Of a stretch of DNA of 64,000 nt, positions 1-64,000 are shown piece by piece. Made by a program: the position numbers and the translations under genes. The notes beneath the pieces are model-generated. The model was not told the DNA's origin. It saw only the letters and a program-made list of their open reading frames with translations, and did no database searches. Every line of letters begins with the position of its first letter. Positions within the stretch are counted from its first letter, which is position 1. Source of the stretch: an uncultured Bacillota bacterium (GTDB taxonomy: Bacteria; Bacillota; Clostridia; Oscillospirales; Oscillospiraceae); contig CANEFX010000007.1 in assembly GCA_947426945.1 (NCBI GenBank), positions 1-64,000 on the forward strand, written 5' to 3'.

Positions 1-95
1 TGTTAATTTTTCTATGAAGCATCGGCAGTTCGGATGAACAGGAATCTGATGAATTAAGGATAATAGTGATACATTTTTGATATTCAGCCTTTCCT

Positions 96-1203
96 TCAAC
101 TCTGGGGAATGCCAGCGAACAATCCAGTGGCAATTTCCATTTTCATTTTCCTAATCAATTGAGCCAATTTTTCCTCGCATTCAGCTTCAGTAGCGGCGTA
201 GATATTCCTGGCCATGCGTTTCCCGTTGACTTTCGGGGAGTAGCGTCCCTCCCAGAGATGGTCATTGATTTGTGTGACACAGCCTGTCCCTGGCTTGCGG
301 TATTTGCCCTTGACCGCCTGGAACGAGGTACGGGTGGGCTTTTTCGGAGCTACCATCTCCAATTGAGGCTCCGCTTTCGCAATGGCCCGGTCGATTTTTG
401 TCGCCGCCGATTGTCGCATCTCGTCGGTGACATGGGCGTAGACATTCAGCGTGGTGGCACTGGAGACGTGGCCGATAACAGCGGACAGCGTTTTGATGTC
501 CATTCCATGTTCCAGCGCGTTGGTTGCAAATGTGTGTCTGAGGTCGTGGAAGCGAACATGCTTGCAGCCCGCCCGCTCCAGGACAGCGGCCAGCTTCTTT
601 CGGACGGCGGCGGGGTCCAGAGGGGAGTCCTCTTTTCTGGGTGAGGGGAACATCCACCGGGAGTTAATAGCCTGTCGGTAATTTTTCAGAATGTCCAGCA
701 CTGACGTTGGGAGGATGACAGACCTGCTGGAGGATTTGGTCTTTGGCTGGGTAACGGTCAAATCCCCCTTTACCCGCTGTACTTGGCGCTCCACCCGCAG
801 TGTCCCTGTCTGGAAATCCAGATCATCCCATCGGAGGGCCAGCAGTTTCCCGCGGCGCAGGCCGGTGGAGAGTTCCAGCAGGAGAAGCTCGAAACAATCA
901 TTTTCTCTCGCCTGAATCAGCAACCGCTGCATCTCCTCCTGAGTCAACACCTGCATCTCTTTGGGATGGGTAGCAGGGACTCTGCAGGCGAGGGCGGGAT
1001 TTTTCAAAATCAGCCCCTGGGCCACCGCCTTGTCCGGCGCCACTCGGCAAGTCACATGACAGCTTTTTGCCATACGGTCCGACAGGCCGGGACCATATTC
1101 CGACCTGTAGAGGAGTCACCCTCCCTGTTTGAGCCGGATGTAGAACTGCTGGAGGTCGCCTGGGGTGAACTTGGCGCAGGGGGATATGCCCCGGCTCCGG
1201 GAT
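96..1203 (-). pseudogene. Tyrosine recombinase (integrase), broken in its N-terminal third
   Basis: The intact 325-residue stretch (96-1073) carries the catalytic domain: the first Arg in TGLRRGKLLALRW, the HDLRHTFAT box and GHVSSATTLNVY with the nucleophile Tyr. It also has the extra C-terminal module (DHLWEGRYSPKVNGKR) typical of integrases of clostridial conjugative elements. Upstream in the same frame the protein continues as FTPGDLQQFYIRLKQGG, a TGA stop, then GLSDRMAKSCH. Before that, IPEPGHIPL lies in another frame. So the core-binding domain has a premature stop near 1117 and a frameshift near 1178. Homology ends near 1203. The fragment could still start at 1073 but would lack most of the core-binding domain. 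No partner element genes are visible. It is probably the relic of an excised or decayed element. Confidence 0.8.
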
Positions 1204-1293
1204 GAGGCACTGTCAGAGTATGACCGAGCAAAGACAGAGGATGAGAAGTCCGCCATTGCGGAACGGCTGCGGGAGAAACTGAATCGTCAGTGA
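1186..1293 (+). pseudogene. Short charged helical fragment next to the integrase relic
   Basis: The plus strand reads an open 35-codon stretch ending at TGA 1291-1293, with the helical, charged ending EYDRAKTEDEKSAIAERLREK. Codon use looks protein-like, and the stretch meets the integrase relic of the other strand almost exactly at the point where integrase homology stops. I infer the tail of an unrelated truncated gene fused at an old junction. I do not recognise the family. No ribosome site precedes the ATG at 1186. From about 1294 to 1387 nothing is visible. Confidence 0.3.
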
Positions 1294-1387
1294 GCGTGGC
1301 CCTATCTTTAGTAGACGCTGGTGCAAAATAAAAAGCTTATCGAGAAGTTTCGGTTGATGATTAAAATGCAGAAGCCACGACTGTTTG

Positions 1388-2143
1388 TTAATATAAGCTC
1401 TCATTGCAGGATTCTTCAATTTGATAAGCCTCATCCATCTGCTCATAGATATGGAACTGCGAGAGAAACAAGATATACCAGACTCCAAGGACAGGCAGAA
1501 GCAATAACGTCCAGGGAGCGAACAGTACAAAAATAACAAGATACCCCAACTGAAGGAGTCCCACGCCCAGCACACGCCAGAAATATTTTGCCCAGAACAG
1601 CAGGCAGTTGCGCAGCCGAATGGACGCTTTTTGATCAAAAAGCACCACCTGGGGCCAGTAGAGGGTGTTGACGATCAGCACCGCCAGCAGGGAAAACAGA
1701 TACAGCGCCACCGTTCCCAGGGAGGGGGATCGCTCCGCCCACCAGAACAGCATAGCCATAAAGGTATATACACCAGCCGCCAGCCCCAGCAGAGCGCCAG
1801 GGATCAGGCTGCCTTTCCAGTTCTGCTTCCAGGCGGTCCTGTAGCCGTCCCACCAGGGCCGGGGGTCGTCCCGCAGGCCCCGGAGGATAGCATCGTACAT
1901 CCCGGCCCAAAAGGGCCCGGCGATCATCCCGCCCAGGAGGGAGACCGGCAGCAGCACCAGGACGCTGGAGGAGGCCACACTGTAAAATACCCCTGCCGCC
2001 AGGGGAGCAAAGCCTGCCAGGGTAAGCAGGTTGGTCTTCCACCACCGCCCGAACCGGGTGGATAGGAGCTGCCGGTAGCGGTAAAAGCCGGTTTGACGCT
2101 CGTTCTCATTAAAGTGGGGGTCCTCGGCAAACAGCAGGCCCAT
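1388..2143 (-). CDS. DUF624 (YesL-like) polytopic membrane protein
   Basis: The 251-residue protein has about six hydrophobic segments, after an N-terminal cytoplasmic stretch with FGRWWKTNLLTLAGF. The amphipathic start, a GPFWAGMYDAILRGLRDDPRPWW loop and the overall plan fit the DUF624/YesL family. Family members often sit beside carbohydrate ABC transporters of the type seen at 4.6-8.1 kb; their function is not established. The start has a strong AAGGAGGAG site. It is the last gene of a leftward operon LacI regulator, 2750-3331, 2159-2749, this gene, with 15 bases separating it from the gene before it. The family assignment rests on pattern memory only. Confidence 0.7.
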   Translation of the reverse strand: MGLLFAEDPHFNENERQTGFYRYRQLLSTRFGRWWKTNLLTLAGFAPLAAGVFYSVASSSVLVLLPVSLLGGMIAGPFWAGMYDAILRGLRDDPRPWWDGYRTAWKQNWKGSLIPGALLGLAAGVYTFMAMLFWWAERSPSLGTVALYLFSLLAVLIVNTLYWPQVVLFDQKASIRLRNCLLFWAKYFWRVLGVGLLQLGYLVIFVLFAPWTLLLLPVLGVWYILFLSQFHIYEQMDEAYQIEESCNESLY

Positions 2144-2158
2144 AATTGTCTCCTCCTT

Positions 2159-2749
2159 TTAAGCGGCGTAATGGCAATGCTCCAAAAAGTTCTCCAGCGT
2201 CTCTAAAGCGCCATCCTCGAAGCCCTCCTGACAGGACAGCTCCGCGCTGACGGCATAGTTCCCGTAGGTCCCGAAGGCGGAAGCGCCGTAGGTATAGGGG
2301 TTGCTCTCTGACGTGTAGGTATAGGTGATAACGATAAATTCCTGGCCGTTGCAGGTTTCTACGGCTTCCGCGTCCACCGCATACTGCCCATAGGCCATAT
2401 CCAGCCACTCCGCCGCCGTTTCCTCCGCCTTTTGGGTGGAGTCGTACCCCGCTGTCAGGAGATAGACCTGGGCGTCATACAGCTGAGCGTCCTCCCCGTC
2501 CTCGTTGACATAGGAGACCGCCTCTCCAATGGACCATGTGGCGTAGTACATCCCCTTTGTGGACAGGACGTCGCTGTTTTCCTGAGCAGTCAGCCCCGCC
2601 GGGGTGTCCACGCCGATTACGTTTCCCAGCGTGACCCAGTCCTCGCTCCAGTCCGAGCCGTCCACAGCTTTAGGCGGTGCGGACTTTCCGCACCCGTTCA
2701 GGCACAGCACGGTGCACAGACACAGGACAGACCATCTCATTTTCTTCAT
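2159..2749 (-). CDS. Predicted lipoprotein of unknown function
   Basis: The 196-residue protein begins with a lipoprotein signal peptide (MKKMRWSVLCLCTVLCLNGC, lipobox LNGC, Cys20), so the mature chain should be anchored outside the membrane. The remainder is acidic, with repeated Tyr/Thr-rich strands (ITYTYTSESNPYTYG) suggesting a beta-rich fold. I do not recognise the family. The TAA stop of the upstream gene overlaps the start (TAAATG), so translation is probably coupled. It lies between a single-span membrane protein and a DUF624 protein in the regulator operon, which suggests an accessory or sensing role at the membrane for the sugar locus. That role is inferred only. Confidence 0.7.
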   Translation of the reverse strand: MKKMRWSVLCLCTVLCLNGCGKSAPPKAVDGSDWSEDWVTLGNVIGVDTPAGLTAQENSDVLSTKGMYYATWSIGEAVSYVNEDGEDAQLYDAQVYLLTAGYDSTQKAEETAAEWLDMAYGQYAVDAEAVETCNGQEFIVITYTYTSESNPYTYGASAFGTYGNYAVSAELSCQEGFEDGALETLENFLEHCHYAA

Positions 2750-3331
2750 TTACGCCATCTCCTTTATCAGCCGGCCCCACAGCCGGTCGCAGTCCTCCAG
2801 ATTTTTCGGGAGCCGCTCCTCCCAAAAGGTCCGGCGGGCCAGATACAGTCCGTTATCCACCGGGAACCAGTCCTCCCGGAGCACCTCATACCCCTCCTGA
2901 AAGCCCTCCGGGTCCTCCAGCAGGAAAAAACAGCTCTCGCAGGCGTCCAGATCGGCCATCAGCTTGACATTGGAGGCGTAGTTATACATGGCCTGCTCGC
3001 TGTCCGGAAGGGTGAGGTACTGATGAATCTGGACCACGATCTTCCCGTCCCCGTTGCAGTCCACCCCCAGCGCCAAAAACCGCTCCTCCCAGGCGGCGGC
3101 TTCCTCCTCCGAGAGAGGGACAGAGGCTGCATAGGCGATCTGATAATCCGGGCGGACCTGGGTAACGGTCTGCCAGACCAGACTGCCCAGGATGCACACC
3201 GCCGCCGCACCGAGAATGACATGCCACTTGTGGTAGTGCCACCAGTTGCGGCGGCGCTGTTTTTTTGTCAGCTCCACGGGCTGGTCGGGCTGGACGTCCT
3301 TGTATTTCCACTTTAAATATTCGCTTGCCAT
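2750..3331 (-). CDS. Single-span membrane protein of unknown function
   Basis: The 193-residue protein has a basic cytoplasmic N-terminus (KKQRRRNWWHYHKWH), one transmembrane helix at about residues 37-57 (VILGAAAVCILGSLVWQTV) and an outside domain of about 130 residues containing DCNGDGKIVVQIHQY, then an acidic Trp/Cys-rich C-terminal half. It starts at ATG 3331 behind AAGGAG and lies 3 bases after the LacI-type gene. The next gene overlaps its stop. No family is recognised. The topology matches extracytoplasmic accessory proteins found beside DUF624 genes. Confidence 0.7.
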   Translation of the reverse strand: MASEYLKWKYKDVQPDQPVELTKKQRRRNWWHYHKWHVILGAAAVCILGSLVWQTVTQVRPDYQIAYAASVPLSEEEAAAWEERFLALGVDCNGDGKIVVQIHQYLTLPDSEQAMYNYASNVKLMADLDACESCFFLLEDPEGFQEGYEVLREDWFPVDNGLYLARRTFWEERLPKNLEDCDRLWGRLIKEMA

Positions 3332-3334
3332 AGC

Positions 3335-4324
3335 TTACTCCTTTGTGGTACCTCCGGCTGCGTAGGTCACGGGCAGGCAGACCAGGCTGGGCAGATTGCT
3401 CCGGTCCTCCCGGAGGAGCAGGTCCACGCTGGTCTCGGCCAGCCGGCCCACGGGTTGGACGATGGTGGAGCAGTAGAGGTCTCCGGTGGCGAAGTGGCGC
3501 AGACCGTCAAAGCCGATGAGCTGCACGTCCTCCGGGACCCGCAGGCCCAGCTCCGTCAAAAAGTCCCGAACGCGGACCGCCAGGGCGTCATTGACGCAGA
3601 AGATGCCGTCGAAGGCCAGCCGCCCCCCGTCCATATGCCCGGCCAGAAAGTCCCGGAAGGGGGCAAGTCCATCCTCGTCGTTGAGGCGCAGGGCGGCGCA
3701 CGCCATCCCCCGCTGGCGGAAGGCTGATTCAAAGCCGTCACCCCGCTTGTCCGACTCGCCGGGGACCCTGGAGCCGATGCGCAGGAACAGGGGGCGGGTA
3801 CAGCCCAGCTCCAGCAGCTTCTCCGCCGCCAGCTGGCCCCCGCCGAAGTTGTCCGAGGCCACGCAGGGGACGCTGGGGCTGAAATAGCGGTCGATGCTCA
3901 CATAGGGCAGCCGGGGGTCGATCTCCAGCTCCGGGTTGTAGGTCAGGCCGATGATGCCGTCCACCTTGTTCTGCTGGACCATCTGAATGCACTTCTGCTC
4001 CGCCGACCGATCGTAGGCGGTGATGGACAGGATGGTCCGGTAGCCCCGGGCTGCCAGGGCAGAGCACACCCCCTGCGCCAGGGCAGAGAAAAAGGGGTGG
4101 GTGATGTCGGGCAGGATCAGGGCCGCCGAGCAGGTCCGGTTGGTCTTCAGCCCCCGGGCGTAGCTGTTCACCTGATAGCCCAGCCGCCGGGCGGCCTCCT
4201 CCACCCGCTTCCGGTAGTCCTCCCCCACGGGGATGTCGTTGAACACCTTGGACACGGTGCCCAGGGCCACGCCCGCCTCCCGGGCCACATCCTTCATGGT
4301 GGGGGCGCTGTCGCGCTGTTTCAT
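3335..4324 (-). CDS. LacI/GalR family transcriptional regulator
   Basis: The N-terminus holds the LacI helix-turn-helix (TMKDVAREAGVALGTVSKVFND) and the hinge region (AARRLGYQVNSYARGLKTNRT). A periplasmic-binding-protein-like effector domain follows to residue 329. ATG 4324 is preferred over an in-frame GTG at 4333, because the GTG is part of the GAGGTGA ribosome site. It is transcribed away from the fructoside transport operon, and LacI-type palindromes lie in the shared intergenic region. It therefore probably represses both arms and is released by a sugar. The DNA-binding class is certain; the effector is inferred from the GH32 gene nearby. Confidence 0.92.
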   Translation of the reverse strand: MKQRDSAPTMKDVAREAGVALGTVSKVFNDIPVGEDYRKRVEEAARRLGYQVNSYARGLKTNRTCSAALILPDITHPFFSALAQGVCSALAARGYRTILSITAYDRSAEQKCIQMVQQNKVDGIIGLTYNPELEIDPRLPYVSIDRYFSPSVPCVASDNFGGGQLAAEKLLELGCTRPLFLRIGSRVPGESDKRGDGFESAFRQRGMACAALRLNDEDGLAPFRDFLAGHMDGGRLAFDGIFCVNDALAVRVRDFLTELGLRVPEDVQLIGFDGLRHFATGDLYCSTIVQPVGRLAETSVDLLLREDRSNLPSLVCLPVTYAAGGTTKE

Positions 4325-4343
4325 GGAATTCACCTCTCAAACT

Positions 4344-4357
4344 GTGAAATGTTTCAC
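4344..4357. promoter_or_regulatory. Candidate LacI-type operator (regulator side)
   Basis: GTGAAATGTTTCAC is a 6-2-6 inverted repeat 20 bases before the regulator start, on the autoregulatory side. A related half-site, GTGAAACGTTA, follows at 4377-4387. The TGAAAC/GTTTCA core is typical of LacI/GalR operators. Confidence 0.6.
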
Positions 4358-4494
4358 CAATAATTTCATTATAGGCGTGAAACGTTATTTTGCAAGTAGT
4401 TTTGAAAAATTTCCAATAAATCGTCCAACTGCACAAAATTAAATGTCTGGTTTTGTGAAAAAGGGAAGAATCTATTTCAAAGCAAAAAAAGTGG

Positions 4495-4550
4495 TTGACA
4501 AGGGACAATATGTGGGACTATCATAAGCATAACGAATATGTAACGTTTCA
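4495..4550 (+). promoter_or_regulatory. Promoter and operator of the fructoside operon
   Basis: TTGACA (4495-4500) and TATCAT (4519-4524) are spaced by 18 bases. The operator-like TGTAACGTTTCA lies at 4539-4550, just downstream of the expected start point, where a bound LacI-type protein would block transcription. Its core matches the sites on the regulator side. Confidence 0.6.
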
Positions 4551-4592
4551 TATCGAAAACCGCAACAAGGAAAGAAATAGGGAGTGACGCAT

Positions 4593-5540
4593 ATGAAAAC
4601 TGGCGTACGCATCTCGGCGGCGGGCTCCGCCGCTCTTGCCCGGCCGGGCAAGAGCCTGGGTCAGAGAATCATGGACAACTGGCAGTTGTACGCGCTGCTG
4701 CTGATTCCCGTGGTACTCACCGTCATTTATAAGTACATCCCCATGTACGGCATTCAGATCGCCTTCCGGGACTTCAAGGCCAGCCGGGGCTATCTGGGCA
4801 GCGAGTGGGTGGGCTGGTACTGGTTCCAGCGCTTTTTCAGCTCCCCCACCTGCTGGCGGATGATTAAGAACACGGTGCTCATCAGTCTGTACAGCCTGCT
4901 GTGGAGCTTCCCCATCCCCATCATTCTGTCCCTGATTATCAACCAGCTCCGGTTTCACAAATTTAAGAGGGTGGTGCAGACGGTTCTGTACGCGCCGCAC
5001 TTTATCTCCGTCATGGTCATCTGCGGTATGATCCGCATCTTCCTCAGCCCCTCGGGGGGCCTGCTCAACCTGATTCTGGGCACCCAGATCGACTTTTTGA
5101 CCCAGTCCTCCGCTTTCCGTACCATCTACATCGCCTCCGGTATCTGGCAGGATGCCGGCTGGGGCTGCATCATCTACCTGGCCACCCTGGCCAACGTGGA
5201 CCCCGGCCTCTACGAGGCAGCCAAGATCGACGGCGCGTCGGTGTTTCAGCGCATCAAAAATATCGACATCCCCGAGCTGCTGCCCATGGCCATCCTGAAT
5301 CTGATTATGGCCGCCGGCGGCCTGATGAACGTGGGCTTTGAGAAGGTCTGGCTGCTCCAGACCGACCTGAACCGGGCCACCTCCGACGTGATCGCCGTCT
5401 ATGTGTACCAGCAGGGCATCGAGAGCGCCAAATACAGCTACTCCACGGCGGTGGGCCTGTTCAACACGGCGGTGAACATTGTGCTGCTGCTCATTGTCAA
5501 CAAGGTGGCGTCCAAGGCCTCGGACGTGGAATTTGTGTAA
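4593..5540 (+). CDS. Carbohydrate ABC transporter permease (LplB type)
   Basis: The protein of about 315 residues has six hydrophobic segments and the inner-membrane-component loop EAAKIDGASVFQRIKNIDIPELLPM, which contains the EAA motif contacting the ATPase. The N-terminal span region LLLIPVVLTVIYKYIPMYG and the FRDF signature are typical of the LplB/YtcP group that moves oligosaccharides. ATG 4593 is preferred over GTG 4584 because GGGAG sits just before it at the right distance. It is the first gene of the transport operon. No ATPase gene is in the cluster; such systems usually share an MsmX-type ATPase encoded elsewhere. Confidence 0.92.
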   Translation: MKTGVRISAAGSAALARPGKSLGQRIMDNWQLYALLLIPVVLTVIYKYIPMYGIQIAFRDFKASRGYLGSEWVGWYWFQRFFSSPTCWRMIKNTVLISLYSLLWSFPIPIILSLIINQLRFHKFKRVVQTVLYAPHFISVMVICGMIRIFLSPSGGLLNLILGTQIDFLTQSSAFRTIYIASGIWQDAGWGCIIYLATLANVDPGLYEAAKIDGASVFQRIKNIDIPELLPMAILNLIMAAGGLMNVGFEKVWLLQTDLNRATSDVIAVYVYQQGIESAKYSYSTAVGLFNTAVNIVLLLIVNKVASKASDVEFV

Positions 5541-5553
5541 GGGGGCGGAACAA

Positions 5554-6453
5554 ATGGCGAAAAAGAAAGACCTGTCCACCGGCATGTCCGAGCGGACCAG
5601 CGACATCATTCTGGTGGCCATCTGCGCGGTGGTCCTTGTGATTGTGGCCTACCCGCTGTACTATGTGCTGGTGGCCTCCTTCTCCGACCCCTACCAGGTG
5701 TACGCCGGCAAGACCTTCCTGCTGCCCAGCGGTTTTACCCTGGACGGCTACAAGGCGGTATTTGCGGAGAAGAACATCGTCTCCGGCTTCCTGAACTCGG
5801 TAAAATACACCGTCATCGGCACCGTCTTTTCGGTGGTAATGCTGTACATCACCGCCTACCCCCTGGCCCAGAGGGACCTGCCGGGGCGCAAGGCGCTGAG
5901 CATCTTCTTCCTGATTACCATGTACTTCGGCGGCGGGCTGGTTCCCACCTACCTGGTGGTGAAGTCCACCGGCCTGGTGGGCAGCATGTGGTCCCTGTTC
6001 CTCCCCGGTGGGGTGGCGGTGGGAAACATGATTATCGTCCGCAACTACTTCCAGAATTCCATTCCCCACGACCTCATTGAGGCCAGCGAGATCGACGGCT
6101 GCTCCAAGCTGCGCACCTTCTTCAGCGTAGTAATCCCTCTGTCCATGCCCATCATGGCGGTGATGGTGGTCTTTTCCATGGTGGCCTACTGGAACGACTG
6201 GTTCACCGCCCTGATCTACCTGGGAGGCAAGGGCACTCCCCTGCCTCTGGTCATGCGGAATATCCTCATCAAGAGCTCCGCCTCCGCCTCTCAGGCGGCC
6301 ACCATCTCCGGCGGCTACGCCGAGCTGAACAAGCTCACCGAGCTGCTGAAATTCTGCTCCATGATCGTGGCGGCGGTGCCCATGCTGGTCATCTATCCCT
6401 TCGTCCAGAAGCACTTCGAGAAGGGCTTCATGGCCGGGGCCGTCAAGGGTTAA
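5554..6453 (+). CDS. Carbohydrate ABC transporter permease (YtcP type)
   Basis: The 299-residue second permease has about six membrane segments and the EAA loop EASEIDGCSKLRTFFSVVIPLSMP, ending with FEKGFMAGAVKG, the usual C-terminus of this group. ATG 5554 follows GGGGGCGG at a normal distance and lies 13 bases after the first permease stop. An upstream in-frame extension into the first permease gene is out of character and is rejected. It should pair with the 4593-5540 product to form the membrane channel. Confidence 0.92.
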   Translation: MAKKKDLSTGMSERTSDIILVAICAVVLVIVAYPLYYVLVASFSDPYQVYAGKTFLLPSGFTLDGYKAVFAEKNIVSGFLNSVKYTVIGTVFSVVMLYITAYPLAQRDLPGRKALSIFFLITMYFGGGLVPTYLVVKSTGLVGSMWSLFLPGGVAVGNMIIVRNYFQNSIPHDLIEASEIDGCSKLRTFFSVVIPLSMPIMAVMVVFSMVAYWNDWFTALIYLGGKGTPLPLVMRNILIKSSASASQAATISGGYAELNKLTELLKFCSMIVAAVPMLVIYPFVQKHFEKGFMAGAVKG

Positions 6454-6464
6454 GGAAGGAGCGC

Positions 6465-8150
6465 GTGAAAATGAACGTCAGAAAAATTGTTTCCGGCGCC
6501 CTGTGCGCCGCTATGCTGGCAGGCCTTCTGTCCGGCTGTTCCGGGGGACTGGTGGTCAATGTGAACGACGGCACCGTCAACCCCAATACCGACCAGACCG
6601 AATTTGACATCATGGGCGGCATCTCCGCCCTGTCCGGGGGCTATGAGGACAACCAGGTGCTGAACGCCCTCCAGGACAGCGCCGGCATCAAAATCAACTG
6701 GGAGACCATGTCCGACTCCCTGGCCGAGCAGGTGAACATCCGCATTACCGGCGGGCAGTACCCCGACGCCTTTATGGGGGTGGGCTTCTCCAACTATGAC
6801 CTGGCCCGGTATGGGGACGACGGCACCTTTTTGGATGTGACCCCTTACCTCACCCCGGACATTATGCCCAACCTGTGCGCCATCCTGGAGGAGCACCCGG
6901 AGATCCGGGCGGCCATCACCCAGGAGGACGGCAGGATCTACGGTCTGCCCTCCGGGGAGCAGATGACCACCGCGGGCATCGGCGCGGAAATGGAGGACGC
7001 CTACTCCATCTTCTCCGTCCCCCAGTACAGCATGATTAACAAGGCCTGGCTGGACGACCTGGGGCTGGAGGTGCCCACCTCTCTGGATGAGCTGCACGAC
7101 GTACTGAAGGCGTTTAAAGACAACGACATGTCCGCCAGGTACTACGGCAACGCCCCCGGGTCCACCTTGCCTATGACCACCGGCTTTGACGAGTGGTGCT
7201 GGGGCCAGAATATCTTTTACTCCGGCTTTGGCTTCACCAACTGGCCCAACGATGTCATCAACGACATCCACCTGAAAAGTGACAAGACCGTGGAATTTGT
7301 CTGCGCCAGCGACGCCTATCGGGACTGCTTGACCTACTTCCACGACTGGTACGCGGAGGGCTTGATGGATGTGGAGATGTTCTCCCAGAGCGACAGCCAG
7401 CTCATCGCCAAGTGCCAGCAGGGCTACGTAGGCGTGTCCGTGTGGTGGTACATCGAGGAGCTCATGGGGGACTACGCCAAGGACTACGTCTTCCTGCCGC
7501 CCCTCACCGGGCCCAAGGGGACGGAGTATGAGGGCGTCTGCGGCGTGACCATTCGTCCCGGCTCGCCCATCAAGTCTGGCGACCTGTGTATCACCAACAA
7601 GTGCAAGAGCCCCATCAACCTGCTGAAATTCTTTGACCAGTGGTACGACGGCGAGACCGTCATGCAGCTGCAATACGGGCCCATCGGCGTGTTTTTCACC
7701 GGCCAGGACAGCAAGGGTATGTGGCTGGCCATCACCGAGGACCAGGCCCGTGCCCAGTACAACCGCAGCGCCGGCGAGGTGCGCAACCTGTATGAGGTCT
7801 ACGGCCCCAAGCTGATTCTGGCGGAGTACTACAGCGACGTGTTCTACATGGAGGACCGGGCCATTGAGCGGCTCACCGACCTGGACCAGTTCTGGATGCC
7901 CTATGTGGAGGACGCCACCTTCTATCCCGTGGACTGCGTCTTCACCGGCATGGAGATGGAGACCATCGACTGGCACAAGACCGACTTTGAGACCGCCGTC
8001 AAGGAGCGGGAGGGACTCTGGCTTCGGGACGGCGGGCCCACCGACGCCGAGTGGGAGGAGTACAAGACCTATCTGAGTAAAAAGTGCGGTATGGACGACC
8101 TGCTGAAGGTCTACCAGGACGCCTACGACCGCTACAGCGCGGCGGAGTAG
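6465..8150 (+). CDS. Extracellular solute-binding lipoprotein (sugar ABC transporter)
   Basis: The roughly 560-residue protein has a lipoprotein signal peptide (AAMLAGLLSGC). Its length and organisation (FDIMGGISALSGGYEDN, later a long Trp/Tyr-rich binding lobe) fit the LipO/YtcQ-type family 1 solute-binding proteins that pair with LplB/YtcP permeases. AAGGAAGGA precedes both GTG 6465 (4 bases) and ATG 6471 (10 bases), so either could be the start. The mature protein is the same in both cases. The adjacent GH32 enzyme suggests a fructose-containing oligosaccharide ligand; this is inferred. Confidence 0.9.
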   Translation: MKMNVRKIVSGALCAAMLAGLLSGCSGGLVVNVNDGTVNPNTDQTEFDIMGGISALSGGYEDNQVLNALQDSAGIKINWETMSDSLAEQVNIRITGGQYPDAFMGVGFSNYDLARYGDDGTFLDVTPYLTPDIMPNLCAILEEHPEIRAAITQEDGRIYGLPSGEQMTTAGIGAEMEDAYSIFSVPQYSMINKAWLDDLGLEVPTSLDELHDVLKAFKDNDMSARYYGNAPGSTLPMTTGFDEWCWGQNIFYSGFGFTNWPNDVINDIHLKSDKTVEFVCASDAYRDCLTYFHDWYAEGLMDVEMFSQSDSQLIAKCQQGYVGVSVWWYIEELMGDYAKDYVFLPPLTGPKGTEYEGVCGVTIRPGSPIKSGDLCITNKCKSPINLLKFFDQWYDGETVMQLQYGPIGVFFTGQDSKGMWLAITEDQARAQYNRSAGEVRNLYEVYGPKLILAEYYSDVFYMEDRAIERLTDLDQFWMPYVEDATFYPVDCVFTGMEMETIDWHKTDFETAVKEREGLWLRDGGPTDAEWEEYKTYLSKKCGMDDLLKVYQDAYDRYSAAE

Positions 8151-8277
8151 GGGGCGGCCTCTGTGCCGCCCCGTTCCCCAATAACATACCTCTGTGCCGC
8201 CCCATTCCCCCAATAACATACCGCCACAAACAGAAGCCTTCCCCGAAACAGCGGGGCGGCGCGGAGGCCGCCCCCTA
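8151..8277. repeat. Intergenic direct and inverted repeat cluster
   Basis: Two near-identical 30-base units (CCTCTGTGCCGCCCC followed by TTCCCC AATAACATAC) lie in tandem. The first GGGGCGGCCTC is repeated in inverted form as GAGGCCGCCCCCTAC near 8266. The array can fold into alternative GC-rich hairpins between the binding-protein and GH32 genes, so it may tune mRNA decay or read-through to the downstream genes. Confidence 0.6.
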
Positions 8278-8301
8278 CAATTTCTTTCAGGAGGAACCGT
8301 T

Positions 8302-9798
8302 ATGACCAGCAAAAAACTGCAAAAAGCCCGGGACTTCGAGGCCCAGTACGGCCCACATATCCCGGACAGCGAGCGCCCCGCCTTCCACGCCACCCCCACC
8401 ATCGGCTGGATGAACGACCCCAACGGCTTCTCCTTCTATCGGGGGGAGTGCCACCTGTTTTACCAGTACCACCCCTACTCCAACGAGTGGGGTCCCATGC
8501 ACTGGGGGCACCTGAAAACCCGGGACTTTCTTCACTGGGAGCGGCTGCCCGCCGCCCTGGCCCCGGACCAGGACTACGACAGCGCCGGGTGCTTCTCCGG
8601 CGGGGCGGTGGAGCTGCCCGACGGGCGGCAGCTGCTGATGTACACCGGCGTGCGGCGGGGCCACAACGCCGACGGCTATCTCCAGGATGTGCAGACCCAG
8701 TGCGTGGCCGTCGGGGACGGGGTGAACTATAAGAAGGTTCTTGACAACCCGGTGCTGGACGCCAAGGACCTGCCCCAGGGGGGCAGCGCCGTGGACTTTC
8801 GGGACCCCAAAGTGTGGCGGGACCCGGACGGGACCTTCTGCGCCGTCGTGGGCAACCGCACCGCCGACGGCAGCGGGGCCATTTTGATGTATCGGAGCGT
8901 AGACGGCCTGAAATGGGACTTTGTCCGCACCCTGGACGCCTGCCACAACCAGTACGGCAAGATGTGGGAGTGTCCCGACTTCTTCCCCCTGGACGGCCGG
9001 CAGGTGCTTATTACCAGTCCCCAGGACATGACTCCCGTGGGTCTGGAGTTTCACGCCGGCAACGGCACACTCTGCCTCATCGGGGAGTACGACCCTGAAA
9101 AGGGCTTCACCCGGCGCAGCGCCCAGGCCATCGACTACGGACTGGACTTCTACGCCCCCCAGACGGTGTTTGCCCCCGACGGCCGGCGGATCATGATCGC
9201 CTGGATGCAAAACTGGGACACCGCCAAGGCCAAGCCCTGCAACTGCCGCTGGTTCGGCCAGATGACCCTGCCCCGGGAGCTGTCAGTGAAAAACGGGCGG
9301 TTGATTCAAAACCCGGTCCAGGAGTTGGAGAACTACAGGGGAGCTCGGGTGGCCCATCAAAATATCCCGGTGTGCGGGGAGATCAATCTGCCTGGCGTCC
9401 AGGGCCGGGTGCTGGACATGACCGTTACCGTCCGTCCCACCGGTCCCGACCTCTACCGCTGGTTCCGCGTTCGGGTGGCCAAGGACGGGGAGCACGAGAC
9501 CATCATCCGCTACCGCCCCGACCAGGGCACCCTCAAGCTGGACCGTACCCGCAGCGGCCTGCCTCATGATATTGTCCACACCCGCTCCTTCCTGGTGCGG
9601 CCCCGGGACGGGGAGATCAAGCTGCGGATTATTCTGGACCGGTTCAGCGTGGAGGTCTTTGTCAACGACGGCGAACAGGCGGCCAGCGCGGTGATCTACA
9701 CCCGCCAGTCCGCCGACGCCGTCACCTTTGAGGCTGGCGGCTCCGCAGTGATAGACGTGGAAAAGTATGATCTGGTCTTTGGCCGTGAGGAGGGGTGA
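8302..9798 (+). CDS. GH32 beta-fructosidase (sucrose-6-phosphate hydrolase/levanase type)
   Basis: The 498-residue enzyme has the GH32 catalytic motifs: WMNDPNG (nucleophile Asp) near residue 36, FRDPKVW (transition-state stabiliser) and WECPDFF (acid/base Glu). A C-terminal beta-sandwich ends near RFSVEVFVNDGE. It has no signal peptide, so it should act in the cytoplasm on imported sucrose, kestose or short fructans. ATG 8302 follows CAGGAGGAA; the longer upstream reading through the repeats is rejected. Together with the permeases and the downstream fructokinase it defines a fructo-oligosaccharide route. Whether the substrate is phosphorylated is unknown; the ABC context favours unphosphorylated sugars. 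Confidence 0.94.
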   Translation: MTSKKLQKARDFEAQYGPHIPDSERPAFHATPTIGWMNDPNGFSFYRGECHLFYQYHPYSNEWGPMHWGHLKTRDFLHWERLPAALAPDQDYDSAGCFSGGAVELPDGRQLLMYTGVRRGHNADGYLQDVQTQCVAVGDGVNYKKVLDNPVLDAKDLPQGGSAVDFRDPKVWRDPDGTFCAVVGNRTADGSGAILMYRSVDGLKWDFVRTLDACHNQYGKMWECPDFFPLDGRQVLITSPQDMTPVGLEFHAGNGTLCLIGEYDPEKGFTRRSAQAIDYGLDFYAPQTVFAPDGRRIMIAWMQNWDTAKAKPCNCRWFGQMTLPRELSVKNGRLIQNPVQELENYRGARVAHQNIPVCGEINLPGVQGRVLDMTVTVRPTGPDLYRWFRVRVAKDGEHETIIRYRPDQGTLKLDRTRSGLPHDIVHTRSFLVRPRDGEIKLRIILDRFSVEVFVNDGEQAASAVIYTRQSADAVTFEAGGSAVIDVEKYDLVFGREEG

Positions 9799-9832
9799 GC
9801 GTAGTGGCGGAAACCCGTTTTGATGTGATGTA

Positions 9833-10771
9833 GTGGCTCTGGGGGAGCTGCTTATTGACTTTACCGACAACGGCCTGAGCGAACAGGGAAATACCCTCTT
9901 TAAGGCCAATCCCGGCGGTGCCCCCTGTAATGTGCTGGCTATGCTGAAAAGGCTGGGCCGCTCCTGCGCTTTTGTGGGCAAGGTGGGGGAGGATATGTTC
10001 GGTCATCTGCTCCAGGATGTGGCGGCGGAGGCTGAAATCTGCATGGACCATCTGGTGTTTGACAGGACTGTCCCAACCACGCTGGCCTTTGTCAAGACGT
10101 TCTCCAATGGAGACAGGGACTTTTCTTTCTACCGCAACCCGGGCGCTGACATGATGCTGCGCGAGGAGGAGCTGCCCTTGGATGTGATCGCCAACAGCCG
10201 CATCTTTCACTTCAGCACCCTGTCCATGACCCACGAGGGGGTGCGCAGGACCGCCTGCAGGGCCATCGACTGTGCACGGGAGGGCGGCGCGCTCATCTCC
10301 TTTGACCCCAACCTCCGTCCCCCGCTGTGGGATGATCTGGAGAAGGCCCGGGCTCAGATCAGCTACGGCCTGGCCCGGTGCGATATTTTGAAAATTGCCG
10401 ACAACGAGCTGGAGTTTATGACCGGAGAAACGGATTTTGATAAGGGAGCGGCCATCCTCCGGGAAAAGTATCCCAATATCTGCCTACTGAATGTGACGGC
10501 AGGAGCGAAGGGCAGCTACTCCTACTACGAGGACAAACGGGTGTTTGTCCCCGTCTGCAAGCTGGGCGGCACCATAGAAACTACCGGGGCCGGGGACACC
10601 TTCTGTGCCTGTGTGCTGAACTCTGTGTTGGAACGGGGCTTGAACGGGCTGACCGGTGATGATCTGACCGCCATGCTCCGATTTGCCAACACGGCGGCCT
10701 ATCTGGTTACTACTCGAAAGGGAGCAATCCGCGCGATGCCGAAGTGGGAAGATGTGAATGCGATTCTGTGA
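9833..10771 (+). CDS. PfkB-family fructokinase with frameshifted 5' end
   Basis: The 312-residue frame has PfkB signatures: the N-terminal GELLIDF, the NPGGAPCNVL sugar-binding region and the C-terminal TTGAGDTFCA with catalytic Asp. It should phosphorylate fructose released by the GH32 enzyme. The natural start appears to be GTG 9804 behind GAGGAGGGG, reading M-A-E-T-R-F-D-V. A tandem duplication of GATGT (9822-9826 and 9827-9831) shifts this frame into TAG 9831-9833. Removing one copy restores FDVVALGELLIDF. As given, translation could only restart at GTG 9833, which overlaps the stop, giving a protein short of about nine residues of its first strand. Confidence 0.88.
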   Translation: MALGELLIDFTDNGLSEQGNTLFKANPGGAPCNVLAMLKRLGRSCAFVGKVGEDMFGHLLQDVAAEAEICMDHLVFDRTVPTTLAFVKTFSNGDRDFSFYRNPGADMMLREEELPLDVIANSRIFHFSTLSMTHEGVRRTACRAIDCAREGGALISFDPNLRPPLWDDLEKARAQISYGLARCDILKIADNELEFMTGETDFDKGAAILREKYPNICLLNVTAGAKGSYSYYEDKRVFVPVCKLGGTIETTGAGDTFCACVLNSVLERGLNGLTGDDLTAMLRFANTAAYLVTTRKGAIRAMPKWEDVNAIL

Positions 10772-10906
10772 GCTCGAAAATATGTCTGACTTTCGAAAAT
10801 TGAGCGGTGTGATTATTTAAATACGATATAGGCTTTTACTCCTTGTTTACAGCGTATCAATTTCTGTATAGGTTGTATACCAACTTTTGGAGAGAAACAG
10901 GCCGCG

Positions 10907-10943
10907 CCAGACAGGAAGTTCCGCCTTCCTGTCTGGCTTTTTT
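10907..10943 (+). terminator. Rho-independent terminator after the fructokinase
   Basis: CCAGACAGGAAG pairs with CTTCCTGTCTGG around a short loop and is followed by CTTTTTT. It lies about 135 bases after the fructokinase stop and would close the fructoside operon. Between 10772 and 10906 I see nothing else. Confidence 0.85.
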
Positions 10944-10953
10944 GTTGCGTTTG

Positions 10954-11360
10954 CTACCTTACATGACCTGTGCCATAAAATTTCCCATTGTCTCCGCCGC
11001 GTGATTCTGCTGCTGAAGGGTGGTGTGGGTGCAGGCGCAGAGGGTAAAGCCGGCGTTGTAATACCCCAGTATCCCGGAGGCTGATATCCGCCCCATTTTG
11101 CAGAGCGACCAGTATACTCTTGCGCAGTCCGCTGACCAGCTCCAGGTGGAACATGGCAGAAGGTCTCTCACATTGGCGGCATCCAGGTAGGACTTGAGGT
11201 GTTCGGGGAGGAACGTATACATCTCCACCTTCTGTACATTGGGGATGATGGAGTCGTCGGTAGGGTTGCGGGGAATGAGCCGCTCCTTTACCGCGTTAAC
11301 AAATTGCCTGAAATAACTGGGGGGATTATAACTTGGAAAAAATTTTCCGGAAAAATGCAA
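10954..11360 (-). pseudogene. Decayed tyrosine integrase remnant
   Basis: The minus strand reads NPTDDSIIPNVQKVEMYTF, then in another frame MFHLELVSGLRK (the first catalytic Arg region), then GYYNAGFTL near the end, closing with NFMAQVM. These blocks match the order of a Tn916-type integrase, but the middle, with the HxxR box, is deleted and frames are broken. It is not functional. It is a second integrase relic, about 10 kb from the first, and shows repeated integration and loss in this region. Confidence 0.7.
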
Positions 11361-11379
11361 AAAAATTTTCCTGATTCTC

Positions 11380-11487
11380 TTGACAAATCTATAAATATGT
11401 TCTAATATAATTTCGGAATAAGATTCCGTTATACGAAATACAGGCCTGTAAAATATTTTTTTGACAAAATTACGGAAAATAATTCCG
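11380..11487 (+). promoter_or_regulatory. Promoter region with two matched inverted repeats (candidate IclR operators)
   Basis: TTGACA (11380-11385) with TAATAT (11403-11408) 17 bases on, and a second TTGACA at 11461, lie in an AT-rich stretch before the aminotransferase gene. Two 15-base sites of the form CGGAA-N5-TTCCG are present at 11414-11428 and 11473-11487, 59 bases apart. The spacing of GGAA/TTCC half-sites resembles IclR-family operators, and an IclR gene lies in the cluster. The rest of 11361-11674 shows only AT-rich sequence and the ribosome site. Confidence 0.55.
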
Positions 11488-11674
11488 ATATGCGGAAAGG
11501 CGGGTGAGCGATTTTGTGAACAGTTTTCCCACTGGAAATTCTGGACAAAATACCTGAAGGAGCGGTGGATATACCAAATAATGGGGGTGAAGCGCTACAT
11601 CTGAACAGCTTGGGCGGACAGGCTTATAAATCTACAGAACTGTGCAAACGTCATCTGGAAAGGAGCAAATTAAT

Positions 11675-12835
11675 ATGGAATACGTTTTTAACAAAGCAAT
11701 TTCCCAAATGCTTCCCTCAAAAACAGTGGATTTAATGAACAAAGGCATGGAGATGCGTGCCAAAGGAATTGATGTGGTCAGTCTAAGCGTGGGCGAACCC
11801 GATTTTAATACACCTATGGCTGCCTCTTATGCTGGTATTACTGCTATTTGTAATAATAAAACGCACTACACCGAAAGCCGGGGAATTCTTCCGCTACGTC
11901 GTCGCTTAGCTAAGAAATTAAAAGAAGACAATGGCATCGACTGCAACGAAATGAATATTCTGGTCACCCCAAGCGCCAAGTTTGCCCTCTATATCGCTAT
12001 TCGCACTATGGTCAACCCCGGCGATGAGGTTATGCTTCTGGATCCCTCCTGGGTGTCCTATGCTCAGATGGTAGTGGCCGCCGCCGCTGTCCCTGTATCA
12101 GTACCTCTTTCCTTTGAGAACAACTATACCATTACCAGAGAGGCGCTGGAGTCCGTCGTTAGTGAAAAGAGCCGTTTGCTCATTCTCTGCACGCCAAACA
12201 ACCCCACCGGCAAGATGCTTACTATGGAGGAAGCCAAGATTCTGGCTGATTTTGCCAACGAGCACAATATCATGATAATCAGCGACGAAATTTATGAAAA
12301 GCTGGTTTATGACGGAAACAGACACCTGAGTATTGCCAGTTTGCCCGAAGTGGCTGACCGGGTCATCACGATCAACGGCTTCTCCAAGTGCGCTGCCATG
12401 ACCGGCTGGAGAATTGGTTATCTGGTTGCCAATGAGGTGGTCCTCAAACAGATTTATATGTTTTACAATCACACCATGACCTGTATCCCTGCCTTCAGCC
12501 AAGAGGCTGCCCTCGCCGTTCTCGACTGTGAGAAAGAACTGCAGATCATGCGGGACAGTTTCTGTGCCCGGCGCAACTATCTGGTGAATGAACTGCGTAA
12601 GTTGCCCGGTGTTACCTGCCATATGCCCCAGGGCACCTTCTACTGTTGGGTCAAGATGGAACGCAACAACATGAATTCCGACCAGTTGGCCGATTATCTT
12701 TTGGAGAAGGCTAAGGTTATTTGTGTTCCCGGGACCGCTTTCGGTGCAGGCAGCGAGAAGTGTCTGCGTATGTCTTATGCTGTACCACAGGCCCATCTGG
12801 AGGAAGCCATTGCCCGCTTCAAGAAAGTCCTGTAA
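11675..12835 (+). CDS. Class I/II pyridoxal-phosphate aminotransferase
   Basis: The 386-residue enzyme belongs to the aspartate aminotransferase fold I group (AspC/prephenate-type, subgroup I-gamma). Visible motifs are SVGEPDFNTP near the start, PNNPTGKML, SDEIYEKLVYDG, and the PLP-binding Lys in NGFSKCAAMTGWRIGYL; the C-terminal Arg lies in CLRMSYA. ATG 11675 follows AAAGGAGC; an upstream in-frame ATG has no ribosome site. It is the first gene of the catabolic operon, 21 bases before the carboxyltransferase-like gene. It probably converts an acidic or related amino acid to its 2-oxo acid. The substrate is inferred from neighbours and could also be aromatic or alanine. GC content is lower than in flanking regions. 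Confidence 0.9.
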   Translation: MEYVFNKAISQMLPSKTVDLMNKGMEMRAKGIDVVSLSVGEPDFNTPMAASYAGITAICNNKTHYTESRGILPLRRRLAKKLKEDNGIDCNEMNILVTPSAKFALYIAIRTMVNPGDEVMLLDPSWVSYAQMVVAAAAVPVSVPLSFENNYTITREALESVVSEKSRLLILCTPNNPTGKMLTMEEAKILADFANEHNIMIISDEIYEKLVYDGNRHLSIASLPEVADRVITINGFSKCAAMTGWRIGYLVANEVVLKQIYMFYNHTMTCIPAFSQEAALAVLDCEKELQIMRDSFCARRNYLVNELRKLPGVTCHMPQGTFYCWVKMERNNMNSDQLADYLLEKAKVICVPGTAFGAGSEKCLRMSYAVPQAHLEEAIARFKKVL

Positions 12836-12856
12836 GCACACGGAAAGGATTGAATT

Positions 12857-14260
12857 ATGAACGGAAACGATTATTTCTTCCAGGACCCCGTTTGGGCTGC
12901 TGCGGCTAAATATGGTCCAGTAAAGCTGGCTACCGTAGACTTTCGTGATGGACAACAGTCTATGATTGCTACTCGAATGCGAACTGAAGATATGATTCCG
13001 ATTTTAGAACAGATGGACAACTTTGGATTCTCGGCAATGGAGATGTGGGGTGGGGCCACCTTTGATTCATGTATTCGTTTTCTCCAAGAGGACCCGTGGG
13101 AGCGGGTACGGACCTTTAAAGAACATGTAAAAAAGACGCCCTTACGCATGTTGCTTCGGGGGCAAAACCTGTTAGGCTATACCCCTTATCCTGACGATGT
13201 AGTGGAACGTTTTGTCACAGCTGCGGCGAAGGCTGGCATCGATATTTTTCTGATCTTTGATGGATTGAACGACGTTCGAAACTGTGAGGCCGCGGCAAAA
13301 GCGGCTCTGGCTGCCGGGAAACGGGTGGAGGGAAATATTGAATTTTGTTCCAGCCCTGTCCACAATGTTCAGTCGTTTATTAAAACCGCCCAGGAGTTTG
13401 TGGACATTGGCGCTTCTGCTATATACTTGGAGGATATGGGAGGGATGATGGACCCTGCGGCGGCGGCCGAAACCATAACTGCGATTAAAACTGCTGTGGA
13501 TGTACCCGTCCACTACCATGCTCACTGTACGGGCGGTATGACCGAAATTGCCTATTGGGAGGCTGCCCGCGCCGGTGCGGATATGTTGGACGTTGACATT
13601 TCCTCCCTGGCTCTGGGGCCCAGTCACCCTGCCGCAGAAAGTATAATTGCCGTGCTGAAGGACACTCCTCGGGATACTGGTTTGGACTATACAAAATTAT
13701 CCCCCATCAATCGGCACCTGAAAGAGGTGCGCGAAAAATACAAGGATTATACGACCAAGCTTATAGGGGTAGACATTAGTGTGGTACGTCATCAAATTCC
13801 CGGCGGAATGCGTTCTAATCTGGAATCCCAGCTGGCTCAGATGAACATATCCCATCGTTTGGATGAGGTGCTGGAGGAAGCTGCTCGAGTGAGGGCGGAC
13901 CTGGGTTATCCGCCGTTGGCTACCCCCTTCTCCCAACTGTGTGGAACACTGGCTACCATGAATGTCATTACTGGCGAGCGATATAAAGCTCTTCCCAAGG
14001 AGGCCAAGGCTTACGTTCGTGGAGAGTATGGACGTACACCTGGTCCTATCAGCGAAGAGTTGAAACACAAGGTAATGGTCAATGGCGGAGAAGCTATTAC
14101 TTGCCGTCCGGCCGACTTACTGGAACCCGCCTATGACAGATTGGCGGCGGAAATAGGCAGCCTGGCCCGAACCGAAGAGGACGTGCTTACCTATATTATG
14201 TTCCCTGGACCCGGACGCGCCTACCTTGAAAAGAAATACGGAGGGCAATCTCCGCAATAA
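12857..14260 (+). CDS. Carboxyltransferase-like HMGL/DRE-TIM enzyme, no biotin domain
   Basis: The 467-residue protein aligns by eye with pyruvate carboxylase subunit B, oxaloacetate decarboxylase alpha and transcarboxylase 5S: VDFRDGQQSM, GFSAMEMWGGATFDSCIRFL, MLLRGQNLLGY and the PASTA-like conserved C-terminal region. Three expected residues differ. The carbamylated Lys of the usual KDMAG motif is Glu in LEDMGG. HTHDT is HAHCT. The catalytic Thr of the usual TSQPS region is absent (LALGPSHP). There is no biotinyl domain. It may therefore be a biotin-independent decarboxylase, aldolase or lyase rather than a true carboxyltransferase. Its position beside an aminotransferase and a symporter suggests it acts on a 2-oxo dicarboxylic acid. 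The exact reaction is unknown. Confidence 0.8.
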   Translation: MNGNDYFFQDPVWAAAAKYGPVKLATVDFRDGQQSMIATRMRTEDMIPILEQMDNFGFSAMEMWGGATFDSCIRFLQEDPWERVRTFKEHVKKTPLRMLLRGQNLLGYTPYPDDVVERFVTAAAKAGIDIFLIFDGLNDVRNCEAAAKAALAAGKRVEGNIEFCSSPVHNVQSFIKTAQEFVDIGASAIYLEDMGGMMDPAAAAETITAIKTAVDVPVHYHAHCTGGMTEIAYWEAARAGADMLDVDISSLALGPSHPAAESIIAVLKDTPRDTGLDYTKLSPINRHLKEVREKYKDYTTKLIGVDISVVRHQIPGGMRSNLESQLAQMNISHRLDEVLEEAARVRADLGYPPLATPFSQLCGTLATMNVITGERYKALPKEAKAYVRGEYGRTPGPISEELKHKVMVNGGEAITCRPADLLEPAYDRLAAEIGSLARTEEDVLTYIMFPGPGRAYLEKKYGGQSPQ

Positions 14261-14281
14261 AAAGGAGGGCACACAGGATAA

Positions 14282-15052
14282 TCAGTGCCCTGTGTGCCCA
14301 CCAAGAAGTTTAGAAATATGATTTGCCGTATCCATCACCTTTTGCGTTATAATATTCAAATCCTGTTTCATTCGAAAGTCTGGTCCAGCTACACTCACTG
14401 CAGCAACAACATTATGGTCAATTCCAAAAATGGGAGCTCCAATACATATCAGGTTTGGCTCCACCTCTCCATCGTCCACAGCATAGCCATCGATTCGGGC
14501 GCGAATCAAAAGATCTCTCAGCACATCGGGAGAAGTAATTGTCTTTGGGGTAAGCGGCTCAATTTCGGGCAGACGCGCACAGTAAGCATCTATCTGTTCT
14601 TGACTTTTGTGCGCAAGTATTACCTTTCCGCCGCTGGATGCGTGGGCGGGGACCCGCGTGCCAATCTTGGTGTTGCATACTACGGTACGGAATGTTTCTA
14701 CTTTGTCCAGGTAAAAAATTTCCCACCCTACCAGCATGCTTAAGTTGATGGTCTCTTTTACTTCGGCAGACAGGTGCTCCAATTGTGGACGGGCAATGGA
14801 ACGCAGATCAGACTGACCCAGGATAGTACTGGCCAGCAACAGAAGACGAGGGCCGACATGATAACTTTTGCGAACCGGATCCTGGCTTAAGTATCCCTGG
14901 CTGACAAGAGTAGACAGCTGACGAAAGACAGTGGTAGTCGGCAGTTCGAGCCGCTGCACCAGATTTTTCAAAGTCCACTCTGTGTCATGATCCATAAAAC
15001 ATTCCAAGACTTTTATTGCGCGAATAATACTAGATACTTGTTCTTTATCCAT
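14282..15052 (-). CDS. IclR-family transcriptional regulator
   Basis: The 256-residue protein has the N-terminal winged helix-turn-helix (SSIIRAIKVLECF then LPTTTVFRQLSTLVSQGYL) and the C-terminal IclR effector domain (GPRLLLLASTILGQSDLRSIARP, RVPAHASSGGKVILA, DGEVEPNLICIGAPIF). ATG 15052 lies 9 bases after AGAGGAA; the in-frame TTG at 15061 would abut the ribosome site. It is convergent with the upstream pair and divergent from the symporter, so it sits between the two halves of the catabolic cluster and probably controls both. IclR members usually sense small organic acids. Confidence 0.92.
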   Translation of the reverse strand: MDKEQVSSIIRAIKVLECFMDHDTEWTLKNLVQRLELPTTTVFRQLSTLVSQGYLSQDPVRKSYHVGPRLLLLASTILGQSDLRSIARPQLEHLSAEVKETINLSMLVGWEIFYLDKVETFRTVVCNTKIGTRVPAHASSGGKVILAHKSQEQIDAYCARLPEIEPLTPKTITSPDVLRDLLIRARIDGYAVDDGEVEPNLICIGAPIFGIDHNVVAAVSVAGPDFRMKQDLNIITQKVMDTANHISKLLGGHTGH

Positions 15053-15138
15053 TTTAATCAATTCCTCTATTTATTTTAAGGTTTGCGTCCAGGCAAAAGG
15101 CTGAAAGTCTGTTGGCTCCTATTTCTATAGTTTATCTT

Positions 15139-15167
15139 ATTATATCACATAACACCAGGAACAACAA
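15139..15167 (-). promoter_or_regulatory. Promoter of the iclR-type gene
   Basis: On the minus strand TTGTTG (15167-15162) and TATAAT (15144-15139) are 17 bases apart, about 90 bases before the regulator start. The same intergenic region (15053-15232) must also hold the symporter promoter, which I cannot assign clearly. Confidence 0.55.
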
Positions 15168-15232
15168 GAGAGTTTCCGTGCACTGTCCCTGACAAAATCA
15201 TTGTAAATAACTTGTATAAGAGGTGCTAATTT

Positions 15233-16465
15233 ATGTGGAAAAAGTGGAATTCACTTAACTTATCTGTCCAAATTATAATCTGTGTTATCATAGGTTTTCT
15301 AATCGGTGTTTTTGCTGGTGAAGAATTAAGTGTTTTATCCCCTCTTGGCGATATGTTTATCAAAGCAATCCAGATGATGGTCATTCTTATTATTGTACCT
15401 TCTATTGTTAGCGGATTTTGCTCCGTGGACAATCCGGCTCAGCTGGGCAAGACCGGGGTGAAAATCATCGCTGTGTTTGCGTTCATGTATGTCCTTGCCG
15501 CTACGGTAGCTATCGTTCTGGTCAATCTCTTTAAGCCTGGCGTGGGTATGCAAATCGTCATTCCGGAAGGGTACACCTATGAGCCCGTTTCTCAAACGTT
15601 CCTTCAGCTTCTTTCCAGTATTGTCCCTAAAAATCCCGTTCAGGCGTTTGCTGACGGCAATCTGCTTCAAATCCTGTTTGTCTCTGTTCTTCTTGCTTGC
15701 TGCACAACCCTGATTAAGGATAAGGTGCCTGCTGTTGTTACTTTTTTCGATCAACTCAATTCAGTTATTATGAAAATGCTCTCCGCTATTATGAGAGTTT
15801 CGCCCTACGCTGCCGGTTTGCTGATGGCGATTGCTATCGGCGTAAATGGCCCGGCTATCCTTGGTGATCTGGCTATCTTTATTCTCATTATGTATGTTGG
15901 TCAGTTCCTGCTGGCATTTTGCAATGTGCTAGTTGTGGGTGCTGCCGGAATGAATATGGTGGCCTATTTTCGTCGTGTACTTGAACCTGCCATCATTGCA
16001 TTCACCACCCGCTCCTCGCTGGCTGCCCTGCCCGCCAATATAGAATGTGTGACCGACCTGGGTGTACCTCGCGGAATCGGCACTTTTGGCGTAACTATTG
16101 GCAATACCATTAATATGGGGGGAACCTCCTTCTATCAAGCGGTCTGTGTGGTCTTTATTGCCCAGGCTTATGGCATTGAAATGAGTCTTACCCAGCAAAT
16201 TATTGTGGCTTTGAGTGCTGCGGTGCTGTGTGTATCTTTGGTTGGCATCCCTGGCGGCGGCCTTGCTTCTCTGGGCGTTCTGTTGGCTGGCGCCGGTTTA
16301 CCGCCGGAGGGAGTTGGACTTATTATAGCGGTTGATGCGATTGTTGATATGCCTAGAACGCTGAACAATGTTTTCGGCGATGCTTCCGCTACGATCATAG
16401 CTTCCAAACTGGATGGCCTGATTGCTGCTGATTCCCCTCTGCTTCGTCGCAAGTACAAAAAGTGA
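15233..16465 (+). CDS. Dicarboxylate/amino acid:cation symporter (DAACS, GltP-like)
   Basis: The 410-residue polytopic protein has about eight membrane segments and two re-entrant regions characteristic of the glutamate transporter fold: TRSSLAALPANIECVTDLGV (the Ser-rich hairpin), GVTIGNTINMGGTSFYQ (the NMDGT-like unwound helix, here NMGGT) and DAIVDMPRTLNNVFGD (usual form D-x-x-x-D-x-x-RT-x-x-N). It should import an acidic amino acid or C4-dicarboxylate with sodium or protons. Asp of NMDGT, which ligates sodium in GltPh, is Gly here. ATG 15233 follows GAGGTGCT. PFOR starts 25 bases downstream, so they are probably one operon. Confidence 0.9.
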   Translation: MWKKWNSLNLSVQIIICVIIGFLIGVFAGEELSVLSPLGDMFIKAIQMMVILIIVPSIVSGFCSVDNPAQLGKTGVKIIAVFAFMYVLAATVAIVLVNLFKPGVGMQIVIPEGYTYEPVSQTFLQLLSSIVPKNPVQAFADGNLLQILFVSVLLACCTTLIKDKVPAVVTFFDQLNSVIMKMLSAIMRVSPYAAGLLMAIAIGVNGPAILGDLAIFILIMYVGQFLLAFCNVLVVGAAGMNMVAYFRRVLEPAIIAFTTRSSLAALPANIECVTDLGVPRGIGTFGVTIGNTINMGGTSFYQAVCVVFIAQAYGIEMSLTQQIIVALSAAVLCVSLVGIPGGGLASLGVLLAGAGLPPEGVGLIIAVDAIVDMPRTLNNVFGDASATIIASKLDGLIAADSPLLRRKYKK

Positions 16466-16490
16466 TGCGGCCTTATTCAGGAGAACCTAT

Positions 16491-19400
16491 ATGAATAAAA
16501 AAATCGAATTAATGGACGGCAACCAAGCTGCCGCATACGTCTCCTACGCATTTACCGAAGTAGCCGGCATCTTCCCCATCACGCCCTCCTCTCCCATGGC
16601 AGAGCATGTAGACGAGTGGGCGGCCAACGGCAGGAAGAACCTGTTCGGCCAGCCTGTCCAGGTGGTGGAGATGCAGTCTGAAGGCGGCGCCGCCGGAACG
16701 GTCCACGGCGCGCTCCAGTCTGGCGCCCTGACCACCACCTACACAGCGTCTCAGGGTCTGTTACTGATGATCCCAAACATGTATAAGATTGCGGGAGAGA
16801 TGCTCCCCGGGGTATTCCATGTCTCAGCCCGTACTCTCTCCGCGCATGCCCTGTCCATCTTCGGCGACCACTCCGATGTGATGAGCGTGCGCAGCACCGG
16901 CTTCACTCTGCTGGCCTCCTCCTCTCCCCAGGAGGTGATGGACCTGGGTGCTGTCTCTCATCTGTCCGCCATCCACTGCCGGATGCCCGTCCTCCATTTC
17001 TTTGACGGCTTCCGCACCTCCCACGAGATCCAGAAGATCGAGGCTCTGGACTATGAGGAGCTGCGGCCTCTGGTGGACATGGACGCATTGAAGGCCTTCC
17101 GCAAGAACGCCTTAAACCCTGAGCATCCTGCCACCCGGGGTACCACTGTCAACCCGGACATCTTCTTCCAGTGTCGGGAGGCCTGCAACCAGAAGGTGGC
17201 GGCCATCCCCGCCGCCGTGGAGCAGTACATGGAAGCGATCAACAAACTCACCGGCCGCAATTACCACCTGTTTGATTACTACGGGGCGCCCGACGCTGAC
17301 CGGGTGATTGTCCTTATGGGCTCCGCCGCCGAAACTGCCAAGGAGACGGTGGACTACCTCACCGCCCAGGGTGAAAAGGTGGGCCTGGTGAATGTCCACC
17401 TGTACCGTCCCTTCTCCGCCGAGCACTTCCTCAAAGCCATCCCTGCCGCCTGCAGGAAGCTGGCTGTTCTGGACCGCACCAAGGAGCCCGGCGCCATGGG
17501 CGAGCCCCTGTATCAGGACGTGTGTGCCATCTATAAGAACAAGGACCTGCCGATGGAGATTGTCGGCGGCCGCTACGGTCTCAGCTCCAAGGACACCACC
17601 CCCGGCCAGATTCTGGCGGTGTACGAGAATTTGAAGCAGGACGTCCCCAAGCACGACTTTACCATCGGCATTGTGGACGACGTGACCTTCACCTCTCTGC
17701 CCATTGCCAAAGAAATCGAAACCGCCCCTGCCGGTCAAACCAGTGCTGAGTTTTGGGGCATGGGCTCTGACGGCACGGTGGGCGCCAACAAGAACTCCAT
17801 CAAGATCATCGGCCACGCTACCGACCTGTACTGCCAGGCCTACTTCGTCTATGACTCCAAAAAGTCCGGCGGCCTGACTCAATCCCATCTGCGCTTCGGC
17901 AAAGACCCCATCCGGTCCCCCTACCTGGTTACCAAGGCGGACTTCGTGGCCTGCCACACCCCCTCCTATGTTCATAAGTACGACATGGTGAAGAATTTGA
18001 AAGAGGGCGGCACCTTCCTGCTCAACTGCATCTGGGATATGGAGGGGCTGGAAAAGAACCTGCCCGCCTCCATGAAGCGGGCGCTGGCTCAGAAGCGGGT
18101 GAGATTCTACACCATCAACGCCACCGATATCGCTCGGAGCCTGGGGCTGGGCAACCGCACCAACACCATTCTCCAGGCGGCTTTCTTCAAGCTCACCGGC
18201 GTCGTCCCCATCGACCAGGCCATCACCGAGATGAAGGACGCCATCCATAAGACCTACTACAAGAAAAAGGGCCAGGCTGTGGTAGACATGAACAACGCCT
18301 CCATCGACCACGGCATCAACAAGCTGGTGGAGATCTCCATCCCCGACAGCTGGCTCACCGCTCAGGACACCCCTGTTCAGGACCGCGCCCCCGCCTTCAT
18401 TAAAGAGGTGGTGGAGGTAATGAACCGCCAGGAGGGCGACAGCCTGCCCGTTTCCGCAATGGTCAGGTACGGTCTGGAGGACGGCACCTGGCCCGCTGGC
18501 ACCTCTAAGTATGAGAAGCGCGGGGCCGCTGTGGAGGTTCCCGAGTGGAACATGACCGCATGTATCCAGTGCAACCAGTGTTCTCTGGTCTGCCCCCACG
18601 CCGCTATCCGTCCCGTCCTGCTGGACGAGGAGGAGGTCAAGGCTGCTCCTGTCGGCTTTGAGACTAAGACAGCTGTGGGTCAGGGACTGGGTAAGTACCA
18701 GTACCGGATACAGGTCTCTCCCTATGACTGCACCGGCTGCGGCAGCTGCGCCAACGTCTGCCCCGCCAAAGAAAAGGCCCTCATTATGAAGCCGCTGGAC
18801 AGCCAGCTGAAGGAGGCCCCCAACTGGACATACGCCGTGGAGGAGGCTACCATCAAAAAGGACGCTGTCAGCGACAAGTCGGTGAAGACCTCTCAGTTTG
18901 CCAAGCCATACTTCGAGTTCTCCGGGGCCTGCGCCGGCTGCGGCGAGACCCCCTACATCAAGCTGGTTACCCAGCTGTTCGGCGACCGGATGTATATCAC
19001 CAACGCCTCCGGCTGTTCCTCCGCTTACGGCGGCTCCACCCCCTCCTCCCCCTACTGCACCGACAAAAAGGGCTTCGGCCCCGCCTGGGCCATGTCCCTG
19101 TTTGAGGACAACGCCGAGTATGCCTACGGCTACCTACTGGGTCAGGACGCCGTCAAGCGCCAGCTGGTGGCCGCCGTGTCCGCGCTGGCTGAAAAAGGCG
19201 TCGCCAAAGAGGCCTGCGCCGCCTATCTGGAGAAGGGCAATGACACCGCTGCCTCCCGGGAGGTGAGCGACGCTCTGCTGGCCGCAATCGAGGGCGATAC
19301 CGGCGAGGAGGCCGCTTTTATCCGCCAGAATCAGGAGTTCCTGACCAAGAAGTCCGTTTGGGCCTTTGGAGGCGACGGCTGGGCCTATGATATCGGCTAT

Positions 19401-19997
19401 GGCGGCCTGGATCACGTGCTGGCCTCCGGCAAGGACATTAACATCCTGGTCATGGACACCGAAGTCTACTCCAACACCGGCGGGCAGTCCTCCAAGTCCA
19501 CTGCGGCAGGCGCTATTGCCAAGTTTGCCGCCGGCGGCAAGGAGACCAAGAAGAAGGACCTGGGCATGATGGCCATGAGCTACGGCTACGTCTATGTGGC
19601 CCAGGTTGCCATGGGGGCCGATCCCAGCCAGACCCTGAAGGCCATCCGGGAGGCCGAGGCCTACCCCGGCCCCTCCATCGTCATCGCCTACTGCCCTTGC
19701 ATTGAGCACGGTATGAAGTGCGGCATGGGACTGAGCCAGCTGGAGCAGAAGAAAGCGGTGGAAGCCGGTTACTGGCATCTGTACCGCTTCGACCCCCAGC
19801 GCAAGGCCGCCGGGGAGAATCCCTTCGTTCTGGATTCCAGGGAGCCCACCGGCGACTTCCAGAAGTTCCTGCTGGGCCAGAACCGCTACGCTTCCCTCAA
19901 GCTGTCTTTTCCTGAGAAGGCGGAGGAGTTGTACACCAAGGCAGCCCGGGACGCCCAGGAGCGGTTGGACGGCTACAAGGCCTTGGCCGGCAAGTAA
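16491..19997 (+). CDS. nifJ: Pyruvate:ferredoxin (flavodoxin) oxidoreductase
   Basis: The 1168-residue single-chain enzyme oxidises pyruvate and CoA to acetyl-CoA, CO2 and reduced ferredoxin. Domains in order are the pyrimidine-binding domain (GIFPITPSSPMAEH), domain II, the gamma-like domain (FWGMGSDGTVGANKNSIK), two 4Fe-4S motifs (CIQCNQCSLVCPH, CTGCGSCANVCP), and the TPP domain (CAGCGETPYIKLV, NASGCSSAYGGSTP, GGDGWAYDIG), then the C-terminal EVYSNTGGQSSKST. ATG 16491 follows CAGGAGAAC; the reading starting inside the symporter gene is rejected. Length and motifs are complete. In this cluster it may act on pyruvate, or on another 2-oxo acid made by the aminotransferase. GC content is higher than in the genes just upstream. 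Confidence 0.96.
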   Translation: MNKKIELMDGNQAAAYVSYAFTEVAGIFPITPSSPMAEHVDEWAANGRKNLFGQPVQVVEMQSEGGAAGTVHGALQSGALTTTYTASQGLLLMIPNMYKIAGEMLPGVFHVSARTLSAHALSIFGDHSDVMSVRSTGFTLLASSSPQEVMDLGAVSHLSAIHCRMPVLHFFDGFRTSHEIQKIEALDYEELRPLVDMDALKAFRKNALNPEHPATRGTTVNPDIFFQCREACNQKVAAIPAAVEQYMEAINKLTGRNYHLFDYYGAPDADRVIVLMGSAAETAKETVDYLTAQGEKVGLVNVHLYRPFSAEHFLKAIPAACRKLAVLDRTKEPGAMGEPLYQDVCAIYKNKDLPMEIVGGRYGLSSKDTTPGQILAVYENLKQDVPKHDFTIGIVDDVTFTSLPIAKEIETAPAGQTSAEFWGMGSDGTVGANKNSIKIIGHATDLYCQAYFVYDSKKSGGLTQSHLRFGKDPIRSPYLVTKADFVACHTPSYVHKYDMVKNLKEGGTFLLNCIWDMEGLEKNLPASMKRALAQKRVRFYTINATDIARSLGLGNRTNTILQAAFFKLTGVVPIDQAITEMKDAIHKTYYKKKGQAVVDMNNASIDHGINKLVEISIPDSWLTAQDTPVQDRAPAFIKEVVEVMNRQEGDSLPVSAMVRYGLEDGTWPAGTSKYEKRGAAVEVPEWNMTACIQCNQCSLVCPHAAIRPVLLDEEEVKAAPVGFETKTAVGQGLGKYQYRIQVSPYDCTGCGSCANVCPAKEKALIMKPLDSQLKEAPNWTYAVEEATIKKDAVSDKSVKTSQFAKPYFEFSGACAGCGETPYIKLVTQLFGDRMYITNASGCSSAYGGSTPSSPYCTDKKGFGPAWAMSLFEDNAEYAYGYLLGQDAVKRQLVAAVSALAEKGVAKEACAAYLEKGNDTAASREVSDALLAAIEGDTGEEAAFIRQNQEFLTKKSVWAFGGDGWAYDIGYGGLDHVLASGKDINILVMDTEVYSNTGGQSSKSTAAGAIAKFAAGGKETKKKDLGMMAMSYGYVYVAQVAMGADPSQTLKAIREAEAYPGPSIVIAYCPCIEHGMKCGMGLSQLEQKKAVEAGYWHLYRFDPQRKAAGENPFVLDSREPTGDFQKFLLGQNRYASLKLSFPEKAEELYTKAARDAQERLDGYKALAGK

Positions 19998-20053
19998 TTT
20001 TTCGCTCGTTGTCCACCCGCCATCCGGGATGGGCGAGGGCACGGAGCAAAAGG

Positions 20054-20077
20054 TCCCTCCCCCCTAGGGGGGAGGGA
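20054..20077. repeat. Perfect 24-base palindrome between nifJ and the dehydratase gene
   Basis: TCCCTCCCCCCT and its exact complement AGGGGGGAGGGA abut at 20065/20066. The palindrome lies 31 bases before the dehydratase start. There is no T-run, so it is not a standard terminator; it may be an mRNA processing site or part of a dispersed repeat. Flanking GGGATGGGCGAGGGC is also GC-rich. Confidence 0.6.
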
Positions 20078-20107
20078 TGAAAAACAAAATAACAGGGAGA
20101 AATCACA

Positions 20108-21601
20108 ATGGCACTGATGACCGCTAAGGAATATATCGACAGCCTGCGCAAGCTGAACACCCGGGTCTATATGTTTGGAGAGAAGATTGAAAACTGGGTG
20201 GATCACCCCATAATCCGGCCCTCCATCAACTGCGTGGCCATGACCTACGCTCTGGCACAGGACCCCCAGCACAAGGACATTATGACCGCCACCTCCAACC
20301 TCACCGGCCATACCATCAATCGCTTTGCCCACCTCCACCAGTCCGCCGACGACCTGGTGAAGAAGGTGAAGATGCAGCGTCTGCTGGGCCAGAAGACCGC
20401 CAGCTGCTTCCAGCGCTGCGTGGGCATGGACGCTTTTAACGCCGTCTACTCTACCACCTATGAGATCGACGAGAAGTACGGCACCAGGTACCATGAGAAC
20501 CTGAAGGACTTCCTCATTTATGTCCAGGACAACGATCTGGTGGTGGACGGGGCCATGACCGACCCCAAGGGAGACCGCTCCAAGGCCCCCCACGACCAGG
20601 CTGATCCGGATATGTTTGTCCACGTGGTGGAGCGCCGCTCTGACGGCATCGTGGTCTGCGGCGCCAAGGCCCATCAGACCGGCTCCATCAACTCCCACTG
20701 GCATATTTTCATGCCCACCATTGCCATGGGCGAGGCGGACAAGGATTGGGCTGTTTCCTTCGCCTGCCCCTCCGATGCGGAGGGCATGTACATGATCTAT
20801 GGCCGTCAGTCCTGCGATACCCGCAAGCTGGAGGAAGGCGGCTGCATCGACCAGGGTAATGCCAAATTCGGCGGCCAGGAGTCTCTGGTGGTGCTGGATC
20901 ATGTGTTTATCCCCAACGAGTGCATCTTCCTTAACGGCGAGTATGAATTTGCCGGGATGATGGTAGAGCGCTTCGCCGGTTACCACCGCCAGAGCTACGG
21001 CGGCTGCAAGGTAGGCGTAGGAGACGTGGTCATCGGGGCCGCCGCCCTGGCCGCCGAGTACAACGGCGTGGAGAAAGCCAGCCACATCAAGGATAAGCTC
21101 ATTGAGATGACCCACCTGAACGAAACGCTGTACTCCTGTGGCATCGCCTGCTCCTGCGAGGGCTGCCCCACCAAGGCGGGCAACTACCAGATCGATCTGC
21201 TGCTGGCCAACGTCTGCAAGCAGAACATCACCCGTTTCCCCTACGAGATCGTCCGTCTGGCCGAGGACATCGCCGGCGGTCTGATGGTCACCATGCCTTC
21301 CGAGAAGGACTTTACCTCCAATACTGTGGTGGGCCGCAACGGAGAAACCATCGGCGACATCTGCAACAAGTATTTCGCTGGCCGTGAGGGCGTCTCCACT
21401 GAGGACCGCCAGAAGGTCATGCGTTTCCTGGAGAATATCTGCCTGGGCGCCGCCGCCGTGGGCTACCGCACCGAGTCCCTTCACGGGGCCGGCTCCCCCC
21501 AGGCACAGCGGGTCATGATCGCTCGTCAGGGCAATATTCAGGGAAAGAAGGAACTGGCTAAGACTATCACAGGAATTCAGAGCAATATGGGATACCTGTG
21601 A
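20108..21601 (+). CDS. abfD: 4-hydroxybutyryl-CoA dehydratase/vinylacetyl-CoA isomerase
   Basis: The 497-residue protein is very close to the Clostridium aminobutyricum enzyme as I remember it, starting LMTAKEYIDSLRKLNTRVYM. This flavin and 4Fe-4S radical enzyme dehydrates 4-hydroxybutyryl-CoA to crotonyl-CoA. The cluster ligands are visible: two Cys in KTASCFQRCVGMD (about residues 100 and 104), and His and Cys in AGYHRQSYGGCKVG (about 293 and 300). ATG 20108 follows CAGGGAG. The usual partners, 4-hydroxybutyrate dehydrogenase and CoA-transferase, are not in the window, but the crotonyl-CoA it makes can be reduced by the butyryl-CoA dehydrogenase/Etf encoded at 59-62 kb. HpaB-type hydroxylases are the nearest alternative and lack the full ligand set. 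Confidence 0.95.
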   Translation: MALMTAKEYIDSLRKLNTRVYMFGEKIENWVDHPIIRPSINCVAMTYALAQDPQHKDIMTATSNLTGHTINRFAHLHQSADDLVKKVKMQRLLGQKTASCFQRCVGMDAFNAVYSTTYEIDEKYGTRYHENLKDFLIYVQDNDLVVDGAMTDPKGDRSKAPHDQADPDMFVHVVERRSDGIVVCGAKAHQTGSINSHWHIFMPTIAMGEADKDWAVSFACPSDAEGMYMIYGRQSCDTRKLEEGGCIDQGNAKFGGQESLVVLDHVFIPNECIFLNGEYEFAGMMVERFAGYHRQSYGGCKVGVGDVVIGAAALAAEYNGVEKASHIKDKLIEMTHLNETLYSCGIACSCEGCPTKAGNYQIDLLLANVCKQNITRFPYEIVRLAEDIAGGLMVTMPSEKDFTSNTVVGRNGETIGDICNKYFAGREGVSTEDRQKVMRFLENICLGAAAVGYRTESLHGAGSPQAQRVMIARQGNIQGKKELAKTITGIQSNMGYL

Positions 21602-21720
21602 AAAGTTTGATTTCTAGCAATCTTAGGATGTTTGTTTGCAATCTCTAGCCTAAATCTGATTATGCTAATTGTGGTAGCCTCTCATAGTATTTATGATTTA
21701 GCGATTTAAAGGATGATGAT

Positions 21721-22338
21721 ATGGAGATCAATAAATTGATAGAAGAGCTCCGTAACTTTTCTACTGCAGAGCTGTGTGACGGAATGTCCGAATTTCGTGT
21801 TCTAGACCCAACCATTAAGCGCAGAGTGACCAACTGTAAGATTGTTGGTCCCGCTTTCCCTGTGGAGATTCCGGCCGGTATCAGCGGCATTATCCCCAAT
21901 GCGCTGATGGAGCTGCAACCAGGCCAGGTGCTGGTTATCGCCGCCCAAGGATACTGTCAACAGGCCTGCTGGGGTGATTACAGAAGTTTCTGTGCGGCTA
22001 TGCAGAAGGTGGAGGGAGTGGTCATAGACGGCGCCTTCCGGGATGTGGAGGGTTGTGAGGAGATAGGTGTACCTATCTTTGCCCGAGATATTGTCCCCAA
22101 AGCGGACGGAAAAGATTGCTTAGGAAGTATCAATGTTTCAATCACTATTAGTGATGTCCAGATTAATTCCGGCGATATCATTGTGGGCGACGCAGATGGT
22201 GTGGTTGTGATTCGCCCGGAAGAGGCCGAGGCTATCATGGAACGCTCCCGTCAAAAATCTGCCCAAGAGGCCCTCGCTATCGAACAGATGAAAAGGACCA
22301 AACGAGTCCTGCCAAGAGCAAATCTGTTGGAGGCATAA
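21721..22338 (+). CDS. RraA-like aldolase/decarboxylase
   Basis: The 205-residue protein belongs to the RraA/4-hydroxy-4-methyl-2-oxoglutarate aldolase family: an early LSTAxLCDGM-like motif (FSTAELCDGMSEF), GPAFPVEI, VVIDGAFRDVEG containing the Arg-Asp pair that binds metal and oxo acid, and GDADGVVVIRPEEAEAI. Known members cleave 4-hydroxy-2-oxo diacids to pyruvate or decarboxylate oxaloacetate; RNase-E inhibition is a side role in E. coli. ATG 21721 follows AAAGGATGATG. Its place after PFOR suggests it feeds pyruvate into that enzyme. It abuts the prophage remnant, so it is the last gene of the catabolic island. The 119-base gap before it shows nothing notable. Confidence 0.85.
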   Translation: MEINKLIEELRNFSTAELCDGMSEFRVLDPTIKRRVTNCKIVGPAFPVEIPAGISGIIPNALMELQPGQVLVIAAQGYCQQACWGDYRSFCAAMQKVEGVVIDGAFRDVEGCEEIGVPIFARDIVPKADGKDCLGSINVSITISDVQINSGDIIVGDADGVVVIRPEEAEAIMERSRQKSAQEALAIEQMKRTKRVLPRANLLEA

Positions 22339-22374
22339 GCAGCTTGACCCATACGGAAAAATGCCCGGAAAAGG

Positions 22375-22683
22375 TTAGAGAGTACCAAAGTGGACGCTGT
22401 CCATAGTTTTCGCCGCTGCCCGCTGCGCCTGAGCCAGTTCCAACCGCAATCCCGAAGCCTCATCTTTGATCTCATTGAACTGCTTTGTAGCAGCCGCCAA
22501 CTCTTTTTGAGCCGCTTTCAACGCCGCGTTCAAAGGGGCCTTCTGTTTGCTCAGACTGACCAGAGCGTCCTCCAGCTCGTCCACATCCTTGTCAAACGCT
22601 TTTGTTACGGCTGACAGCTTTTTCATTACCTCAGAGTAACCGTCATCTGCGGTTATTTTGACTACAATCGACTCTCCCGGCAC
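22375..22683 (-). pseudogene. Phage tail tape-measure protein, N-terminal fragment
   Basis: About 102 residues read VVKITADDGYSEVMKKLSAV then a long coiled coil rich in Ala, Lys, Gln and Glu with heptad periodicity, as at the start of phage tape-measure proteins. It ends abruptly after SVHFGTL. Full-length proteins have many hundreds of residues, so this is truncated. GTG 22683 has a consensus AAGGAGGTGA site. It lies downstream of the tail chaperone gene, as in siphophage and myophage gene order. Its broken end faces the RraA gene. Confidence 0.6.
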
Positions 22684-22746
22684 GGGTTTCACCTCCTTGA
22701 CGTTTTGATTATTTTCTTTTATAATGAGGTAAAAAGGGGTGTGATT

Positions 22747-22935
22747 ATGAAAGGAATTATATTATATGGCACCGTCGTCTTTGTGCTCCTTTACCTTTAC
22801 CTTCACTCCAAGAACGGCAAACGGTGGTGGAATGAACTGGATACACAGACACAACAGCTTTTCAAAATATGGATAGGCTTCGCAATTGCCGCCTATGTTC
22901 TCGGGTTATTTACTATTATCGTTTTTCCCATGTAG
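22747..22935 (+). CDS. Small two-span membrane protein inside the prophage remnant
   Basis: The 62-residue protein has an N-terminal span (IILYGTVVFVLLYLYLH), a basic and polar loop (SKNGKRWWNELDTQTQQ) and a second span (WIGFAIAAYVLGLFTIIVF). ATG 22747 lies downstream of AAAAAGGGGTGTG. It is on the strand opposite to the surrounding tail genes and less GC-rich than they are, as expected of a phage moron or later insertion. No family is recognised. Confidence 0.55.
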   Translation: MKGIILYGTVVFVLLYLYLHSKNGKRWWNELDTQTQQLFKIWIGFAIAAYVLGLFTIIVFPM

Positions 22936-22976
22936 CCAATATAATCTTACGCCTATCTGACCGCCCCGCCGGGCGG

Positions 22977-23141
22977 TTATTTTTCTGCGCTCAGCTCGCA
23001 CTCATGGAGGGCCAGCGCCAAAGTCAGGTCCCGGCCGCCCTGTTCCAGCCCATAGTACATTTCTGGGGTCCAGTGGTGGCGGTGGAACAGGTAGAATACC
23101 AGGGCCAGCTCCGGGTCGCTGTCCTCCTCTAGGCGTTTTTT
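22977..23141 (-). CDS. Minus-one frameshift extension of the tail chaperone (gpGT-like)
   Basis: In the chaperone codons ATA AAA AAC GCC TAG, the in-phase heptamer A AAA AAC (23141-23135) is a classical minus-one slippery site. After slipping, translation avoids TAG and continues for about 53 residues, RLEEDSDPELALVFYLF, then HRHHWTPEMYYGLEQGG, ending LHECELSAEK at TAA 22979-22977. Helical composition and the WTPEMYYGL pattern are typical of the T domain of tail-chaperone fusions. Only a small share of ribosomes would make the fusion. This is a prediction from sequence. Confidence 0.65.
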   Translation of the reverse strand, partial: KKRLEEDSDPELALVFYLFHRHHWTPEMYYGLEQGGRDLTLALALHECELSAEK

Positions 23142-23524
23142 ATCTCTTCAATGGTCAGCCGCCGGTAGCCGCACAGCCGCTCCACCGCCCGGCTCAGGTC
23201 GGCGATCTCCCCGGGCAGCAGCATGGCCTTCACCATCTCCTTGGGGGTGGCTCCGCCGAAGCGGTCCCGCAGCTCCGGGGCCTTCAGGTCGGGCTCGGCG
23301 CACCCGGCCAGCAGGATGTCGATCTCCACGTCGTCGCTCCCGCTGGAGCGCAGCTTCTCCACCCTGCCGTAGGGCAGGCCCCGCAGGGTGAACGCCACCT
23401 CCTGGCCCAGCAGCTCGCTCAGCCGGCTCACCCGGTAGCGGGCGGTGGGCAGCTGCTTCTGAACATTGGGCAGCTCGGGCCGCAGCAGCAGCGCCAGCAG
23501 GTCGCTCTTTTTCTCGTCCATCAT
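23129..23524 (-). CDS. Phage tail assembly chaperone (XkdN/gpG-like)
   Basis: The protein of about 131 residues starts MMDEKKSDLLALLLRPELP and has the compact alpha/beta plan of XkdN-like tail chaperones (ARYRVSRLSELLGQEVAFTLRGL, then DVEIDILLAGCAEPDLK, FGGATPKEMVKAMLLPGEI, and LCGYRRLTIEEIKNA). AAGGAGGA precedes ATG 23524. It lies upstream of the tape-measure fragment, the canonical order. The last codons contain a slippery heptamer that opens an alternative C-terminus (see the next feature). The surrounding prophage is heavily deleted, so it is probably not making particles. Confidence 0.75.
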   Translation of the reverse strand: MMDEKKSDLLALLLRPELPNVQKQLPTARYRVSRLSELLGQEVAFTLRGLPYGRVEKLRSSGSDDVEIDILLAGCAEPDLKAPELRDRFGGATPKEMVKAMLLPGEIADLSRAVERLCGYRRLTIEEIKNA

Positions 23525-23600
23525 GATTCCTCCTTGTTTTCTTGTGGGGCCCGCCGCCCTCGGCGGGCCATTTCCAGGCTTGACCCGGCCCCGGGGCGCA

Positions 23601-23637
23601 AAAAATCCCCGTCTCGTCTGCTTGACAAAACGGGGAT
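23601..23637 (-). terminator. Terminator on the minus strand beyond the toxin gene
   Basis: ATCCCCGT and ACGGGGAT form a stem followed on the minus strand by TTTTTT. The stem overlaps the antitoxin promoter of the other strand. Just beyond, at 23548-23569, GGCCCGCCG and CGGCGGGCC make another hairpin before the chaperone gene. Confidence 0.55.
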
Positions 23638-23740
23638 GCATGGTATAATAAATACAGAAAGGGCGCTGCGACAAGCGGTTAGTCCGAATTGCGAATCAAA
23701 GAAATGACCGCTACCGGGCTAGGGGGGCGGTCATTTCCTT
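23622..23740 (+). ncRNA. Predicted antisense RNA antitoxin with consensus promoter
   Basis: TTGACA (23622-23627) and TATAAT (23644-23649), 16 bases apart, form a perfect-consensus promoter with no protein-coding gene behind it. Transcription would start near 23656 and run to the hairpin GAAATGACCGC...GCGGTCATTTC (23700-23736) followed by CTTTT. That RNA of about 80 bases is complementary to the 3' end of the toxin gene (stop at 23731-23733), the layout of type I antitoxin RNAs. The end points are inferred. Confidence 0.6.
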
Positions 23741-23817
23741 TTGAAGATCTGATAACACAGACCAACAATGCCAAGAATTACAAGCGAGTAAGCGAAAAGC
23801 TCCTCATATGTAACCAT
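23731..23817 (-). CDS. Type I holin-like membrane toxin, 28 residues
   Basis: ATG 23817, behind an AAAGGGGGG site, opens a 28-codon gene: MVTYEELFAYSLVILGIVG, then LCYQIFKRK. The MVTYE start, single hydrophobic helix and short basic tail match the putative holin-like toxin family (Hol_Tox, TxpA-like) of Firmicutes. It should insert in the cytoplasmic membrane and depolarise it. It has its own near-consensus promoter about 104 bases upstream and therefore a long leader, a usual place for translational control. The opposing antisense RNA overlaps its 3' end. Confidence 0.75.
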   Translation of the reverse strand: MVTYEELFAYSLVILGIVGLCYQIFKRK

Positions 23818-23920
23818 AGCAGTCCCCCCTTTCCGGGGGACAAGGCCCCCTTGATGGGGGACTAACCGCCTGCCTCTTGTGCAGCGCACCTTCCGTCCCG
23901 CCTGACCGGCGGGCGTTTTT

Positions 23921-23950
23921 ATTATAGCCCTATGCGCCGCGTTTTGTCAA
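23921..23950 (-). promoter_or_regulatory. Toxin promoter
   Basis: On the minus strand TTGACA (23950-23945) and TATAAT (23926-23921) are spaced by 18 bases. The leader that follows contains GCGCTGCACAAG and GGCGGTTAGTCC, which also occur, in the same order, in the 5' part of the opposing antitoxin RNA. Confidence 0.65.
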
Positions 23951-23984
23951 ATTCCGCCTGCGGGCGGTTTTTCATCCCCCGCAG

Positions 23985-24164
23985 GGCCAAGACTCCCCCT
24001 GTTAGGGGGAGCTGTCAGCGAAGCTGACTGAGGATTGCGTTCGGCGAAGTCGAACATACGAAGGAAACAAGTCCTGTAAAATCTTGTCTGCTTCGCACAT
24101 TTCGCCTGCGGCGAAATACAATCCCCACCCGGCTTGCGCCGGGAGCCCCTTTGCCTAAGGGGCC
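23985..24164. repeat. MITE-like palindromic element
   Basis: The 180-base stretch begins with the hairpin ACTCCCCCTGTTAGGGGGAG, followed by GCTGTCAGCGAAGCTGACTGAGGATTG in pieces, and ends with CCCGGCTTGCGCCGGG and CCCCTTTGCCTAAGGGG. Its interior has the hairpin TTTCGCCTGCGGCGAAA. GGCC is at both ends and there is no open reading frame. The piece CAATCCTCAGTCAGC with GCTGACAGCT recurs at 44.13 kb, so it is a dispersed family. Confidence 0.6.
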
Positions 24165-24181
24165 TTACGAGCCATGCCCCG

Positions 24182-24303
24182 TTAATTCATCCCGATCTCA
24201 TCCAGCAGCTCGAACCGGGCAAAGGGAAAGGAGGCCGTAATCTCTCCGACGGCGGCCCGCTGCCAGTCGGCCAAAGCGATATTTTGAAACCATGTAATTT
24301 AAG
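24182..24303 (-). pseudogene. C-terminal fragment of an unidentified protein
   Basis: A minus-strand frame reads NIALADWQRAAVGEITASF, then PFARFELLDEIGMN and a stop at 24182. It has protein-like composition but no start; the upstream part lies in a different frame. It may be another prophage remnant truncated by the neighbouring repeat. The remainder up to 24411 holds only the ferredoxin promoter region. Confidence 0.3.
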
Positions 24304-24411
24304 AACACCTGGTTCAGGTGCTTCAAACAAGAATTTGATTGCGTGATCTTATCACAGAAGGGGAACAGAATTTCCGGTATCATGAAAACAATCGATCAGG
24401 GAGGTTATGAT

Positions 24412-24624
24412 ATGGAAACCAAAACGGGAACAAAACGAAAAGCTTTCGTTGATACGGATGCCTGCGTTGCCTGCGGCTGTTGTGTGAAAGTATGTCCGCT
24501 GAACGCCATACAGATCTGGAACGGAGTCTGGGCAAAGGTTGATCGGACACGATGCGTGGGCTGTGGAAAGTGCGCGAGGGAGTGCCCCGCGACTGTCATT
24601 GAAATTCGGGAGGTGCAGGTATGA
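24412..24624 (+). CDS. Small 2[4Fe-4S] ferredoxin
   Basis: The 70-residue protein has two cluster motifs: CVACGCCVKVCPLNA and CVGCGKCARECPAT, each with the CxxCxxCxxxCP spacing. It is a soluble low-potential electron carrier. ATG 24412 follows CAGGGAGG at the right distance; a longer in-frame start lacks a ribosome site. Its last codons overlap the start of the next gene (ATGA), so it should pass electrons to or from the membrane Fe-S protein. Confidence 0.88.
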   Translation: METKTGTKRKAFVDTDACVACGCCVKVCPLNAIQIWNGVWAKVDRTRCVGCGKCARECPATVIEIREVQV

Positions 24625-25211
24625 AAAAACGCTGGTATGACTATCTCTGGATTGTTTCCCTGACCTACCTGATTCTGGGATTTTTTAATATTCTGTTTGC
24701 GTGGCTGGGTCTGCTGTGCTTCTTCATCCCGCTTGTCATTTCAATCGTCAGCGGCACGAAGGGCTACTGCAACCGGTACTGCGGCAGAGGCCAGCTTTTT
24801 GGCCTGTTGGGAGGGCGATTTGGGCTCTCCCGTAAAAAAGATATTCCAAAATGGATGAAAAGCAAGGCTTTCCGTTACGGATTTCTGATTTTCTTTTTCA
24901 TCATGTTCTTCCAAATGCTCTGGAATACGTATCTGGTCTTTGCGGAAGTACAAAATTTAAAGCAGGCAGTGACCCTGCTCTGGACTTTGAAGCTGCCCTG
25001 GAATTGGGCTTACCACGGGACGCTGTTCCATCCGGGCGTGGCGCAGTTCGCCTTTGGTTTCTACAGCGTCATGCTCACCTCCACCGTGCTTGGCCTGATT
25101 ACAATGATACTGTTCAAGCCCCGCAGCTGGTGCGTCTACTGCCCTATGGGAACGATGACTCAGCTGATTTGCAGAGCAAAAAACCGCAAGGGTAACATTG
25201 TCACAGAATAA
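24621..25211 (+). CDS. Polytopic membrane protein with Cys motifs (NapH/YccM-like)
   Basis: The 196-residue protein has about four membrane spans. CNRYCGRGQLF lies after the second and CVYCPMGTMTQLIC after the last, so Cys residues sit at conserved loops as in membrane Fe-S proteins of the NapH, MauN and YccM group. It may carry electrons between the overlapping ferredoxin and a membrane acceptor. The combination with thioredoxin and CoA-disulfide reductase next door suggests thiol redox balance. The precise role is not established. Confidence 0.7.
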   Translation: MKKRWYDYLWIVSLTYLILGFFNILFAWLGLLCFFIPLVISIVSGTKGYCNRYCGRGQLFGLLGGRFGLSRKKDIPKWMKSKAFRYGFLIFFFIMFFQMLWNTYLVFAEVQNLKQAVTLLWTLKLPWNWAYHGTLFHPGVAQFAFGFYSVMLTSTVLGLITMILFKPRSWCVYCPMGTMTQLICRAKNRKGNIVTE

Positions 25212-25264
25212 AAACCGGGTTTCGGTTATGATAAGACCACTACAACAGATAAGGAGGACAAGTG

Positions 25265-25573
25265 ATGTCTGCCATTAATATCAGAAAAGACAACTTTACC
25301 ACGGAGGTAATCCATTCGGACCGGCCCGTCCTGCTGGATTTCTGGGCCCCCTGGTGCGGCCCCTGCCGCATGGTAGGCCCTATTCTGGAAGAAATTGCGC
25401 AGGAGCGCTCTGACATTAAAGTCGGCAAAGTCAATGTGGATGAGCAGCCGGAGCTGGCCGGCCGGTTTGGGGTAATGAGTATCCCGACTATGGTGGTTAT
25501 AAAAAATGGCAAAATCGTGAATCAGGCCATGGGCGCAAGGCCGAAAAGCCAGATTCTCTCCCTTTTGCAATGA
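25265..25573 (+). CDS. trxA: Thioredoxin
   Basis: The 102-residue protein has the active site FWAPWCGPCRM (Cys31, Cys34) and the cis-Pro loop SIPTMVVIKNG. It reduces protein disulfides in the cytoplasm. ATG 25265 follows AAGGAGGAC; a GTG immediately before is also possible and adds one residue. It lies 10 bases before the CoA-disulfide reductase gene, which suggests co-expression under oxidative stress rather than the housekeeping copy. Confidence 0.95.
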   Translation: MSAINIRKDNFTTEVIHSDRPVLLDFWAPWCGPCRMVGPILEEIAQERSDIKVGKVNVDEQPELAGRFGVMSIPTMVVIKNGKIVNQAMGARPKSQILSLLQ

Positions 25574-25583
25574 GGAGGTCAAT

Positions 25584-27275
25584 ATGAAAGTAATCATTGT
25601 CGGCGGCGTGGCGGGCGGCGCTACAGCTGCGGCCCGGCTGCGCCGGCTGGACGAACAGGCCGAGATCGTGGTTTTTGAGCGGTCGGGCTATGTGTCCTAT
25701 GCCAATTGCGGCCTGCCCTACTACATCGGCGGGATTATCGAGGACCCCGAGGCGCTGACCCTCCAGACCCCGGAGAGCTTCTTTGCCCGTTTCCGGGTGG
25801 ATATGCGGGTGCGGCACGAGGTCACCGCCGTTCATCCGGAACGCAAATCCGTCTCTGTCAAAAATCTGGAGACCGGGGAGGAATTTGAGGAGTGCTACGA
25901 CAAGCTGATTCTCTCTCCCGGCGCAAAGCCAACCCAGCCTAAGCTGCCCGGCGTGGGGCTGGAGAAGCTCTTTACTCTGCGGACGGTGGAGGATACCTTC
26001 CGCATCAAGGACTATATCAATACGCACCGGCCCAGGTCCGCTGTGCTGGCCGGCGGCGGCTTCATCAGCCTGGAGCTGGCGGAGAATCTGCGGGAGCTGG
26101 GAATGGAGATCACCATTGTCCAGCGGCCCCGTCAGCTGATGAATCCCTTTGATCCGGATATGGCGGCCTTTATCCACGGCGAGGTGCGGCGGCATGGCAT
26201 CCGGCTGGCTCTGGGACACACCGTGGAGGGCTTTGCAGAGAAAGGCGGAGGCGTGGATGTGCTGCTCAAGGATGAGGCCCCTCTCCATGCCGACATGGTG
26301 GTGCTGGCCATCGGAGTTACCCCGGACGCCGCCCTGGCAAAGGAGGCGGGCCTGGAACTGGGACTCAAGGGCAGCATTGTGGTCAACGACCGGATGGAGA
26401 CCTCCGTCCCCGACATTTACGCTGTGGGCGACGCGGTGCAGGTGAAGCACTACGTTACCGGACAGGACGCGGTGATCTCCCTGGCCGGCCCGGCAAACAA
26501 ACAGGGCCGCATTGCGGCGGACAACATCTGCGGCGGGGACAGCCGGTATTCCGGCTCTCAAGGCAGCAGCGTGATCAAGGTATTTGACCTGACGGCGGCC
26601 GCCACCGGGGTCAACGAGACCAACGCCAGAAAGGCCGGGCTGGACGCGGATGCGGTGATCCTGTCGCCAATGAGCCACGCCGGCTACTATCCCGGCGGGA
26701 GACTGATGACCATGAAGGTGGTCTTTGAAAGGGGGACCTGCCGCCTGCTGGGGGCGCAGATTGTGGGGTATGAGGGGGTGGATAAGCGGATTGACGTGCT
26801 TTCCACCGCTATCCGTGCCGGGCTGACGGCCATTCAGCTGAAGGACCTGGATCTGGCCTACGCACCCCCATACTCCTCCGCCAAAGATCCGGTGAATATG
26901 GCGGGCTTTATGGTGGAAAATCTGGCCAAGGGCGTTGTGAAGCAGTGGCGTATGGAGGACTTCTCCGGTCTGCCCAGGGACGGCAGCGTGACGCTGCTGG
27001 ATGTCCGGACCCCTCAGGAGTACATGGGCGGTCATATCGAGGGCTTTCGGCTTATCCCCGTGGATGAGCTGCGGGAGCGGCTGGAAGAGCTGGAGCGGGG
27101 CAAGCCCGTCTATGTTATCTGCCAGAGCGGCCTGCGCAGCTACATCGCCTGCCGCATCCTGGCCGGAAACGGTTTTGACGCGTACAACTTCGCGGGCGGT
27201 TTCCGATACTATGACGCGGTAGCCAATGACCGCCGCCTGGTTGAGCGGTCCACAATCTGCGGCATGGACAAATAA
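25584..27275 (+). CDS. CoA-disulfide reductase fused to a rhodanese domain
   Basis: The 563-residue protein starts with the FAD-binding GGVAGGATAAARLRR and the single redox Cys of the CoADR class, in SYANCGLPYYIGG (Cys42). NAD(P)H-binding (AGGGFISLELAENL) and dimerisation regions follow. After about residue 455 comes a rhodanese domain with its catalytic Cys in VICQSGLRSYIACRI. Family members reduce CoA disulfide, CoA persulfide or polysulfide. The rhodanese domain hands over sulfane sulfur. It ends the redox operon with ferredoxin, the NapH-like protein and thioredoxin and faces a Crp/Fnr gene. Confidence 0.92.
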   Translation: MKVIIVGGVAGGATAAARLRRLDEQAEIVVFERSGYVSYANCGLPYYIGGIIEDPEALTLQTPESFFARFRVDMRVRHEVTAVHPERKSVSVKNLETGEEFEECYDKLILSPGAKPTQPKLPGVGLEKLFTLRTVEDTFRIKDYINTHRPRSAVLAGGGFISLELAENLRELGMEITIVQRPRQLMNPFDPDMAAFIHGEVRRHGIRLALGHTVEGFAEKGGGVDVLLKDEAPLHADMVVLAIGVTPDAALAKEAGLELGLKGSIVVNDRMETSVPDIYAVGDAVQVKHYVTGQDAVISLAGPANKQGRIAADNICGGDSRYSGSQGSSVIKVFDLTAAATGVNETNARKAGLDADAVILSPMSHAGYYPGGRLMTMKVVFERGTCRLLGAQIVGYEGVDKRIDVLSTAIRAGLTAIQLKDLDLAYAPPYSSAKDPVNMAGFMVENLAKGVVKQWRMEDFSGLPRDGSVTLLDVRTPQEYMGGHIEGFRLIPVDELRERLEELERGKPVYVICQSGLRSYIACRILAGNGFDAYNFAGGFRYYDAVANDRRLVERSTICGMDK

Positions 27276-27283
27276 AAAATCAA

Positions 27284-27325
27284 ACCCCTCCTCAAGCTCC
27301 GGAAGGAGACTGAGGAGGGGTGTTT
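27284..27325. terminator. Bidirectional terminator between convergent genes
   Basis: ACCCCTCCTCA pairs with TGAGGAGGGGT, followed by GTTTT on the plus strand and TTTGATTTTTT on the minus strand. It separates the CoA-disulfide reductase gene from the convergent Crp/Fnr gene. Confidence 0.85.
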
Positions 27326-27985
27326 TCAGGTATCGCTCAGGGCCGTCAGCCTGTTTTTGTCCAATAGCTCCACTGTGCCCCGGGACAGATTTACCATGCC
27401 CTCATTCTGGAGATAGCGGAGCATCCGGGTAACCACCTCCCTGTGGGTTCCCAGGTGCTTGGCAATGGCCTCATGGGTAATGGACAGCCGGTCCCCGCCC
27501 TCGATTGCGGACTCCTCCAGCAAAAAGGCGGCCACCCGTTTGTCCATGCTCTTCCACATAATCTGCTCTATGAGCCACATAACCTCCGAGAACCGGGCGG
27601 CCATGATCTCATTGGTATAGTTGGCCGCCGGAGCGGATTCCTCCATGATTTTCCGGTATGCCTCCGCGGGAATGACCCAGAGGCCGGTGTCCTTCTCCGC
27701 CTCAATGGTGATGTCAAACTGTGCGCTTCGCAGCATACAGGAGGCGGAAAACAGGCAGATATCCCGGTCAAACAGGCGATAAATCGTGACCTCCCGGCCC
27801 TCCTCCGAGAGGATATAGGCCCGAAGCTGGCCGGATTTCACCAGCAGCAGCCCGGTACAGTCCATACTGCCGTTGTGGATCACAGTTCCCTTTTTGATCT
27901 GCCGGAGGGCCAGACTGTCAAGGATGCTGTTCTGCTGGGCAGCCGACAATTTATCCCAGATGGGAAAACAGCTTTGAAACTCCAT
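27326..27985 (-). CDS. Crp/Fnr family transcriptional regulator
   Basis: The 219-residue protein has a cyclic-nucleotide-like beta-roll (KKGTVIHNGSMDCTGLLLV, GREVTIYRLFDRDICLF), a dimer helix and the Crp helix-turn-helix (SITHEAIAKHLGTHREVVTRML). Several Cys residues (CFPIW, MDCTG, DICLFSASC) could sense redox state, but there is no N-terminal FNR cluster motif. ATG 27985 is better placed behind AAGGAG than the ATG at 27991. Position between two redox gene groups suggests control of them. The ligand is unknown. Confidence 0.88.
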   Translation of the reverse strand: MEFQSCFPIWDKLSAAQQNSILDSLALRQIKKGTVIHNGSMDCTGLLLVKSGQLRAYILSEEGREVTIYRLFDRDICLFSASCMLRSAQFDITIEAEKDTGLWVIPAEAYRKIMEESAPAANYTNEIMAARFSEVMWLIEQIMWKSMDKRVAAFLLEESAIEGGDRLSITHEAIAKHLGTHREVVTRMLRYLQNEGMVNLSRGTVELLDKNRLTALSDT

Positions 27986-28052
27986 CCACATTCTCCTTGC
28001 TTATATACGCAGGAAAGGGAGGCGGCCGGCGCTGCCTCCCTTTCTAAAATAT

Positions 28053-28427
28053 TTACGCCTTCCAAAGACTATGCAGATTGCAGTAGGCGTAGACGGCCTC
28101 TACCTCGTCGCCTTCGCAGAGGGCGAAGCAGACCTCCGGCTTGTCGCCGGGATGCAGAGCCTTGCGCTGATTGCCCTGCTTGGTCTGCAAAGAGACCCAC
28201 TCAATGTAATGCTCCGGCAGCATGGGGTGGTCCACAGAGCCGATGCGCACCTTCACCATGCCGCCCTCTACCTGATATACGGGGACGTGCTTCTCCACTG
28301 CGGCGTCGGTGGTGCCGGGGATAATTTCGGTCATTTTCTGTCCGCAGCACATCACCGGGACGCCGGCGCTTTTGACCATGGCGACGATATTGCCGCAGTG
28401 CTCACAGATGTAAAATTTTTGCTCCAT
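28053..28427 (-). CDS. dfx: Desulfoferrodoxin (superoxide reductase)
   Basis: The 124-residue protein has the rubredoxin-like centre (FYICEHCGN, then VMCCGQKM) and the neelaredoxin Fe centre: EKHVPVYQ, the GSVDHPMLPEHYIEWV region with three His, and CNLHSLW with the Cys and His ligands. It reduces superoxide to peroxide using electrons from rubredoxin or a similar donor, protecting an anaerobe from air. ATG 28427 follows AGGAGGAAC. It lies upstream of, and in the same direction as, the Crp/Fnr gene, 67 bases away, so the two may be one transcript. Confidence 0.96.
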   Translation of the reverse strand: MEQKFYICEHCGNIVAMVKSAGVPVMCCGQKMTEIIPGTTDAAVEKHVPVYQVEGGMVKVRIGSVDHPMLPEHYIEWVSLQTKQGNQRKALHPGDKPEVCFALCEGDEVEAVYAYCNLHSLWKA

Positions 28428-28574
28428 TTTCAGGTTCCTCCTTATTTTATTGTAGTTTGAATTATACCATCCGGCCGGTTTCCGCTGAACGACGCCTGGT
28501 TCTCTTGATCGCACAGCGCAGCCAGAGATGGATCAATGGGGGAGATGAGGAGTGCCTTGTCGTCTGTTCCGCTG

Positions 28575-29867
28575 TTATGATTTGCTTAGCGCTGTGTCCT
28601 GGAGTCCGTCAAAGGCCGCCATACATTCCTCTATCGATGCACCGCCCAGCAGCTCCCGCACAATCAGGCAGGTGCTGCCCCACTGCTCCACATTCATCCC
28701 CGCATTGGAGCCAAGCACGTAGACGCCCGCTTCAATCCGGTCGTTAAGGGGAGTTAAGGAGGGGACGCACTCCACCGATACATTTTTAGAGGGAGAGATT
28801 ACCCGGTTCGTCTCGGAAAAGAGCTGGAGGGCCTCGTCGGAAATCATGTGATCCAAAATACGGGCCGCATTTTCCCGGTGTTCTGCGTTAATCCCCACGG
28901 CCCATCCGGTCATGGACAGCACTGGCATCTGTCCCCGGCTGCTGGGAAACCCGATGACCTGCATCTCGAAGTCAGTCTTTCCATAGGCGGTCTCCGTGTT
29001 TGCCGCCCCCCAGTAGGCCATGACAATGGGGGTCTTTCCCGCCAGAAAATCCGGCTTTTCCGCCTCAATGGCCTCGCTGACCAGGGCTTCTTGCGCATCA
29101 ATATAGCCCTGACTGATCAGTGTCTGAAGAAATTCAAATCCGGAGCGCATATAATCACTGTATTTGCGCTCTCCGCTGTTGAGGGCGGCGATCTCCGCCT
29201 GGGTGTTTCCGCCGTTGTACAGGTCGGCGTAGGCCTGGGCAAAGACAAAGGTCTCTAGCCACCAGCGGTTGGCTCCGATGGGCGTTTTGATTCCGTTCTC
29301 CTTGAACACCCGGCAGCACTCCAGAAATTCCTCCGGCGTCTCCGGCAGTGCCAGGCCATACTGCTTGAACAGATCCACGTTGACGAACAGGCCGTAGGCC
29401 ACCACCTCCTGGGGGATAGCTACCAGCTTTCCGTCTACCGTGTTGGCAATGCGGATGACCTCCCGCAGGTTCCTGGTGTTGTCCAGTCCGGACAGGTCCA
29501 TCAGCTTTCCCTCTGCGCCAAGGGTCTGGATGGTATCCGGATTGAGCAGGTAGAGGTCGTCCATGTCGCTGCGGACCCGGTCAAGGGCGACGTCGTCATA
29601 AGTTTTGTCCTTGTAGTTCTCCGCTGTATAGGTGCGGTAGGCTACCGTGACGCCCACAGCTTTCTCGGCCATTGCCACGGTCAGGTCCAGAGCGGTCCGC
29701 GCTACATTCTCCGCATTGGGATCGCTTTTTTCCATGGGACTGAACAGGTTGACCGTGGGCTTTTCCTCTTGCTCATCAGGAATCAGGTTTTTGGGGTCTT
29801 CATGGCCGCAGGCCGTCAGGGACAGGATCACGAGCGCTGTCAGGCAAGCTGAAATCCATCTCTTCAT
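28575..29867 (-). CDS. Solute-binding lipoprotein without its own transporter
   Basis: The 430-residue protein has a lipoprotein signal (LVILSLTAC) and the fold of family 1 extracellular solute-binding proteins (AIPQEVVAYGLFVNVDLFKQ, GANRWWLETF, FLAGKTPIVMAYWG, NEAARIL-like NAARILDHMISDE). It starts 7 bases after the stop of a hybrid sensor kinase, in the same operon, and no permease or ATPase is nearby. This suggests a ligand-presenting protein for the kinase sensor domain rather than transport. The ligand is probably a sugar, by family; this is inferred. The rest of 28428-28574 is an ordinary spacer. Confidence 0.88.
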   Translation of the reverse strand: MKRWISACLTALVILSLTACGHEDPKNLIPDEQEEKPTVNLFSPMEKSDPNAENVARTALDLTVAMAEKAVGVTVAYRTYTAENYKDKTYDDVALDRVRSDMDDLYLLNPDTIQTLGAEGKLMDLSGLDNTRNLREVIRIANTVDGKLVAIPQEVVAYGLFVNVDLFKQYGLALPETPEEFLECCRVFKENGIKTPIGANRWWLETFVFAQAYADLYNGGNTQAEIAALNSGERKYSDYMRSGFEFLQTLISQGYIDAQEALVSEAIEAEKPDFLAGKTPIVMAYWGAANTETAYGKTDFEMQVIGFPSSRGQMPVLSMTGWAVGINAEHRENAARILDHMISDEALQLFSETNRVISPSKNVSVECVPSLTPLNDRIEAGVYVLGSNAGMNVEQWGSTCLIVRELLGGASIEECMAAFDGLQDTALSKS

Positions 29868-29874
29868 AGATGCA

Positions 29875-32055
29875 TCATTTTTCCTTTCGTCCGCTGTGCT
29901 GCTTAATGACTTTCTTCAGCAGATCCATATTTAAAGGCTTGGGTACATGGGCGTCCATGCCGGCGTCCAGAGCCGCTTTCTCATCCTCTGCAAAGGCGTT
30001 GGCCGTCATGGCGATGATGGGTATGCGCCCCGCGTCCTCCCGGTTCAGCGCGCGAATGGCTCTTGCGGCCTCGTGGCCGTTCATCACCGGCATCTGGACG
30101 TCCATCAGGATTGCGTCAAACTCACCCGGGGAGGAGCGCTGGAAGCGCTCCACCGCCAGACGGCCGTTCTGTGCAATCTCACAGGATGCCCCTTCCATTT
30201 CCAGGAGCTCTGTCAAAATTTCCGCATTGATCTCATTATCCTCTGCGGCAAGGAAATTCATACCTGTCAGATCGGTGGATTCCTCCTGCTGCGGCTGGCG
30301 GGGCCGATCCGGCGCCTCCTCCGCCACCCGCAGCTCCAGGTCTACCCGGAAAAGGGAGCCGCGGTCTACCTCGCTGAAGACCTCGATGGTGCCGCCCATC
30401 AGCTCTACAATGCTCTTTGTGATCGCCATGCCCAGGCCGGTGCCCTGCACCTTGTTGGTGGTGCTGTTTTCCGCTCGGGTAAAGGCGTCGAAAATGGTTT
30501 CCAGATACTCCGGCGTCATGCCGTAACCGTCGTCCTCCACCTCAATCCGGATGTGTTCGTACTGATTGGAGCGCTGCTTGAGTCCGAGAATGCGGAACCA
30601 GATATTGCCGCCCTCTGGGGTATATTTTACGGCGTTGGAGAGGAGGTTAATCAGGATCTGATTAATTCGGGTTTCGTCTCCGACCAGATACTCGTGGCGG
30701 ATACCAGCCATTTCCAGGTGGAACGCCTGCCCTTTTGCCTTGGCCATGGGCTGGATAATGGCGTCTGCAGAGGAGACCACGTCATTAAGGGAAAATTTTT
30801 CAAAATTGAGTACGACCTTTCCGCTTTCGATCTTGGAAACGTCCAGAACGTCGTTGATGAGGCCAAGGAGGTGCTGTCCGGACGCCATAATCTTTCGGGT
30901 GTATTCCCGCACCTTGGCCGGGTTGTCCGCATCCTTGTCCAAAAGAGTTGTAAAGCCCAGTACCGCGTTCATGGGGGTGCGGATATCGTGGGACATGTTG
31001 GAGAGGAACATAGTCTTGGACTCGCTGGCGATCTGAGCGGCCTGGAGTGCCTGCGCCAGCTGCTGGCTGTGGAGCTTCCGCTCCGCCTCACGCTCTTTTC
31101 GCAGCTTTTCCTGCTGCCTCCAGTTCAGATAGTACAGGGCGATACACAGGAAGAAAGCCGCCAGCAGGGAAGCTACAACAATGGCGATGTTTTGGTTGAC
31201 AGTCCGGCCCTCCTGCTGGATAGCCTCCACCGGAACATAGCCCACCAGAAAAATCGTTCCGTTGTTTACCGCCCACATATAGTTGAGGGCCTGTACATCC
31301 CGGATATTGTGATAAAACAAGGCGTTTCGGCCGGAACTGAGGCAATCTTTCACCTCTGACCGGATCGCCGGGTCCTGAATGTTGTTTGCCCGGTAGAAAT
31401 CAGTCAAATTCAGGTGGCCCGCGTTTCGCTGCCCCATCCCCTTGGGCTTTAAAACAAACCGCTGGCTCTCTGCGTCCATGATATACAGGGAGGCCTGCTT
31501 GTTGTAAAATCCCTCCGGAAGAGACTGGTCAATGGCATCATATACATATTCGGCATAAAGGGTTCCAATTACTTCATCATCCCGCTCGACCGGGCATTTT
31601 ATAGTGTAGGACCATGTTCCCATATAGTTCAGATAGGATTGGGAGACCGGAAGACCGACGACTGTTCCGCCTGCGGAGAAGTCCAGGCCCTCCTCGGTGA
31701 ACCGCTCCCCGGTGTTGGAGACGCCTTCCGTTTTTCCCGAAAGAATCAGCGATATCTTGGCCATTGTCTGGTTCCGCTCATATGTGCGGATATAGTCCTC
31801 CGGATCCTCTGCCCGCGCGATTTCCTGAGCTATCAGCGTTTGGAATTCTGCCTCGCTGCGCAGAATCGCCTCAATTGTGCTTTCGATCAGATCCAGGCTC
31901 TCACTCAGGTTTTGAATGGCAGATGAGGACATTTCTCTGGTAATTTTTTGGGATACTGAAAATATGATCGTCCCAAAAAAAGAAAATATCAAAATAATGG
32001 AGAACAGCAGGAAAAATTCTCTGCGCTTTTTCTGTCTGTTTGGCGTTTCTTTCAT
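29875..32055 (-). CDS. Hybrid sensor histidine kinase/response regulator
   Basis: The roughly 726-residue protein has transmembrane helices near residues 14-34 and 285-305 around a roughly 250-residue outside sensor domain (Cache-like, inferred). HisKA with the phosphoacceptor in MSHDIRTPMNAVLGF, HATPase_c (NQILINLLSNAVKYTPEG, DDGYGMTPEYLETIF, GTGLGMAI) and a C-terminal receiver (AEDNEINAEIL, MDVQMPVMNGHEAARAIR) follow. No DNA-binding output is attached and none is adjacent. ATG 32055 follows GGGAGG; an earlier in-frame start lacks a ribosome site. It heads an operon with the solute-binding lipoprotein. Confidence 0.92.
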   Translation of the reverse strand: MKETPNRQKKRREFFLLFSIILIFSFFGTIIFSVSQKITREMSSSAIQNLSESLDLIESTIEAILRSEAEFQTLIAQEIARAEDPEDYIRTYERNQTMAKISLILSGKTEGVSNTGERFTEEGLDFSAGGTVVGLPVSQSYLNYMGTWSYTIKCPVERDDEVIGTLYAEYVYDAIDQSLPEGFYNKQASLYIMDAESQRFVLKPKGMGQRNAGHLNLTDFYRANNIQDPAIRSEVKDCLSSGRNALFYHNIRDVQALNYMWAVNNGTIFLVGYVPVEAIQQEGRTVNQNIAIVVASLLAAFFLCIALYYLNWRQQEKLRKEREAERKLHSQQLAQALQAAQIASESKTMFLSNMSHDIRTPMNAVLGFTTLLDKDADNPAKVREYTRKIMASGQHLLGLINDVLDVSKIESGKVVLNFEKFSLNDVVSSADAIIQPMAKAKGQAFHLEMAGIRHEYLVGDETRINQILINLLSNAVKYTPEGGNIWFRILGLKQRSNQYEHIRIEVEDDGYGMTPEYLETIFDAFTRAENSTTNKVQGTGLGMAITKSIVELMGGTIEVFSEVDRGSLFRVDLELRVAEEAPDRPRQPQQEESTDLTGMNFLAAEDNEINAEILTELLEMEGASCEIAQNGRLAVERFQRSSPGEFDAILMDVQMPVMNGHEAARAIRALNREDAGRIPIIAMTANAFAEDEKAALDAGMDAHVPKPLNMDLLKKVIKQHSGRKEK

Positions 32056-32220
32056 TGATAACCTCCCTTCCAACGCCCTGGAGGACGTTTGGCCTCAAAG
32101 AAGAAAATACCGTCAACCGTCGGCTGTGTAGATACATTGATCGTACCGCTGCATTACTATTATACTGTTTTTCCCGTTCCGGTGTCAATAGACGGCAAAC
32201 AGCGGGAATGTCCACAGAGA

Positions 32221-32277
32221 AGAGATATTGTTTGTGTTTCCCCCGCTGGAGGCGGGGGAAACACAAACAATATCTCT
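32221..32277. repeat. Perfect 26-bp inverted repeat with 5-base loop
   Basis: The arm AGAGATATTGTTTGTGTTTC-CCCCGC is followed by TGGAG and its exact complement. A weaker continuation of the symmetry reaches about 25 bases further on either side (GGGAATGTCC / GGACACTCCCC). It lies about 165 bases upstream of the kinase gene. There is no T-run. The rest of 32056-32367 has no gene that I can support. Confidence 0.7.
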
Positions 32278-32367
32278 GCGTTTAGGACACTCCCCAAACA
32301 GCCGGGTGGCTGAATATGCCGCTGAACGGTAAGGCGCCGGAGCGAGGGGACGGATGACAATTTTTAT

Positions 32368-32404
32368 AAAAAACCGCCGGAGCAAAGTTTGCTTTGCTCC
32401 GGCG
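32368..32404 (-). terminator. Second terminator downstream of tRNA-Ser
   Basis: CGCCGGAGCAAAG and CTTTGCTCCGGCG (32375-32387 and 32392-32404) form a 13-bp stem followed on the minus strand by GTTTTTT. It closes the module that follows the tRNA. Confidence 0.75.
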
Positions 32405-32526
32405 TGGAGTAAATGCTCAGTTTAGACGCTTCAACTTCCAAGTCCGCGCCCAAACCAACCCGCAGCCCAACGAAGCGGGTGCGGGTTGGAGAGGAGGAGC
32501 GGCGGAATGAGCGCGCTCTGACTTTT
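32405..32526 (-). ncRNA. Structured module after tRNA-Ser, related to the one after tRNA-Gly
   Basis: About 120 bases lie between two terminators downstream of tRNA-Ser. The centre folds as CCAACCCGCA (32455-32464) with TGCGGGTTGG (32480-32489), enclosing CCC-AACGAAGC-GGG. A second copy lies at 54046-54167 next to tRNA-Gly. Its outer stem has three base-pair changes that all keep pairing, and the inner part is nearly invariant. I infer a structured RNA or a structured mobile repeat, not a protein gene. Confidence 0.5.
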
Positions 32527-32564
32527 AAAAAAGTCGGAGCAAGCGATATGCAGCTTGCTCCGAC
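32527..32564 (-). terminator. Terminator directly after tRNA-Ser
   Basis: GTCGGAGCAAGC and GCTTGCTCCGAC enclose an 8-base loop, then TTTTTT on the minus strand. It begins one base after the encoded CCA of the tRNA. An almost identical terminator follows tRNA-Gly at 54168-54205. Confidence 0.88.
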
Positions 32565-32565
32565 G

Positions 32566-32655
32566 TGGCGCAGTAGGAGGGATTCGAACCCTCGAGCCCT
32601 TATCAGGCTACACGATTTCCAGTCGTGCTCGTTATGACCACTTCGATACTACTGC
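32566..32655 (-). tRNA. tRNA-Ser (anticodon GGA)
   Basis: On the minus strand the acceptor arms GCAGTAG and CTACTGC pair, with discriminator G and encoded CCA. The anticodon arm CACGACTGGAAATCGTG exposes GGA, and the T arm is GAGGGTTCGAATCCCTC. A long variable arm (about 90 bases total) marks it as a class II serine tRNA decoding UCC/UCU. Confidence 0.95.
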
Positions 32656-32766
32656 ATCGTTACATATGACTGTCCGGTCACCGAGACAGCACCATGTATT
32701 ATATCAGCTTTTTATCCATAGTCAAGCCCTTTTAGAAAAATAATCTAAAATTTTATCGGCCCGAAG

Positions 32767-32812
32767 AAGAACCGGAGCGCCCCGCCCGAAAGGGCGGGGC
32801 GCTCCGGTTCTT
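32767..32812 (-). terminator. Terminator of the glycogen operon
   Basis: A 21-bp perfect stem (AAGAACCGGAGCGCCCCGCCC and its complement) closes a GAAA tetraloop and overlaps the glgA stop codon at 32811. A T-rich stretch lies about 20 bases further on the minus strand. Confidence 0.75.
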
Positions 32813-34247
32813 AACTCAGAATGCGGTTGTAAATGTCGATATACTGTTTGGCGGAGGCGCTCCATGTGAAGTCGGCGGACATGCCCTCCTTCTGCAGGCC
32901 GCGCCAGGCCTTTTTGTCGTTGCGGTACAGGTCCACGGCCTCCCGGAGGACCCACACCATATCGCCGGCGCTGATGTTGGAGAAGCTGAAGCCCCGGCCG
33001 GTACCCTCGTATTTATTGTAGGGGGTTACAGTGTCCTTCAGGCCGCCGGTCTCCCGCACCACGGGGATGGTGCCAAAGCGCATGGCGATCATCTGGGACA
33101 GGCCGCAGGGTTCGGAGACAGAGGGCATGAGGAACAAATCGGCCCCGGCATAAATCATGTTGGACAGGGGAGCGGAGTAGGTCAGCTGGGCGGAGAAGCG
33201 GCCGGGATACTGACCCTGGGCGTGACGGAAGGCCTCCTCATACTGCCAGTCGCCGGTGCCCAGCACCACCATCTGCACATCCAGACCCATAATGTCGTGA
33301 AGAGCGTCGGTGACCATGGAGAAGCCCTTATGGCCCACCAGGCGGGAGACGCAGGCGATGAGAGGGATGTCGGGGTCCTCCGCCAGTCCCACCGCCTGCT
33401 GGAGGGCGGCCTTGCAGGCGGCCTTGCCCTTAGACAGGGTCTTTTGGGTGAAGTTGGCGGCCAGGCCGGACATGGAGGCGGGATCATAGAGGGCGGTGTC
33501 GATGCCGTTGAGGATGCCCTCCAGCTTGCCGCTCTGCTGGTTGATGACCCCGTCCAGGCCGTGGGCGTAGAAGGGGGTGCGCAGCTCCTGGGCGTAGGTG
33601 GGGGAGACGGTGGTGACGAAGTTGGAGGCCATAATGGCGCCCTTCATCAGGTTGACGTCCCGGTGGTAGGCCAGCATCCCCTCGTTAAAGTAGCTGCGGT
33701 CCAGGCCGATTACGTCCTGGAGCACCTGATCGCCGTAGCGGCCCTGGTATTCGATGTTGTGGATGGTATAGACGGTTTTGGTCCCGGCCAACTGGGGAAT
33801 GCGGTATTTCTCCTCCAGAAGGTAGACGGGGACCAGAGCGGTCTGCCAGTCGTTGCAGTGGATGACGTCAGGCGACCAGTCCAGCTGGCCCGGGGTCTCT
33901 ACCACCGCACGGGAGAAGTATGCGTAGCGCTCACAGTCGTCAAAGTGGCCGTAGAGCTGCCAGCGCTTGAAATAGTACTCATTGTCCACAAACCAGAAGG
34001 TGACGCCCTGATGCTCCGCCTCAAAGACGCCGCAGTAAACCTGACGCCAGGCCAGAGTGACGTTGAAGTACTTTAAAAAGGTCATTTTGGAGCGCCAGTC
34101 CTCGCTGATGCCCTCATACAGGGGGAGGATTACCTTGACCTCATGGCCCTCAGCCGCCAGGGCCTGGGGCAGGGAGCCGGCCACGTCGGCCAGGCCGCCG
34201 GTCTTGATGAAGGGAGCGGCCTCAGAGGTTGCAAACAGAATTTTCAT
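32811..34247 (-). CDS. glgA: Glycogen synthase (ADP-glucose, GT5)
   Basis: The 478-residue enzyme transfers glucose from ADP-glucose to the growing alpha-1,4-glucan. It has the N-terminal ADP-glucose-binding KTGGLADVAGSLPQAL, the family motifs HCNDWQTALVP and VYTIHNIEYQGRY, and the C-terminal MPSVSEPCGLSQMIAMRFGTIPVVRETGGLKDTV with the catalytic Glu. ATG 34247 follows AAAGGTGA; the GTG at 34256 is part of that site. It is the last gene of the glg operon. A 97-base gap with a GCCCTCC/GGAGGGC hairpin separates it from glgD and may tune its expression. Confidence 0.97.
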   Translation of the reverse strand: MKILFATSEAAPFIKTGGLADVAGSLPQALAAEGHEVKVILPLYEGISEDWRSKMTFLKYFNVTLAWRQVYCGVFEAEHQGVTFWFVDNEYYFKRWQLYGHFDDCERYAYFSRAVVETPGQLDWSPDVIHCNDWQTALVPVYLLEEKYRIPQLAGTKTVYTIHNIEYQGRYGDQVLQDVIGLDRSYFNEGMLAYHRDVNLMKGAIMASNFVTTVSPTYAQELRTPFYAHGLDGVINQQSGKLEGILNGIDTALYDPASMSGLAANFTQKTLSKGKAACKAALQQAVGLAEDPDIPLIACVSRLVGHKGFSMVTDALHDIMGLDVQMVVLGTGDWQYEEAFRHAQGQYPGRFSAQLTYSAPLSNMIYAGADLFLMPSVSEPCGLSQMIAMRFGTIPVVRETGGLKDTVTPYNKYEGTGRGFSFSNISAGDMVWVLREAVDLYRNDKKAWRGLQKEGMSADFTWSASAKQYIDIYNRILS

Positions 34248-34344
34248 AGCAATCACCTTTTTCAGAATTTTATTGGATCATATGGGCGCGCGGGAAAAGA
34301 TTCGGCAGACGCCCTCCCTTGTGAGGAGGGCGCCTGTAAAGCGT

Positions 34345-35460
34345 TTAGACGACGGAACCTTTCGCGATGGCCAGGGGGTAGGTGGCGTGACCCATAAGCA
34401 TGCGGCCCTCGTTCACTTTTACGTCCTTGTCGGCGATGACGTAGGACAAAGAGGCCCCTGCCTTGACCACAGTGCCCTGCATGAGCACGCTGTTGGACAC
34501 TTTGGCTCCCTTCTCTACCACCACGCCGCGGAAGAGAATGGAATTTTCCACCTCGCCTTCGATCTGGCAGCCGTCGGCGACCAAAGAGCTGACGGATTTG
34601 GAGTCGGGGCCGTAGTAGGTGGAGGGGTTGGACTGGTCCTTGGTGCGGATGGGACGGGCGGTATTGAACAGGTCGGCCCGGACCGCAGGGTCCAGCAGCT
34701 CCTTGGAGCGCTGGAAGTAATCGCTCACCGACTGGAAGCGGCCCACATAGCCCTTGTGGATGTAGGGCATCATCTTCAGGGACTTCATACGGGGCTGAAG
34801 GACGCCGCGGCTGAAGTTGGTCACGTCATGGGCGGAGCAGTAGTTCACCATGTCCATAAGCAGCCGCTTGGACAGGACATAAATCTCCAGGGATTCCAAT
34901 GCCTTGTCGGCGGAGGTGGGGTGGATGGACAGGTCGGTAATCCGGCCCTCCTCGCTGACCTCTACGTACTCGGAGAACTGGGGCGCCCCTTTCAGGGTGG
35001 GGGTGCAGACGATGGTGATGTCGGCCCCGGAGTTCAGATGCTGCTCAAAGACCTCGTTGACAGGCAGGTTGATGGCGATGTCGCCCCAGGCCAGCAGAAC
35101 GTAGTCCTGGCGGATGTCCTCCAGATAGTCGTAGACGCCGGCCAGGGCCTCCATGCTGCCCCGGTATTCGCCGTGGCCGGCTTCGGTATAGCTGAAGGGG
35201 GGCAGAATACGCAGGCCGCCGTGCTTGCGGCTCAGGTCCCAGTCCTTGCCGGAGCCCAGATGGTCCAGAAGGGACTGATAGCTCTGATGGACCACCACGC
35301 CCACGTCGGTGATGCCGGCGTTGACGCAGTTGGACAGCATAAAGTCAATCAGGCGGTACCGGCCGCCGAAGGGCAGGGAGCAGGTGTTCCGGGGACGGGT
35401 CAGCTCTCCCAGGTTGGCGTCAGAGCGGTACGCGAACAGGATGCCGTGGAGATCGTTCAT
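34345..35460 (-). CDS. glgD: ADP-glucose pyrophosphorylase regulatory-type subunit
   Basis: The 371-residue protein begins [20 protein letters not shown], where the catalytic GGxGxRL motif of GlgC is degenerate, as in the GlgD subunit of Firmicutes. It keeps [20 protein letters not shown] and the C-terminal left-handed beta-helix ([18 protein letters not shown]). With GlgC it forms the heteromeric pyrophosphorylase; GlgD alone has little activity and boosts GlgC. ATG 35460 overlaps the glgC stop (ATGA). Confidence 0.95.
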
Positions 35461-36668
35461 GCCTGCTCACCTCCTTTCACATCTTCGCGGATCATGGCTT
35501 TGGGCCGGACAGAGGCCCTTTCGCCCACGGTGACCCCGCCGGCCACCACGGCGATGCCCCAGTCCTCGGCTCCGTCGGGGGCGGAGCCCACAACGGCCCC
35601 GGCCTCTACTGTGGCCCCCTCGGCGATGATGGAGTAATAGACCTTGGCCCCCTCCTTGACGGTGGCCCCGGGCATGAGGATGGAGTACTGGATGTCAGCC
35701 CCCTTCTCCACTGTGACCGAGTTGAAAAGCACCGAGTTGGCCACCGTGCCGTCTACCTGGCTGCCGCCGGTGACCATGGAGTGGGAGATGACGGCGTCAG
35801 GTCCGGTGACATGAGGCGGTTTGACGGGAGTGCGGGCGTAGATGGGCCAGCTGTCGTCGTACATGTCCAGGCCGCTGCTGCTGCCGGCCAGCAGGTCCAT
35901 GTTGGCGTCCCACAGCGAGTCGATGGTGCCCACGTCCTTCCAGTAGCCGGCAAAGCGGTAGGCCATCAGCTTCTCCCCGGCATTCAGCATATTGGGGATG
36001 ATGTTCTTGCCGAAGTCGTTGGAGGAATTGGGGTCGGCCTCGTCGTCGATAAGGTATTTGCGCAGCTTGGACCAGGTGAACACATAGATGCCCATGGAGG
36101 CCAGGTTGCTCTTGGGCTGGGGGGGCTTCTCCTCAAATTCATACACCTTGTCGTCGGCCTCCACGTTCAGGATGCCGAAGCGCTTGGCCTCCTCCATCGT
36201 GACCTCCAGAACCGAGATGGTGCAGGCGGCCCCGGCCTTCTTGTGGAAGGAGACCATTTCGGAGTAGTCCATCTTATAGATGTGGTCGCCGGAGAGAACC
36301 ACTACGTACTCAGGGTCATACAGGTCCAGAAAGCCGATGTTCTGGTAGATGGCGTTGGCGGTGCCCTTGTACCAGCTGCCCTTCTCACCCTCGCCCAGGT
36401 AGGGAGGGAGGATATGAACGCCGCCGTCGGACCGGTCCAGGTCCCAGGGCTGGCCGTTGCCCAGATAGCTGTTCAGCTCCAGGGGGCGGTATTGGGTGAG
36501 GACGCCCACCGTGTCGATGCCGGAGTTGACACAGTTGGACAGGGGGAAGTCGATAATGCGGTACTTCCCGCCGAAGGGGACGGCGGGCTTTGCCACGTTG
36601 CTGGTCAGGGCATAGAGACGGCTGCCCTGGCCGCCGGCCAGCAGCATGGCGACAACTTCTTTTTTCAT
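35457..36668 (-). CDS. glgC: Glucose-1-phosphate adenylyltransferase
   Basis: The 403-residue catalytic subunit makes ADP-glucose from ATP and glucose-1-phosphate, the committed step of glycogen synthesis. Motifs are [16 protein letters not shown] (nucleotide binding), [33 protein letters not shown] with the metal-binding Asp, and [12 protein letters not shown]-terminal left-handed beta-helix follows. ATG 36668 follows AGAGGTGAAC; the GTG at 36677 is within that site. It lies 73 bases after glgB. Confidence 0.96.
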
Positions 36669-36741
36669 GTTGTTCACCTCTTACTTTTTTGGTGGAATGG
36701 CATCATATGGAAGTCGGGGCGCGGGACCCCGAGGGTGCCCG

Positions 36742-38928
36742 TTATTTGTCCGCCTTTTTAGGCCGGCCGGGCCGCCGTCTGGCGGGCTTGTCCTCCGAGG
36801 GGGGGTCGGCCTTGGAGGCGGCCTTTTTGGAAGCGGTTTTTTTCTCCGCCCTGGCGGGGGCTTCGGCCTTGGCCTTGGGGCTCCGGCGCCTTGGGGCCTC
36901 CGCCGCGGCGGGGGCGGCTTCCGCCTTTGTTCCGGCCGCCTTTTTGGCGGCGGGCCGCTTCTCCGCCTTGGCGGGAGCTTCGGCCTTTTCCACCTTGGGT
37001 TTGCGGACGGGATTCTTCCGCACGCAGCGGTAGACCACGGCGGACATGGGGGGCAGGTCCACGGTGAAGGACTGCTGCTGGTCGTGGCAGGGAATCTTCT
37101 CCGTCTTGACGGGAGCCTTGTCCCCCAGGCCCTGGCCGCCGTAGGCCGTGTCGTCGGTATTGAAAGCCACGGCCCAGGCGCCGCCGAAGGGGGCGCCCAC
37201 CCGGTAGCCGCTGCGGCGCTCGGGGGAGAAGTTGCACAGGACGATAAGGGGGGTGCCCTTCCGGTCCCAGCGCAGGAAAGCCACGGTGTTGGCGTTGTTG
37301 TCGTCGGCGCACAGCCACTGGAAGCCCTGCCAGGAGTCGTCCTGATCCCACAGAGGGGCGTTTTCCAGATAGAAGGCGTTCATGGCCTTGAAGAAATCCT
37401 GGGTCTGGCGGTGGGGAGCGTACTGCAGCAGGTGCCAGTCCAGAGAGTACTCATAGTGCCACTCGTTCCATTGGCCCAGCTCAGCGCCCATGAAGGTGAG
37501 CTTCTTGCCCGGGTGGGTCATCATATAGGTGTAGAACGCCCGGACGCCGGCGAATTTCTGGGGATTGTCCCCGGGCATCTTGCCGAAGAAGGAGCCCTTC
37601 ATGTGGACCACCTCGTCGTGGCTGAGGGGCAGGATATAGTTCTCCGAGAAGGCGTACATCAGGGAGAAGGTGATGTCCCGGTGGTTGAACTGGCGGAAAT
37701 AGGGGTCCAGCTTGATATAGTGGCAGATGTCGTTCATCCAGCCCATGTTCCACTTGAAGTTGAAGCCCAGGCCGCCGTCGTCCACGGGCTTGGTCACCTT
37801 GGGCCAGGCGGTGGACTCCTCCGCCACCATGAGCACGTCAGGGTGGGCGGCGAAAACGGCGGTGTTCAGGTCCTGGAAGAACTTGATGGCCTCCAGGTTC
37901 TCGTGGCCGCCGTTGACGTTGGGCAGCCACTCCCCCGCCTTGCGGTTGTAGTCCAGATAGAGCATGGAGGACACCGCGTCCACCCGCAGGCCGTCCATGT
38001 GGTACTCCTCCAGCCAGAACATGGCCGAGGAGAACAGGAAGGAGCGCACCTCGGGCCGGCCGAAATCAAACACGTCGGTGCCCCACTCCTTGTGTTCCCC
38101 CTTCCGGGGGTCGGCGTACTCATAGGTGGGGGTGCCGTCAAAGTTGTACAGGCCGAAAGCGTCCCGGGGGAAGTGGGCGGGCACCCAGTCCATGATGACT
38201 CCGATTCCGGCCTGGTGGAGCTGGTCGATGAGGTATTTCAGGTCGTCGGGGGTGCCGAAGCGGCTGGTGGCGGCAAAGTAGCCGGTGCACTGGTAGCCCC
38301 AGGAGGCGTCCAGCGGGTGCTCGGTGACGGGAAGCAGCTCCACGTGGGTGAAGCCCATCTCCTTGACGTAGGGCACCAGATAGCCGGTGATATCCCGGTA
38401 GCTGAGGAATTCTCCCTCGCCGGTGCGCCGCCAGGAGCCCAGGTGGCACTCATAGATGTTCATGGGCCGGCGGTAGGGCGGGTTCTTGGCCCGGAAAGCA
38501 AACCAGTCCCGGTCCCCCCACTGGTAGCCGGTATCCAGGTCGTAGAGCTTGCTGGATACGTCGGGCCGGGTGGCGGCATGGAAGCCGTAGGGATCGGCCT
38601 TGCCCACAAAACCGCTGCCGTCCGCCTTATGTATGGCGTACTGGTAGGCATCGTAGCGGTTCAGACCGGGGACAAAAACCTCCCAGATGCCGCCCTCCAC
38701 CCTGGTCAGGGGGGTGGCCTCCAGGTCCCAGCCGTTGAAGTCACCGATGAGCGTGATCCTGGGGGCGTTGGGAGCCCAGACCCGGAAGAGATAGCCCTCA
38801 GTCCCGTTTTCATCCCTGGCGGGATGGGCGCCGAAGCACCGCCAGGCGTGGGTGGAGCGGCCCTCGGAAAAGGCCTCAAGCTCCAAATAAAGGTCGTTTG
38901 GGGAGAGTTTTTCTTGGTATTTGGACAT
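36742..38928 (-). CDS. glgB: 1,4-alpha-glucan branching enzyme with basic C-terminal tail
   Basis: The 728-residue enzyme has the N-terminal CBM48 (YLFRVWAPNAPRITLIGDFNGW), the GH13 barrel with VIMDWVPAHFPRD, DGLRVDAVSSMLY (nucleophile Asp), VAEESTAWP (acid/base Glu) and PLSHDEVVHMKGS, and an all-beta C-domain ending near VVYRCVRK. Normal enzymes end about there. This one carries about 97 more residues, made largely of Lys, Ala, Arg and Pro, with a final PARRRPGRPKKADK like an AT-hook. ATG 38928 follows GAGGTGATAATT. It is the first gene of the glg operon. A frameshift as origin of the tail is unlikely because composition is coherent to the stop. Confidence 0.96.
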   Translation of the reverse strand: MSKYQEKLSPNDLYLELEAFSEGRSTHAWRCFGAHPARDENGTEGYLFRVWAPNAPRITLIGDFNGWDLEATPLTRVEGGIWEVFVPGLNRYDAYQYAIHKADGSGFVGKADPYGFHAATRPDVSSKLYDLDTGYQWGDRDWFAFRAKNPPYRRPMNIYECHLGSWRRTGEGEFLSYRDITGYLVPYVKEMGFTHVELLPVTEHPLDASWGYQCTGYFAATSRFGTPDDLKYLIDQLHQAGIGVIMDWVPAHFPRDAFGLYNFDGTPTYEYADPRKGEHKEWGTDVFDFGRPEVRSFLFSSAMFWLEEYHMDGLRVDAVSSMLYLDYNRKAGEWLPNVNGGHENLEAIKFFQDLNTAVFAAHPDVLMVAEESTAWPKVTKPVDDGGLGFNFKWNMGWMNDICHYIKLDPYFRQFNHRDITFSLMYAFSENYILPLSHDEVVHMKGSFFGKMPGDNPQKFAGVRAFYTYMMTHPGKKLTFMGAELGQWNEWHYEYSLDWHLLQYAPHRQTQDFFKAMNAFYLENAPLWDQDDSWQGFQWLCADDNNANTVAFLRWDRKGTPLIVLCNFSPERRSGYRVGAPFGGAWAVAFNTDDTAYGGQGLGDKAPVKTEKIPCHDQQQSFTVDLPPMSAVVYRCVRKNPVRKPKVEKAEAPAKAEKRPAAKKAAGTKAEAAPAAAEAPRRRSPKAKAEAPARAEKKTASKKAASKADPPSEDKPARRRPGRPKKADK

Positions 38929-39015
38929 AATTATCACCTCGTGGTATCTTTTGCGAACTTTTGTCGGCGAAAACTAACAATGGGGCGTCAAAAGAGGCTG
39001 GGTATATTTATAAAA

Positions 39016-39044
39016 ATTATACAACATCGGGAAGAAGCAGTCAA
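39016..39044 (-). promoter_or_regulatory. Promoter of the glg operon
   Basis: On the minus strand TTGACT (39044-39039) and TATAAT (39021-39016) are 17 bases apart, about 90 bases upstream of glgB. The rest of 38929-39173 has a small hairpin (GGCCACGG/CCGTGGCC at 39129-39148) and no gene. Confidence 0.75.
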
Positions 39045-39173
39045 GTAAAATAGTGGAAAATCAGGACTTTTTTAAAATAGAGCGCCAGTGCGGCGGTGCA
39101 CGCCGTTTTTGGGGAGGGAGAGATGTAGGGCCACGGCTTGCCGTGGCCGTTTGACGGAGCGGCGGGGGCGTTT

Positions 39174-40322
39174 TTACTCCGACATCAGCAGTTTGCTGAG
39201 CATCCGGCTGAAGATGCCGGGGACGGACAGGCGCTCCACCCCCTGGGAGGCCAGGATTGGGACGGTGTCCCGCAGCTCGTCCCCCACATAGACCTCCAGA
39301 CTGCCCAGGGTCTGGCCCGGCTCCACCGGAGCCTCCACGTCCTGGGCCAGGGTGAGGCGGGTGGTGACCTGGTTCTCCTCCCCCTTGCGGACCAGGAGGC
39401 GGCAGTCCCGCTCCAGGCGGGGCTGGACCTGGCTCCGGGCGCCCAGCAGAACGTCCACCGGGGCCAGAGGGGCGTCCGGGTAGACGGGCACCAGGGTGTA
39501 GCTGGCAAAGCCGTAGTTGAGAAGGGCCTTGGCATCCTCAAAGCGCTGGCTGATCGAGGGGGATTTCATCACAACCGCGATAAGCTCCATGCCGTCCCGC
39601 TCGGCGGTGGCCGACATGCAGTATTTGGCGGAGCTGGTGTAGCCCGTTTTCAGTCCGGTGGTCCCCTGGTAGAAGCGGACCAGATGGTTGGTGTTGGTCA
39701 GACCGAATTCCCCGTTGCGGATGGAGTCCATCCAGATGGTGGTGTAGTCCCGGATCTTGGGGTGGTTTAAAATCAGCTCCCGGGACATGAGGGCGATGTC
39801 ATAAGCGGAGGTTACATGGCCCTGAGCGGGCAGGCCGGTGCAGTTGAGAAAGGTGGTGTCCGCCATGCCCAGCTCCCGGGCGCGCTGGTTCATTTGGGCC
39901 ACGAAGGCCCCCTCGCTGCCGGCCAGGTGCTCGGCCAGAGCCACGGAACAGTCGTTGCCAGAGACCACGGTGACGCACTTGATCATCTCGGACACCGACA
40001 TCTGCTCCCCCTCCTCCAGGTAGACCTGGGAGCCCCCCATGCCGGCGGCGTAAGCAGAGACGGTAACCATGTCGTCCAGGCCGATCCGGCCCGCATCCAC
40101 CGCTTCCATGACCAGCAGAAGGGTCATGATCTTGGTGACGCTGGCCGGCTCCAGCTTCTCGTGGGCGTTGTCCTCCAGAAGGATGGCGCCCGTCTCCTTT
40201 TCCATCAGCACGCAGGAGGCGCAGGACAGGTTCAGCCCCGCGTCCGCCGGGGACGCTCCGGCCCGGGGGACGCAGAGAGTCAGCGTAAGGGCGGCCAGCA
40301 GAAATGACAGGGATTTTTTCAT
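39174..40322 (-). CDS. D-alanyl-D-alanine carboxypeptidase (DacF-like PBP)
   Basis: The 382-residue exported enzyme has a signal peptide (KKSLSFLLAALTLTLCVPRAGA). The three penicillin-binding motifs are SVTK (nucleophile Ser), SGN (SGNDCSVALAE) and KTG (GLKTGYTSSAKYC). A C-terminal PBP5-type domain and an amphipathic anchor at the end (SRMLSKLLMSE) follow. It trims pentapeptides of peptidoglycan. In spore formers DacF acts in cortex formation, but the paralogue cannot be told here. ATG 40322 follows AGGAGGAATCC. A much longer upstream reading, through 40964, crosses phage genes and is rejected. Confidence 0.93.
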   Translation of the reverse strand: MKKSLSFLLAALTLTLCVPRAGASPADAGLNLSCASCVLMEKETGAILLEDNAHEKLEPASVTKIMTLLLVMEAVDAGRIGLDDMVTVSAYAAGMGGSQVYLEEGEQMSVSEMIKCVTVVSGNDCSVALAEHLAGSEGAFVAQMNQRARELGMADTTFLNCTGLPAQGHVTSAYDIALMSRELILNHPKIRDYTTIWMDSIRNGEFGLTNTNHLVRFYQGTTGLKTGYTSSAKYCMSATAERDGMELIAVVMKSPSISQRFEDAKALLNYGFASYTLVPVYPDAPLAPVDVLLGARSQVQPRLERDCRLLVRKGEENQVTTRLTLAQDVEAPVEPGQTLGSLEVYVGDELRDTVPILASQGVERLSVPGIFSRMLSKLLMSE

Positions 40323-40545
40323 AAAGGATTCCTCCTGATCCATGAATTTGCGGGTATGGTCAGGATGTGGAGCGGACGGTTTTTCTATTCCTGCCGCCCA
40401 AATGGAAATTTTTTCAAACAAAGGACAGTGTAGCGGACCGAAAGGGAGAATGGTAGCGAAACGTGGGGAGAAAAAATTTTTTGTTGGATGCACCGGGATG
40501 TACAACTTTTGCCCCCCGGCGGCCGGGGGTGTAAGGAGGGATGAG

Positions 40546-40845
40546 GTGGCGACAAAGGCTGTGAGGCTCCCGGACAGGGAGCAGATCATCAGGCAGATGT
40601 GGAGACTGGCTACCGCCGGGGCGGGGGACGCCGTGAAGCTGGCCTGTTCTCCCCCGGAGGACTGGGGGGAGACGAAAAAGCTGGAGCTGGACGCGCTGAC
40701 TGAGTTCAAGCGGGGAAGCAACGGCGTGGTGGAGCTGAAATTTGTGGACCGGGGGCGGCTGCTGGAGCGGCTGCTGGATACGGTGGACCACAGCGGCGAG
40801 GTCCAGGTGGAGCGCTTCCTCCAGGCGATGGAGGGGGAGAGCTGA
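40546..40845 (+). CDS. Small phage packaging protein (possible terminase small subunit)
   Basis: The 99-residue protein starts at GTG 40546 behind AAGGAGGG: VATKAVRLPDREQIIRQMWR. It is helical, with a C-terminal TVDHSGEVQVERFLQAMEG. Its stop is directly followed by the large terminase ATG, the usual place of a small subunit, although I cannot show homology. A GC-rich hairpin, CCCCCGG and CCGGGGG (40512-40528), lies just before the ribosome site. The preceding 223 bases, shared with the dacF promoter side, show no clear promoter for the cluster. Confidence 0.55.
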   Translation: MATKAVRLPDREQIIRQMWRLATAGAGDAVKLACSPPEDWGETKKLELDALTEFKRGSNGVVELKFVDRGRLLERLLDTVDHSGEVQVERFLQAMEGES

Positions 40846-42096
40846 ATGGTGTTTTCCGAAAAACAGAGGCGGGCGCTTACCTGGTGGCGGCCCGGCTCCC
40901 CCGACCGGGGGCGGCAGGCCATTATCTGCGACGGGGCGGTGCGCAGCGGAAAGACGCTGTGCACCGGCCTGTCCTTCTTCTGCTGGGCTATGAGCGGGTT
41001 TCAGGGCCGGAGCTTTGCCCTGTGCGGGCGGACCATCCAGTCGGTGCGGCGCAACCTCCTGTCGGAGACGCTCCCCCTGCTGGAAAAGATGGGGTTCCGG
41101 TGTGAGGAGAAGGTGAGCAGAAACGTGCTCCAGGTCCGGCTGGGAGGGCGGCGAAACACCTTTTATCTCTTCGGGGGGAAGGACGAGAGCTCCGCGGCCC
41201 TGATTCAGGGCATTACCCTGGCCGGGGCCCTGCTGGACGAGGCGGCGCTGATGCCCCGGTCCTTTGTAGAGCAGGCCGCCGCCCGGTGCTCGGCGGCGGG
41301 GAGCAGGCTGTGGTTTTCCTGCAACCCGGAGTCGTCGGCCCACTGGTTTTATCAGGAGTGGATTTTAAAGGCGGAGGAGAAAAACGCGCTCCACATCCAC
41401 TTTACCATGGAGGACAACCCGGGGCTGTCCGAGGAGGTGCGGGCGCGGTATGCCAGCACCTTTCAGGGAACCTTCTACCGCCGGTTTGTGCTGGGGGAGT
41501 GGGCGGCCGCCGAGGGGCTGGTGTACGACTTTTTCGACGAGAGCTTTGTCAGGGACGTGCCCGAGGGGCCCTTCGGGGAGTGGTACGTCTCCTGCGATTA
41601 CGGCACCTCCAACCCCACGTCCATGGGACTGTGGGGGAGAAAGGACGGGGTGTGGTACCGGGTGGCTGAGTACTACTACGACGCCCGGGCCGCCCGGCGG
41701 CAGAAAACCGATGAGGAGTACGCCGACGACCTGGAGGGGCTGGCCGGGGACAGGCCCCTCCGGGCGGTGGTGGCCGACCCGTCGGCGGCCAGCTTCTGCG
41801 AGACCCTGCGGCGGAGAGGCCTGCGGGTGAAAAAGGCGGACAACCAGGTGGTGTCCGGCATCCGCCTCACCGCCCGGCTGCTGAAAAGCGGGAAAATGGT
41901 GATCTGTAAGAGCTGCGGCGACGCGATACGGGAGTTTGCCCTCTACCGCTGGGACGAGCGGGCGCTGGGGCAGGACCAGGTGCGCAAGGAGCACGACCAC
42001 GCTATGGACGAGATCCGGTACTTCGCCGCCACCGTGGCCGGGAGGGAGGGCCGGGGCGGGGTGTTCGCCGGGTGTGTGGAGAGAAACGTATTTTGA
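40846..42096 (+). CDS. Phage terminase large subunit
   Basis: The 416-residue protein has the ATPase Walker A-like CDGAVRSGKT and Walker B GALLDEAALM, followed by the coupling motif FSCNPESSAHWFY. The C-terminal RNase-H-like nuclease has its acidic residues in VSCDYGTSNPTS, VVADPSAASFCE and KEHDHAMDEIRYF. All catalytic positions seem intact. It resembles the PBSX XtmB group. It pumps DNA into the prohead, so the cluster should still be able to package DNA. Confidence 0.93.
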   Translation: MVFSEKQRRALTWWRPGSPDRGRQAIICDGAVRSGKTLCTGLSFFCWAMSGFQGRSFALCGRTIQSVRRNLLSETLPLLEKMGFRCEEKVSRNVLQVRLGGRRNTFYLFGGKDESSAALIQGITLAGALLDEAALMPRSFVEQAAARCSAAGSRLWFSCNPESSAHWFYQEWILKAEEKNALHIHFTMEDNPGLSEEVRARYASTFQGTFYRRFVLGEWAAAEGLVYDFFDESFVRDVPEGPFGEWYVSCDYGTSNPTSMGLWGRKDGVWYRVAEYYYDARAARRQKTDEEYADDLEGLAGDRPLRAVVADPSAASFCETLRRRGLRVKKADNQVVSGIRLTARLLKSGKMVICKSCGDAIREFALYRWDERALGQDQVRKEHDHAMDEIRYFAATVAGREGRGGVFAGCVERNVF

Positions 42097-42111
42097 AAAA
42101 GGAGAGCTGAC

Positions 42112-43248
42112 ATGAAGTGGTGGAGACAGAAGCGGCGGGAGCCCCCCGCAGCCGTGGTGCAGGTGCGGCGGGAAGAGGGACACCCCTTTGGAGCGGTGGA
42201 CCGGTACGTCCCCCTGCGCACCGGGGAAATCGCCCTGTACCGGGCTATCCGGGAGGGGGTGCCCGTTGTGGACGCCGCGGTCTGGAAGCTGGTGCGGCTG
42301 TGCGGCGGGGTGCGTGCGAAATGCGCCGGCCGGGCCGCTCAGGAGGGGCTGGAGGAATTTTTCCGCACTGTGGACGCGGGCTGGGGCCAGCGGGGAATAC
42401 AGGCCTTTCTGGACCGGTATCTGGACGACATGTTTACCTGCGGGCACGCTCTGGGGGAGATTGTGCTGAGTTCCGACGGGAAGGAGATTGCCGCCGTGCT
42501 GTGCGCCGACCCGGAACAGGTGGAGGTGAGGCTGGGGGACAGCCCTCTGGACTTTAAGCTGTGCCGGGCGGGACTGGGGGAGGGAAGGGAGCTGCCCTGG
42601 CAGGAGCTGCTGCTGTTTACCCCCTTTCAGCCCACGGGGGACGCCCCCTGCGGGGTGTCGCTGCTGCGGTCCATGCCCTTTATGGCCGGAATCCTGCTGA
42701 AAATTTTCCAGGCCACAGGACAGAACTGGGAGCGGGCGGGGAACCTCCGCTTTGCCGTGGTGTGCAGGCCCGGAGAGGGGGAGGAGGCCTTTGCCCAGGA
42801 GCGGTGCAGCCAGATCGCCCGGGAGTGGAGCGCCGCCATGCAGGCCGGGCGGGAGGGCTCCGTCCGGGACTTTGTGGCCGTGGGGGATGTGGACATCCGG
42901 GTGATCGGGGCGGACAGCCCCGTGCTGGACAGCCAGGTGCCGGTGCGGCAGATTCTGGAGCAGCTGGTGGCCCGGACGGGAATCCCGCCCTTTATGCTGG
43001 GGCTGTCCTGGTCCTCCACCGAGCGGATGAGCGCCCAGCAGGCGGATATGCTCACCACCGAGATCACCGCCATCCGCCGGATGGCGGAGCCCGTGCTGTG
43101 CCGGACGGCCGAGCTGTGGCTGCGGCTCCACGGCTTCGGGGAGAAGGCGGAGATCGTGTGGGAGGACATCAACCTTCAGGACGCGGTGGAGGAGGCCAGA
43201 GCAGAGCTGTATCGGGCTCAGGCCGAAAAATTGAGGAGGGAAGCATGA
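42112..43248 (+). CDS. Phage portal protein
   Basis: The 378-residue protein has the portal plan with TGEIALYRAIREGVPVVDAA near the start, DRYLDDMFTCGHALGEIVL, and the C-terminal RTGIPPFMLGLSWSSTERMSAQQADM typical of phage portals. It forms the dodecameric DNA gate of the head. ATG 42112 follows AAAGGAGAGCTGAC. Its stop overlaps the start of the protease gene (ATGA), so the two are co-translated. Confidence 0.88.
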   Translation: MKWWRQKRREPPAAVVQVRREEGHPFGAVDRYVPLRTGEIALYRAIREGVPVVDAAVWKLVRLCGGVRAKCAGRAAQEGLEEFFRTVDAGWGQRGIQAFLDRYLDDMFTCGHALGEIVLSSDGKEIAAVLCADPEQVEVRLGDSPLDFKLCRAGLGEGRELPWQELLLFTPFQPTGDAPCGVSLLRSMPFMAGILLKIFQATGQNWERAGNLRFAVVCRPGEGEEAFAQERCSQIAREWSAAMQAGREGSVRDFVAVGDVDIRVIGADSPVLDSQVPVRQILEQLVARTGIPPFMLGLSWSSTERMSAQQADMLTTEITAIRRMAEPVLCRTAELWLRLHGFGEKAEIVWEDINLQDAVEEARAELYRAQAEKLRREA

Positions 43249-44129
43249 AAATTGTGAAGGAAGCTGCAGGAGGGGAGCGCGCCGCCGTTTCGGCGCAGGA
43301 TCTGGAGCTGATCGGGGCGCTGGCCCGGAAGCCGTTGGAGCAGAAGGAGGTGTATACCTTCTCTGTGCGGCTGTGTGACAATGAGATCGACCGGGACTTT
43401 GAGCGCTTTACCGTCCCGACCCTGGAGCGGCTGGCCCCCATGTTTGTGGGAAAGGCGGGCATCTTTGACCACCAGTGGTCGGCCCGGGGGCAGGCCGCCC
43501 GTATCTATAAGACAGAGCTCGTCCGGGAGCCGGAGCGGCTCACCCGGGCCGGAGACGGCTACTGCTGGCTGAAGGGATATGCCTATATGGTGCGCACCGA
43601 GGGTAACCGGGAGCTGATTGCCGAGATCGAGGGGGGTATCAAAAAGGAGGTCAGCGTGGGGTGCGCGGTGGAGCACGCGGTATGCTCGGTCTGCGGCCGG
43701 GACCGGTCACAGGCCGACTGCGGCCACGAGAAGGGACTGGAATACGAGGGCCGGCTGTGCTGGGCCGACCTGGAGGGGGCGGTTGACGCCTATGAGTTCT
43801 CCTTTGTGGCCGTACCCGCCCAGCCCGCCGCCGGCGTGGTGAAGGGAGCCTGCTTTGGGTCCGCCGCCCGGCTGGAGGAGGAGGCCGCCCTGGGCAGGAA
43901 ATATCTGGAGAACCTGCGGGGCGAGGTGGTCCGGCTGGCCCTGCTGGCCGACCGGGAGCTGGATGGCAGGGCAATGAAGTCGCTGGCGGACAAGCTGTCT
44001 CACCGGGAGCTGGAGGAGCTGCGAAAGTCCTACGCCCGCAGAGCCGGGGAGCGGTTTCCCCTGAAAACCCAGCTGAGCTATGAAAACAGAAGGGCCGGAG
44101 ATGAGGAAAACCGGGCGTTTTTGGTATGA
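43245..44129 (+). CDS. Prohead protease-like protein (XkdF-type)
   Basis: The 294-residue protein has the HK97-type protease plan: DNEIDRDFERFTVPTLERLA, His in GIFDHQWSARG, Ser in KKEVSVGCAVEHA. A zinc-finger-like CSVCGRDRSQADCGHEKG and AYEFSFVAVPAQPAAGV follow. A helical C-terminus may act as the scaffold. It would mature the capsid. ATG 43245 overlaps the portal stop. The zinc-like insert is not usual in the best-known proteases. A longer upstream reading lies in the shadow of the portal gene and is rejected. Confidence 0.8.
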   Translation: MKIVKEAAGGERAAVSAQDLELIGALARKPLEQKEVYTFSVRLCDNEIDRDFERFTVPTLERLAPMFVGKAGIFDHQWSARGQAARIYKTELVREPERLTRAGDGYCWLKGYAYMVRTEGNRELIAEIEGGIKKEVSVGCAVEHAVCSVCGRDRSQADCGHEKGLEYEGRLCWADLEGAVDAYEFSFVAVPAQPAAGVVKGACFGSAARLEEEAALGRKYLENLRGEVVRLALLADRELDGRAMKSLADKLSHRELEELRKSYARRAGERFPLKTQLSYENRRAGDEENRAFLV

Positions 44130-44239
44130 GAGAACGACAATCCTCAGTCAGCGACAGAACCGCTGACAGCTTCTTTGCCAAAAGAGCCTTTCCGTCTGCG
44201 GGCGGGATGAGAGAGCTTTTAAAACAGGAGGAATGAAAT
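44130..44239. repeat. Half of a palindromic repeat between protease and capsid genes
   Basis: CAATCCTCAGTCAGC and CCGCTGACAGCTTC resemble, in reverse orientation, the outer part of the element at 23985-24164. It is the only sizeable gap in the head module. The capsid ribosome site (ACAGGAGG) is at its end. Confidence 0.45.
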
Positions 44240-45253
44240 ATGGCATATTATTACGACAATCTGAAGCTGGACAAGGGGATGTACCGGGAGGCGGGCCGCT
44301 CCTTCAGCCAGGTGCTGGAGCGGGAGGACCCCAGCGAGCGGTACAGAGGCACCAGCCTGGAGGGGCTGGACGCCTTTCAGCGGCAGCTGAAGCGGTTTGA
44401 TATCAAGGTGAAGGGGGAGGGCAGCGACCCGGTGGAGGCCTTCTTCCGCACCTCGGACACGGCGGTCCTTTTCCCTGAGTACATCGCCCGCACCGTGCGC
44501 CAGGGCATGGAGGAGGGGGATATCCTCCCCAACATCACCGCGGCGGTCACGAAAATCGACGGGATGGATTACCGCTCCATCACCTCGGAGGCCGGAGGCG
44601 AGGAGAAAAAGCTGAAGCCGGTGAGCGAAGGGACGGCCATCCCCTCCACCACCATCAAGGTGCAGGCCAACCTGGTCAAGCTGAAAAAGCGGGGGCGGAT
44701 GCTGGTGGCCAGCTATGAGGCGGTGCGCTTTCAGAAACTGGATCTGTTCTCCGTCACCCTGCGGCAGATTGGCGCCCACATTGCCCGCACCCACCTGGAG
44801 GACGCGGTGGACGTGCTCATCAAGGGGGACGGCAACGAGAACGCCGCTGCCGTGACCACTGTCGCCGCGGGCAAAGCCCTGGATTACGACGCTTTGGTGG
44901 ATTTCTGGGCCAAATTTGACCCCTATGTGATGAACACGCTGCTGGTGTCGGGCGACGTGATGCTCCAGCTGCTCAAGCTGCCCGAGTTCCAGAATCCCCT
45001 CACCGGGCTGAACTTCCAGGGCACCGGCAAGCTGACCACCCCGCTGGGGGCCGCCCTGCTGCGCACCGGCGTGTTGCCCGCCAAGACCGCCGTGGGCCTG
45101 GACCGGCGCTTTGCCTTGGAGATGGTCCGGAGCGGCGACGTGACGGTGGAGTATGACAAGCTTATCGACCGGCAGCTGGAGCGGGCGGCCATCACCACCA
45201 TCAGCGGCTTTGCCAAGGTGTTTACCCAGGCCAGCCGGGTGCTGAAGGTGTGA
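44240..45253 (+). CDS. Phage major capsid protein
   Basis: The 337-residue protein reads like an HK97-fold capsid: an N-terminal arm with Glu/Arg-rich helices (AGRSFSQVLEREDPSERYRG), then SDTAVLFPEYIARTVRQGME, the central TTKVQANLVKLKKRGRMLV-like region, VDVLIKGDGNENAA and a C-terminal ALEMVRSGDVTVEYDKLIDRQ. ATG 44240 follows ACAGGAGGAATGAAAT. Its place after the protease and before connectors is standard. It should form the shell of a small head. Confidence 0.88.
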   Translation: MAYYYDNLKLDKGMYREAGRSFSQVLEREDPSERYRGTSLEGLDAFQRQLKRFDIKVKGEGSDPVEAFFRTSDTAVLFPEYIARTVRQGMEEGDILPNITAAVTKIDGMDYRSITSEAGGEEKKLKPVSEGTAIPSTTIKVQANLVKLKKRGRMLVASYEAVRFQKLDLFSVTLRQIGAHIARTHLEDAVDVLIKGDGNENAAAVTTVAAGKALDYDALVDFWAKFDPYVMNTLLVSGDVMLQLLKLPEFQNPLTGLNFQGTGKLTTPLGAALLRTGVLPAKTAVGLDRRFALEMVRSGDVTVEYDKLIDRQLERAAITTISGFAKVFTQASRVLKV

Positions 45254-45254
45254 G

Positions 45255-45620
45255 ATGACACAGGAAATTTTAGCCCTGTGCCGGGCGATGGGGGCCGCTG
45301 AGGACCAGGAGGAGCTGCTGCTCCCCCTGGTCCTGGCCGCCGAGGAGCAGCTGGCCCGGCGGCTGAAGGAGGGAACGGCCCCCGAGGACTGCGGGACGGC
45401 ATTTCCCCTGGCCGCGGCCATGGCGGCGATGGACCGGCTGTCCGGCGTGACGAGCGGCGGGAGCGCCGGGGAGGTGACCTCCTTTACCGCCGGGGATCTG
45501 ACCATCCGGAGACAGGCCGGAAGCGGCCGGCGCGGAAAGGGCCTGTCCGGCCGGGCGGAGGAGCTGCTGGCTCCCTGGCTGGAGGACAGGGGATTTGTAT
45601 TTCAGGGGGTGAAGGGATGA
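45255..45620 (+). CDS. Phage head-tail connector (gp6-like)
   Basis: The 121-residue helical protein (MTQEILALCRAMGAAEDQEE, AEEQLARRLKEGTAPEDCG, a central Ala-rich FPLAAAMAAMDRLSG) has the length and pattern of gp6-type head-tail connectors, which continue the portal ring. Its start lies one base after the capsid stop and its stop overlaps the next start (ATGATG). The family is inferred mainly from order and shape. Confidence 0.65.
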   Translation: MTQEILALCRAMGAAEDQEELLLPLVLAAEEQLARRLKEGTAPEDCGTAFPLAAAMAAMDRLSGVTSGGSAGEVTSFTAGDLTIRRQAGSGRRGKGLSGRAEELLAPWLEDRGFVFQGVKG

Positions 45621-45937
45621 TGGAGCGGCTGTGGGCCGATATTCTGGCCCGCTTTGGGCAGGACGTGGTTCTGCGGGGAGAGGAGACGGTCTTTTGCCGG
45701 GCCATGGTCCAGCCCTGGCTGGACCGGGAGAGCGAGCAGGAGACCGCCTCCCCCCTGGGGCGGGGGCGGCGGGACCGGTTCCGCTATCTGGGCCCCGCCG
45801 GACATCCCCTGGACCTGGACACTCTTGTGGAGTGGAAAGACGGGGAGTACCGGGTGGGGAGCGCCCACCTGGTGGGGGAGGGAATCTGCCCCCACTGGAG
45901 GGCTGTGCTCTATCCCAGAGAGGAAGTGTTGCCGTGA
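45617..45937 (+). CDS. Phage head-completion/joining protein (XkdH-like)
   Basis: The 106-residue protein, MMERLWADILARFGQDVVLR, then a beta-rich middle and HLVGEGICPHWRAVLYPRE, fits small head-tail joining proteins (gp16/XkdH). It overlaps the genes on both sides by four bases. Assignment rests on order and size as much as on sequence. Confidence 0.6.
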   Translation: MMERLWADILARFGQDVVLRGEETVFCRAMVQPWLDRESEQETASPLGRGRRDRFRYLGPAGHPLDLDTLVEWKDGEYRVGSAHLVGEGICPHWRAVLYPREEVLP

Positions 45938-46437
45938 GCGTAGGAGTGGAAAAAATCAGACGAAAAATGGCGGACTATCTCAACGGCCAGGGCGTTCCCG
46001 CCGTGACCGCCTTTCCGGCGGCCCTCCGGCGGGAGGAGACGGCTCCTGTGGCGGTGGTATCCCTCCGGGGGTGCAGGACCGGGAGCTCCGGCTTTCAGAA
46101 TTACCTGGGGGACCGGTATCTGGAGGAGACGGGCCGCTGGGAGGAGCGGTACGGCCACCGGGCCGAGCTCACCTTCGGTCTGGACCTCTACGCCCCGGAG
46201 CGGGGGGACGGAGAGGCTTTGCAGCGGGCCTTTGACGCCCTGGCCGGAGCCCTGCTCACCGGCGGACCGGAGGGTATGGAGCTGAAGGAGCTGTCCTGCG
46301 GGGAGACCGTCCGGGACGGGGACAGCCGGAGGCTGAAACGGCCTGTGGCGGCCGTCTTTACCCTTTATCTTACCGCCGCAGTGGATGCCGGCGGCGTATT
46401 TACCGATTTTGAATTGCGAGGTGTGGCAAAAGCATGA
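45934..46437 (+). CDS. Phage minor tail protein (XkdI-like)
   Basis: The 167-residue protein starts at GTG 45934, which overlaps the previous stop (GTGA): MSVGVEKIRRKMADYLNGQG. It has an alpha/beta pattern with ELTFGLDLYAPERGDGEALQ and ends with TDFELRGVAKA. This is the usual tail-terminator-like position directly before the sheath gene. A longer reading of the same frame from 45631 lies inside the previous gene and is rejected. Confidence 0.6.
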   Translation: MSVGVEKIRRKMADYLNGQGVPAVTAFPAALRREETAPVAVVSLRGCRTGSSGFQNYLGDRYLEETGRWEERYGHRAELTFGLDLYAPERGDGEALQRAFDALAGALLTGGPEGMELKELSCGETVRDGDSRRLKRPVAAVFTLYLTAAVDAGGVFTDFELRGVAKA

Positions 46438-47492
46438 GTATTACCGTACATCAGCGCCCGGGAGTCTACTCCTCCTACGACGCGTCAGGCCTGGTCAGCG
46501 GCAGCGATACCGGCCGGCTGGTGGGACTTGCGGGCATCAACACAAAGGCCCCGGCGGGAAAGGTGCAGATGGTTACCAGCTATGACCAGGCGGTCACCCT
46601 GTTTGGCAGCCAGGGGGACGAGGGCATGGCGGAGCTGATCCGCCTGGCCCTGAAAAACGGGGCCTCCGGCGTGGCGGCGGTTCCGCTGGGGAGTGCGGAG
46701 GGCTATGAGGCGGCCTTCGCCGCGATCGCCGAGGTGGAGGATATCGCGCTGGTAATCTGTGACAGCACCGATCTGGCGGTGCAGAAGAAGCTGCGCAGCA
46801 GCGTTGCGGAGGCCTCCGGCCAGCGCAGGGAGCGGCTGTGCGTGGCGGCAGGGGCCAAAAATGAGAGTGTGGAGCAGCTGATTGCCCGGGCCAGGGAGCT
46901 CAACCACGAGCGGGTGATATTGGTGGCCCCCGGCGGCGTGGACGGCGGGGGGCAGCCGGTCTCCGGACTGGGGCCGGCCGCCGCCGTGGCCGGGGCCGTG
47001 GCCGGGGAGAAGGACCCGGCCGTCCCCCTTGGGGGCGCGGAGCTGAAGGGGCTGAACGGCCTGTCCGCCCGACTGGGGGACAGGGATATCGACCTGCTGG
47101 TCCTGGGGGGCGTGACACCGCTGGAGAGCCTGGGCGGTGTGGTCAGCGTGGTGAGAGGAGTGACCACCCGCACCACCACGGGGGGCGCACCCGACGCCGC
47201 ATGGCGGGACCTGTCCGCAATCCGGGTGGTGGACGACATCATTCCCGGACTGCGCAATGCCCTGCGGGCCAGGTTCCGCCGGGCCAAGAACACCCCGCAG
47301 AGCCGGGGGGCCATTCGCTCCCAGGTGGTGCTGGAGCTGGAAAACAAGCTGGCCCGGGAGATCATCACCGGCTACGACGGAGTGAGCGTCTCCGCCGACA
47401 GCGAGGACCCCACCCGGTGTCTGGTGGATTTCTCCTTTGCCGTGGCCCACGGCCTGAACCAGATCTGGCTGACGGCGCACATTACCGTTTAA
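46434..47492 (+). CDS. Contractile tail sheath protein
   Basis: The 352-residue protein resembles XkdK-type sheaths: N-terminal VHQRPGVYSSYDASGLV, central Rossmann-like part with RVILVAPGGVDGGG, and the conserved C-terminal sheath domain (VVRGVTTRTTTGGAPDAAWRDLSAIRVVDDI, NTPQSRGAIRSQVV and ISFAVAHGLNQIWLTAHITV-like end). It forms the contractile outer tube. The presence of this gene makes the particle myovirus-like. Confidence 0.9.
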   Translation: MSITVHQRPGVYSSYDASGLVSGSDTGRLVGLAGINTKAPAGKVQMVTSYDQAVTLFGSQGDEGMAELIRLALKNGASGVAAVPLGSAEGYEAAFAAIAEVEDIALVICDSTDLAVQKKLRSSVAEASGQRRERLCVAAGAKNESVEQLIARARELNHERVILVAPGGVDGGGQPVSGLGPAAAVAGAVAGEKDPAVPLGGAELKGLNGLSARLGDRDIDLLVLGGVTPLESLGGVVSVVRGVTTRTTTGGAPDAAWRDLSAIRVVDDIIPGLRNALRARFRRAKNTPQSRGAIRSQVVLELENKLAREIITGYDGVSVSADSEDPTRCLVDFSFAVAHGLNQIWLTAHITV

Positions 47493-47504
47493 GGAGGCAA
47501 GACG

Positions 47505-47894
47505 ATGAGCATTCCAGGATTTCCTACCAGCAGCGACATCTATCTGGAGGCGGATGGCATGCGGGTGGCGGTAGTGCAGAGTTACGCAGCCAGGACCGCC
47601 AAGAGCAGCGTGGCGGTGGAGGCATTCGGAGAGTCGGAGCCGGTGGCCACCTCTCCCGGTCAGGCCAGCCATGTGATCGAGCTGAGCCGGCTGTACGCCA
47701 CCGACCAGGCCATTCGGGACGGCCTGAATTTTTATGAGATGAAGGACTTCTCCCTGGTAATCTGCAAGCCGGACCGGAAGGTGATCTACTCGGGCTGTCA
47801 GTGGAGCTCCATCCAGGAGAGCGCCAGCATCGGAAGTATGGTGCTGGAGAAGGTCTCGCTGGTGGCCTCCCGGCGCATTGAGGTACAGACATGA
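47505..47894 (+). CDS. Tail tube protein
   Basis: The 129-residue protein follows the sheath directly, as tube proteins do. It is beta-rich with YLEADGMRVAVVQSYAA, a surface loop and KVIYSGCQWSSIQES, and ends with VSLVASRRIEVQT, fitting an XkdM-like inner tube subunit. ATG 47505 follows AAGGAGGCAAGACG. Its stop overlaps the next start. Confidence 0.85.
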   Translation: MSIPGFPTSSDIYLEADGMRVAVVQSYAARTAKSSVAVEAFGESEPVATSPGQASHVIELSRLYATDQAIRDGLNFYEMKDFSLVICKPDRKVIYSGCQWSSIQESASIGSMVLEKVSLVASRRIEVQT

Positions 47895-48313
47895 CCGGGG
47901 TGCAGGACGGATGGACCCTGCGGGCCCTGCCGGCGCTGGAGCTGCTTCAGGCCCGAAGAGAGGCAGCGGAGCTGGCGGCGGACAGGCGGGAGCGGGCGCT
48001 GTGCGCCAACGCCTGCCTTCTGGCCAGGGCGCTGGCGGATCAGGAGAGCGGAGAGTCCGTGTTCCCGGACGGCAGGGCGGTGCTGGCCGGACTGACGGCA
48101 GAGGAGATCGGCGATCTGGCCGCCCGGTGGAGCGCTTTCCGCCGGGAGAGGGACCCGGTGCTGGCCCGGCTGTGTCCCGGCTGCCGGAGCAGAGTGCTGG
48201 AGGAGGGATGTCCGGTGTGCGGCCGGGAAAAAAGCGGAGAAGAGGAGATTGTAAACCCCTCATTTGACATGGGACGGTTCTCCGAGCTGAGAGGGGGAGG
48301 AAACGCTGACTGA
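47891..48313 (+). CDS. Tail assembly chaperone-like protein with zinc ribbon
   Basis: The 140-residue protein is in the position of gpG-type tail chaperones. The first 100 residues are helical, followed by a four-Cys knuckle (CPGCRSRVLEEGCPVCGRE) and FDMGRFSELRGGG. Near its end the downstream frame is open from 48291 and GGGGGAG lies at 48293-48299. This is like the GGGGGCG at which phage Mu makes a minus-two frameshift in the same gene pair. The zinc knuckle is not typical for gpG. Confidence 0.65.
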   Translation: MTGVQDGWTLRALPALELLQARREAAELAADRRERALCANACLLARALADQESGESVFPDGRAVLAGLTAEEIGDLAARWSAFRRERDPVLARLCPGCRSRVLEEGCPVCGREKSGEEEIVNPSFDMGRFSELRGGGNAD

Positions 48314-48848
48314 CTATCTGGAGGAGGCCCTGGAGGGGCTGGAGAGTATAATAAGGCGGCTGTGCAGGTCCGAGTCATCTGTAGAGGACAGAGAGAGAAA
48401 TGTGTTGAATTCTTTATATGCTGAAAAGGAACAGATATATTCAGCGGGAAAAAACCGAAACGTATCCAAAAATTTAAATAAGGTTTACCTGCCGGATTTT
48501 TCTATAAACCAAAATTTAAATAAAGTTTACAATTTGAATGAAAAAAGAATTTTCCGGCAGGGAGAGGCCGGACCCGGGGACGTGGGCAGGGCGGCTGTCC
48601 GGCAGCCGGAGCCGCAGGAGGCGCCCGCCGGCGGAGCCTGGGGCGAAAACAGAGATTTGGGTTTTCCGTCCGGACCCTCTGTGGCGGAGCGGATGGCGGG
48701 GCTCGAAGGAGCGGATCGGGCGGCGGAGAGCGTCCCCGCGGCCGTCCTGCCGGCGGCGTCCGGAGAGGGGATAGAGTGGGCGGAGCAGGCCGACCGGGCC
48801 TTCCGCAGGGACAGCCGCCGGTATGACGGGGGGTTCTATTTGTACTGA
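48291..48848 (+). CDS. Variable helical protein or frameshift extension where a tape measure is expected
   Basis: The frame open from 48291 reads EGEETLTDYLEEALEGLESI, contains twice an NLNKVY motif about twenty residues apart, and ends DRAFRRDSRRYDGGFYLY at 48848. There is no ATG with a ribosome site at its start. CTG 48306 or GTG 48402 are the only initiators, or it is made by a minus-two (or plus-one) shift from the 47891 gene. It occupies the place of the tape measure but has at most about 185 residues. Confidence 0.55.
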   Translation, partial: EGEETLTDYLEEALEGLESIIRRLCRSESSVEDRERNVLNSLYAEKEQIYSAGKNRNVSKNLNKVYLPDFSINQNLNKVYNLNEKRIFRQGEAGPGDVGRAAVRQPEPQEAPAGGAWGENRDLGFPSGPSVAERMAGLEGADRAAESVPAAVLPAASGEGIEWAEQADRAFRRDSRRYDGGFYLY

Positions 48849-48861
48849 GGAGGGAAAGCTG

Positions 48862-49449
48862 ATGGATCTGTCGCCCATGCGCTATAAGGGCTATACCTGG
48901 CCCCATAACCCCAGAATATACTCCATTGATTTTCAGCGGGCTGTTGCGGTGCACAAAATCCCTTTCGGCCGTTACCAGCTCCAGGACCTGGGGATGGAGC
49001 ACCGGGTGATGAAGGGGGCGGGCGAGTTTGTGGGAGAGGGGGCCTATGCCGAATTTCAGAAGCTGGCCTGTCTGTTCTATGAGGGAGGGACAGGCCTGCT
49101 GGTCCATCCCCTGTGGCAGGCGGCGGACGCCTATTTTGTAGCCCTGCGGCTGGAGCAGACCCCCAGGCCCGGCTATGTGCGGTACTCCTTTGCGTTTTGG
49201 GAGGAGGCCGTGCGCTATCGGGGGGTGGCGGAGAGAGCGGCTGAACATGTGGCGGCGGCCGTCCGGGGCGCGGCGGAGGAGCCGGCCCGGACCGCCGCCC
49301 GGGCCGGGTATCACCGGGTGGCGAAGGGGGATACCCTGTGGGGGATTTCCAGGCGCTACGAGGTGGGGCTGAAGGAGCTGATTGCCCTGAATCCCCAGAT
49401 TAAAAATCCCAATCTGATCTATGTGGGACAGGAGGTGCGGGTGCGTTGA
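48862..49449 (+). CDS. Tail protein with LysM domain (XkdP-like)
   Basis: The 195-residue protein starts at ATG 48862 behind GAGGAGGGA: MDLSPMRYKGYTWPHNPRIY, then VHKIPFGRYQLQDLG and a beta-rich N-terminal domain. The C-terminal LysM (YHRVAKGDTLWGISRRYEVG, NLIYVGQEVRVR) binds peptidoglycan. This is the gp53-like tail-tube-initiator/baseplate wedge found after tape-measure genes in PBSX-type tails. Its stop overlaps the TTG start of the next gene. Confidence 0.85.
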   Translation: MDLSPMRYKGYTWPHNPRIYSIDFQRAVAVHKIPFGRYQLQDLGMEHRVMKGAGEFVGEGAYAEFQKLACLFYEGGTGLLVHPLWQAADAYFVALRLEQTPRPGYVRYSFAFWEEAVRYRGVAERAAEHVAAAVRGAAEEPARTAARAGYHRVAKGDTLWGISRRYEVGLKELIALNPQIKNPNLIYVGQEVRVR

Positions 49450-50396
49450 CCGCCTATATGACCGACGCGGCCGGGGGAAGCTGGGTTCTGCCCGCGCCGC
49501 TGGCCTGGAGAATGGAGTACACCGCCGGGGTCCCCTGCGACAGCTTCTGGCTGCGCTGCGGCTGGGACACGGACAATTCGGTGAGGCCGGGGGAGTGGAC
49601 GGGCTTTTGGGCGGGGCACCAGGGGGAGCGGGTGTTTACCGGCGTGGTGGACGAGTGCGAGGCGTCGGTGAATGCCTCCGGCCGCCTGCTGGAGGTTTCC
49701 GGCCGGGGGATGGCGGCTCTGCTGCTGGATAACGAGGCCCTGGGGGAGGACTATCAGTCGGCCACCCAGGCGGACATCCTCCGGGACCATGTGACGCCCT
49801 ATGGGATTGTCGCCGCACCGGGAGGGCGGCTGCCCCCGGTGTCCCGCTTCTCGGTAGCGGCCGGGAGCAGCGAGTGGTCGGTGGTCTATGATTTTGCCCG
49901 GTATTACGGCGGGGTATCCCCCCGGTTCGACCGGCAGGGGCGGCTGGTGCTGTCCGGCTGGGACGACGGGCGGGAGCGGGTGGTGGACGCCGCCGCCCCG
50001 GTGATCTCCATGGTCCGGCGGGACAGGCGCTACGGCGTGCTGTCTCAGGTGCTGGTGCGGGACCGCTGGAGCGGCCGGACGGAGCGGGTGGAAAACGCCG
50101 CCTTTTTAAAAGCCGGGGGCCGGGCCCGACGGGTGATTACCATGCCGGCCCGGAGCAGCTATAAGGCCATGCGGTATTCCGGAAGGTTTCAGCTGGAGCG
50201 GTCGGCCTCAGAGCAGGAACGGGTGGAGATTACGCTGGGAGAGGCCTTCTGCATCTGGCCGGGGGACCTGGTGAGCGTGGAACGGAAGGACTGGGACTGG
50301 AACGGCCGCTACCGGGCCGCTCAGGTGACGGTGGGAATGGACGCAGGCGGCTATTGGAGCCGCGTGGAGCTGGCCAGGCCGGATTTTGTGGTATGA
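49446..50396 (+). CDS. Tail hub/late control protein D-like (XkdQ)
   Basis: The 316-residue protein begins at TTG 49446, behind GGAGGTGCGGG and overlapping the previous stop; ATG 49458 is an alternative. It has the gpD/gp27 hub fold pattern: LTDNEALGEDYQSATQADIL-like region (LLDNEALGEDYQSATQADIL), VVYDFARYYGGVSPRFDRQG and VVDAAAPVISMVRRDRRYG. It should form the hub between tube and spike. XkdQ assignment rests on order and pattern. Confidence 0.78.
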   Translation: MTAYMTDAAGGSWVLPAPLAWRMEYTAGVPCDSFWLRCGWDTDNSVRPGEWTGFWAGHQGERVFTGVVDECEASVNASGRLLEVSGRGMAALLLDNEALGEDYQSATQADILRDHVTPYGIVAAPGGRLPPVSRFSVAAGSSEWSVVYDFARYYGGVSPRFDRQGRLVLSGWDDGRERVVDAAAPVISMVRRDRRYGVLSQVLVRDRWSGRTERVENAAFLKAGGRARRVITMPARSSYKAMRYSGRFQLERSASEQERVEITLGEAFCIWPGDLVSVERKDWDWNGRYRAAQVTVGMDAGGYWSRVELARPDFVV

Positions 50397-50436
50397 TCCG
50401 GGCCGGGCGGCACAATGACGGGATGAGGTGAGAAAA

Positions 50437-50826
50437 GTGTGGACAGCGGAGCGAAATCGAAACCCGCGCGCCTGTGAGCCGGCGGCGGAGCTGGGGGCCG
50501 TGACCCTGGGCGGAGATCCGGCCGGGGTCAGCCTGGGGGGAGAGCGGCGGTGGATCAATGTGTACAGCCCCGGCGGCTACAGCTGGCGGCCCGCAGCGGG
50601 GGACCGGGTGCTGGTGCTCAAAACGGGAGCGGAGGGGGAGGTCCCCTGCCTGCTGGGTACGCCCCAGAGGGATACGGAGCTGGGACCCGGCGAGGTGCGG
50701 CTGAGAGGGGGAGAGAGCGCCATCCTTCTGGGCCGGGAGCGCCTGGAGCTGGAGGGGGAGCTGTATCTCAACGGCCGGCCGCTGCGGGACGTGATACGGG
50801 AGATTGTAAAGGCCTTGCTGTCATAA
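50437..50826 (+). CDS. Baseplate spike-like OB-fold protein
   Basis: The 129-residue protein has an OB-fold-like middle (NVYSPGGYSWRPAAGDRVLVL, VPCLLGTP) and a beta-helical tail (EVRLRGGESAILLGRERLEL, ELYLNGRPL), as in gp45/gpV spikes that pierce the target membrane. GTG 50437 is placed 6 bases after GAGGTGA; a GTG at 50428 lies within that site. The order hub, spike, gp25-like is standard. Confidence 0.7.
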   Translation: MWTAERNRNPRACEPAAELGAVTLGGDPAGVSLGGERRWINVYSPGGYSWRPAAGDRVLVLKTGAEGEVPCLLGTPQRDTELGPGEVRLRGGESAILLGRERLELEGELYLNGRPLRDVIREIVKALLS

Positions 50827-50839
50827 GGAGGGGACGGAA

Positions 50840-51184
50840 ATGGAGTGGAAGCTGAGCCGGGGGGACTATGTGCCCGACGGCGCGGGCGGGCTGACCGCCC
50901 TGAGCGGAGGAGAGGAGCTGCTGGCCCGGGTGCTGTTCCGCCTGACCGCCCGGCGGGGGGCGCTGCCCTTTCTGCCTGAGCTGGGCAGCCGGCTGTATCT
51001 GCTGGGACGGGAGAGACCCTCCGCACGGCAGGCCCTGGCCGTCCAATATGTGACCGAGGCCCTCCGGGAGGAGGAGGGGCTGTCGGTACAGAGGGTGGAG
51101 CTGGCTGAGGACGGGGAAGCGGGCTGGCTGACCGTATATCTGGACTGGCGGGGGGAGGAGCTGACGGCCCGGCTCAGGGTGTAA
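50840..51184 (+). CDS. Baseplate wedge protein, gp25/GpW-like (XkdS)
   Basis: The 114-residue protein has the gp25-like core FRLTARRGALPFLPELGSRL, YVTEALREEEGLSVQRVEL and ends in a strand. gp25 members are lysozyme-like-fold wedge proteins that trigger sheath polymerisation. ATG 50840 follows AAGGAGGGG. It is 11 bases before the baseplate J gene. Confidence 0.85.
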   Translation: MEWKLSRGDYVPDGAGGLTALSGGEELLARVLFRLTARRGALPFLPELGSRLYLLGRERPSARQALAVQYVTEALREEEGLSVQRVELAEDGEAGWLTVYLDWRGEELTARLRV

Positions 51185-51195
51185 AGGAGATAAAA

Positions 51196-52251
51196 ATGAA
51201 AACTGCAGACGAGATTTATCAGGAGATGCTGGCCGGCTTCGGGGCACGGACGGGGCTGGAGCCCCGGGAGGGCTGCGACCTGTCCGCCCGGCTCTACGCC
51301 GCGGCCGCCCAGGTGTGCGCGCTGTATATTCAGGCGGACTGGGTGGTCCGGCAGGCCTTTCCCCAGACGGCGGAGGGGGAATACCTGGATCTCCACGCCA
51401 GGCTGCGGGGACTGGAGCGCAAAAAGCCGGTGACCGCCCGGGGGACGGTGCGCTTCCGGGTGGAGGAGGCCTCCGACGTTCCCAGGAGCATCCCAAAGGG
51501 GACAGTGTGCATGACGGCGGGACTGATTCGCTTTGAGACGGAGGAGGACGCCGCTCTGGCGGCAGGCGGGCTGACAGCTGACGTTCCGGTTCGGGCGCTG
51601 GAGGCCGGGGCGGCGGGCAATGTGGCCGCCGGGACCATCGTGTCCATGGCGGTGGCGCCCATGGGGATCGCCGCCTGCTCCAACCTCCAGGCCTGCGCCG
51701 GAGGCGCGGACAGGGAGGAGGACGCTTCCCTGCGGGAGCGGGTGCTGGATACCTTTAAACGGCTGCCCAACGGGGCGAACGCCGCCTTTTATGAGAAGGA
51801 AGCCCTGTCCTTTGACCAGGTGGCCGCCGCGGCGGTGATCTCCAGGCCCAGGGGGGTGGGGTCGGTGGACGTGGTGCCCGCCACGCTGGCCGGGGCGCCC
51901 GACGGGGCGCTGCTGAAGCAGCTCCAGGACTATTTTGAGCAGCGGCGGGAGATCGCCGTGGACGTGAAGGTGCGGGCGCCCGAAACGGTGACGGTGCATG
52001 TCCGGGTCCAGGTGAAGCCGGAGGAGGGACGGAACGGACAGGAGGTGCTGGACCGGACGGCGGCGGCGGTCCGGGGCTGGTTTACTGGAAAGCTGCTGGG
52101 ACAGGATATCCTGCTGGCCCGGTTGGGCCACCTGGTCTACAGCTGCGACGGGGTGGCCAATTACGAGATTCTCTCTCCGGCGGCGGATATTTCCGTGGCC
52201 AGGGACCGGCTGCCCGTGCTGGGGACGCTGAGCGTGGAGGCGAAAGCATGA
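51196..52251 (+). CDS. Baseplate J-like protein (XkdT)
   Basis: The 351-residue protein has the baseplate J pattern: QADWVVRQAFPQTAEGEYLDL, ARLRGLERKKPVTARGTVRF, IPKGTVCMTAGLIRFETEED, then RERVLDTFKRLPNGANAAFY and PRGVGSVDVVPATLAGAP. It forms the baseplate wedge that joins the sheath. Its stop overlaps the start of the last gene. All domains appear intact. Confidence 0.92.
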   Translation: MKTADEIYQEMLAGFGARTGLEPREGCDLSARLYAAAAQVCALYIQADWVVRQAFPQTAEGEYLDLHARLRGLERKKPVTARGTVRFRVEEASDVPRSIPKGTVCMTAGLIRFETEEDAALAAGGLTADVPVRALEAGAAGNVAAGTIVSMAVAPMGIAACSNLQACAGGADREEDASLRERVLDTFKRLPNGANAAFYEKEALSFDQVAAAAVISRPRGVGSVDVVPATLAGAPDGALLKQLQDYFEQRREIAVDVKVRAPETVTVHVRVQVKPEEGRNGQEVLDRTAAAVRGWFTGKLLGQDILLARLGHLVYSCDGVANYEILSPAADISVARDRLPVLGTLSVEAKA

Positions 52252-52817
52252 GCTACGCCCGGTATCTGAGAGACCTGCTGCGTCCCCTGGGGGTCTATAA
52301 TCTGGAGGCCCCCTTTAATGGCGGGGAGCTGGATGTGCAGGGGGAGGCCCTGGACGGGGTGTTGGCCCGGCTGGAGGAGATACAGCGGGAGACCTCTTTG
52401 ACTACGGCGGAGAGCTGGGGACTGGAAAAGACCGCCTCCCTCTTTGCACGCCGCCCGGTGGCCGCCCAGCCCAGACAGCTGGCCGCCGCCCTGGCCGCTC
52501 TGCTGCGCATCGGCGGAGACAGCTTTACCTTGGCCGCCATCAACGATACCATCTCCGGCTGCGGCGTTCCGGCCGTGGTGAAGGAGCTGGCAAGGGAACA
52601 GGTGTCCGTCTCCTTCCCCGGTGTGGCCGGGGAGCCGGACAGCTTTCAGGAGCTGAAAAAAATCATTGAGGATATCCTCCCCGCTCATCTGGGAATTGAG
52701 TACGATTTCTGGTACCTTACCTGGGCGGAACTGGAGGCCAGCTTCCCCAGCTGGCGGTCCATTGAGGTCCTGGACCTGTCCTGGGAGAAGCTGGAGACCG
52801 CCGTAGAGTATCTGTAA
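52248..52817 (+). CDS. Tail protein I-like (XkdU/YmfQ)
   Basis: The 189-residue protein begins MSYARYLRDLLRPLGVYNLE and has the YmfQ/DUF2313 pattern with helical N-terminus, RQLAAALAALLRIGGDSFTL, and a C-terminal EDILPAHLGIEYDFWYLTWAEL. In PBSX it follows XkdT, before tail fibre genes. Here no fibre gene follows and the cluster ends in a hairpin. Confidence 0.88.
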   Translation: MSYARYLRDLLRPLGVYNLEAPFNGGELDVQGEALDGVLARLEEIQRETSLTTAESWGLEKTASLFARRPVAAQPRQLAAALAALLRIGGDSFTLAAINDTISGCGVPAVVKELAREQVSVSFPGVAGEPDSFQELKKIIEDILPAHLGIEYDFWYLTWAELEASFPSWRSIEVLDLSWEKLETAVEYL

Positions 52818-52827
52818 GGGAAACAAA

Positions 52828-52869
52828 ACCCGCCGAAGGCCTTTGAGAATCAAGGGCCTTCGGCGGGTT
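52828..52869. terminator. Terminator hairpin at the end of the tail module
   Basis: AACCCGCCGAAGGCC pairs with GGCCTTCGGCGGGTT. On the minus strand it is followed by TTGTTT, on the plus strand only by GTCAACC, so it works best for the convergent gene at 52953-53387. The remaining bases to 52952 show nothing else. Confidence 0.7.
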
Positions 52870-52952
52870 GTCAACCGATTAACGGGGAAGGACGCGCGTT
52901 GCGCGCCCAACAGGATTTTGAACGCTGGAAGCGCGCAGGCGGGCCGGTATGC

Positions 52953-53387
52953 CTATAAAAAAGAACGAATGTCGGCGGTCAACTGTTCCTCCAGGCGGAT
53001 CAGGCGCCTGGCAATGTCTTTTGACACCTCATCCGCCGCCTTGTACTGGTTCAGATACCGGTTAAGGGATTTCACCCCCATGTTGCAGCCGTCTGTCATA
53101 AGGTCTGCAATGGTTGCATCGGAATTGTCCATGGCCAGCTTCGCGTTCGTTTTGATCCACGACATGCTTTTGGCCATGGGATTGGGGTTTTTCCCGTCGT
53201 CGTGGCAGCGGACCAACAGTTCTTTGATTTCTTTACCGAGTTTATTGTGCTCGGACATGCAGTTTGTCAGACAGCGCCTCAGCTCGTCTGCGTGCGTGTA
53301 TTCCAGGACCTCTCCGATGGACGAAACACCCATTTTTACGCCCGCGTCGCACTCCTGCAGTAATTTTACCGTATCCTGTTTTACCAT
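52953..53387 (-). CDS. Helical protein of unknown function
   Basis: The 144-residue protein, MVKQDTVKLLQECDAGVKMG, is almost entirely helical with periodic charged residues and His/Glu/Asp that recall a ferritin-like four-helix bundle (ADELRRCLTNCMSEHNKLGKE, then CNMGVKSLNRYLNQYK). The metal-ligand set of ferritin (ExxH pairs) is not obvious. ATG 53387 follows AAAGGAG at 9 bases; an earlier start is not supported. I do not know its function. It sits just outside the phage-like cluster and is divergent from the PilZ gene. Confidence 0.7.
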   Translation of the reverse strand: MVKQDTVKLLQECDAGVKMGVSSIGEVLEYTHADELRRCLTNCMSEHNKLGKEIKELLVRCHDDGKNPNPMAKSMSWIKTNAKLAMDNSDATIADLMTDGCNMGVKSLNRYLNQYKAADEVSKDIARRLIRLEEQLTADIRSFL

Positions 53388-53480
53388 GGGAACCACGCTC
53401 CTTTCTGATCCGGTGATGCAGTCATAGTGTGTCCAGAAAGCTTGATATAAATCATGGGCCTGAAAGAATAAACTCTCCGG

Positions 53481-53510
53481 TTGACACCCCGCCGGCCAGC
53501 CATGTATAAT
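53481..53510 (+). promoter_or_regulatory. Promoter of the PilZ gene
   Basis: TTGACA (53481-53486) and TATAAT (53505-53510) are 18 bases apart, about 100 bases upstream of the PilZ start. Confidence 0.75.
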
Positions 53511-53614
53511 CAATATCGGTACGGTTGAAACGATCAGGTCCGTTCTGTTTCTTCAGAACACATGCGGATAAAATTGTCCGCGGCCTTATTTTTAAGGATA
53601 GGAGATACACGGCA

Positions 53615-53992
53615 ATGGAAGAGCGCAGAAAACACAGCAGAGTTACCGTAAATGAACATGTGTGGATATGTGATTTTGGCGAGGATACCACTCCGGCCAA
53701 CTTGAGGGACTGCCTGATCGTGGATATCAGCGAGGGAGGGGCGTGTATTCAGTGCTCGGCCTGCTATGAGGAGGGCCAGCCGCTGGCGTTTACATATCAG
53801 GATTTTATTCGGGACGGGCTGCGCCCGGTGGTCGGCGTGGTAATGTGGAGCAGGCGGCATTCCGGAACGGACTACCGGCATGGCATCAAGTTCCTTGGGC
53901 TGAGCACCCAGATGCTCCATAAAATTCAGGAGCAGGTTGTCCTGACGGGGGAAGGGTCGAACGAGGCCAGTGAGAGGCAGCGGCAGAAATAG
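53615..53992 (+). CDS. PilZ-domain protein (c-di-GMP receptor)
   Basis: The 125-residue single-domain protein has the two c-di-GMP-binding motifs: RxxxR in EERRKHSRV at the start and DxSxxG in VDISEGGACI. Both are intact, so it should bind the dinucleotide. ATG 53615 follows GGATAGGAGATACA. No partner gene is adjacent. Its target could be motility or surface polysaccharide; this is not visible here. Confidence 0.88.
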   Translation: MEERRKHSRVTVNEHVWICDFGEDTTPANLRDCLIVDISEGGACIQCSACYEEGQPLAFTYQDFIRDGLRPVVGVVMWSRRHSGTDYRHGIKFLGLSTQMLHKIQEQVVLTGEGSNEASERQRQK

Positions 53993-54004
53993 TGACAGTT
54001 GACT

Positions 54005-54045
54005 AAAAAATCCGCCGCGAACGATAATAACGTCCGCGGCGGATT
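54005..54045 (-). terminator. Second terminator downstream of tRNA-Gly (also ends the PilZ gene)
   Basis: AATCCGCCGCG and CGCGGCGGATT form an 11-bp stem followed by TTTTTTAG on the minus strand. It corresponds in position to the 32368-32404 hairpin of the tRNA-Ser copy, but has a different sequence. Confidence 0.75.
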
Positions 54046-54167
54046 GGAGCAGATGCCCAGTTTAGAGGCCTCGGTTTTCAGGGCTGCACCCAAAAGCAAA
54101 TCGAAGCCCAGCGAAGCGGGTTCGATTTGGAAGGGAGGAGCAGCGAAATGAGCGCGCTCTGGCTTTT
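54046..54167 (-). ncRNA. Structured module after tRNA-Gly, second copy
   Basis: It matches the module at 32405-32526: the TGCYCAGTTTAGAxGC start, a central hairpin with CAAATCGAA (54097-54105) and TTCGATTTG (54121-54129) around CCC-AGCGAAGC-GGG, and GGAGGAGC-GC-GAATGAGCGCGCTCT before the terminator. Compared with the first copy, three stem pairs differ with both partners changed. Transcription from the tRNA promoter is likely. Confidence 0.5.
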
Positions 54168-54205
54168 AAAAAAGTCGGAGCAAGCGATATACAGCTTGCT
54201 CCGAC
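54168..54205 (-). terminator. Terminator directly after tRNA-Gly
   Basis: GTCGGAGCAAGC and GCTTGCTCCGAC, then TTTTTT on the minus strand, beginning one base after the tRNA. It differs from the tRNA-Ser terminator only in the loop. Confidence 0.88.
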
Positions 54206-54206
54206 G

Positions 54207-54280
54207 TGGAGCAGGTGAAGGGAATCGAACCCTCGTGTTCAGCTTGGGAAGCTGACATTCTGCCATTGAACTACACCTGC
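54207..54280 (-). tRNA. tRNA-Gly (anticodon CCC)
   Basis: On the minus strand the acceptor arms GCAGGTG and CACCTGC pair, followed by discriminator U and encoded CCA. The anticodon arm TCAGC-TTCCCAA-GCTGA gives CCC, and the T arm is GAGGGTTCGATTCCCTT. It reads GGG. Confidence 0.95.
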
Positions 54281-54369
54281 ACGTTTCAGCGCCCCTATAC
54301 TATACCATACCCGACGCCGATTTGCAAGGGAAAATTTGACGGAGCGGAAAACATTCCGCTCCGTTCCGC

Positions 54370-54990
54370 TCAGGAATCAATAAAGCTTCGGATCCGCAGC
54401 TTTACGCCCAGCCCCGCCGCAATTTTTCGGCAGTTTTCAATCTCTGCCTGGGTTTTATCCTTGTCCACAATGGTCATGACCACATTGGGGACAAAGGCGG
54501 CGGACTCCCTGGCAAAATCCAGCATGGCCTGCCAGGCGGCCTCCCCCTGGACGGGGTGGCATAAGGCCGCATAGTCGGCGGCGTTGTCGTTGTTCAGAGA
54601 GATGGACAGGGTATCGATGCGGCCCTTCAGCTCAGGGCACACGTCCCGGCCGTTGATCAGGCTGGCGTGGCCGTTGGTGTTGATGCGCACGGGAGGCAGC
54701 TTGTCTCCAAACTGCTCCTTCAGCCGGTCCACCAGCCACAGCAGGTCGTCCAGCCGGTAGGTGGGCTCGCCGTAGCCGCAGAACACGATCTCCCGATAGA
54801 AGCACACGTCCCGGCTGAGAAAGCTGTCCAGCGCCTCCTGGCGGGTAGGCTCCCGCTCCAGCCACAGGGAGTCCTCGGTGTAGATGGACCCCTGTGCCTT
54901 TCCCTGGCGCAGGCAGAATTCGCAGGCGCAGTTGCAGCGGTTGGTCAGGTTGACGTACAGCGCGCCCTCATACTCATAGGTGATGGTCAT
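54370..54990 (-). CDS. TatD-linked radical SAM protein
   Basis: The 206-residue protein has the radical SAM cluster motif near the N-terminus (TNRCNCACEFC, CxxxCxxC), the EIVFCGYGEPTYR motif and INTNGHASLI. It is compact, without auxiliary Cys clusters. Its start overlaps the TatD stop (ATGA). This pair is a recognised association in anaerobes whose substrate is unknown. It is the second gene of a two-gene leftward operon. Confidence 0.9.
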   Translation of the reverse strand: MTITYEYEGALYVNLTNRCNCACEFCLRQGKAQGSIYTEDSLWLEREPTRQEALDSFLSRDVCFYREIVFCGYGEPTYRLDDLLWLVDRLKEQFGDKLPPVRINTNGHASLINGRDVCPELKGRIDTLSISLNNDNAADYAALCHPVQGEAAWQAMLDFARESAAFVPNVVMTIVDKDKTQAEIENCRKIAAGLGVKLRIRSFIDS

Positions 54991-55766
54991 AAGGTTTCCT
55001 CCTCAATGGCAAAAAATCTCTTTCCATTCTCCAGCGTGATTCGGGCGGCCTCCTCCGGGTCCAGCCCTTTCACCCTGGCGACGGTCTCCGCCACCAGGCG
55101 GACATAGCCCGAGTCGTTCCGCCTGCCCCGGAAGGGCTCCGGAGTCAGGTAGGGGGAGTCGGTCTCGATCATAATGCGATCCATGGGCAGCCAGTCGATG
55201 ACCTCCAGGGATTTCCGGGCGTTCTTGTAGGTGATGACCCCGGTAAAGGACAGCATCCACCCCAGCCTGACCAGCGTTTTCGCGTCCTCCAGACTGCCGG
55301 AGTAGCAGTGGTACACCCCGGTGACATTGGGGTGGGCCTTCACCGCCTCCAGGCAGTCCCGGTGGGCCTCCCGGTCGTGGACGATGACGGGCAGCCCCAG
55401 CTCCTCCGCCAGCTCCAGCTGGGTGTGAAAGACCCGCTGCTGAAAGTCGTGGGGCGGGTTGTCCTTCCAGTAGTAGTCCAGGCCGATCTCCCCGACGGCC
55501 TTCACCCTGGGGTGGGCGGCCAGAGCCCGCAGGCCGTCCGCCGTGTGCTGGGAAAAGCCCTCGCAGTCGGAGGGGTGAACCCCCACGGCGGCATAGACGA
55601 AGGGGAAGCGCCCGGCCAGCTCCACCGCCGTTTTGGAGCTGGTCAGATCGCAGCCAGGGTTAAGGATCAGCTCCACCCCCCGCTCCGGCATGGATGAGAG
55701 CACCTCCAGCCGGTCCGCGTTAAAGGCCCCGGAGTCGTAATGGGCGTGGGTGTCAAACAGTCGCAT
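54987..55766 (-). CDS. tatD: TatD-family metal-dependent hydrolase
   Basis: The 259-residue TIM-barrel hydrolase has the metal ligands in FDTHAHYD, GEIGLDYYW, VIVHDREAH, YHCYSG and the final Asp in ETDSPYLTPEPFRGRRN. Known members are DNases or deacylases. ATG 55766 follows AGGAGGAACCGCC. An earlier in-frame start through GC-rich leader is rejected. It is followed in the same operon by its radical SAM partner. Confidence 0.94.
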   Translation of the reverse strand: MRLFDTHAHYDSGAFNADRLEVLSSMPERGVELILNPGCDLTSSKTAVELAGRFPFVYAAVGVHPSDCEGFSQHTADGLRALAAHPRVKAVGEIGLDYYWKDNPPHDFQQRVFHTQLELAEELGLPVIVHDREAHRDCLEAVKAHPNVTGVYHCYSGSLEDAKTLVRLGWMLSFTGVITYKNARKSLEVIDWLPMDRIMIETDSPYLTPEPFRGRRNDSGYVRLVAETVARVKGLDPEEAARITLENGKRFFAIEEETL

Positions 55767-55927
55767 GGCGGTTCCTCCTGCTTTTTTTCTTATCATACCC
55801 CACCCCGGGGGAAAAATCAAGGGCCCAGAAGGGTTGACAGGGCCCGCCGTCCGGTGATAGACTCTCACGTATCAGGGAATTTTCTTTTGAAAGTCCCGAC
55901 CGAAAACATATGATGGGAGTTTATATC

Positions 55928-56740
55928 ATGCAGCTGAAGAGAGTATGCGTTCTCTATTTCAGCCCCACCGGGGGCACGGAGAGAATCGTCCGGGCGGCGG
56001 CCGGGGAGTTGGCCGGCAGGCTGGGCCTGGAGCAGGAATTTTTTGATTTTACCAGACCGGAGGGCCGTCAGGACGAATACCGCTTCGGCCCGTCGGACCT
56101 GCTGGTGATGGCCTCTCCGGTGTATGCCGGCCGCCTGCCCAACAAGCTGATGCCTGAATACAAGGCCAAGATCTTCGGGGAGGACACCCCCGCCGTACCC
56201 ATCTGTGTCTTTGGCAACCGCAGCCCCGACGAGGCCCTGCGGGAACTGGTCCTGCTGCTGGAGAGCAACGGCTTCCGGATTGCGGCGGCCGCCGCCTTTG
56301 CCGGGCGGCACGCCTTCTCCGACAGGGTGGGCGCTGGGCGGCCCGACGGGGACGATATGGAGGAGATCGCCGCTTTCGCCGCCAAAGCGGCGGAAAAGCT
56401 GGCCGGAGATTCCCTGCCCCCGCTGGAGATGGACCGGAGTGAGATCGGCCCCTACTACACCCCGCTGAAGGAGGACGGAACCCCCGCCAAATTCCTCAAG
56501 GCCAAGCCCCTCACCGACTGGAGCAAGTGCTCCCGCTGCGGGGCCTGCGCCCGGTTCTGCCCCATGGGCAGCATCGACCGGGAGACCATGGAGGCTGTGG
56601 GACTGTGTATCAAGTGTCAGGCCTGCGTGCGCAAGTGCACCCGCCATGCCAAGTACTTTGAGGACCCGGATTTCCTCTCCCATGTGGCCATGCTGGAGCA
56701 GAACTACACCCGCCGGGCGGAAAACATTACCCTGCTTTGA
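55928..56740 (+). CDS. EFR1-type flavodoxin-ferredoxin fusion
   Basis: The 270-residue protein has an N-terminal flavodoxin domain with the FMN phosphate loop SPTGGTERIVRAA and ASPVYAGRLPNKL. A C-terminal pair of 4Fe-4S motifs (CSRCGACARFCPMG, CIKCQACVRKCTRHA) follows. It shuttles electrons; this single-chain type is common in anaerobes. ATG 55928 is placed 8 bases after GGGAG. It is a monocistronic gene, convergent with the next. Confidence 0.92.
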   Translation: MQLKRVCVLYFSPTGGTERIVRAAAGELAGRLGLEQEFFDFTRPEGRQDEYRFGPSDLLVMASPVYAGRLPNKLMPEYKAKIFGEDTPAVPICVFGNRSPDEALRELVLLLESNGFRIAAAAAFAGRHAFSDRVGAGRPDGDDMEEIAAFAAKAAEKLAGDSLPPLEMDRSEIGPYYTPLKEDGTPAKFLKAKPLTDWSKCSRCGACARFCPMGSIDRETMEAVGLCIKCQACVRKCTRHAKYFEDPDFLSHVAMLEQNYTRRAENITLL

Positions 56741-56754
56741 GCTCCGATTCCATA

Positions 56755-56796
56755 AAAAAGGCACGCCGCCGGTCAGATCCGGCGGCGTGTTTTTGC
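56755..56796. terminator. Bidirectional terminator
   Basis: CACGCCGCCGG and CCGGCGGCGTG enclose a 6-base loop, with TTTTTG on the plus strand and TTTTTT on the minus strand. It overlaps the final codons of the convergent gene at 56773. Confidence 0.9.
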
Positions 56797-57330
56797 TTTC
56801 TCCTTTGCAATTAAAAACTCACAGGATAAATAAAATTCATTGAAATCATCATCGTACACAGTAATTGTAAATCTATAATTTCCTGGACTAATTACCTGAT
56901 AAATACCTGTCCAAACGGAAATAGTTGCAGTGCGACCAGGAAATAAATGCCATTGCATCGATGGCATAACTAAATCGGTCCTATTTTTTCCTAAAGGCAC
57001 ACTATACCATATTCCATCAATTTCCACCTCCAAATCAGTCTCTCTATCTTCACCAGCTTTCTCATCAAAATTTAAATTTCTTCTCCAATACCATTCCTTA
57101 GCACTTCCGTTTTCTATCACAAATTCGAGTGGTTCTGTTCCATTCATAGTTCTTCCGCTAGAGATCGAAACGCCAAAATTACTCATAGGATACCCGCTCT
57201 GATTTTCTGATACATATAAATCGTCTTTTGTTAACCCTCCCTCTTGTTCGATTACTTCATAGTTAAATAATAACACCCCCAAAAACAAACATATACTAAG
57301 TCCCCCGCCAATTACAAATTTTTTCATCAT
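56773..57330 (-). CDS. Exported protein with Ig-like beta fold
   Basis: The protein of 184-185 residues has one N-terminal hydrophobic segment (VIGGGLSICLFLGVLLFNYEV) and an outside domain of beta strands (VSISSGRTMNGTEPLEFVIENG, GRTATISVWTG, PGNYRFTITVYDD). This is the pattern of bacterial Ig-like immunoglobulin folds that end in a conserved YRFT-like strand. Base composition is far more AT-rich than both neighbours, which suggests recent transfer. The last residues AKTRRRI come from the terminator hairpin. Function is unknown. Confidence 0.75.
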   Translation of the reverse strand: MMKKFVIGGGLSICLFLGVLLFNYEVIEQEGGLTKDDLYVSENQSGYPMSNFGVSISSGRTMNGTEPLEFVIENGSAKEWYWRRNLNFDEKAGEDRETDLEVEIDGIWYSVPLGKNRTDLVMPSMQWHLFPGRTATISVWTGIYQVISPGNYRFTITVYDDDFNEFYLSCEFLIAKEKAKTRRRI

Positions 57331-57436
57331 TTTATCATTTCCTCATTATCACAAATATATAAATATTATCCATCCCTTTTTATGAATTATATCATAGCAT
57401 CCGCGTCTATTCAATAGCAATTTTCAAAATTAACCG

Positions 57437-57540
57437 CTGTCTTTTCCCCCGGGCGGCGGCAAAAAAGCCCTGTTCCTCATAGTAGCGGATGTTGGCCCGG
57501 GTCAGTCCGGTGCGGGCCTCCACGTCCTTTGATCGTCATG
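57437..57540 (-). pseudogene. Partial, frameshifted copy of the MerR gene start
   Basis: On the minus strand the stretch begins ATGACGATCAAAG and then, one frame off, encodes VEARTGLTRANIRYYEEQGFF, matching the N-terminus of the complete MerR-RDD gene immediately upstream (57555-58550). A one-base insertion breaks it after four codons and it ends after about 30 residues. It is a decayed partial duplicate. From 57331 to 57436 the sequence is AT-rich with no gene. Confidence 0.75.
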
Positions 57541-57554
57541 CCGTATTTCCAAAT

Positions 57555-58550
57555 TTACAGCCCGCAGGGCAGGGCGTAGGAGAACCAGAAGCAGAACGCA
57601 GCCAGCAGCCCGGCGGCCACCACCTTGGGCTTTGCCTCCTCCCGCTCCCAGAAGGTTTTGTCCCGGGTGCTGCCGTCCAGATAGAGCTCGTTATCCTTCT
57701 GCCAGAAAAAGAAGCTTTTTTCGATCTGGGCGCTGGCCTCGCCCCCGAACTGCCAGGATACTAAAGCAATCATGGCTATGGCACGGATATATCCCTTCAT
57801 CGTGTAGCCGATCATCCCGTGTACGCCGACCAGGGTATAAACCGCGAACACAGCCGTCACCCAGAAGGTGCGGCAGGCCGCCTCCCCCAGCGTGAAGAAG
57901 CTGCCATCCTCCCGCAGGAGCTTCATGCCCAGCAGGTTTTTTCCCGGAGTGGCCCCGGTGAAGTGGAGCAGCAGCGTCTCAGACACAAGCATCAGTCCGA
58001 AGGATATACAGGCGGCGGTCAGATAGGTGCCCTCCGGGAGGGGGAGGCCCAGGTGCGCTCCAGCCATCCATCCCAGCCTGACCAGGGTGAGCCAGATCAG
58101 CCAGTCCAGCTCCCGGGCGCAGTACCGCCGCAGGGCGAAGGGCCTCCGGGGAAGTCGGTCCTCCTTCAGAACCGGCCTCTTCTCCCCCTGCTCCAGCCGG
58201 TCCAGATAGCGCCGGGGGTCCAGGGTGGCGAAGTCCGCCCTCTCCTCCCGCAGCTCCCGGCACAGCCGGGCTGCCCGGTCCAGGGTGAGCTGTTCCCGAT
58301 CCAGCTCCTCCTCCCGGCGTGCCAGCGCCGTCTCCAGCCGCTGGTCCCCCCGCTGGAGGTCCCGGATATCCTCCAGGGAAAAGCCCAGCTGTCGGAACAG
58401 CTTTATCTTTAATAAGGTCTCAACATTCTCTCCCGAGTAGTCCCGGTAGCCGTTCTCCCCCCGGGCGGGAGAGAAAAAGCCCTCTCCCTCGTAGTAGCGG
58501 ATGTTGGCACGGGTCAGCCCGGTGCGGGCCTCCACCTCTTTGATCGTCAT
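57555..58550 (-). CDS. MerR-family regulator fused to an RDD membrane domain
   Basis: The 331-residue protein starts with a MerR helix-turn-helix (MTIKEVEARTGLTRANIRYY), the wing, and a coiled-coil (SLEDIRDLQRGDQRLETALA). After about residue 125 comes an RDD-type membrane domain with several spans (LIWLTLVRLGWMAG, ISFGLMLVSETLLL, GATPGKNLLGMKLLREDG, VIAMIALVSWQ-like segments). ATG 58550 follows GAGGGGGCAGTT. Such a fusion would place DNA binding at the membrane. It is monocistronic and is followed by a decayed partial copy of itself. Confidence 0.85.
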   Translation of the reverse strand: MTIKEVEARTGLTRANIRYYEGEGFFSPARGENGYRDYSGENVETLLKIKLFRQLGFSLEDIRDLQRGDQRLETALARREEELDREQLTLDRAARLCRELREERADFATLDPRRYLDRLEQGEKRPVLKEDRLPRRPFALRRYCARELDWLIWLTLVRLGWMAGAHLGLPLPEGTYLTAACISFGLMLVSETLLLHFTGATPGKNLLGMKLLREDGSFFTLGEAACRTFWVTAVFAVYTLVGVHGMIGYTMKGYIRAIAMIALVSWQFGGEASAQIEKSFFFWQKDNELYLDGSTRDKTFWEREEAKPKVVAAGLLAAFCFWFSYALPCGL

Positions 58551-58582
58551 AACTGCCCCCTCTTTCTCTTGAATGTGAGGCG

Positions 58583-58613
58583 AGTATACACTATCAAGCC
58601 GCTTTACAGTCAA
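58583..58613 (-). promoter_or_regulatory. MerR-type promoter with 19-base spacer
   Basis: On the minus strand TTGACT (58613-58608) and TATACT (58588-58583) are separated by 19 bases, the stretched spacing activated by MerR proteins. It lies 33 bases before the MerR-RDD start, so autoregulation is likely. Confidence 0.65.
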
Positions 58614-58784
58614 TACCCTTGGGGAAAAATGACGGAGGCGTCCTCCGCTGTCCATCCCCCTTACCCCCCTCTGTATGGCAATTCTATGCAGGTTCCCCAA
58701 CCTCTTCGGCCAAAATTCGCTGGTTTTTATTTTTTACACAAAATATTGAAGAAAAAACTGTACAAATTGACAGGGCTGTCCCAC

Positions 58785-58813
58785 TTGCTTTAAACCCCAA
58801 AACCCGATATAAT
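58785..58813 (+). promoter_or_regulatory. Promoter upstream of the bcd leader
   Basis: TTGCTT (58785-58790) and TATAAT (58808-58813) are 17 bases apart. The transcript would begin near 58820 and meet a terminator-like hairpin at 58855-58888 before reaching bcd. Confidence 0.55.
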
Positions 58814-58854
58814 TTCAATGGTTAGACACTACATAAGCCAAGCCTGATAAGTCC

Positions 58855-58888
58855 GCAACGCCGGGACCGGCCCGTGTTGCTCTTTTTT
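58855..58888 (+). terminator. Leader terminator upstream of bcd
   Basis: GCAAC pairs with GTTGC and CGGG with CCCG around a small loop, followed by TCTTTTTTCG. It could end a short RNA of about 70 bases or act as an attenuator in the bcd leader. Confidence 0.55.
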
Positions 58889-58895
58889 CGCCTGT

Positions 58896-58917
58896 CTTTG
58901 TTAAAATTCTAACAAAG
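58896..58917. promoter_or_regulatory. Rex-box-like operator of the bcd-etf operon
   Basis: CTTTGTTA-AAATTC-TAACAAAG is an exact 8-6-8 inverted repeat. The TTGTTA/TAACAA halves match the redox repressor Rex consensus (TTGTTAA-N4-TTAACAA) except for one base. TAAAAT at 58902 inside it could be a minus-10 element. Rex control of butyrate genes by NADH/NAD is established in clostridia. From 58918 to 59046 there is a GC-rich region and the ribosome site TAGGAGGACTGC. Confidence 0.7.
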
Positions 58918-59046
58918 ATGAGCGGAGGAGGTTTGGCGCGTCTTATGTATCGTTCGGCTCTCACGTTCCTCCGATCTGGAAGGCTGAGGAGAACGGAGGG
59001 GGCGCTCACGATAGTGTCAAGTATTTTAAACTAGGAGGACTGCAAA

Positions 59047-60192
<1,146 letters not shown>

Positions 60193-60210
60193 GATAGGAG
60201 GCAGATTGAA

Positions 60211-61011
60211 ATGAAAATCATTGTTTGTGTCAAGCAGGTCCCCGATACCTCCGGTAAGGTGGCCGTCAACCCCGATGGTACCCTGAACCGCGCCTCCATG
60301 GCCGCTATCACCAACCCCGACGACCTGAACGCCGTGGAGGCCGCCCTGGTCCTGAAGGAGCAGACCGGCGCCGAGGTGATTGTCGTCTCCATGGGTCCCC
60401 CGCCCGCCGAGGGCATGCTCCGCGAGGTCATGGCCCGGGGCGTGGACCGCGCCATTCTGGTGTCCGCCCGTGAGTTCGGCGGCTCCGATACTTACGCCAC
60501 CTCCCAGATCCTGGCCGCCGCCATCGACAAGATCGGCGTGGAGAAGGACGACATCGTGATGTGCGGCCGGCAGGCCATCGACGGCGACACCGCCCAGGTG
60601 GGTCCCCAGATCGCCGAGAAGCTGGGCCTGCCCCAGGTGTCCTACGCCGCCGAGATTACCAAGGAGGGCGACACCATCACCGTCAAGCGGATGCTGGAGG
60701 ACGGCTATATGACCATCAAGGTCAAGACCCCCTGCCTCATCACCTGCATCAAGGAGCTGAACACCCCGCGGTACATGAGCGTGGGCGGCATCTACGAGTG
60801 CTACGCCAAGCCCTATGAGATCTTCGACTACAACACCCTGAAGGATCATCCCTTCATCGATAAGGACACCATCGGCCTGAGCGGCTCCCCCACCAACATC
60901 CTGACCTCCTTTACGCCCCCCCAGAAGGGCGCCGGCATGATGCTGGAGGGCGCCGACAAGGGCACCTGCGATACCCTGGCCGGCATCCTGGCCAAGAAGC
61001 ACATGATCTGA
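60211..61011 (+). CDS. etfB: Electron transfer flavoprotein beta subunit
   Basis: The 266-residue subunit begins MKIIVCVKQVPDTSGKVAVN and contains NPDDLNAVEAALVLKEQTGA, the ARGVDRAILVS region and GRQAIDGDTAQVGPQIAEKL. In clostridia EtfAB with Bcd bifurcates NADH electrons between crotonyl-CoA and ferredoxin, and this pair probably does so. It starts 18 bases after bcd, behind AGATAGGAGGC. Confidence 0.95.
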   Translation: MKIIVCVKQVPDTSGKVAVNPDGTLNRASMAAITNPDDLNAVEAALVLKEQTGAEVIVVSMGPPPAEGMLREVMARGVDRAILVSAREFGGSDTYATSQILAAAIDKIGVEKDDIVMCGRQAIDGDTAQVGPQIAEKLGLPQVSYAAEITKEGDTITVKRMLEDGYMTIKVKTPCLITCIKELNTPRYMSVGGIYECYAKPYEIFDYNTLKDHPFIDKDTIGLSGSPTNILTSFTPPQKGAGMMLEGADKGTCDTLAGILAKKHMI

Positions 61012-61030
61012 GAAGGGAGATAAGAAGAAT

Positions 61031-62170
61031 ATGTCTACTTTTAATAGTTCCGACGTTGCCGCCTTCAAGGGCGGAGTCTGGGTATTCTGCGAGCAGCGCC
61101 AGGGCAGCATGATGCCCACCTCCTATGAGCTGATCTCCGAGGGCCGCAAGCTGGCCGACGAGCTGGACACCAAGCTGTACGGCATCCTGCTGGGCGAGGG
61201 CATTGAGGGCATCGCCAAGGAGCTGGGCGGCTACGGCGCCGACGGCGTGTACGTCTGCGACCACCCCCTGCTGAAGAACTACACCACCGACGGCTATACC
61301 AAGGTCATCTGCGATGTGATTGAGGAGTACAAGCCTGAGATTATGCTCATCGGCGCAACCAATATCGGCCGCGACCTGGGCCCCCGCTGCGCCGCCCGCC
61401 TGCACACCGGCCTGTGCGCCGACTGCACCCACCTGGACGTGGATATGGGCATCTACAAGGACTTCCTGAAGGAGAATTCCACCCTGGCTCCCGAGCGCAT
61501 CGACGCCACCAGCCACGCCATGGTGCTGGGCCAGAAGCACGATGTGTCCCGCGACCTGAAGATGACCCGTCCCGCCTTCGGCGGCCACCTGATGGCCTCC
61601 ATTATCTGCCCCCGGTTCCGTCCCGCCATGGCTACCGTTCGTCCCGGCGTTATGAAGAAGGCCGCCTTTGACCAGGCCAAGGCCGACGCCTGCGAGATTA
61701 TCAAGCCTGCCTTCGAGCTGTCCGAGGCCGACATGCAGACCGAGGTTGTCGAAGTGGTCAAGGCCGCCAAGAAGCTGGTTGACCTGATCGGCGCCGACGT
61801 GGTCGTCTCCGTGGGCCGCGGCATCTCCAAGGACGTGGAGGGCGGCATCAAGCTGGCTGAGGAGCTGGCTGAGGTCCTGGGCGGCGTCGTGGGCGGCTCC
61901 CGTGCCACCATCGACTCCGGCTGGCTGTCCGCCGACCACCAGGTGGGCCAGACCGGCAAGACCGTTCACCCCAAGATCTATGTCGCTCTGGGCATTTCCG
62001 GCGCTATCCAGCACAAGGCCGGCATGCAGGATTCCGAGTGCATCATTGCCGTCAACAAGAATGACACCGCTCCCATCTTTGAGATCGCCGATTATGGCAT
62101 CTGCGGCGACCTGTTCAAGGTCACCCCGCTGCTCATTGAGGCCATCAAGGCCGCCAAGGCCGCCAAGTAA
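61031..62170 (+). CDS. etfA: Electron transfer flavoprotein alpha subunit
   Basis: The 379-residue subunit has the N-terminal EtfA domain (VWVFCEQRQGSMMPTSYELI, GATNIGRDLGPRCAARLHTG) and the C-terminal FAD domain (GRGISKDVEGGIKLAEELAE, GGSRATIDSGWLSADHQVG, the QIGQTG-type VGQTGKTVHPKIYVALGISG and AVNKNDTAPIFEIADYGI). It ends the operon and is followed by a strong terminator. Confidence 0.95.
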   Translation: MSTFNSSDVAAFKGGVWVFCEQRQGSMMPTSYELISEGRKLADELDTKLYGILLGEGIEGIAKELGGYGADGVYVCDHPLLKNYTTDGYTKVICDVIEEYKPEIMLIGATNIGRDLGPRCAARLHTGLCADCTHLDVDMGIYKDFLKENSTLAPERIDATSHAMVLGQKHDVSRDLKMTRPAFGGHLMASIICPRFRPAMATVRPGVMKKAAFDQAKADACEIIKPAFELSEADMQTEVVEVVKAAKKLVDLIGADVVVSVGRGISKDVEGGIKLAEELAEVLGGVVGGSRATIDSGWLSADHQVGQTGKTVHPKIYVALGISGAIQHKAGMQDSECIIAVNKNDTAPIFEIADYGICGDLFKVTPLLIEAIKAAKAAK

Positions 62171-62191
62171 GGGATTTTTCCCAGACATCAG

Positions 62192-62223
62192 AGCGCCTGT
62201 CCCAACGGGACAGGCGCTTTTTT
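62192..62223 (+). terminator. Terminator of the bcd-etf operon
   Basis: AGCGCCTGTCCC and GGGACAGGCGCT form a 12-bp stem with an AAC loop, followed by TTTTTTTG, 21 bases after etfA. Confidence 0.93.
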
Positions 62224-62324
62224 GTGCCCTGAGGCGCTCTTCTTTTTTCACCACCTCCCCGCCGTTCCCATACAATGGAGTAGAAACCCACCGCCCCTTG
62301 ACCGGCGGGTCTGGAGGTATTTTT

Positions 62325-63197
62325 ATGAAACATGAGCTGAACATCTGGGTGGTGGGCGGCGACCTGCGGCAGGAAAAGCTGGCACAGCTGCTGGCCGGGG
62401 ACGGCCACACCGTCCATACCTACGCCCTGGGCCAGCCGGAGCCTGCCGCCGGCCTCGCCGTCGAGGCCTCTCTGAGCCATGTGGACAGGGCGGACTGCGT
62501 AATCCTGCCCCTCACCGTCTCCGCTGGGAACGGCCGGCTCAACGCGCCCCTCTCCCCGTCAGAGCATCCCCTGGCCCCCATTCTGGATCGTTTTTCTCCC
62601 CGGCAGTTTGTCTGCGGGGGGCGGATCGACGGGGAGACCGAGGAACTGGCCCGGGAACGAAACCTGACCATTCACGACTACTTTGCCCGGGAGGAGCTGG
62701 CCGTGGCCAACGCCGTTCCCACGGCGGAGGGGGCCGTTCAGCTGGCCATGGAACACCTGCCCATTACCATTCACGGAGCCAAGGTGCTGGTGGTCGGCTT
62801 CGGCCGGGTGGGGCGGTTTACGGCCCAGCGGTTCCAGGCCCTCGGGGCCCGGGTGAGCGTGGCCGCCCGGAAATATGACCAGCTGGCCTGGGCCCAGGCT
62901 ATGGGCTTCGGCGGAGAGCACCTGGCCCACCTCAAGGGCTGGCTGTGCGGCTACGACCTGATTATCAACACGGTACCCGCCCAGGTGCTGGGTCGGGAGG
63001 AGCTGGAGGATGTAAAGCCAGACTGCCTCATCCTCGACCTGGCTTCCAAGCCGGGAGGGGTGGACCTGGCCGCGGCGGGGGAACTGGGACTGACCGTCGT
63101 CTGGGCGCTGGCGCTCCCCGGCAAGGTGGCTCCTGTTACCGCCGGTGCGGCAATTAAAGACACCATTTATAACATGCTGCGGGAGGCGGGGTTCTAA
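62325..63197 (+). CDS. dpaA: Dipicolinate synthase subunit A
   Basis: The 290-residue protein has an N-terminal domain (ELNIWVVGGDLRQEKLAQLL) and a C-terminal NAD(P)-binding Rossmann fold (KVLVVGFGRVGRFTAQRFQ). DCLILDLASKPGGVDL and the APVTAGAAIKDTIYNML end match SpoVFA. It makes dipicolinic acid for the spore core with DpaB. ATG 62325 follows TGGAGGTATT; a longer reading through etfA is rejected. Presence of the pair argues for endospore formation. Confidence 0.94.
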   Translation: MKHELNIWVVGGDLRQEKLAQLLAGDGHTVHTYALGQPEPAAGLAVEASLSHVDRADCVILPLTVSAGNGRLNAPLSPSEHPLAPILDRFSPRQFVCGGRIDGETEELARERNLTIHDYFAREELAVANAVPTAEGAVQLAMEHLPITIHGAKVLVVGFGRVGRFTAQRFQALGARVSVAARKYDQLAWAQAMGFGGEHLAHLKGWLCGYDLIINTVPAQVLGREELEDVKPDCLILDLASKPGGVDLAAAGELGLTVVWALALPGKVAPVTAGAAIKDTIYNMLREAGF

Positions 63198-63283
63198 AAC
63201 GCCCTTTCTCTTTAAACGGGAAAAAGGACCATGGAAAAACGCTTGGAGAAACTTCGTTTTTCCGCTATTAATATGGGAAAGGA

Positions 63284-63871
63284 ATGCTTTCTTTGGAAAA
63301 CAAAACTGTGGGGTTCGCCGTGTGCGGGTCCTTCTGTACACACGCCAGGGCTATGGAGGCGCTGGAGCGGGTAAAGGCCCGGTTTGAGCGGGTGGTGCCC
63401 ATTGTCTCTGAGGTGACGGCCGGCACCGACACCCGCTTCGGAAAGGCCCACGATCTGATGCGGGAGATGGAGCGCATCTGCGACTGCCGGGTTATCTCCA
63501 CCGTGGAGGGAGCGGAGCCCATCGGGCCGAAAAAGCTGCTGGACCTGCTCATCATCTGCCCCTGCACCGGCAACACCCTGGGCAAGCTGGCTGCCGGAGT
63601 GACCGACTCCAGCGTCACCATGGCGGCCAAGGCCCACCTGCGCAACGAGCGCCCGGTGCTCATCGCCCCCTCCACCAACGACGGGCTGGCCGCCTCAGCC
63701 GCCAGCATCGGCGCCCTGCTGCCCCGAAAATACATCTATTTCGTCCCCTTCGGGCAGGACGACTTTGAGAAAAAACCCACCTCCCTGGTGGCCGACTTCT
63801 CCCTGGTAGCAGACGCCGCCCAGGCGGCCCTGGAGGGGCGGCAGCTCCAGCCGGTTTTGCTGCGGGCATAA
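63284..63871 (+). CDS. dpaB: Dipicolinate synthase subunit B (flavoprotein)
   Basis: The 195-residue flavoprotein-family protein has VGFAVCGSFCTHARAMEALE, a KKLLDLLIICPCTGNTLGKLA motif and PVLIAPSTNDGLAASAASIG typical of SpoVFB. AAAGGA lies directly before ATG 63284 and 9 bases before an in-frame TTG at 63293, so either may be the start. It lies 86 bases after dpaA in the same direction. Confidence 0.93.
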   Translation: MLSLENKTVGFAVCGSFCTHARAMEALERVKARFERVVPIVSEVTAGTDTRFGKAHDLMREMERICDCRVISTVEGAEPIGPKKLLDLLIICPCTGNTLGKLAAGVTDSSVTMAAKAHLRNERPVLIAPSTNDGLAASAASIGALLPRKYIYFVPFGQDDFEKKPTSLVADFSLVADAAQAALEGRQLQPVLLRA

Positions 63872-63887
63872 AACTGTATCTTTCTCA

Positions 63888-63926
63888 AAAAAGCAGGCCA
63901 TCTTTTGAGATGACCTGCTTTTCCTA
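63888..63926. terminator. Bidirectional terminator after dpaB
   Basis: AAAGCAGGCCATCTTTTGAGATGACCTGCTTTT, written here in pieces: AAAGCAGG and CCTGCTTT pair, CATC and GATG extend the stem. T-runs follow on both strands. Confidence 0.8.
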
Positions 63927-64000
63927 TCCCTGCATACCCTTTTTGTGGAGCGCGTTAAGAGAAAGCTCTCCGGCTAACTTAAACAAAGCATCTGCGGCAA
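63924..64000 (-). CDS. C-terminal end of an unidentified gene running off the window
   Basis: The minus strand reads AADALFKLAGELSLNALHKK, then GMQG and a TAG stop at 63926-63924, next to a terminator. The composition is protein-like and the stop sits in the expected place. The family cannot be told from 24 residues. Confidence 0.5.
   Translation of the reverse strand, partial: AADALFKLAGELSLNALHKKGMQG

What the first reader, a model, noticed from the sequence alone, without database searches (positions are those of the whole stretch)
40546..52817. Compact head plus contractile-tail cluster lacking all phage lifestyle genes: GTA-like candidate
The sequence shows an uninterrupted set of packaging, head and contractile-tail genes in 12.3 kb, with intact terminase ATPase and nuclease motifs, many ATGA or GTGA overlaps, and no integrase, repressor, replication, holin, lysin, fibre or attachment site. 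Host metabolic genes flank it. Known gene transfer agents and domesticated particles have this composition, and intact prophages do not. That it is a conserved transfer or delivery particle in this bacterial group is an inference.
Basis: partly seen in the sequence, partly recalled or inferred. Interest (0 to 1): 0.78.

Follow-up and report, generated by a model that had tools for sequence, protein, structure and literature searches.

The report
Ancient gut-bacteria gene-transfer-agent-like cluster
A 12-kb set of phage-derived head, DNA-packaging and contractile-tail genes has been passed down vertically, one copy per genome, in an order of gut bacteria and looks like a gene transfer agent that packages host DNA, although no particle or transfer has yet been shown for it.

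Summary
The cluster is real at 40546-52817: TerS, TerL, portal, protease/scaffold-like, capsid, connectors, sheath, tube, baseplate. No integrase, replication, fibre or lysis gene was recognised in it, and no att-like repeat. A single portal gene occurs in 55/61 genus, 57/150 family and 70/394 order genomes (a few split or partial copies); class and phylum samples gave no hit outside the order. Head and tail trees follow host rpoB (r 0.80/0.79). Cluster genes are under purifying selection. The left flank is constant in close relatives; three cluster-less relatives show a clean empty site. New here: the small terminase lacks its DNA-binding HTH (eight losses inferred in the order); a fast-evolving small protein with a constant C-terminal motif sits where a tape measure should be; sheath and tail genes are lost repeatedly while TerL, portal and protease are intact in 36/36 family loci. 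A 2026 paper reports GTA-like packaging in this family and a tailless FpGTA in Faecalibacterium, but no Oscillospiraceae cluster; this is a strong candidate. New variant of a known kind; DNA transfer is untested.

The parts
40487..40511 (+). stem-loop-like palindrome GATGCACC-ggga-TGTACAAC plus TTTTG, ending 34 bp before the TerS start; imperfect in the window, covarying in relatives; attenuator or operator
   Evidence: pattern not found in the cluster-less sites inspected
40546..40845 (+). TerS-like small terminase subunit, 99 aa, without N-terminal HTH
   Evidence: alignment with relatives, 48 of 61 of which match PF03592 at E<=0.1; the window copy itself has no significant Pfam hit
40846..42096 (+). 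TerL, PBSX-family large terminase
42112..43248 (+). portal protein
   Evidence: phrog_30703
43245..44129 (+). head maturation protease/scaffold-like protein (position-based)
   Evidence: phrog_16951 of unknown function
44240..45253 (+). major capsid protein
   Evidence: Phage_capsid_4, phrog_3922
45255..45620 (+). head-tail connector h1 (position-based)
   Evidence: conserved in order in relatives
45617..45937 (+). head-tail connector h2 (position-based)
45934..46437 (+). head-tail connector h3 (position-based)
   Evidence: phrog_25177 of unknown function
46434..47492 (+). contractile tail sheath
   Evidence: PF04984 and PF17482
47505..47894 (+). tail tube protein (mainly position-based)
   Evidence: phrog_27038 of unknown function and weak phrog_985
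47891..48313 (+). XkdN-like gene with two CxxC motifs (position-based)
48306..48848 (+). small fast-evolving protein in the tape-measure position (probable CTG start), C-term RRDSRRYDGGFYLY; proposed mini tape measure
   Evidence: no match in the phage collection
48823..49449 (+). LysM/DNA_circ_N protein (XkdP-like); likelier start ATG 48862
   Evidence: sequence
49446..50396 (+). baseplate hub (XkdQ-like)
   Evidence: phrog_177, weak PF22255
50428..50826 (+). XkdR-like baseplate protein (position-based)
   Evidence: phrog_25991 of unknown function
50840..51184 (+). baseplate wedge, GP46/XkdS-like
   Evidence: phrog_975, phrog_43
51196..52251 (+). baseplate J-like wedge protein
   Evidence: PF04865 1.5e-53
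52248..52817 (+). Mu Gp48/XkdU-like tail protein, last gene of the cluster
   Evidence: phrog_521; PF10076 below its cut-off
39174..40364 (-). host flank, not part of the element: D-Ala-D-Ala carboxypeptidase (dacF-like); glycogen-synthesis-like genes follow
   Evidence: same flank in close relatives

Best explanation
The locus is a host-domesticated, PBSX-type structural cluster working as a gene transfer agent. On some host signal the operon is expressed; a small capsid fills headful-wise by a TerL motor whose small subunit has lost sequence-specific DNA recognition, so random host DNA enters; a very short contractile tail, set by a mini tape-measure protein, is attached (sheath-less in some relatives); particles leave by lysis encoded elsewhere, or by a linked holin in some genera, and deliver DNA to kin. 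Shown here: gene content, kept catalytic residues, absent HTH, vertical inheritance, purifying selection, conserved left flank and empty sites. Inferred: expression, particle formation, random packaging, tail length, lysis, delivery and benefit.
For: Copy number by portal: 55/61 genus genomes, 26/31 of high quality; 57/150 family; 70/394 order. G099 and G527, G559, G570 had two partial matches on different contigs (G570 one full, one partial); the others one. Head proteins (TerL+portal+protease+MCP) vs rpoB, 30 genomes: Mantel r 0.80 (best of 2000 permutations 0.32), 16 of 27 splits shared (null maximum 3); tail vs rpoB, 28 genomes: r 0.79, 12 of 25. Median NG86 dN/dS 0.16-0.46 for each cluster gene with more than one usable pair, TerL and portal 0.17, against 0.12-0.21 for four host flank genes. 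In the 36 family loci fetched (of 57 carriers, chosen by contig), TerL, portal and protease are open over at least 80% of the profile in 36, MCP in 35; all 15 scored genes in 28. TerS without HTH in the window; eight losses inferred on the head tree; [quoted passage not shown] Clean empty sites. GTA-like packaging events in Oscillospiraceae (Onthomonas, 3 of 25) and Ruminococcaceae reported from faecal particles (PMC12946183, section 9).
Against: No particle, DNA or transfer data for this genus. No receptor-binding or lysis gene in the window's cluster. Presence is patchy (41/97 high-quality family genomes; 5 high-quality genus members lack it). HTH kept in 24 of 61 relatives, so those copies may still recognise a site. 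One strongly supported head/rpoB conflict. The right flank differs even within the genus and both flanks between most genera. All loci were found through the portal, so its presence proves nothing by itself; one of 62 order-wide loci, L249, has no TerS or TerL in its 20-kb stretch. PMC12946183 also ascribes some packaged Oscillospiraceae DNA (34.9-kb fragments) to generalised transduction by ordinary phages, and its GTA fragment sizes (8.4-8.9 and 4.6 kb) are given for other genera.
Confidence: 0.8

Rival explanations
1. PBSX-like bacteriocin particle: a domesticated contractile phage kept because it kills related strains, with DNA packaging a by-product that is not delivered.
For: Same gene order as PBSX (recalled) and PBSX-family terminase; PBSX packages 13.4-kb host fragments but is described as acting as a tailocin (PMC12946183).
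Against: No fibre or receptor-binding gene recognised in the window's cluster; sheath missing in 4 of 36 family loci and found in only 2 of 20 other-family loci (L235 is cut by a contig end) while TerL and protease are kept in 36/36 and in 61 and 62 of 62 order-wide. A killing tail would predict the reverse.
Confidence: 0.12
2. Ordinary remnant of a prophage decaying in place, or several related prophages acquired separately.
For: Phage-derived genes, patchy presence, a large deletion in L139/L079 (one genome), internal stops in the portal of 2 of 57 family carriers (G003, G042).
Against: Single copy, tree congruence with rpoB, purifying selection, 28 of 36 family loci with all 15 scored genes; the 31 IMG/VR relatives are contigs of 4.0-18.1 kb.
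Confidence: 0.04
3. Satellite or cargo-delivery particle that packages a specific DNA (its own locus or another element) rather than random DNA.
For: 24 of 61 relatives keep a TerS HTH.
Against: The window's TerS lacks the HTH; no replication or integration gene in the cluster. A partner locus was not searched for systematically.
Confidence: 0.04

Closest known systems
FpGTA of Faecalibacterium prausnitzii (PMC12946183, 2026)
   Same: By the paper's text: TerS without obvious DNA-binding domain, TerL, portal, head scaffolding and capsid genes; no replication genes; [quoted passage not shown] Gut Bacillota of, I believe, the same order.
   Different: Described as podovirus-like, no tail seen by EM, 10.5-kb operon of ten ORFs plus a second 5.5-kb operon with baseplate, fibre and lysis genes; the window's cluster is one 12.3-kb contractile operon. 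Sequence homology could not be tested: no named Faecalibacterium sequence was at hand.
PBSX of Bacillus subtilis
   Same: Gene order from small terminase to XkdU-like gene (recalled); PBSX-family TerL (TIGR01547); PBSX packages host DNA.
   Different: Region after XkdU (fibre, lysis) and a long tape measure are absent here (PBSX content recalled); vertically inherited order-wide family.
RcGTA/CcGTA of Alphaproteobacteria
   Same: About 14-kb head-tail core and HTH-less TerS (passages); vertical inheritance (recalled).
   Different: Different tail type (siphovirus-like, recalled); here sheath and Mu/PBSX-type baseplate.
Microcystis phage MACPNOA1
   Same: Portal and protease-like homologues at 31-32% identity.
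   Different: A 42-kb phage with XerD-type recombinases and a 1437-codon tape-measure gene.

Membership tests
Gene transfer agent | phage-derived head-tail cluster without replication/integration genes | tested here: met
Gene transfer agent | vertical, single-copy inheritance in a host lineage | tested here: met
   few partial second matches told above
Gene transfer agent | purifying selection on structural genes | tested here: met
   the tape-measure-position ORF had one usable pair only
Gene transfer agent | small terminase without specific DNA-binding domain | tested here: met
   no HTH in the window's TerS; HTH detected in 24 of 61 relatives, not in 37
Gene transfer agent | packages random host DNA, too little to hold its own cluster | not testable with these tools
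   no particle data for this genus; GTA-like events in the family reported in PMC12946183
Gene transfer agent | delivers DNA to recipient cells | not testable with these tools
   needs culture work
Gene transfer agent | dedicated lysis/release genes, often unlinked | tested here: inconclusive
   only holin family PF05105 searched, in 10 genomes: holin after the Gp48-like gene in G078, G074 (and, by similarity, G143, G089); the window genome's PF05105 holin lies in another prophage on contig C10
PBSX-like bacteriocin particle | host-recognition fibre in the cluster | tested here: not met
   none recognised in or just after the window's cluster; a fibre-like ORF by eye in L239 only, PHROGs match to a family of unknown function
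PBSX-like bacteriocin particle | PBSX-family terminase | tested here: met
   TIGR01547
FpGTA lineage | sequence homology with FpGTA operon I | not testable with these tools
Intact temperate phage | integrase, att sites, replication and lysis genes at the locus | tested here: not met

The most novel reading that the evidence does not exclude
One gene-transfer-agent lineage was fixed in an ancestor of families f1, f23 and f26 of this order (f1 Oscillospiraceae; f23 probably Ruminococcaceae), and both the window's contractile cluster and the tailless FpGTA of Faecalibacterium descend from it. The order is a natural series of phage-to-GTA conversion: under irreversible loss, the TerS DNA-binding domain was lost eight times and the sheath eight times on the tree, while the packaging machine was kept almost everywhere.
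Probability: 0.5. Interest if true: 0.9.

Novelty: new variant of a known kind. Interest (0 to 1): 0.76.

Why it matters
GTA-like packaging of Oscillospiraceae DNA has been reported in human faecal particles without its gene cluster. This cluster is a testable candidate, present in cultured strains such as Flintibacter muris and Pseudoflavonifractor phocaeensis. It would make gene transfer agents an old, heritable feature of common gut Bacillota, and its repeated losses of the TerS DNA-binding domain let one test how a phage becomes a random DNA packager.

Tried and rejected
Decaying prophage: rejected on copy number, tree congruence, dN/dS and intactness. Conserved extra genes at the borders: an all-against-all of flank ORFs (the 40 largest groups viewed) showed TerS pieces and host-like genes; the group shared by L133, L134, L136 and L138 was recognised as a holin only later. 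Window-genome holin as part of the element: rejected; it lies on contig C10 with an amidase endolysin, a reverse transcriptase and an integrase. The PF05105 hits of G118, G064 and G528 lie on other contigs or far from the cluster; their regions were fetched but not analysed. Early guess that residues 1-68 of the 40342 ORF belong to TerS: rejected, since the conserved 'peptide' there is the translated palindrome and a ribosome site precedes GTG 40546. Faecalibacterium link: not testable, left as a hypothesis. Pfam and PHROGs gave no name to the tape-measure-position ORF and Rfam none to the stem-loop. Structure prediction of TerS was asked for four times; the machine was busy each time and nothing rests on it. 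That this cluster is not described in print rests on searches of an open-access library that lacks most subscription papers and preprints; three further searches had other aims. Supplementary files were not open to me.
Full report
WHAT IS THERE. The + strand from 40546 to 52817 carries eighteen genes with short gaps or overlaps: TerS, TerL, portal, a protease/scaffold-like gene, capsid, three connectors, sheath, tube, an XkdN-like gene, a small ORF at 48306-48848, a LysM/DNA_circ_N protein, hub, XkdR-like, GP46-like, baseplate J and a Gp48-like gene. Names rest on Pfam, PHROGs and NCBIfam matches, except those marked position-based in the parts list. The order equals that of B. subtilis PBSX from xtmA to xkdU; that comparison is from memory, as is the statement that PBSX continues with fibre and lysis genes. 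Host genes lie on both sides: a dacF-like carboxypeptidase and glycogen-synthesis-like genes to the left, a PilZ gene, tRNA-Gly, radical-SAM and TatD-type genes to the right.

WHO HAS IT. The portal served as marker. In the genus 55 of 61 genomes carry it (26 of 31 of high quality), in the family 57 of 150 (41 of 97; 45 of 106 genera), in the order 70 of 394 (68 of 315; 41 of 168 genera). A class-wide sample gave 8 of 391, all in the same order; a phylum-wide sample 1 of 299, the own genome. Carriers have one match each, except G099 and G527, G559 and G570, with two matches on different contigs, mostly partial; G570 has a full and a partial one, so a second partial copy or a strain mixture is possible. 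Named carriers include Flintibacter muris, Pseudoflavonifractor phocaeensis, Flavonifractor, Lawsonibacter, Intestinimonas and Oscillibacter records. Contig lengths identify G039 with P. phocaeensis An858 and G532 with F. muris DSM 110149, both listed as same genus. Among 50,697 phage records only five unannotated 'Bacteriophage sp.' scaffolds from human faeces and Microcystis phage MACPNOA1 match the portal. One scaffold, MT835508, carries RpoA, SecY and anaerobic ribonucleotide reductase genes, so it is bacterial chromosome. The 31 IMG/VR relatives are contigs of 4.0-18.1 kb.

VERTICAL INHERITANCE. For 30 genomes a tree of TerL+portal+protease+MCP agrees with rpoB (Mantel r 0.80, best of 2000 permutations 0.32; 16 of 27 splits shared, null maximum 3; of splits with at least 95% support 10 are shared, out of 12 in the head tree and 17 in rpoB, with one conflicting pair). 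The tail tree (28 genomes; two with few tail genes dropped) gives r 0.79 and 12 of 25 splits, no strong conflict. In a 62-locus head tree the 37 f1 loci form one clade (support 64), the 15 f23 loci one clade with four loci of unassigned family (90), and the 5 f26 loci one clade with one unassigned locus (96). f1 is Oscillospiraceae by the named records; that f23 is Ruminococcaceae is an inference.

SELECTION AND INTACTNESS. Median NG86 dN/dS in up to 35 close relatives (pairs with 0.05<dS<1.2) is 0.16-0.46 for each cluster gene with more than one usable pair; TerL and portal 0.17, MCP 0.19, sheath 0.30, baseplate J 0.29; four host flank genes 0.12-0.21. The tape-measure-position ORF gave one usable pair (0.48), so its selection is not measured. 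Of the 57 family carriers 36 were fetched at length, chosen by contig. In these, TerL, portal and protease are open over at least 80% of the profile in 36, MCP in 35, sheath in 30 (missing in 4, partial in 2), and all 15 scored genes (at 70%) in 28 (profiles built largely from the same loci). TerL Walker and nuclease acidic residues are kept in 61 of 61; Walker A has one T to S change and the residue after the last aspartate is D or E. Since loci were found by the portal, portal presence is by construction. Order-wide, TerL was found in 61 of 62 loci; L249 has neither TerS nor TerL in its 20 kb.

SITE. Of 28 close-relative loci with more than 2.5 kb left of TerL, 27 show the dacF-like gene there; L057 does not. 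To the right things vary. Of 12 genus stretches fetched a D-2-hydroxyacid dehydrogenase gene (PF02826) follows in three: G519 (adjacent), G524 and G528 (about 6 kb away); six (L288, L291-L295) share another set of neighbours; the window's own right neighbour, PilZ, was found in none. The dehydrogenase also follows the cluster in two other genera, G116 (about 0.6 kb) and G078 (about 4.5 kb). In cluster-less G555, G549 and G547 that gene and dacF are about 200-260 bp apart, with no cluster remnant seen and no palindrome; G505 shows the same at a contig edge. G548 (contig end) and G560 (no dehydrogenase found) were not informative. As the cluster is older than the genus, loss is the simpler reading.

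TERMINASE WITHOUT SITE RECOGNITION. Sixty-one TerS homologues were aligned (none found in L249). PF03592 Terminase_2 matches 48 of 61 at E<=0.1, not the window's. A profile of the N-terminal HTH, seeded with ten of them, finds it in 24 of 61: 8 of 37 in f1 and 16 of 24 elsewhere; not in the window. ORFs were taken between stops, so a sequencing frameshift could hide an HTH in single cases. Under irreversible loss the minimum over rootings tried is eight losses. [quoted passage not shown] see also PMC6854486, passages).

TAIL. Between the XkdN-like and LysM genes, where a tape measure is expected, lies a protein of roughly 75-285 aa, poorly conserved except for a TDYLEE-like start in many and a C-terminal RD(S/A)RRYDGGFxLY in most; the core motif RD[SA]RR[YF] is found in 27 of 33 family loci (misses L136, L153, L154, L161, L162, L165) and in 50 of 50 genome-contig loci with both neighbours. 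That it measures a very short tail is an inference from position. In 20 loci of other families the sheath was found in two (L230, L236; L235 is cut by a contig end): some keep LysM-to-Gp48 baseplate genes, others little beyond the head. The sheath needs eight losses under the same assumption. Loss of tail parts with retention of packaging genes speaks for DNA packaging as the selected function.

REGULATION AND RELEASE. The palindrome 40487-40506 with its T-run ends 34 bp before TerS. Anchoring on the right arm only, 65 of 106 distinct upstream regions passed the score; in them 68% of the 8 pairs are Watson-Crick at spacing 4, against 17-39% at spacings 2, 3 and 5-8, with paired changes such as GTTGCACC/GGTGCAAC (L149), TTTGCACG/CGTGCAAA (L144) and ATTGCACT/AGTGCAAT (L082). 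It may be an attenuator; the C. crescentus GTA is controlled by anti-termination (PMC11150451, passages). A holin follows the Gp48-like gene in G078, G074 and G143, and about 0.5 kb behind it in G089; PHROGs agrees for G078. The window's cluster has none.

KNOWN LITERATURE. PMC12946183 (abstract, sections 9, 10, 26 and passages) reports GTA-like packaging in Ruminococcaceae (17 of 25 events), Oscillospiraceae (Onthomonas, 3) and Christensenellaceae (3), a particle-forming FpGTA in Faecalibacterium with no identifiable tail, and a strong candidate operon in only one of the MAGs it searched, not the Onthomonas one. It also reports likely generalised transduction in Oscillospiraceae. The present cluster fits the gap; homology with FpGTA could not be tested.

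VERDICT. The finding is confirmed and its interpretation supported as far as sequence can go: a vertically inherited, selected, GTA-like packaging cluster, spread over the order, with a contractile and probably very short tail in this family. DNA transfer is unproven.

Noticed in passing
window 40487-40511 and relatives: Covarying palindrome plus T-run just upstream of TerS in 65 of 106 distinct upstream regions examined; attenuator or operator of the cluster.
   Followed up: partly
L266 1765-2322, L267 13693-14139, L138, L136: Phage_holin_4_1-type gene after the Gp48-like gene in four genera: a linked lysis gene in some members.
   Followed up: partly
G000 contig C10 (L268 4361-14150): A separate prophage in the window's genome: reverse transcriptase (RVT_1), holin, Amidase_2/lysozyme endolysin, integrase, with a fibre-like ORF and a possible DGR target judged by eye.
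   Followed up: partly
G000 contig C2 59241-59759 (L001): Another large terminase (PF03354), hence a further prophage-like region in the same genome.
   Followed up: no
L197 (MT835508), L199 (MT835769): GenBank 'Bacteriophage sp.' faecal scaffolds that carry this cluster or its head part; L197 holds rpoA, secY and nrdD, so it is bacterial chromosome filed as phage.
   Followed up: partly
L147, L157, L162: Family members whose cluster lost the sheath and most baseplate genes but kept packaging and head genes.
   Followed up: partly
L249 (G326): The only one of 62 loci with portal, protease, capsid and baseplate genes but no TerS or TerL in the 20-kb stretch; relocation or loss unknown.
   Followed up: partly
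L239 14052-14519: Fibre-like ORF by eye (no Pfam hit, weak PHROGs match of unknown function) after the Gp48-like gene in a sheath-less relative.
   Followed up: partly
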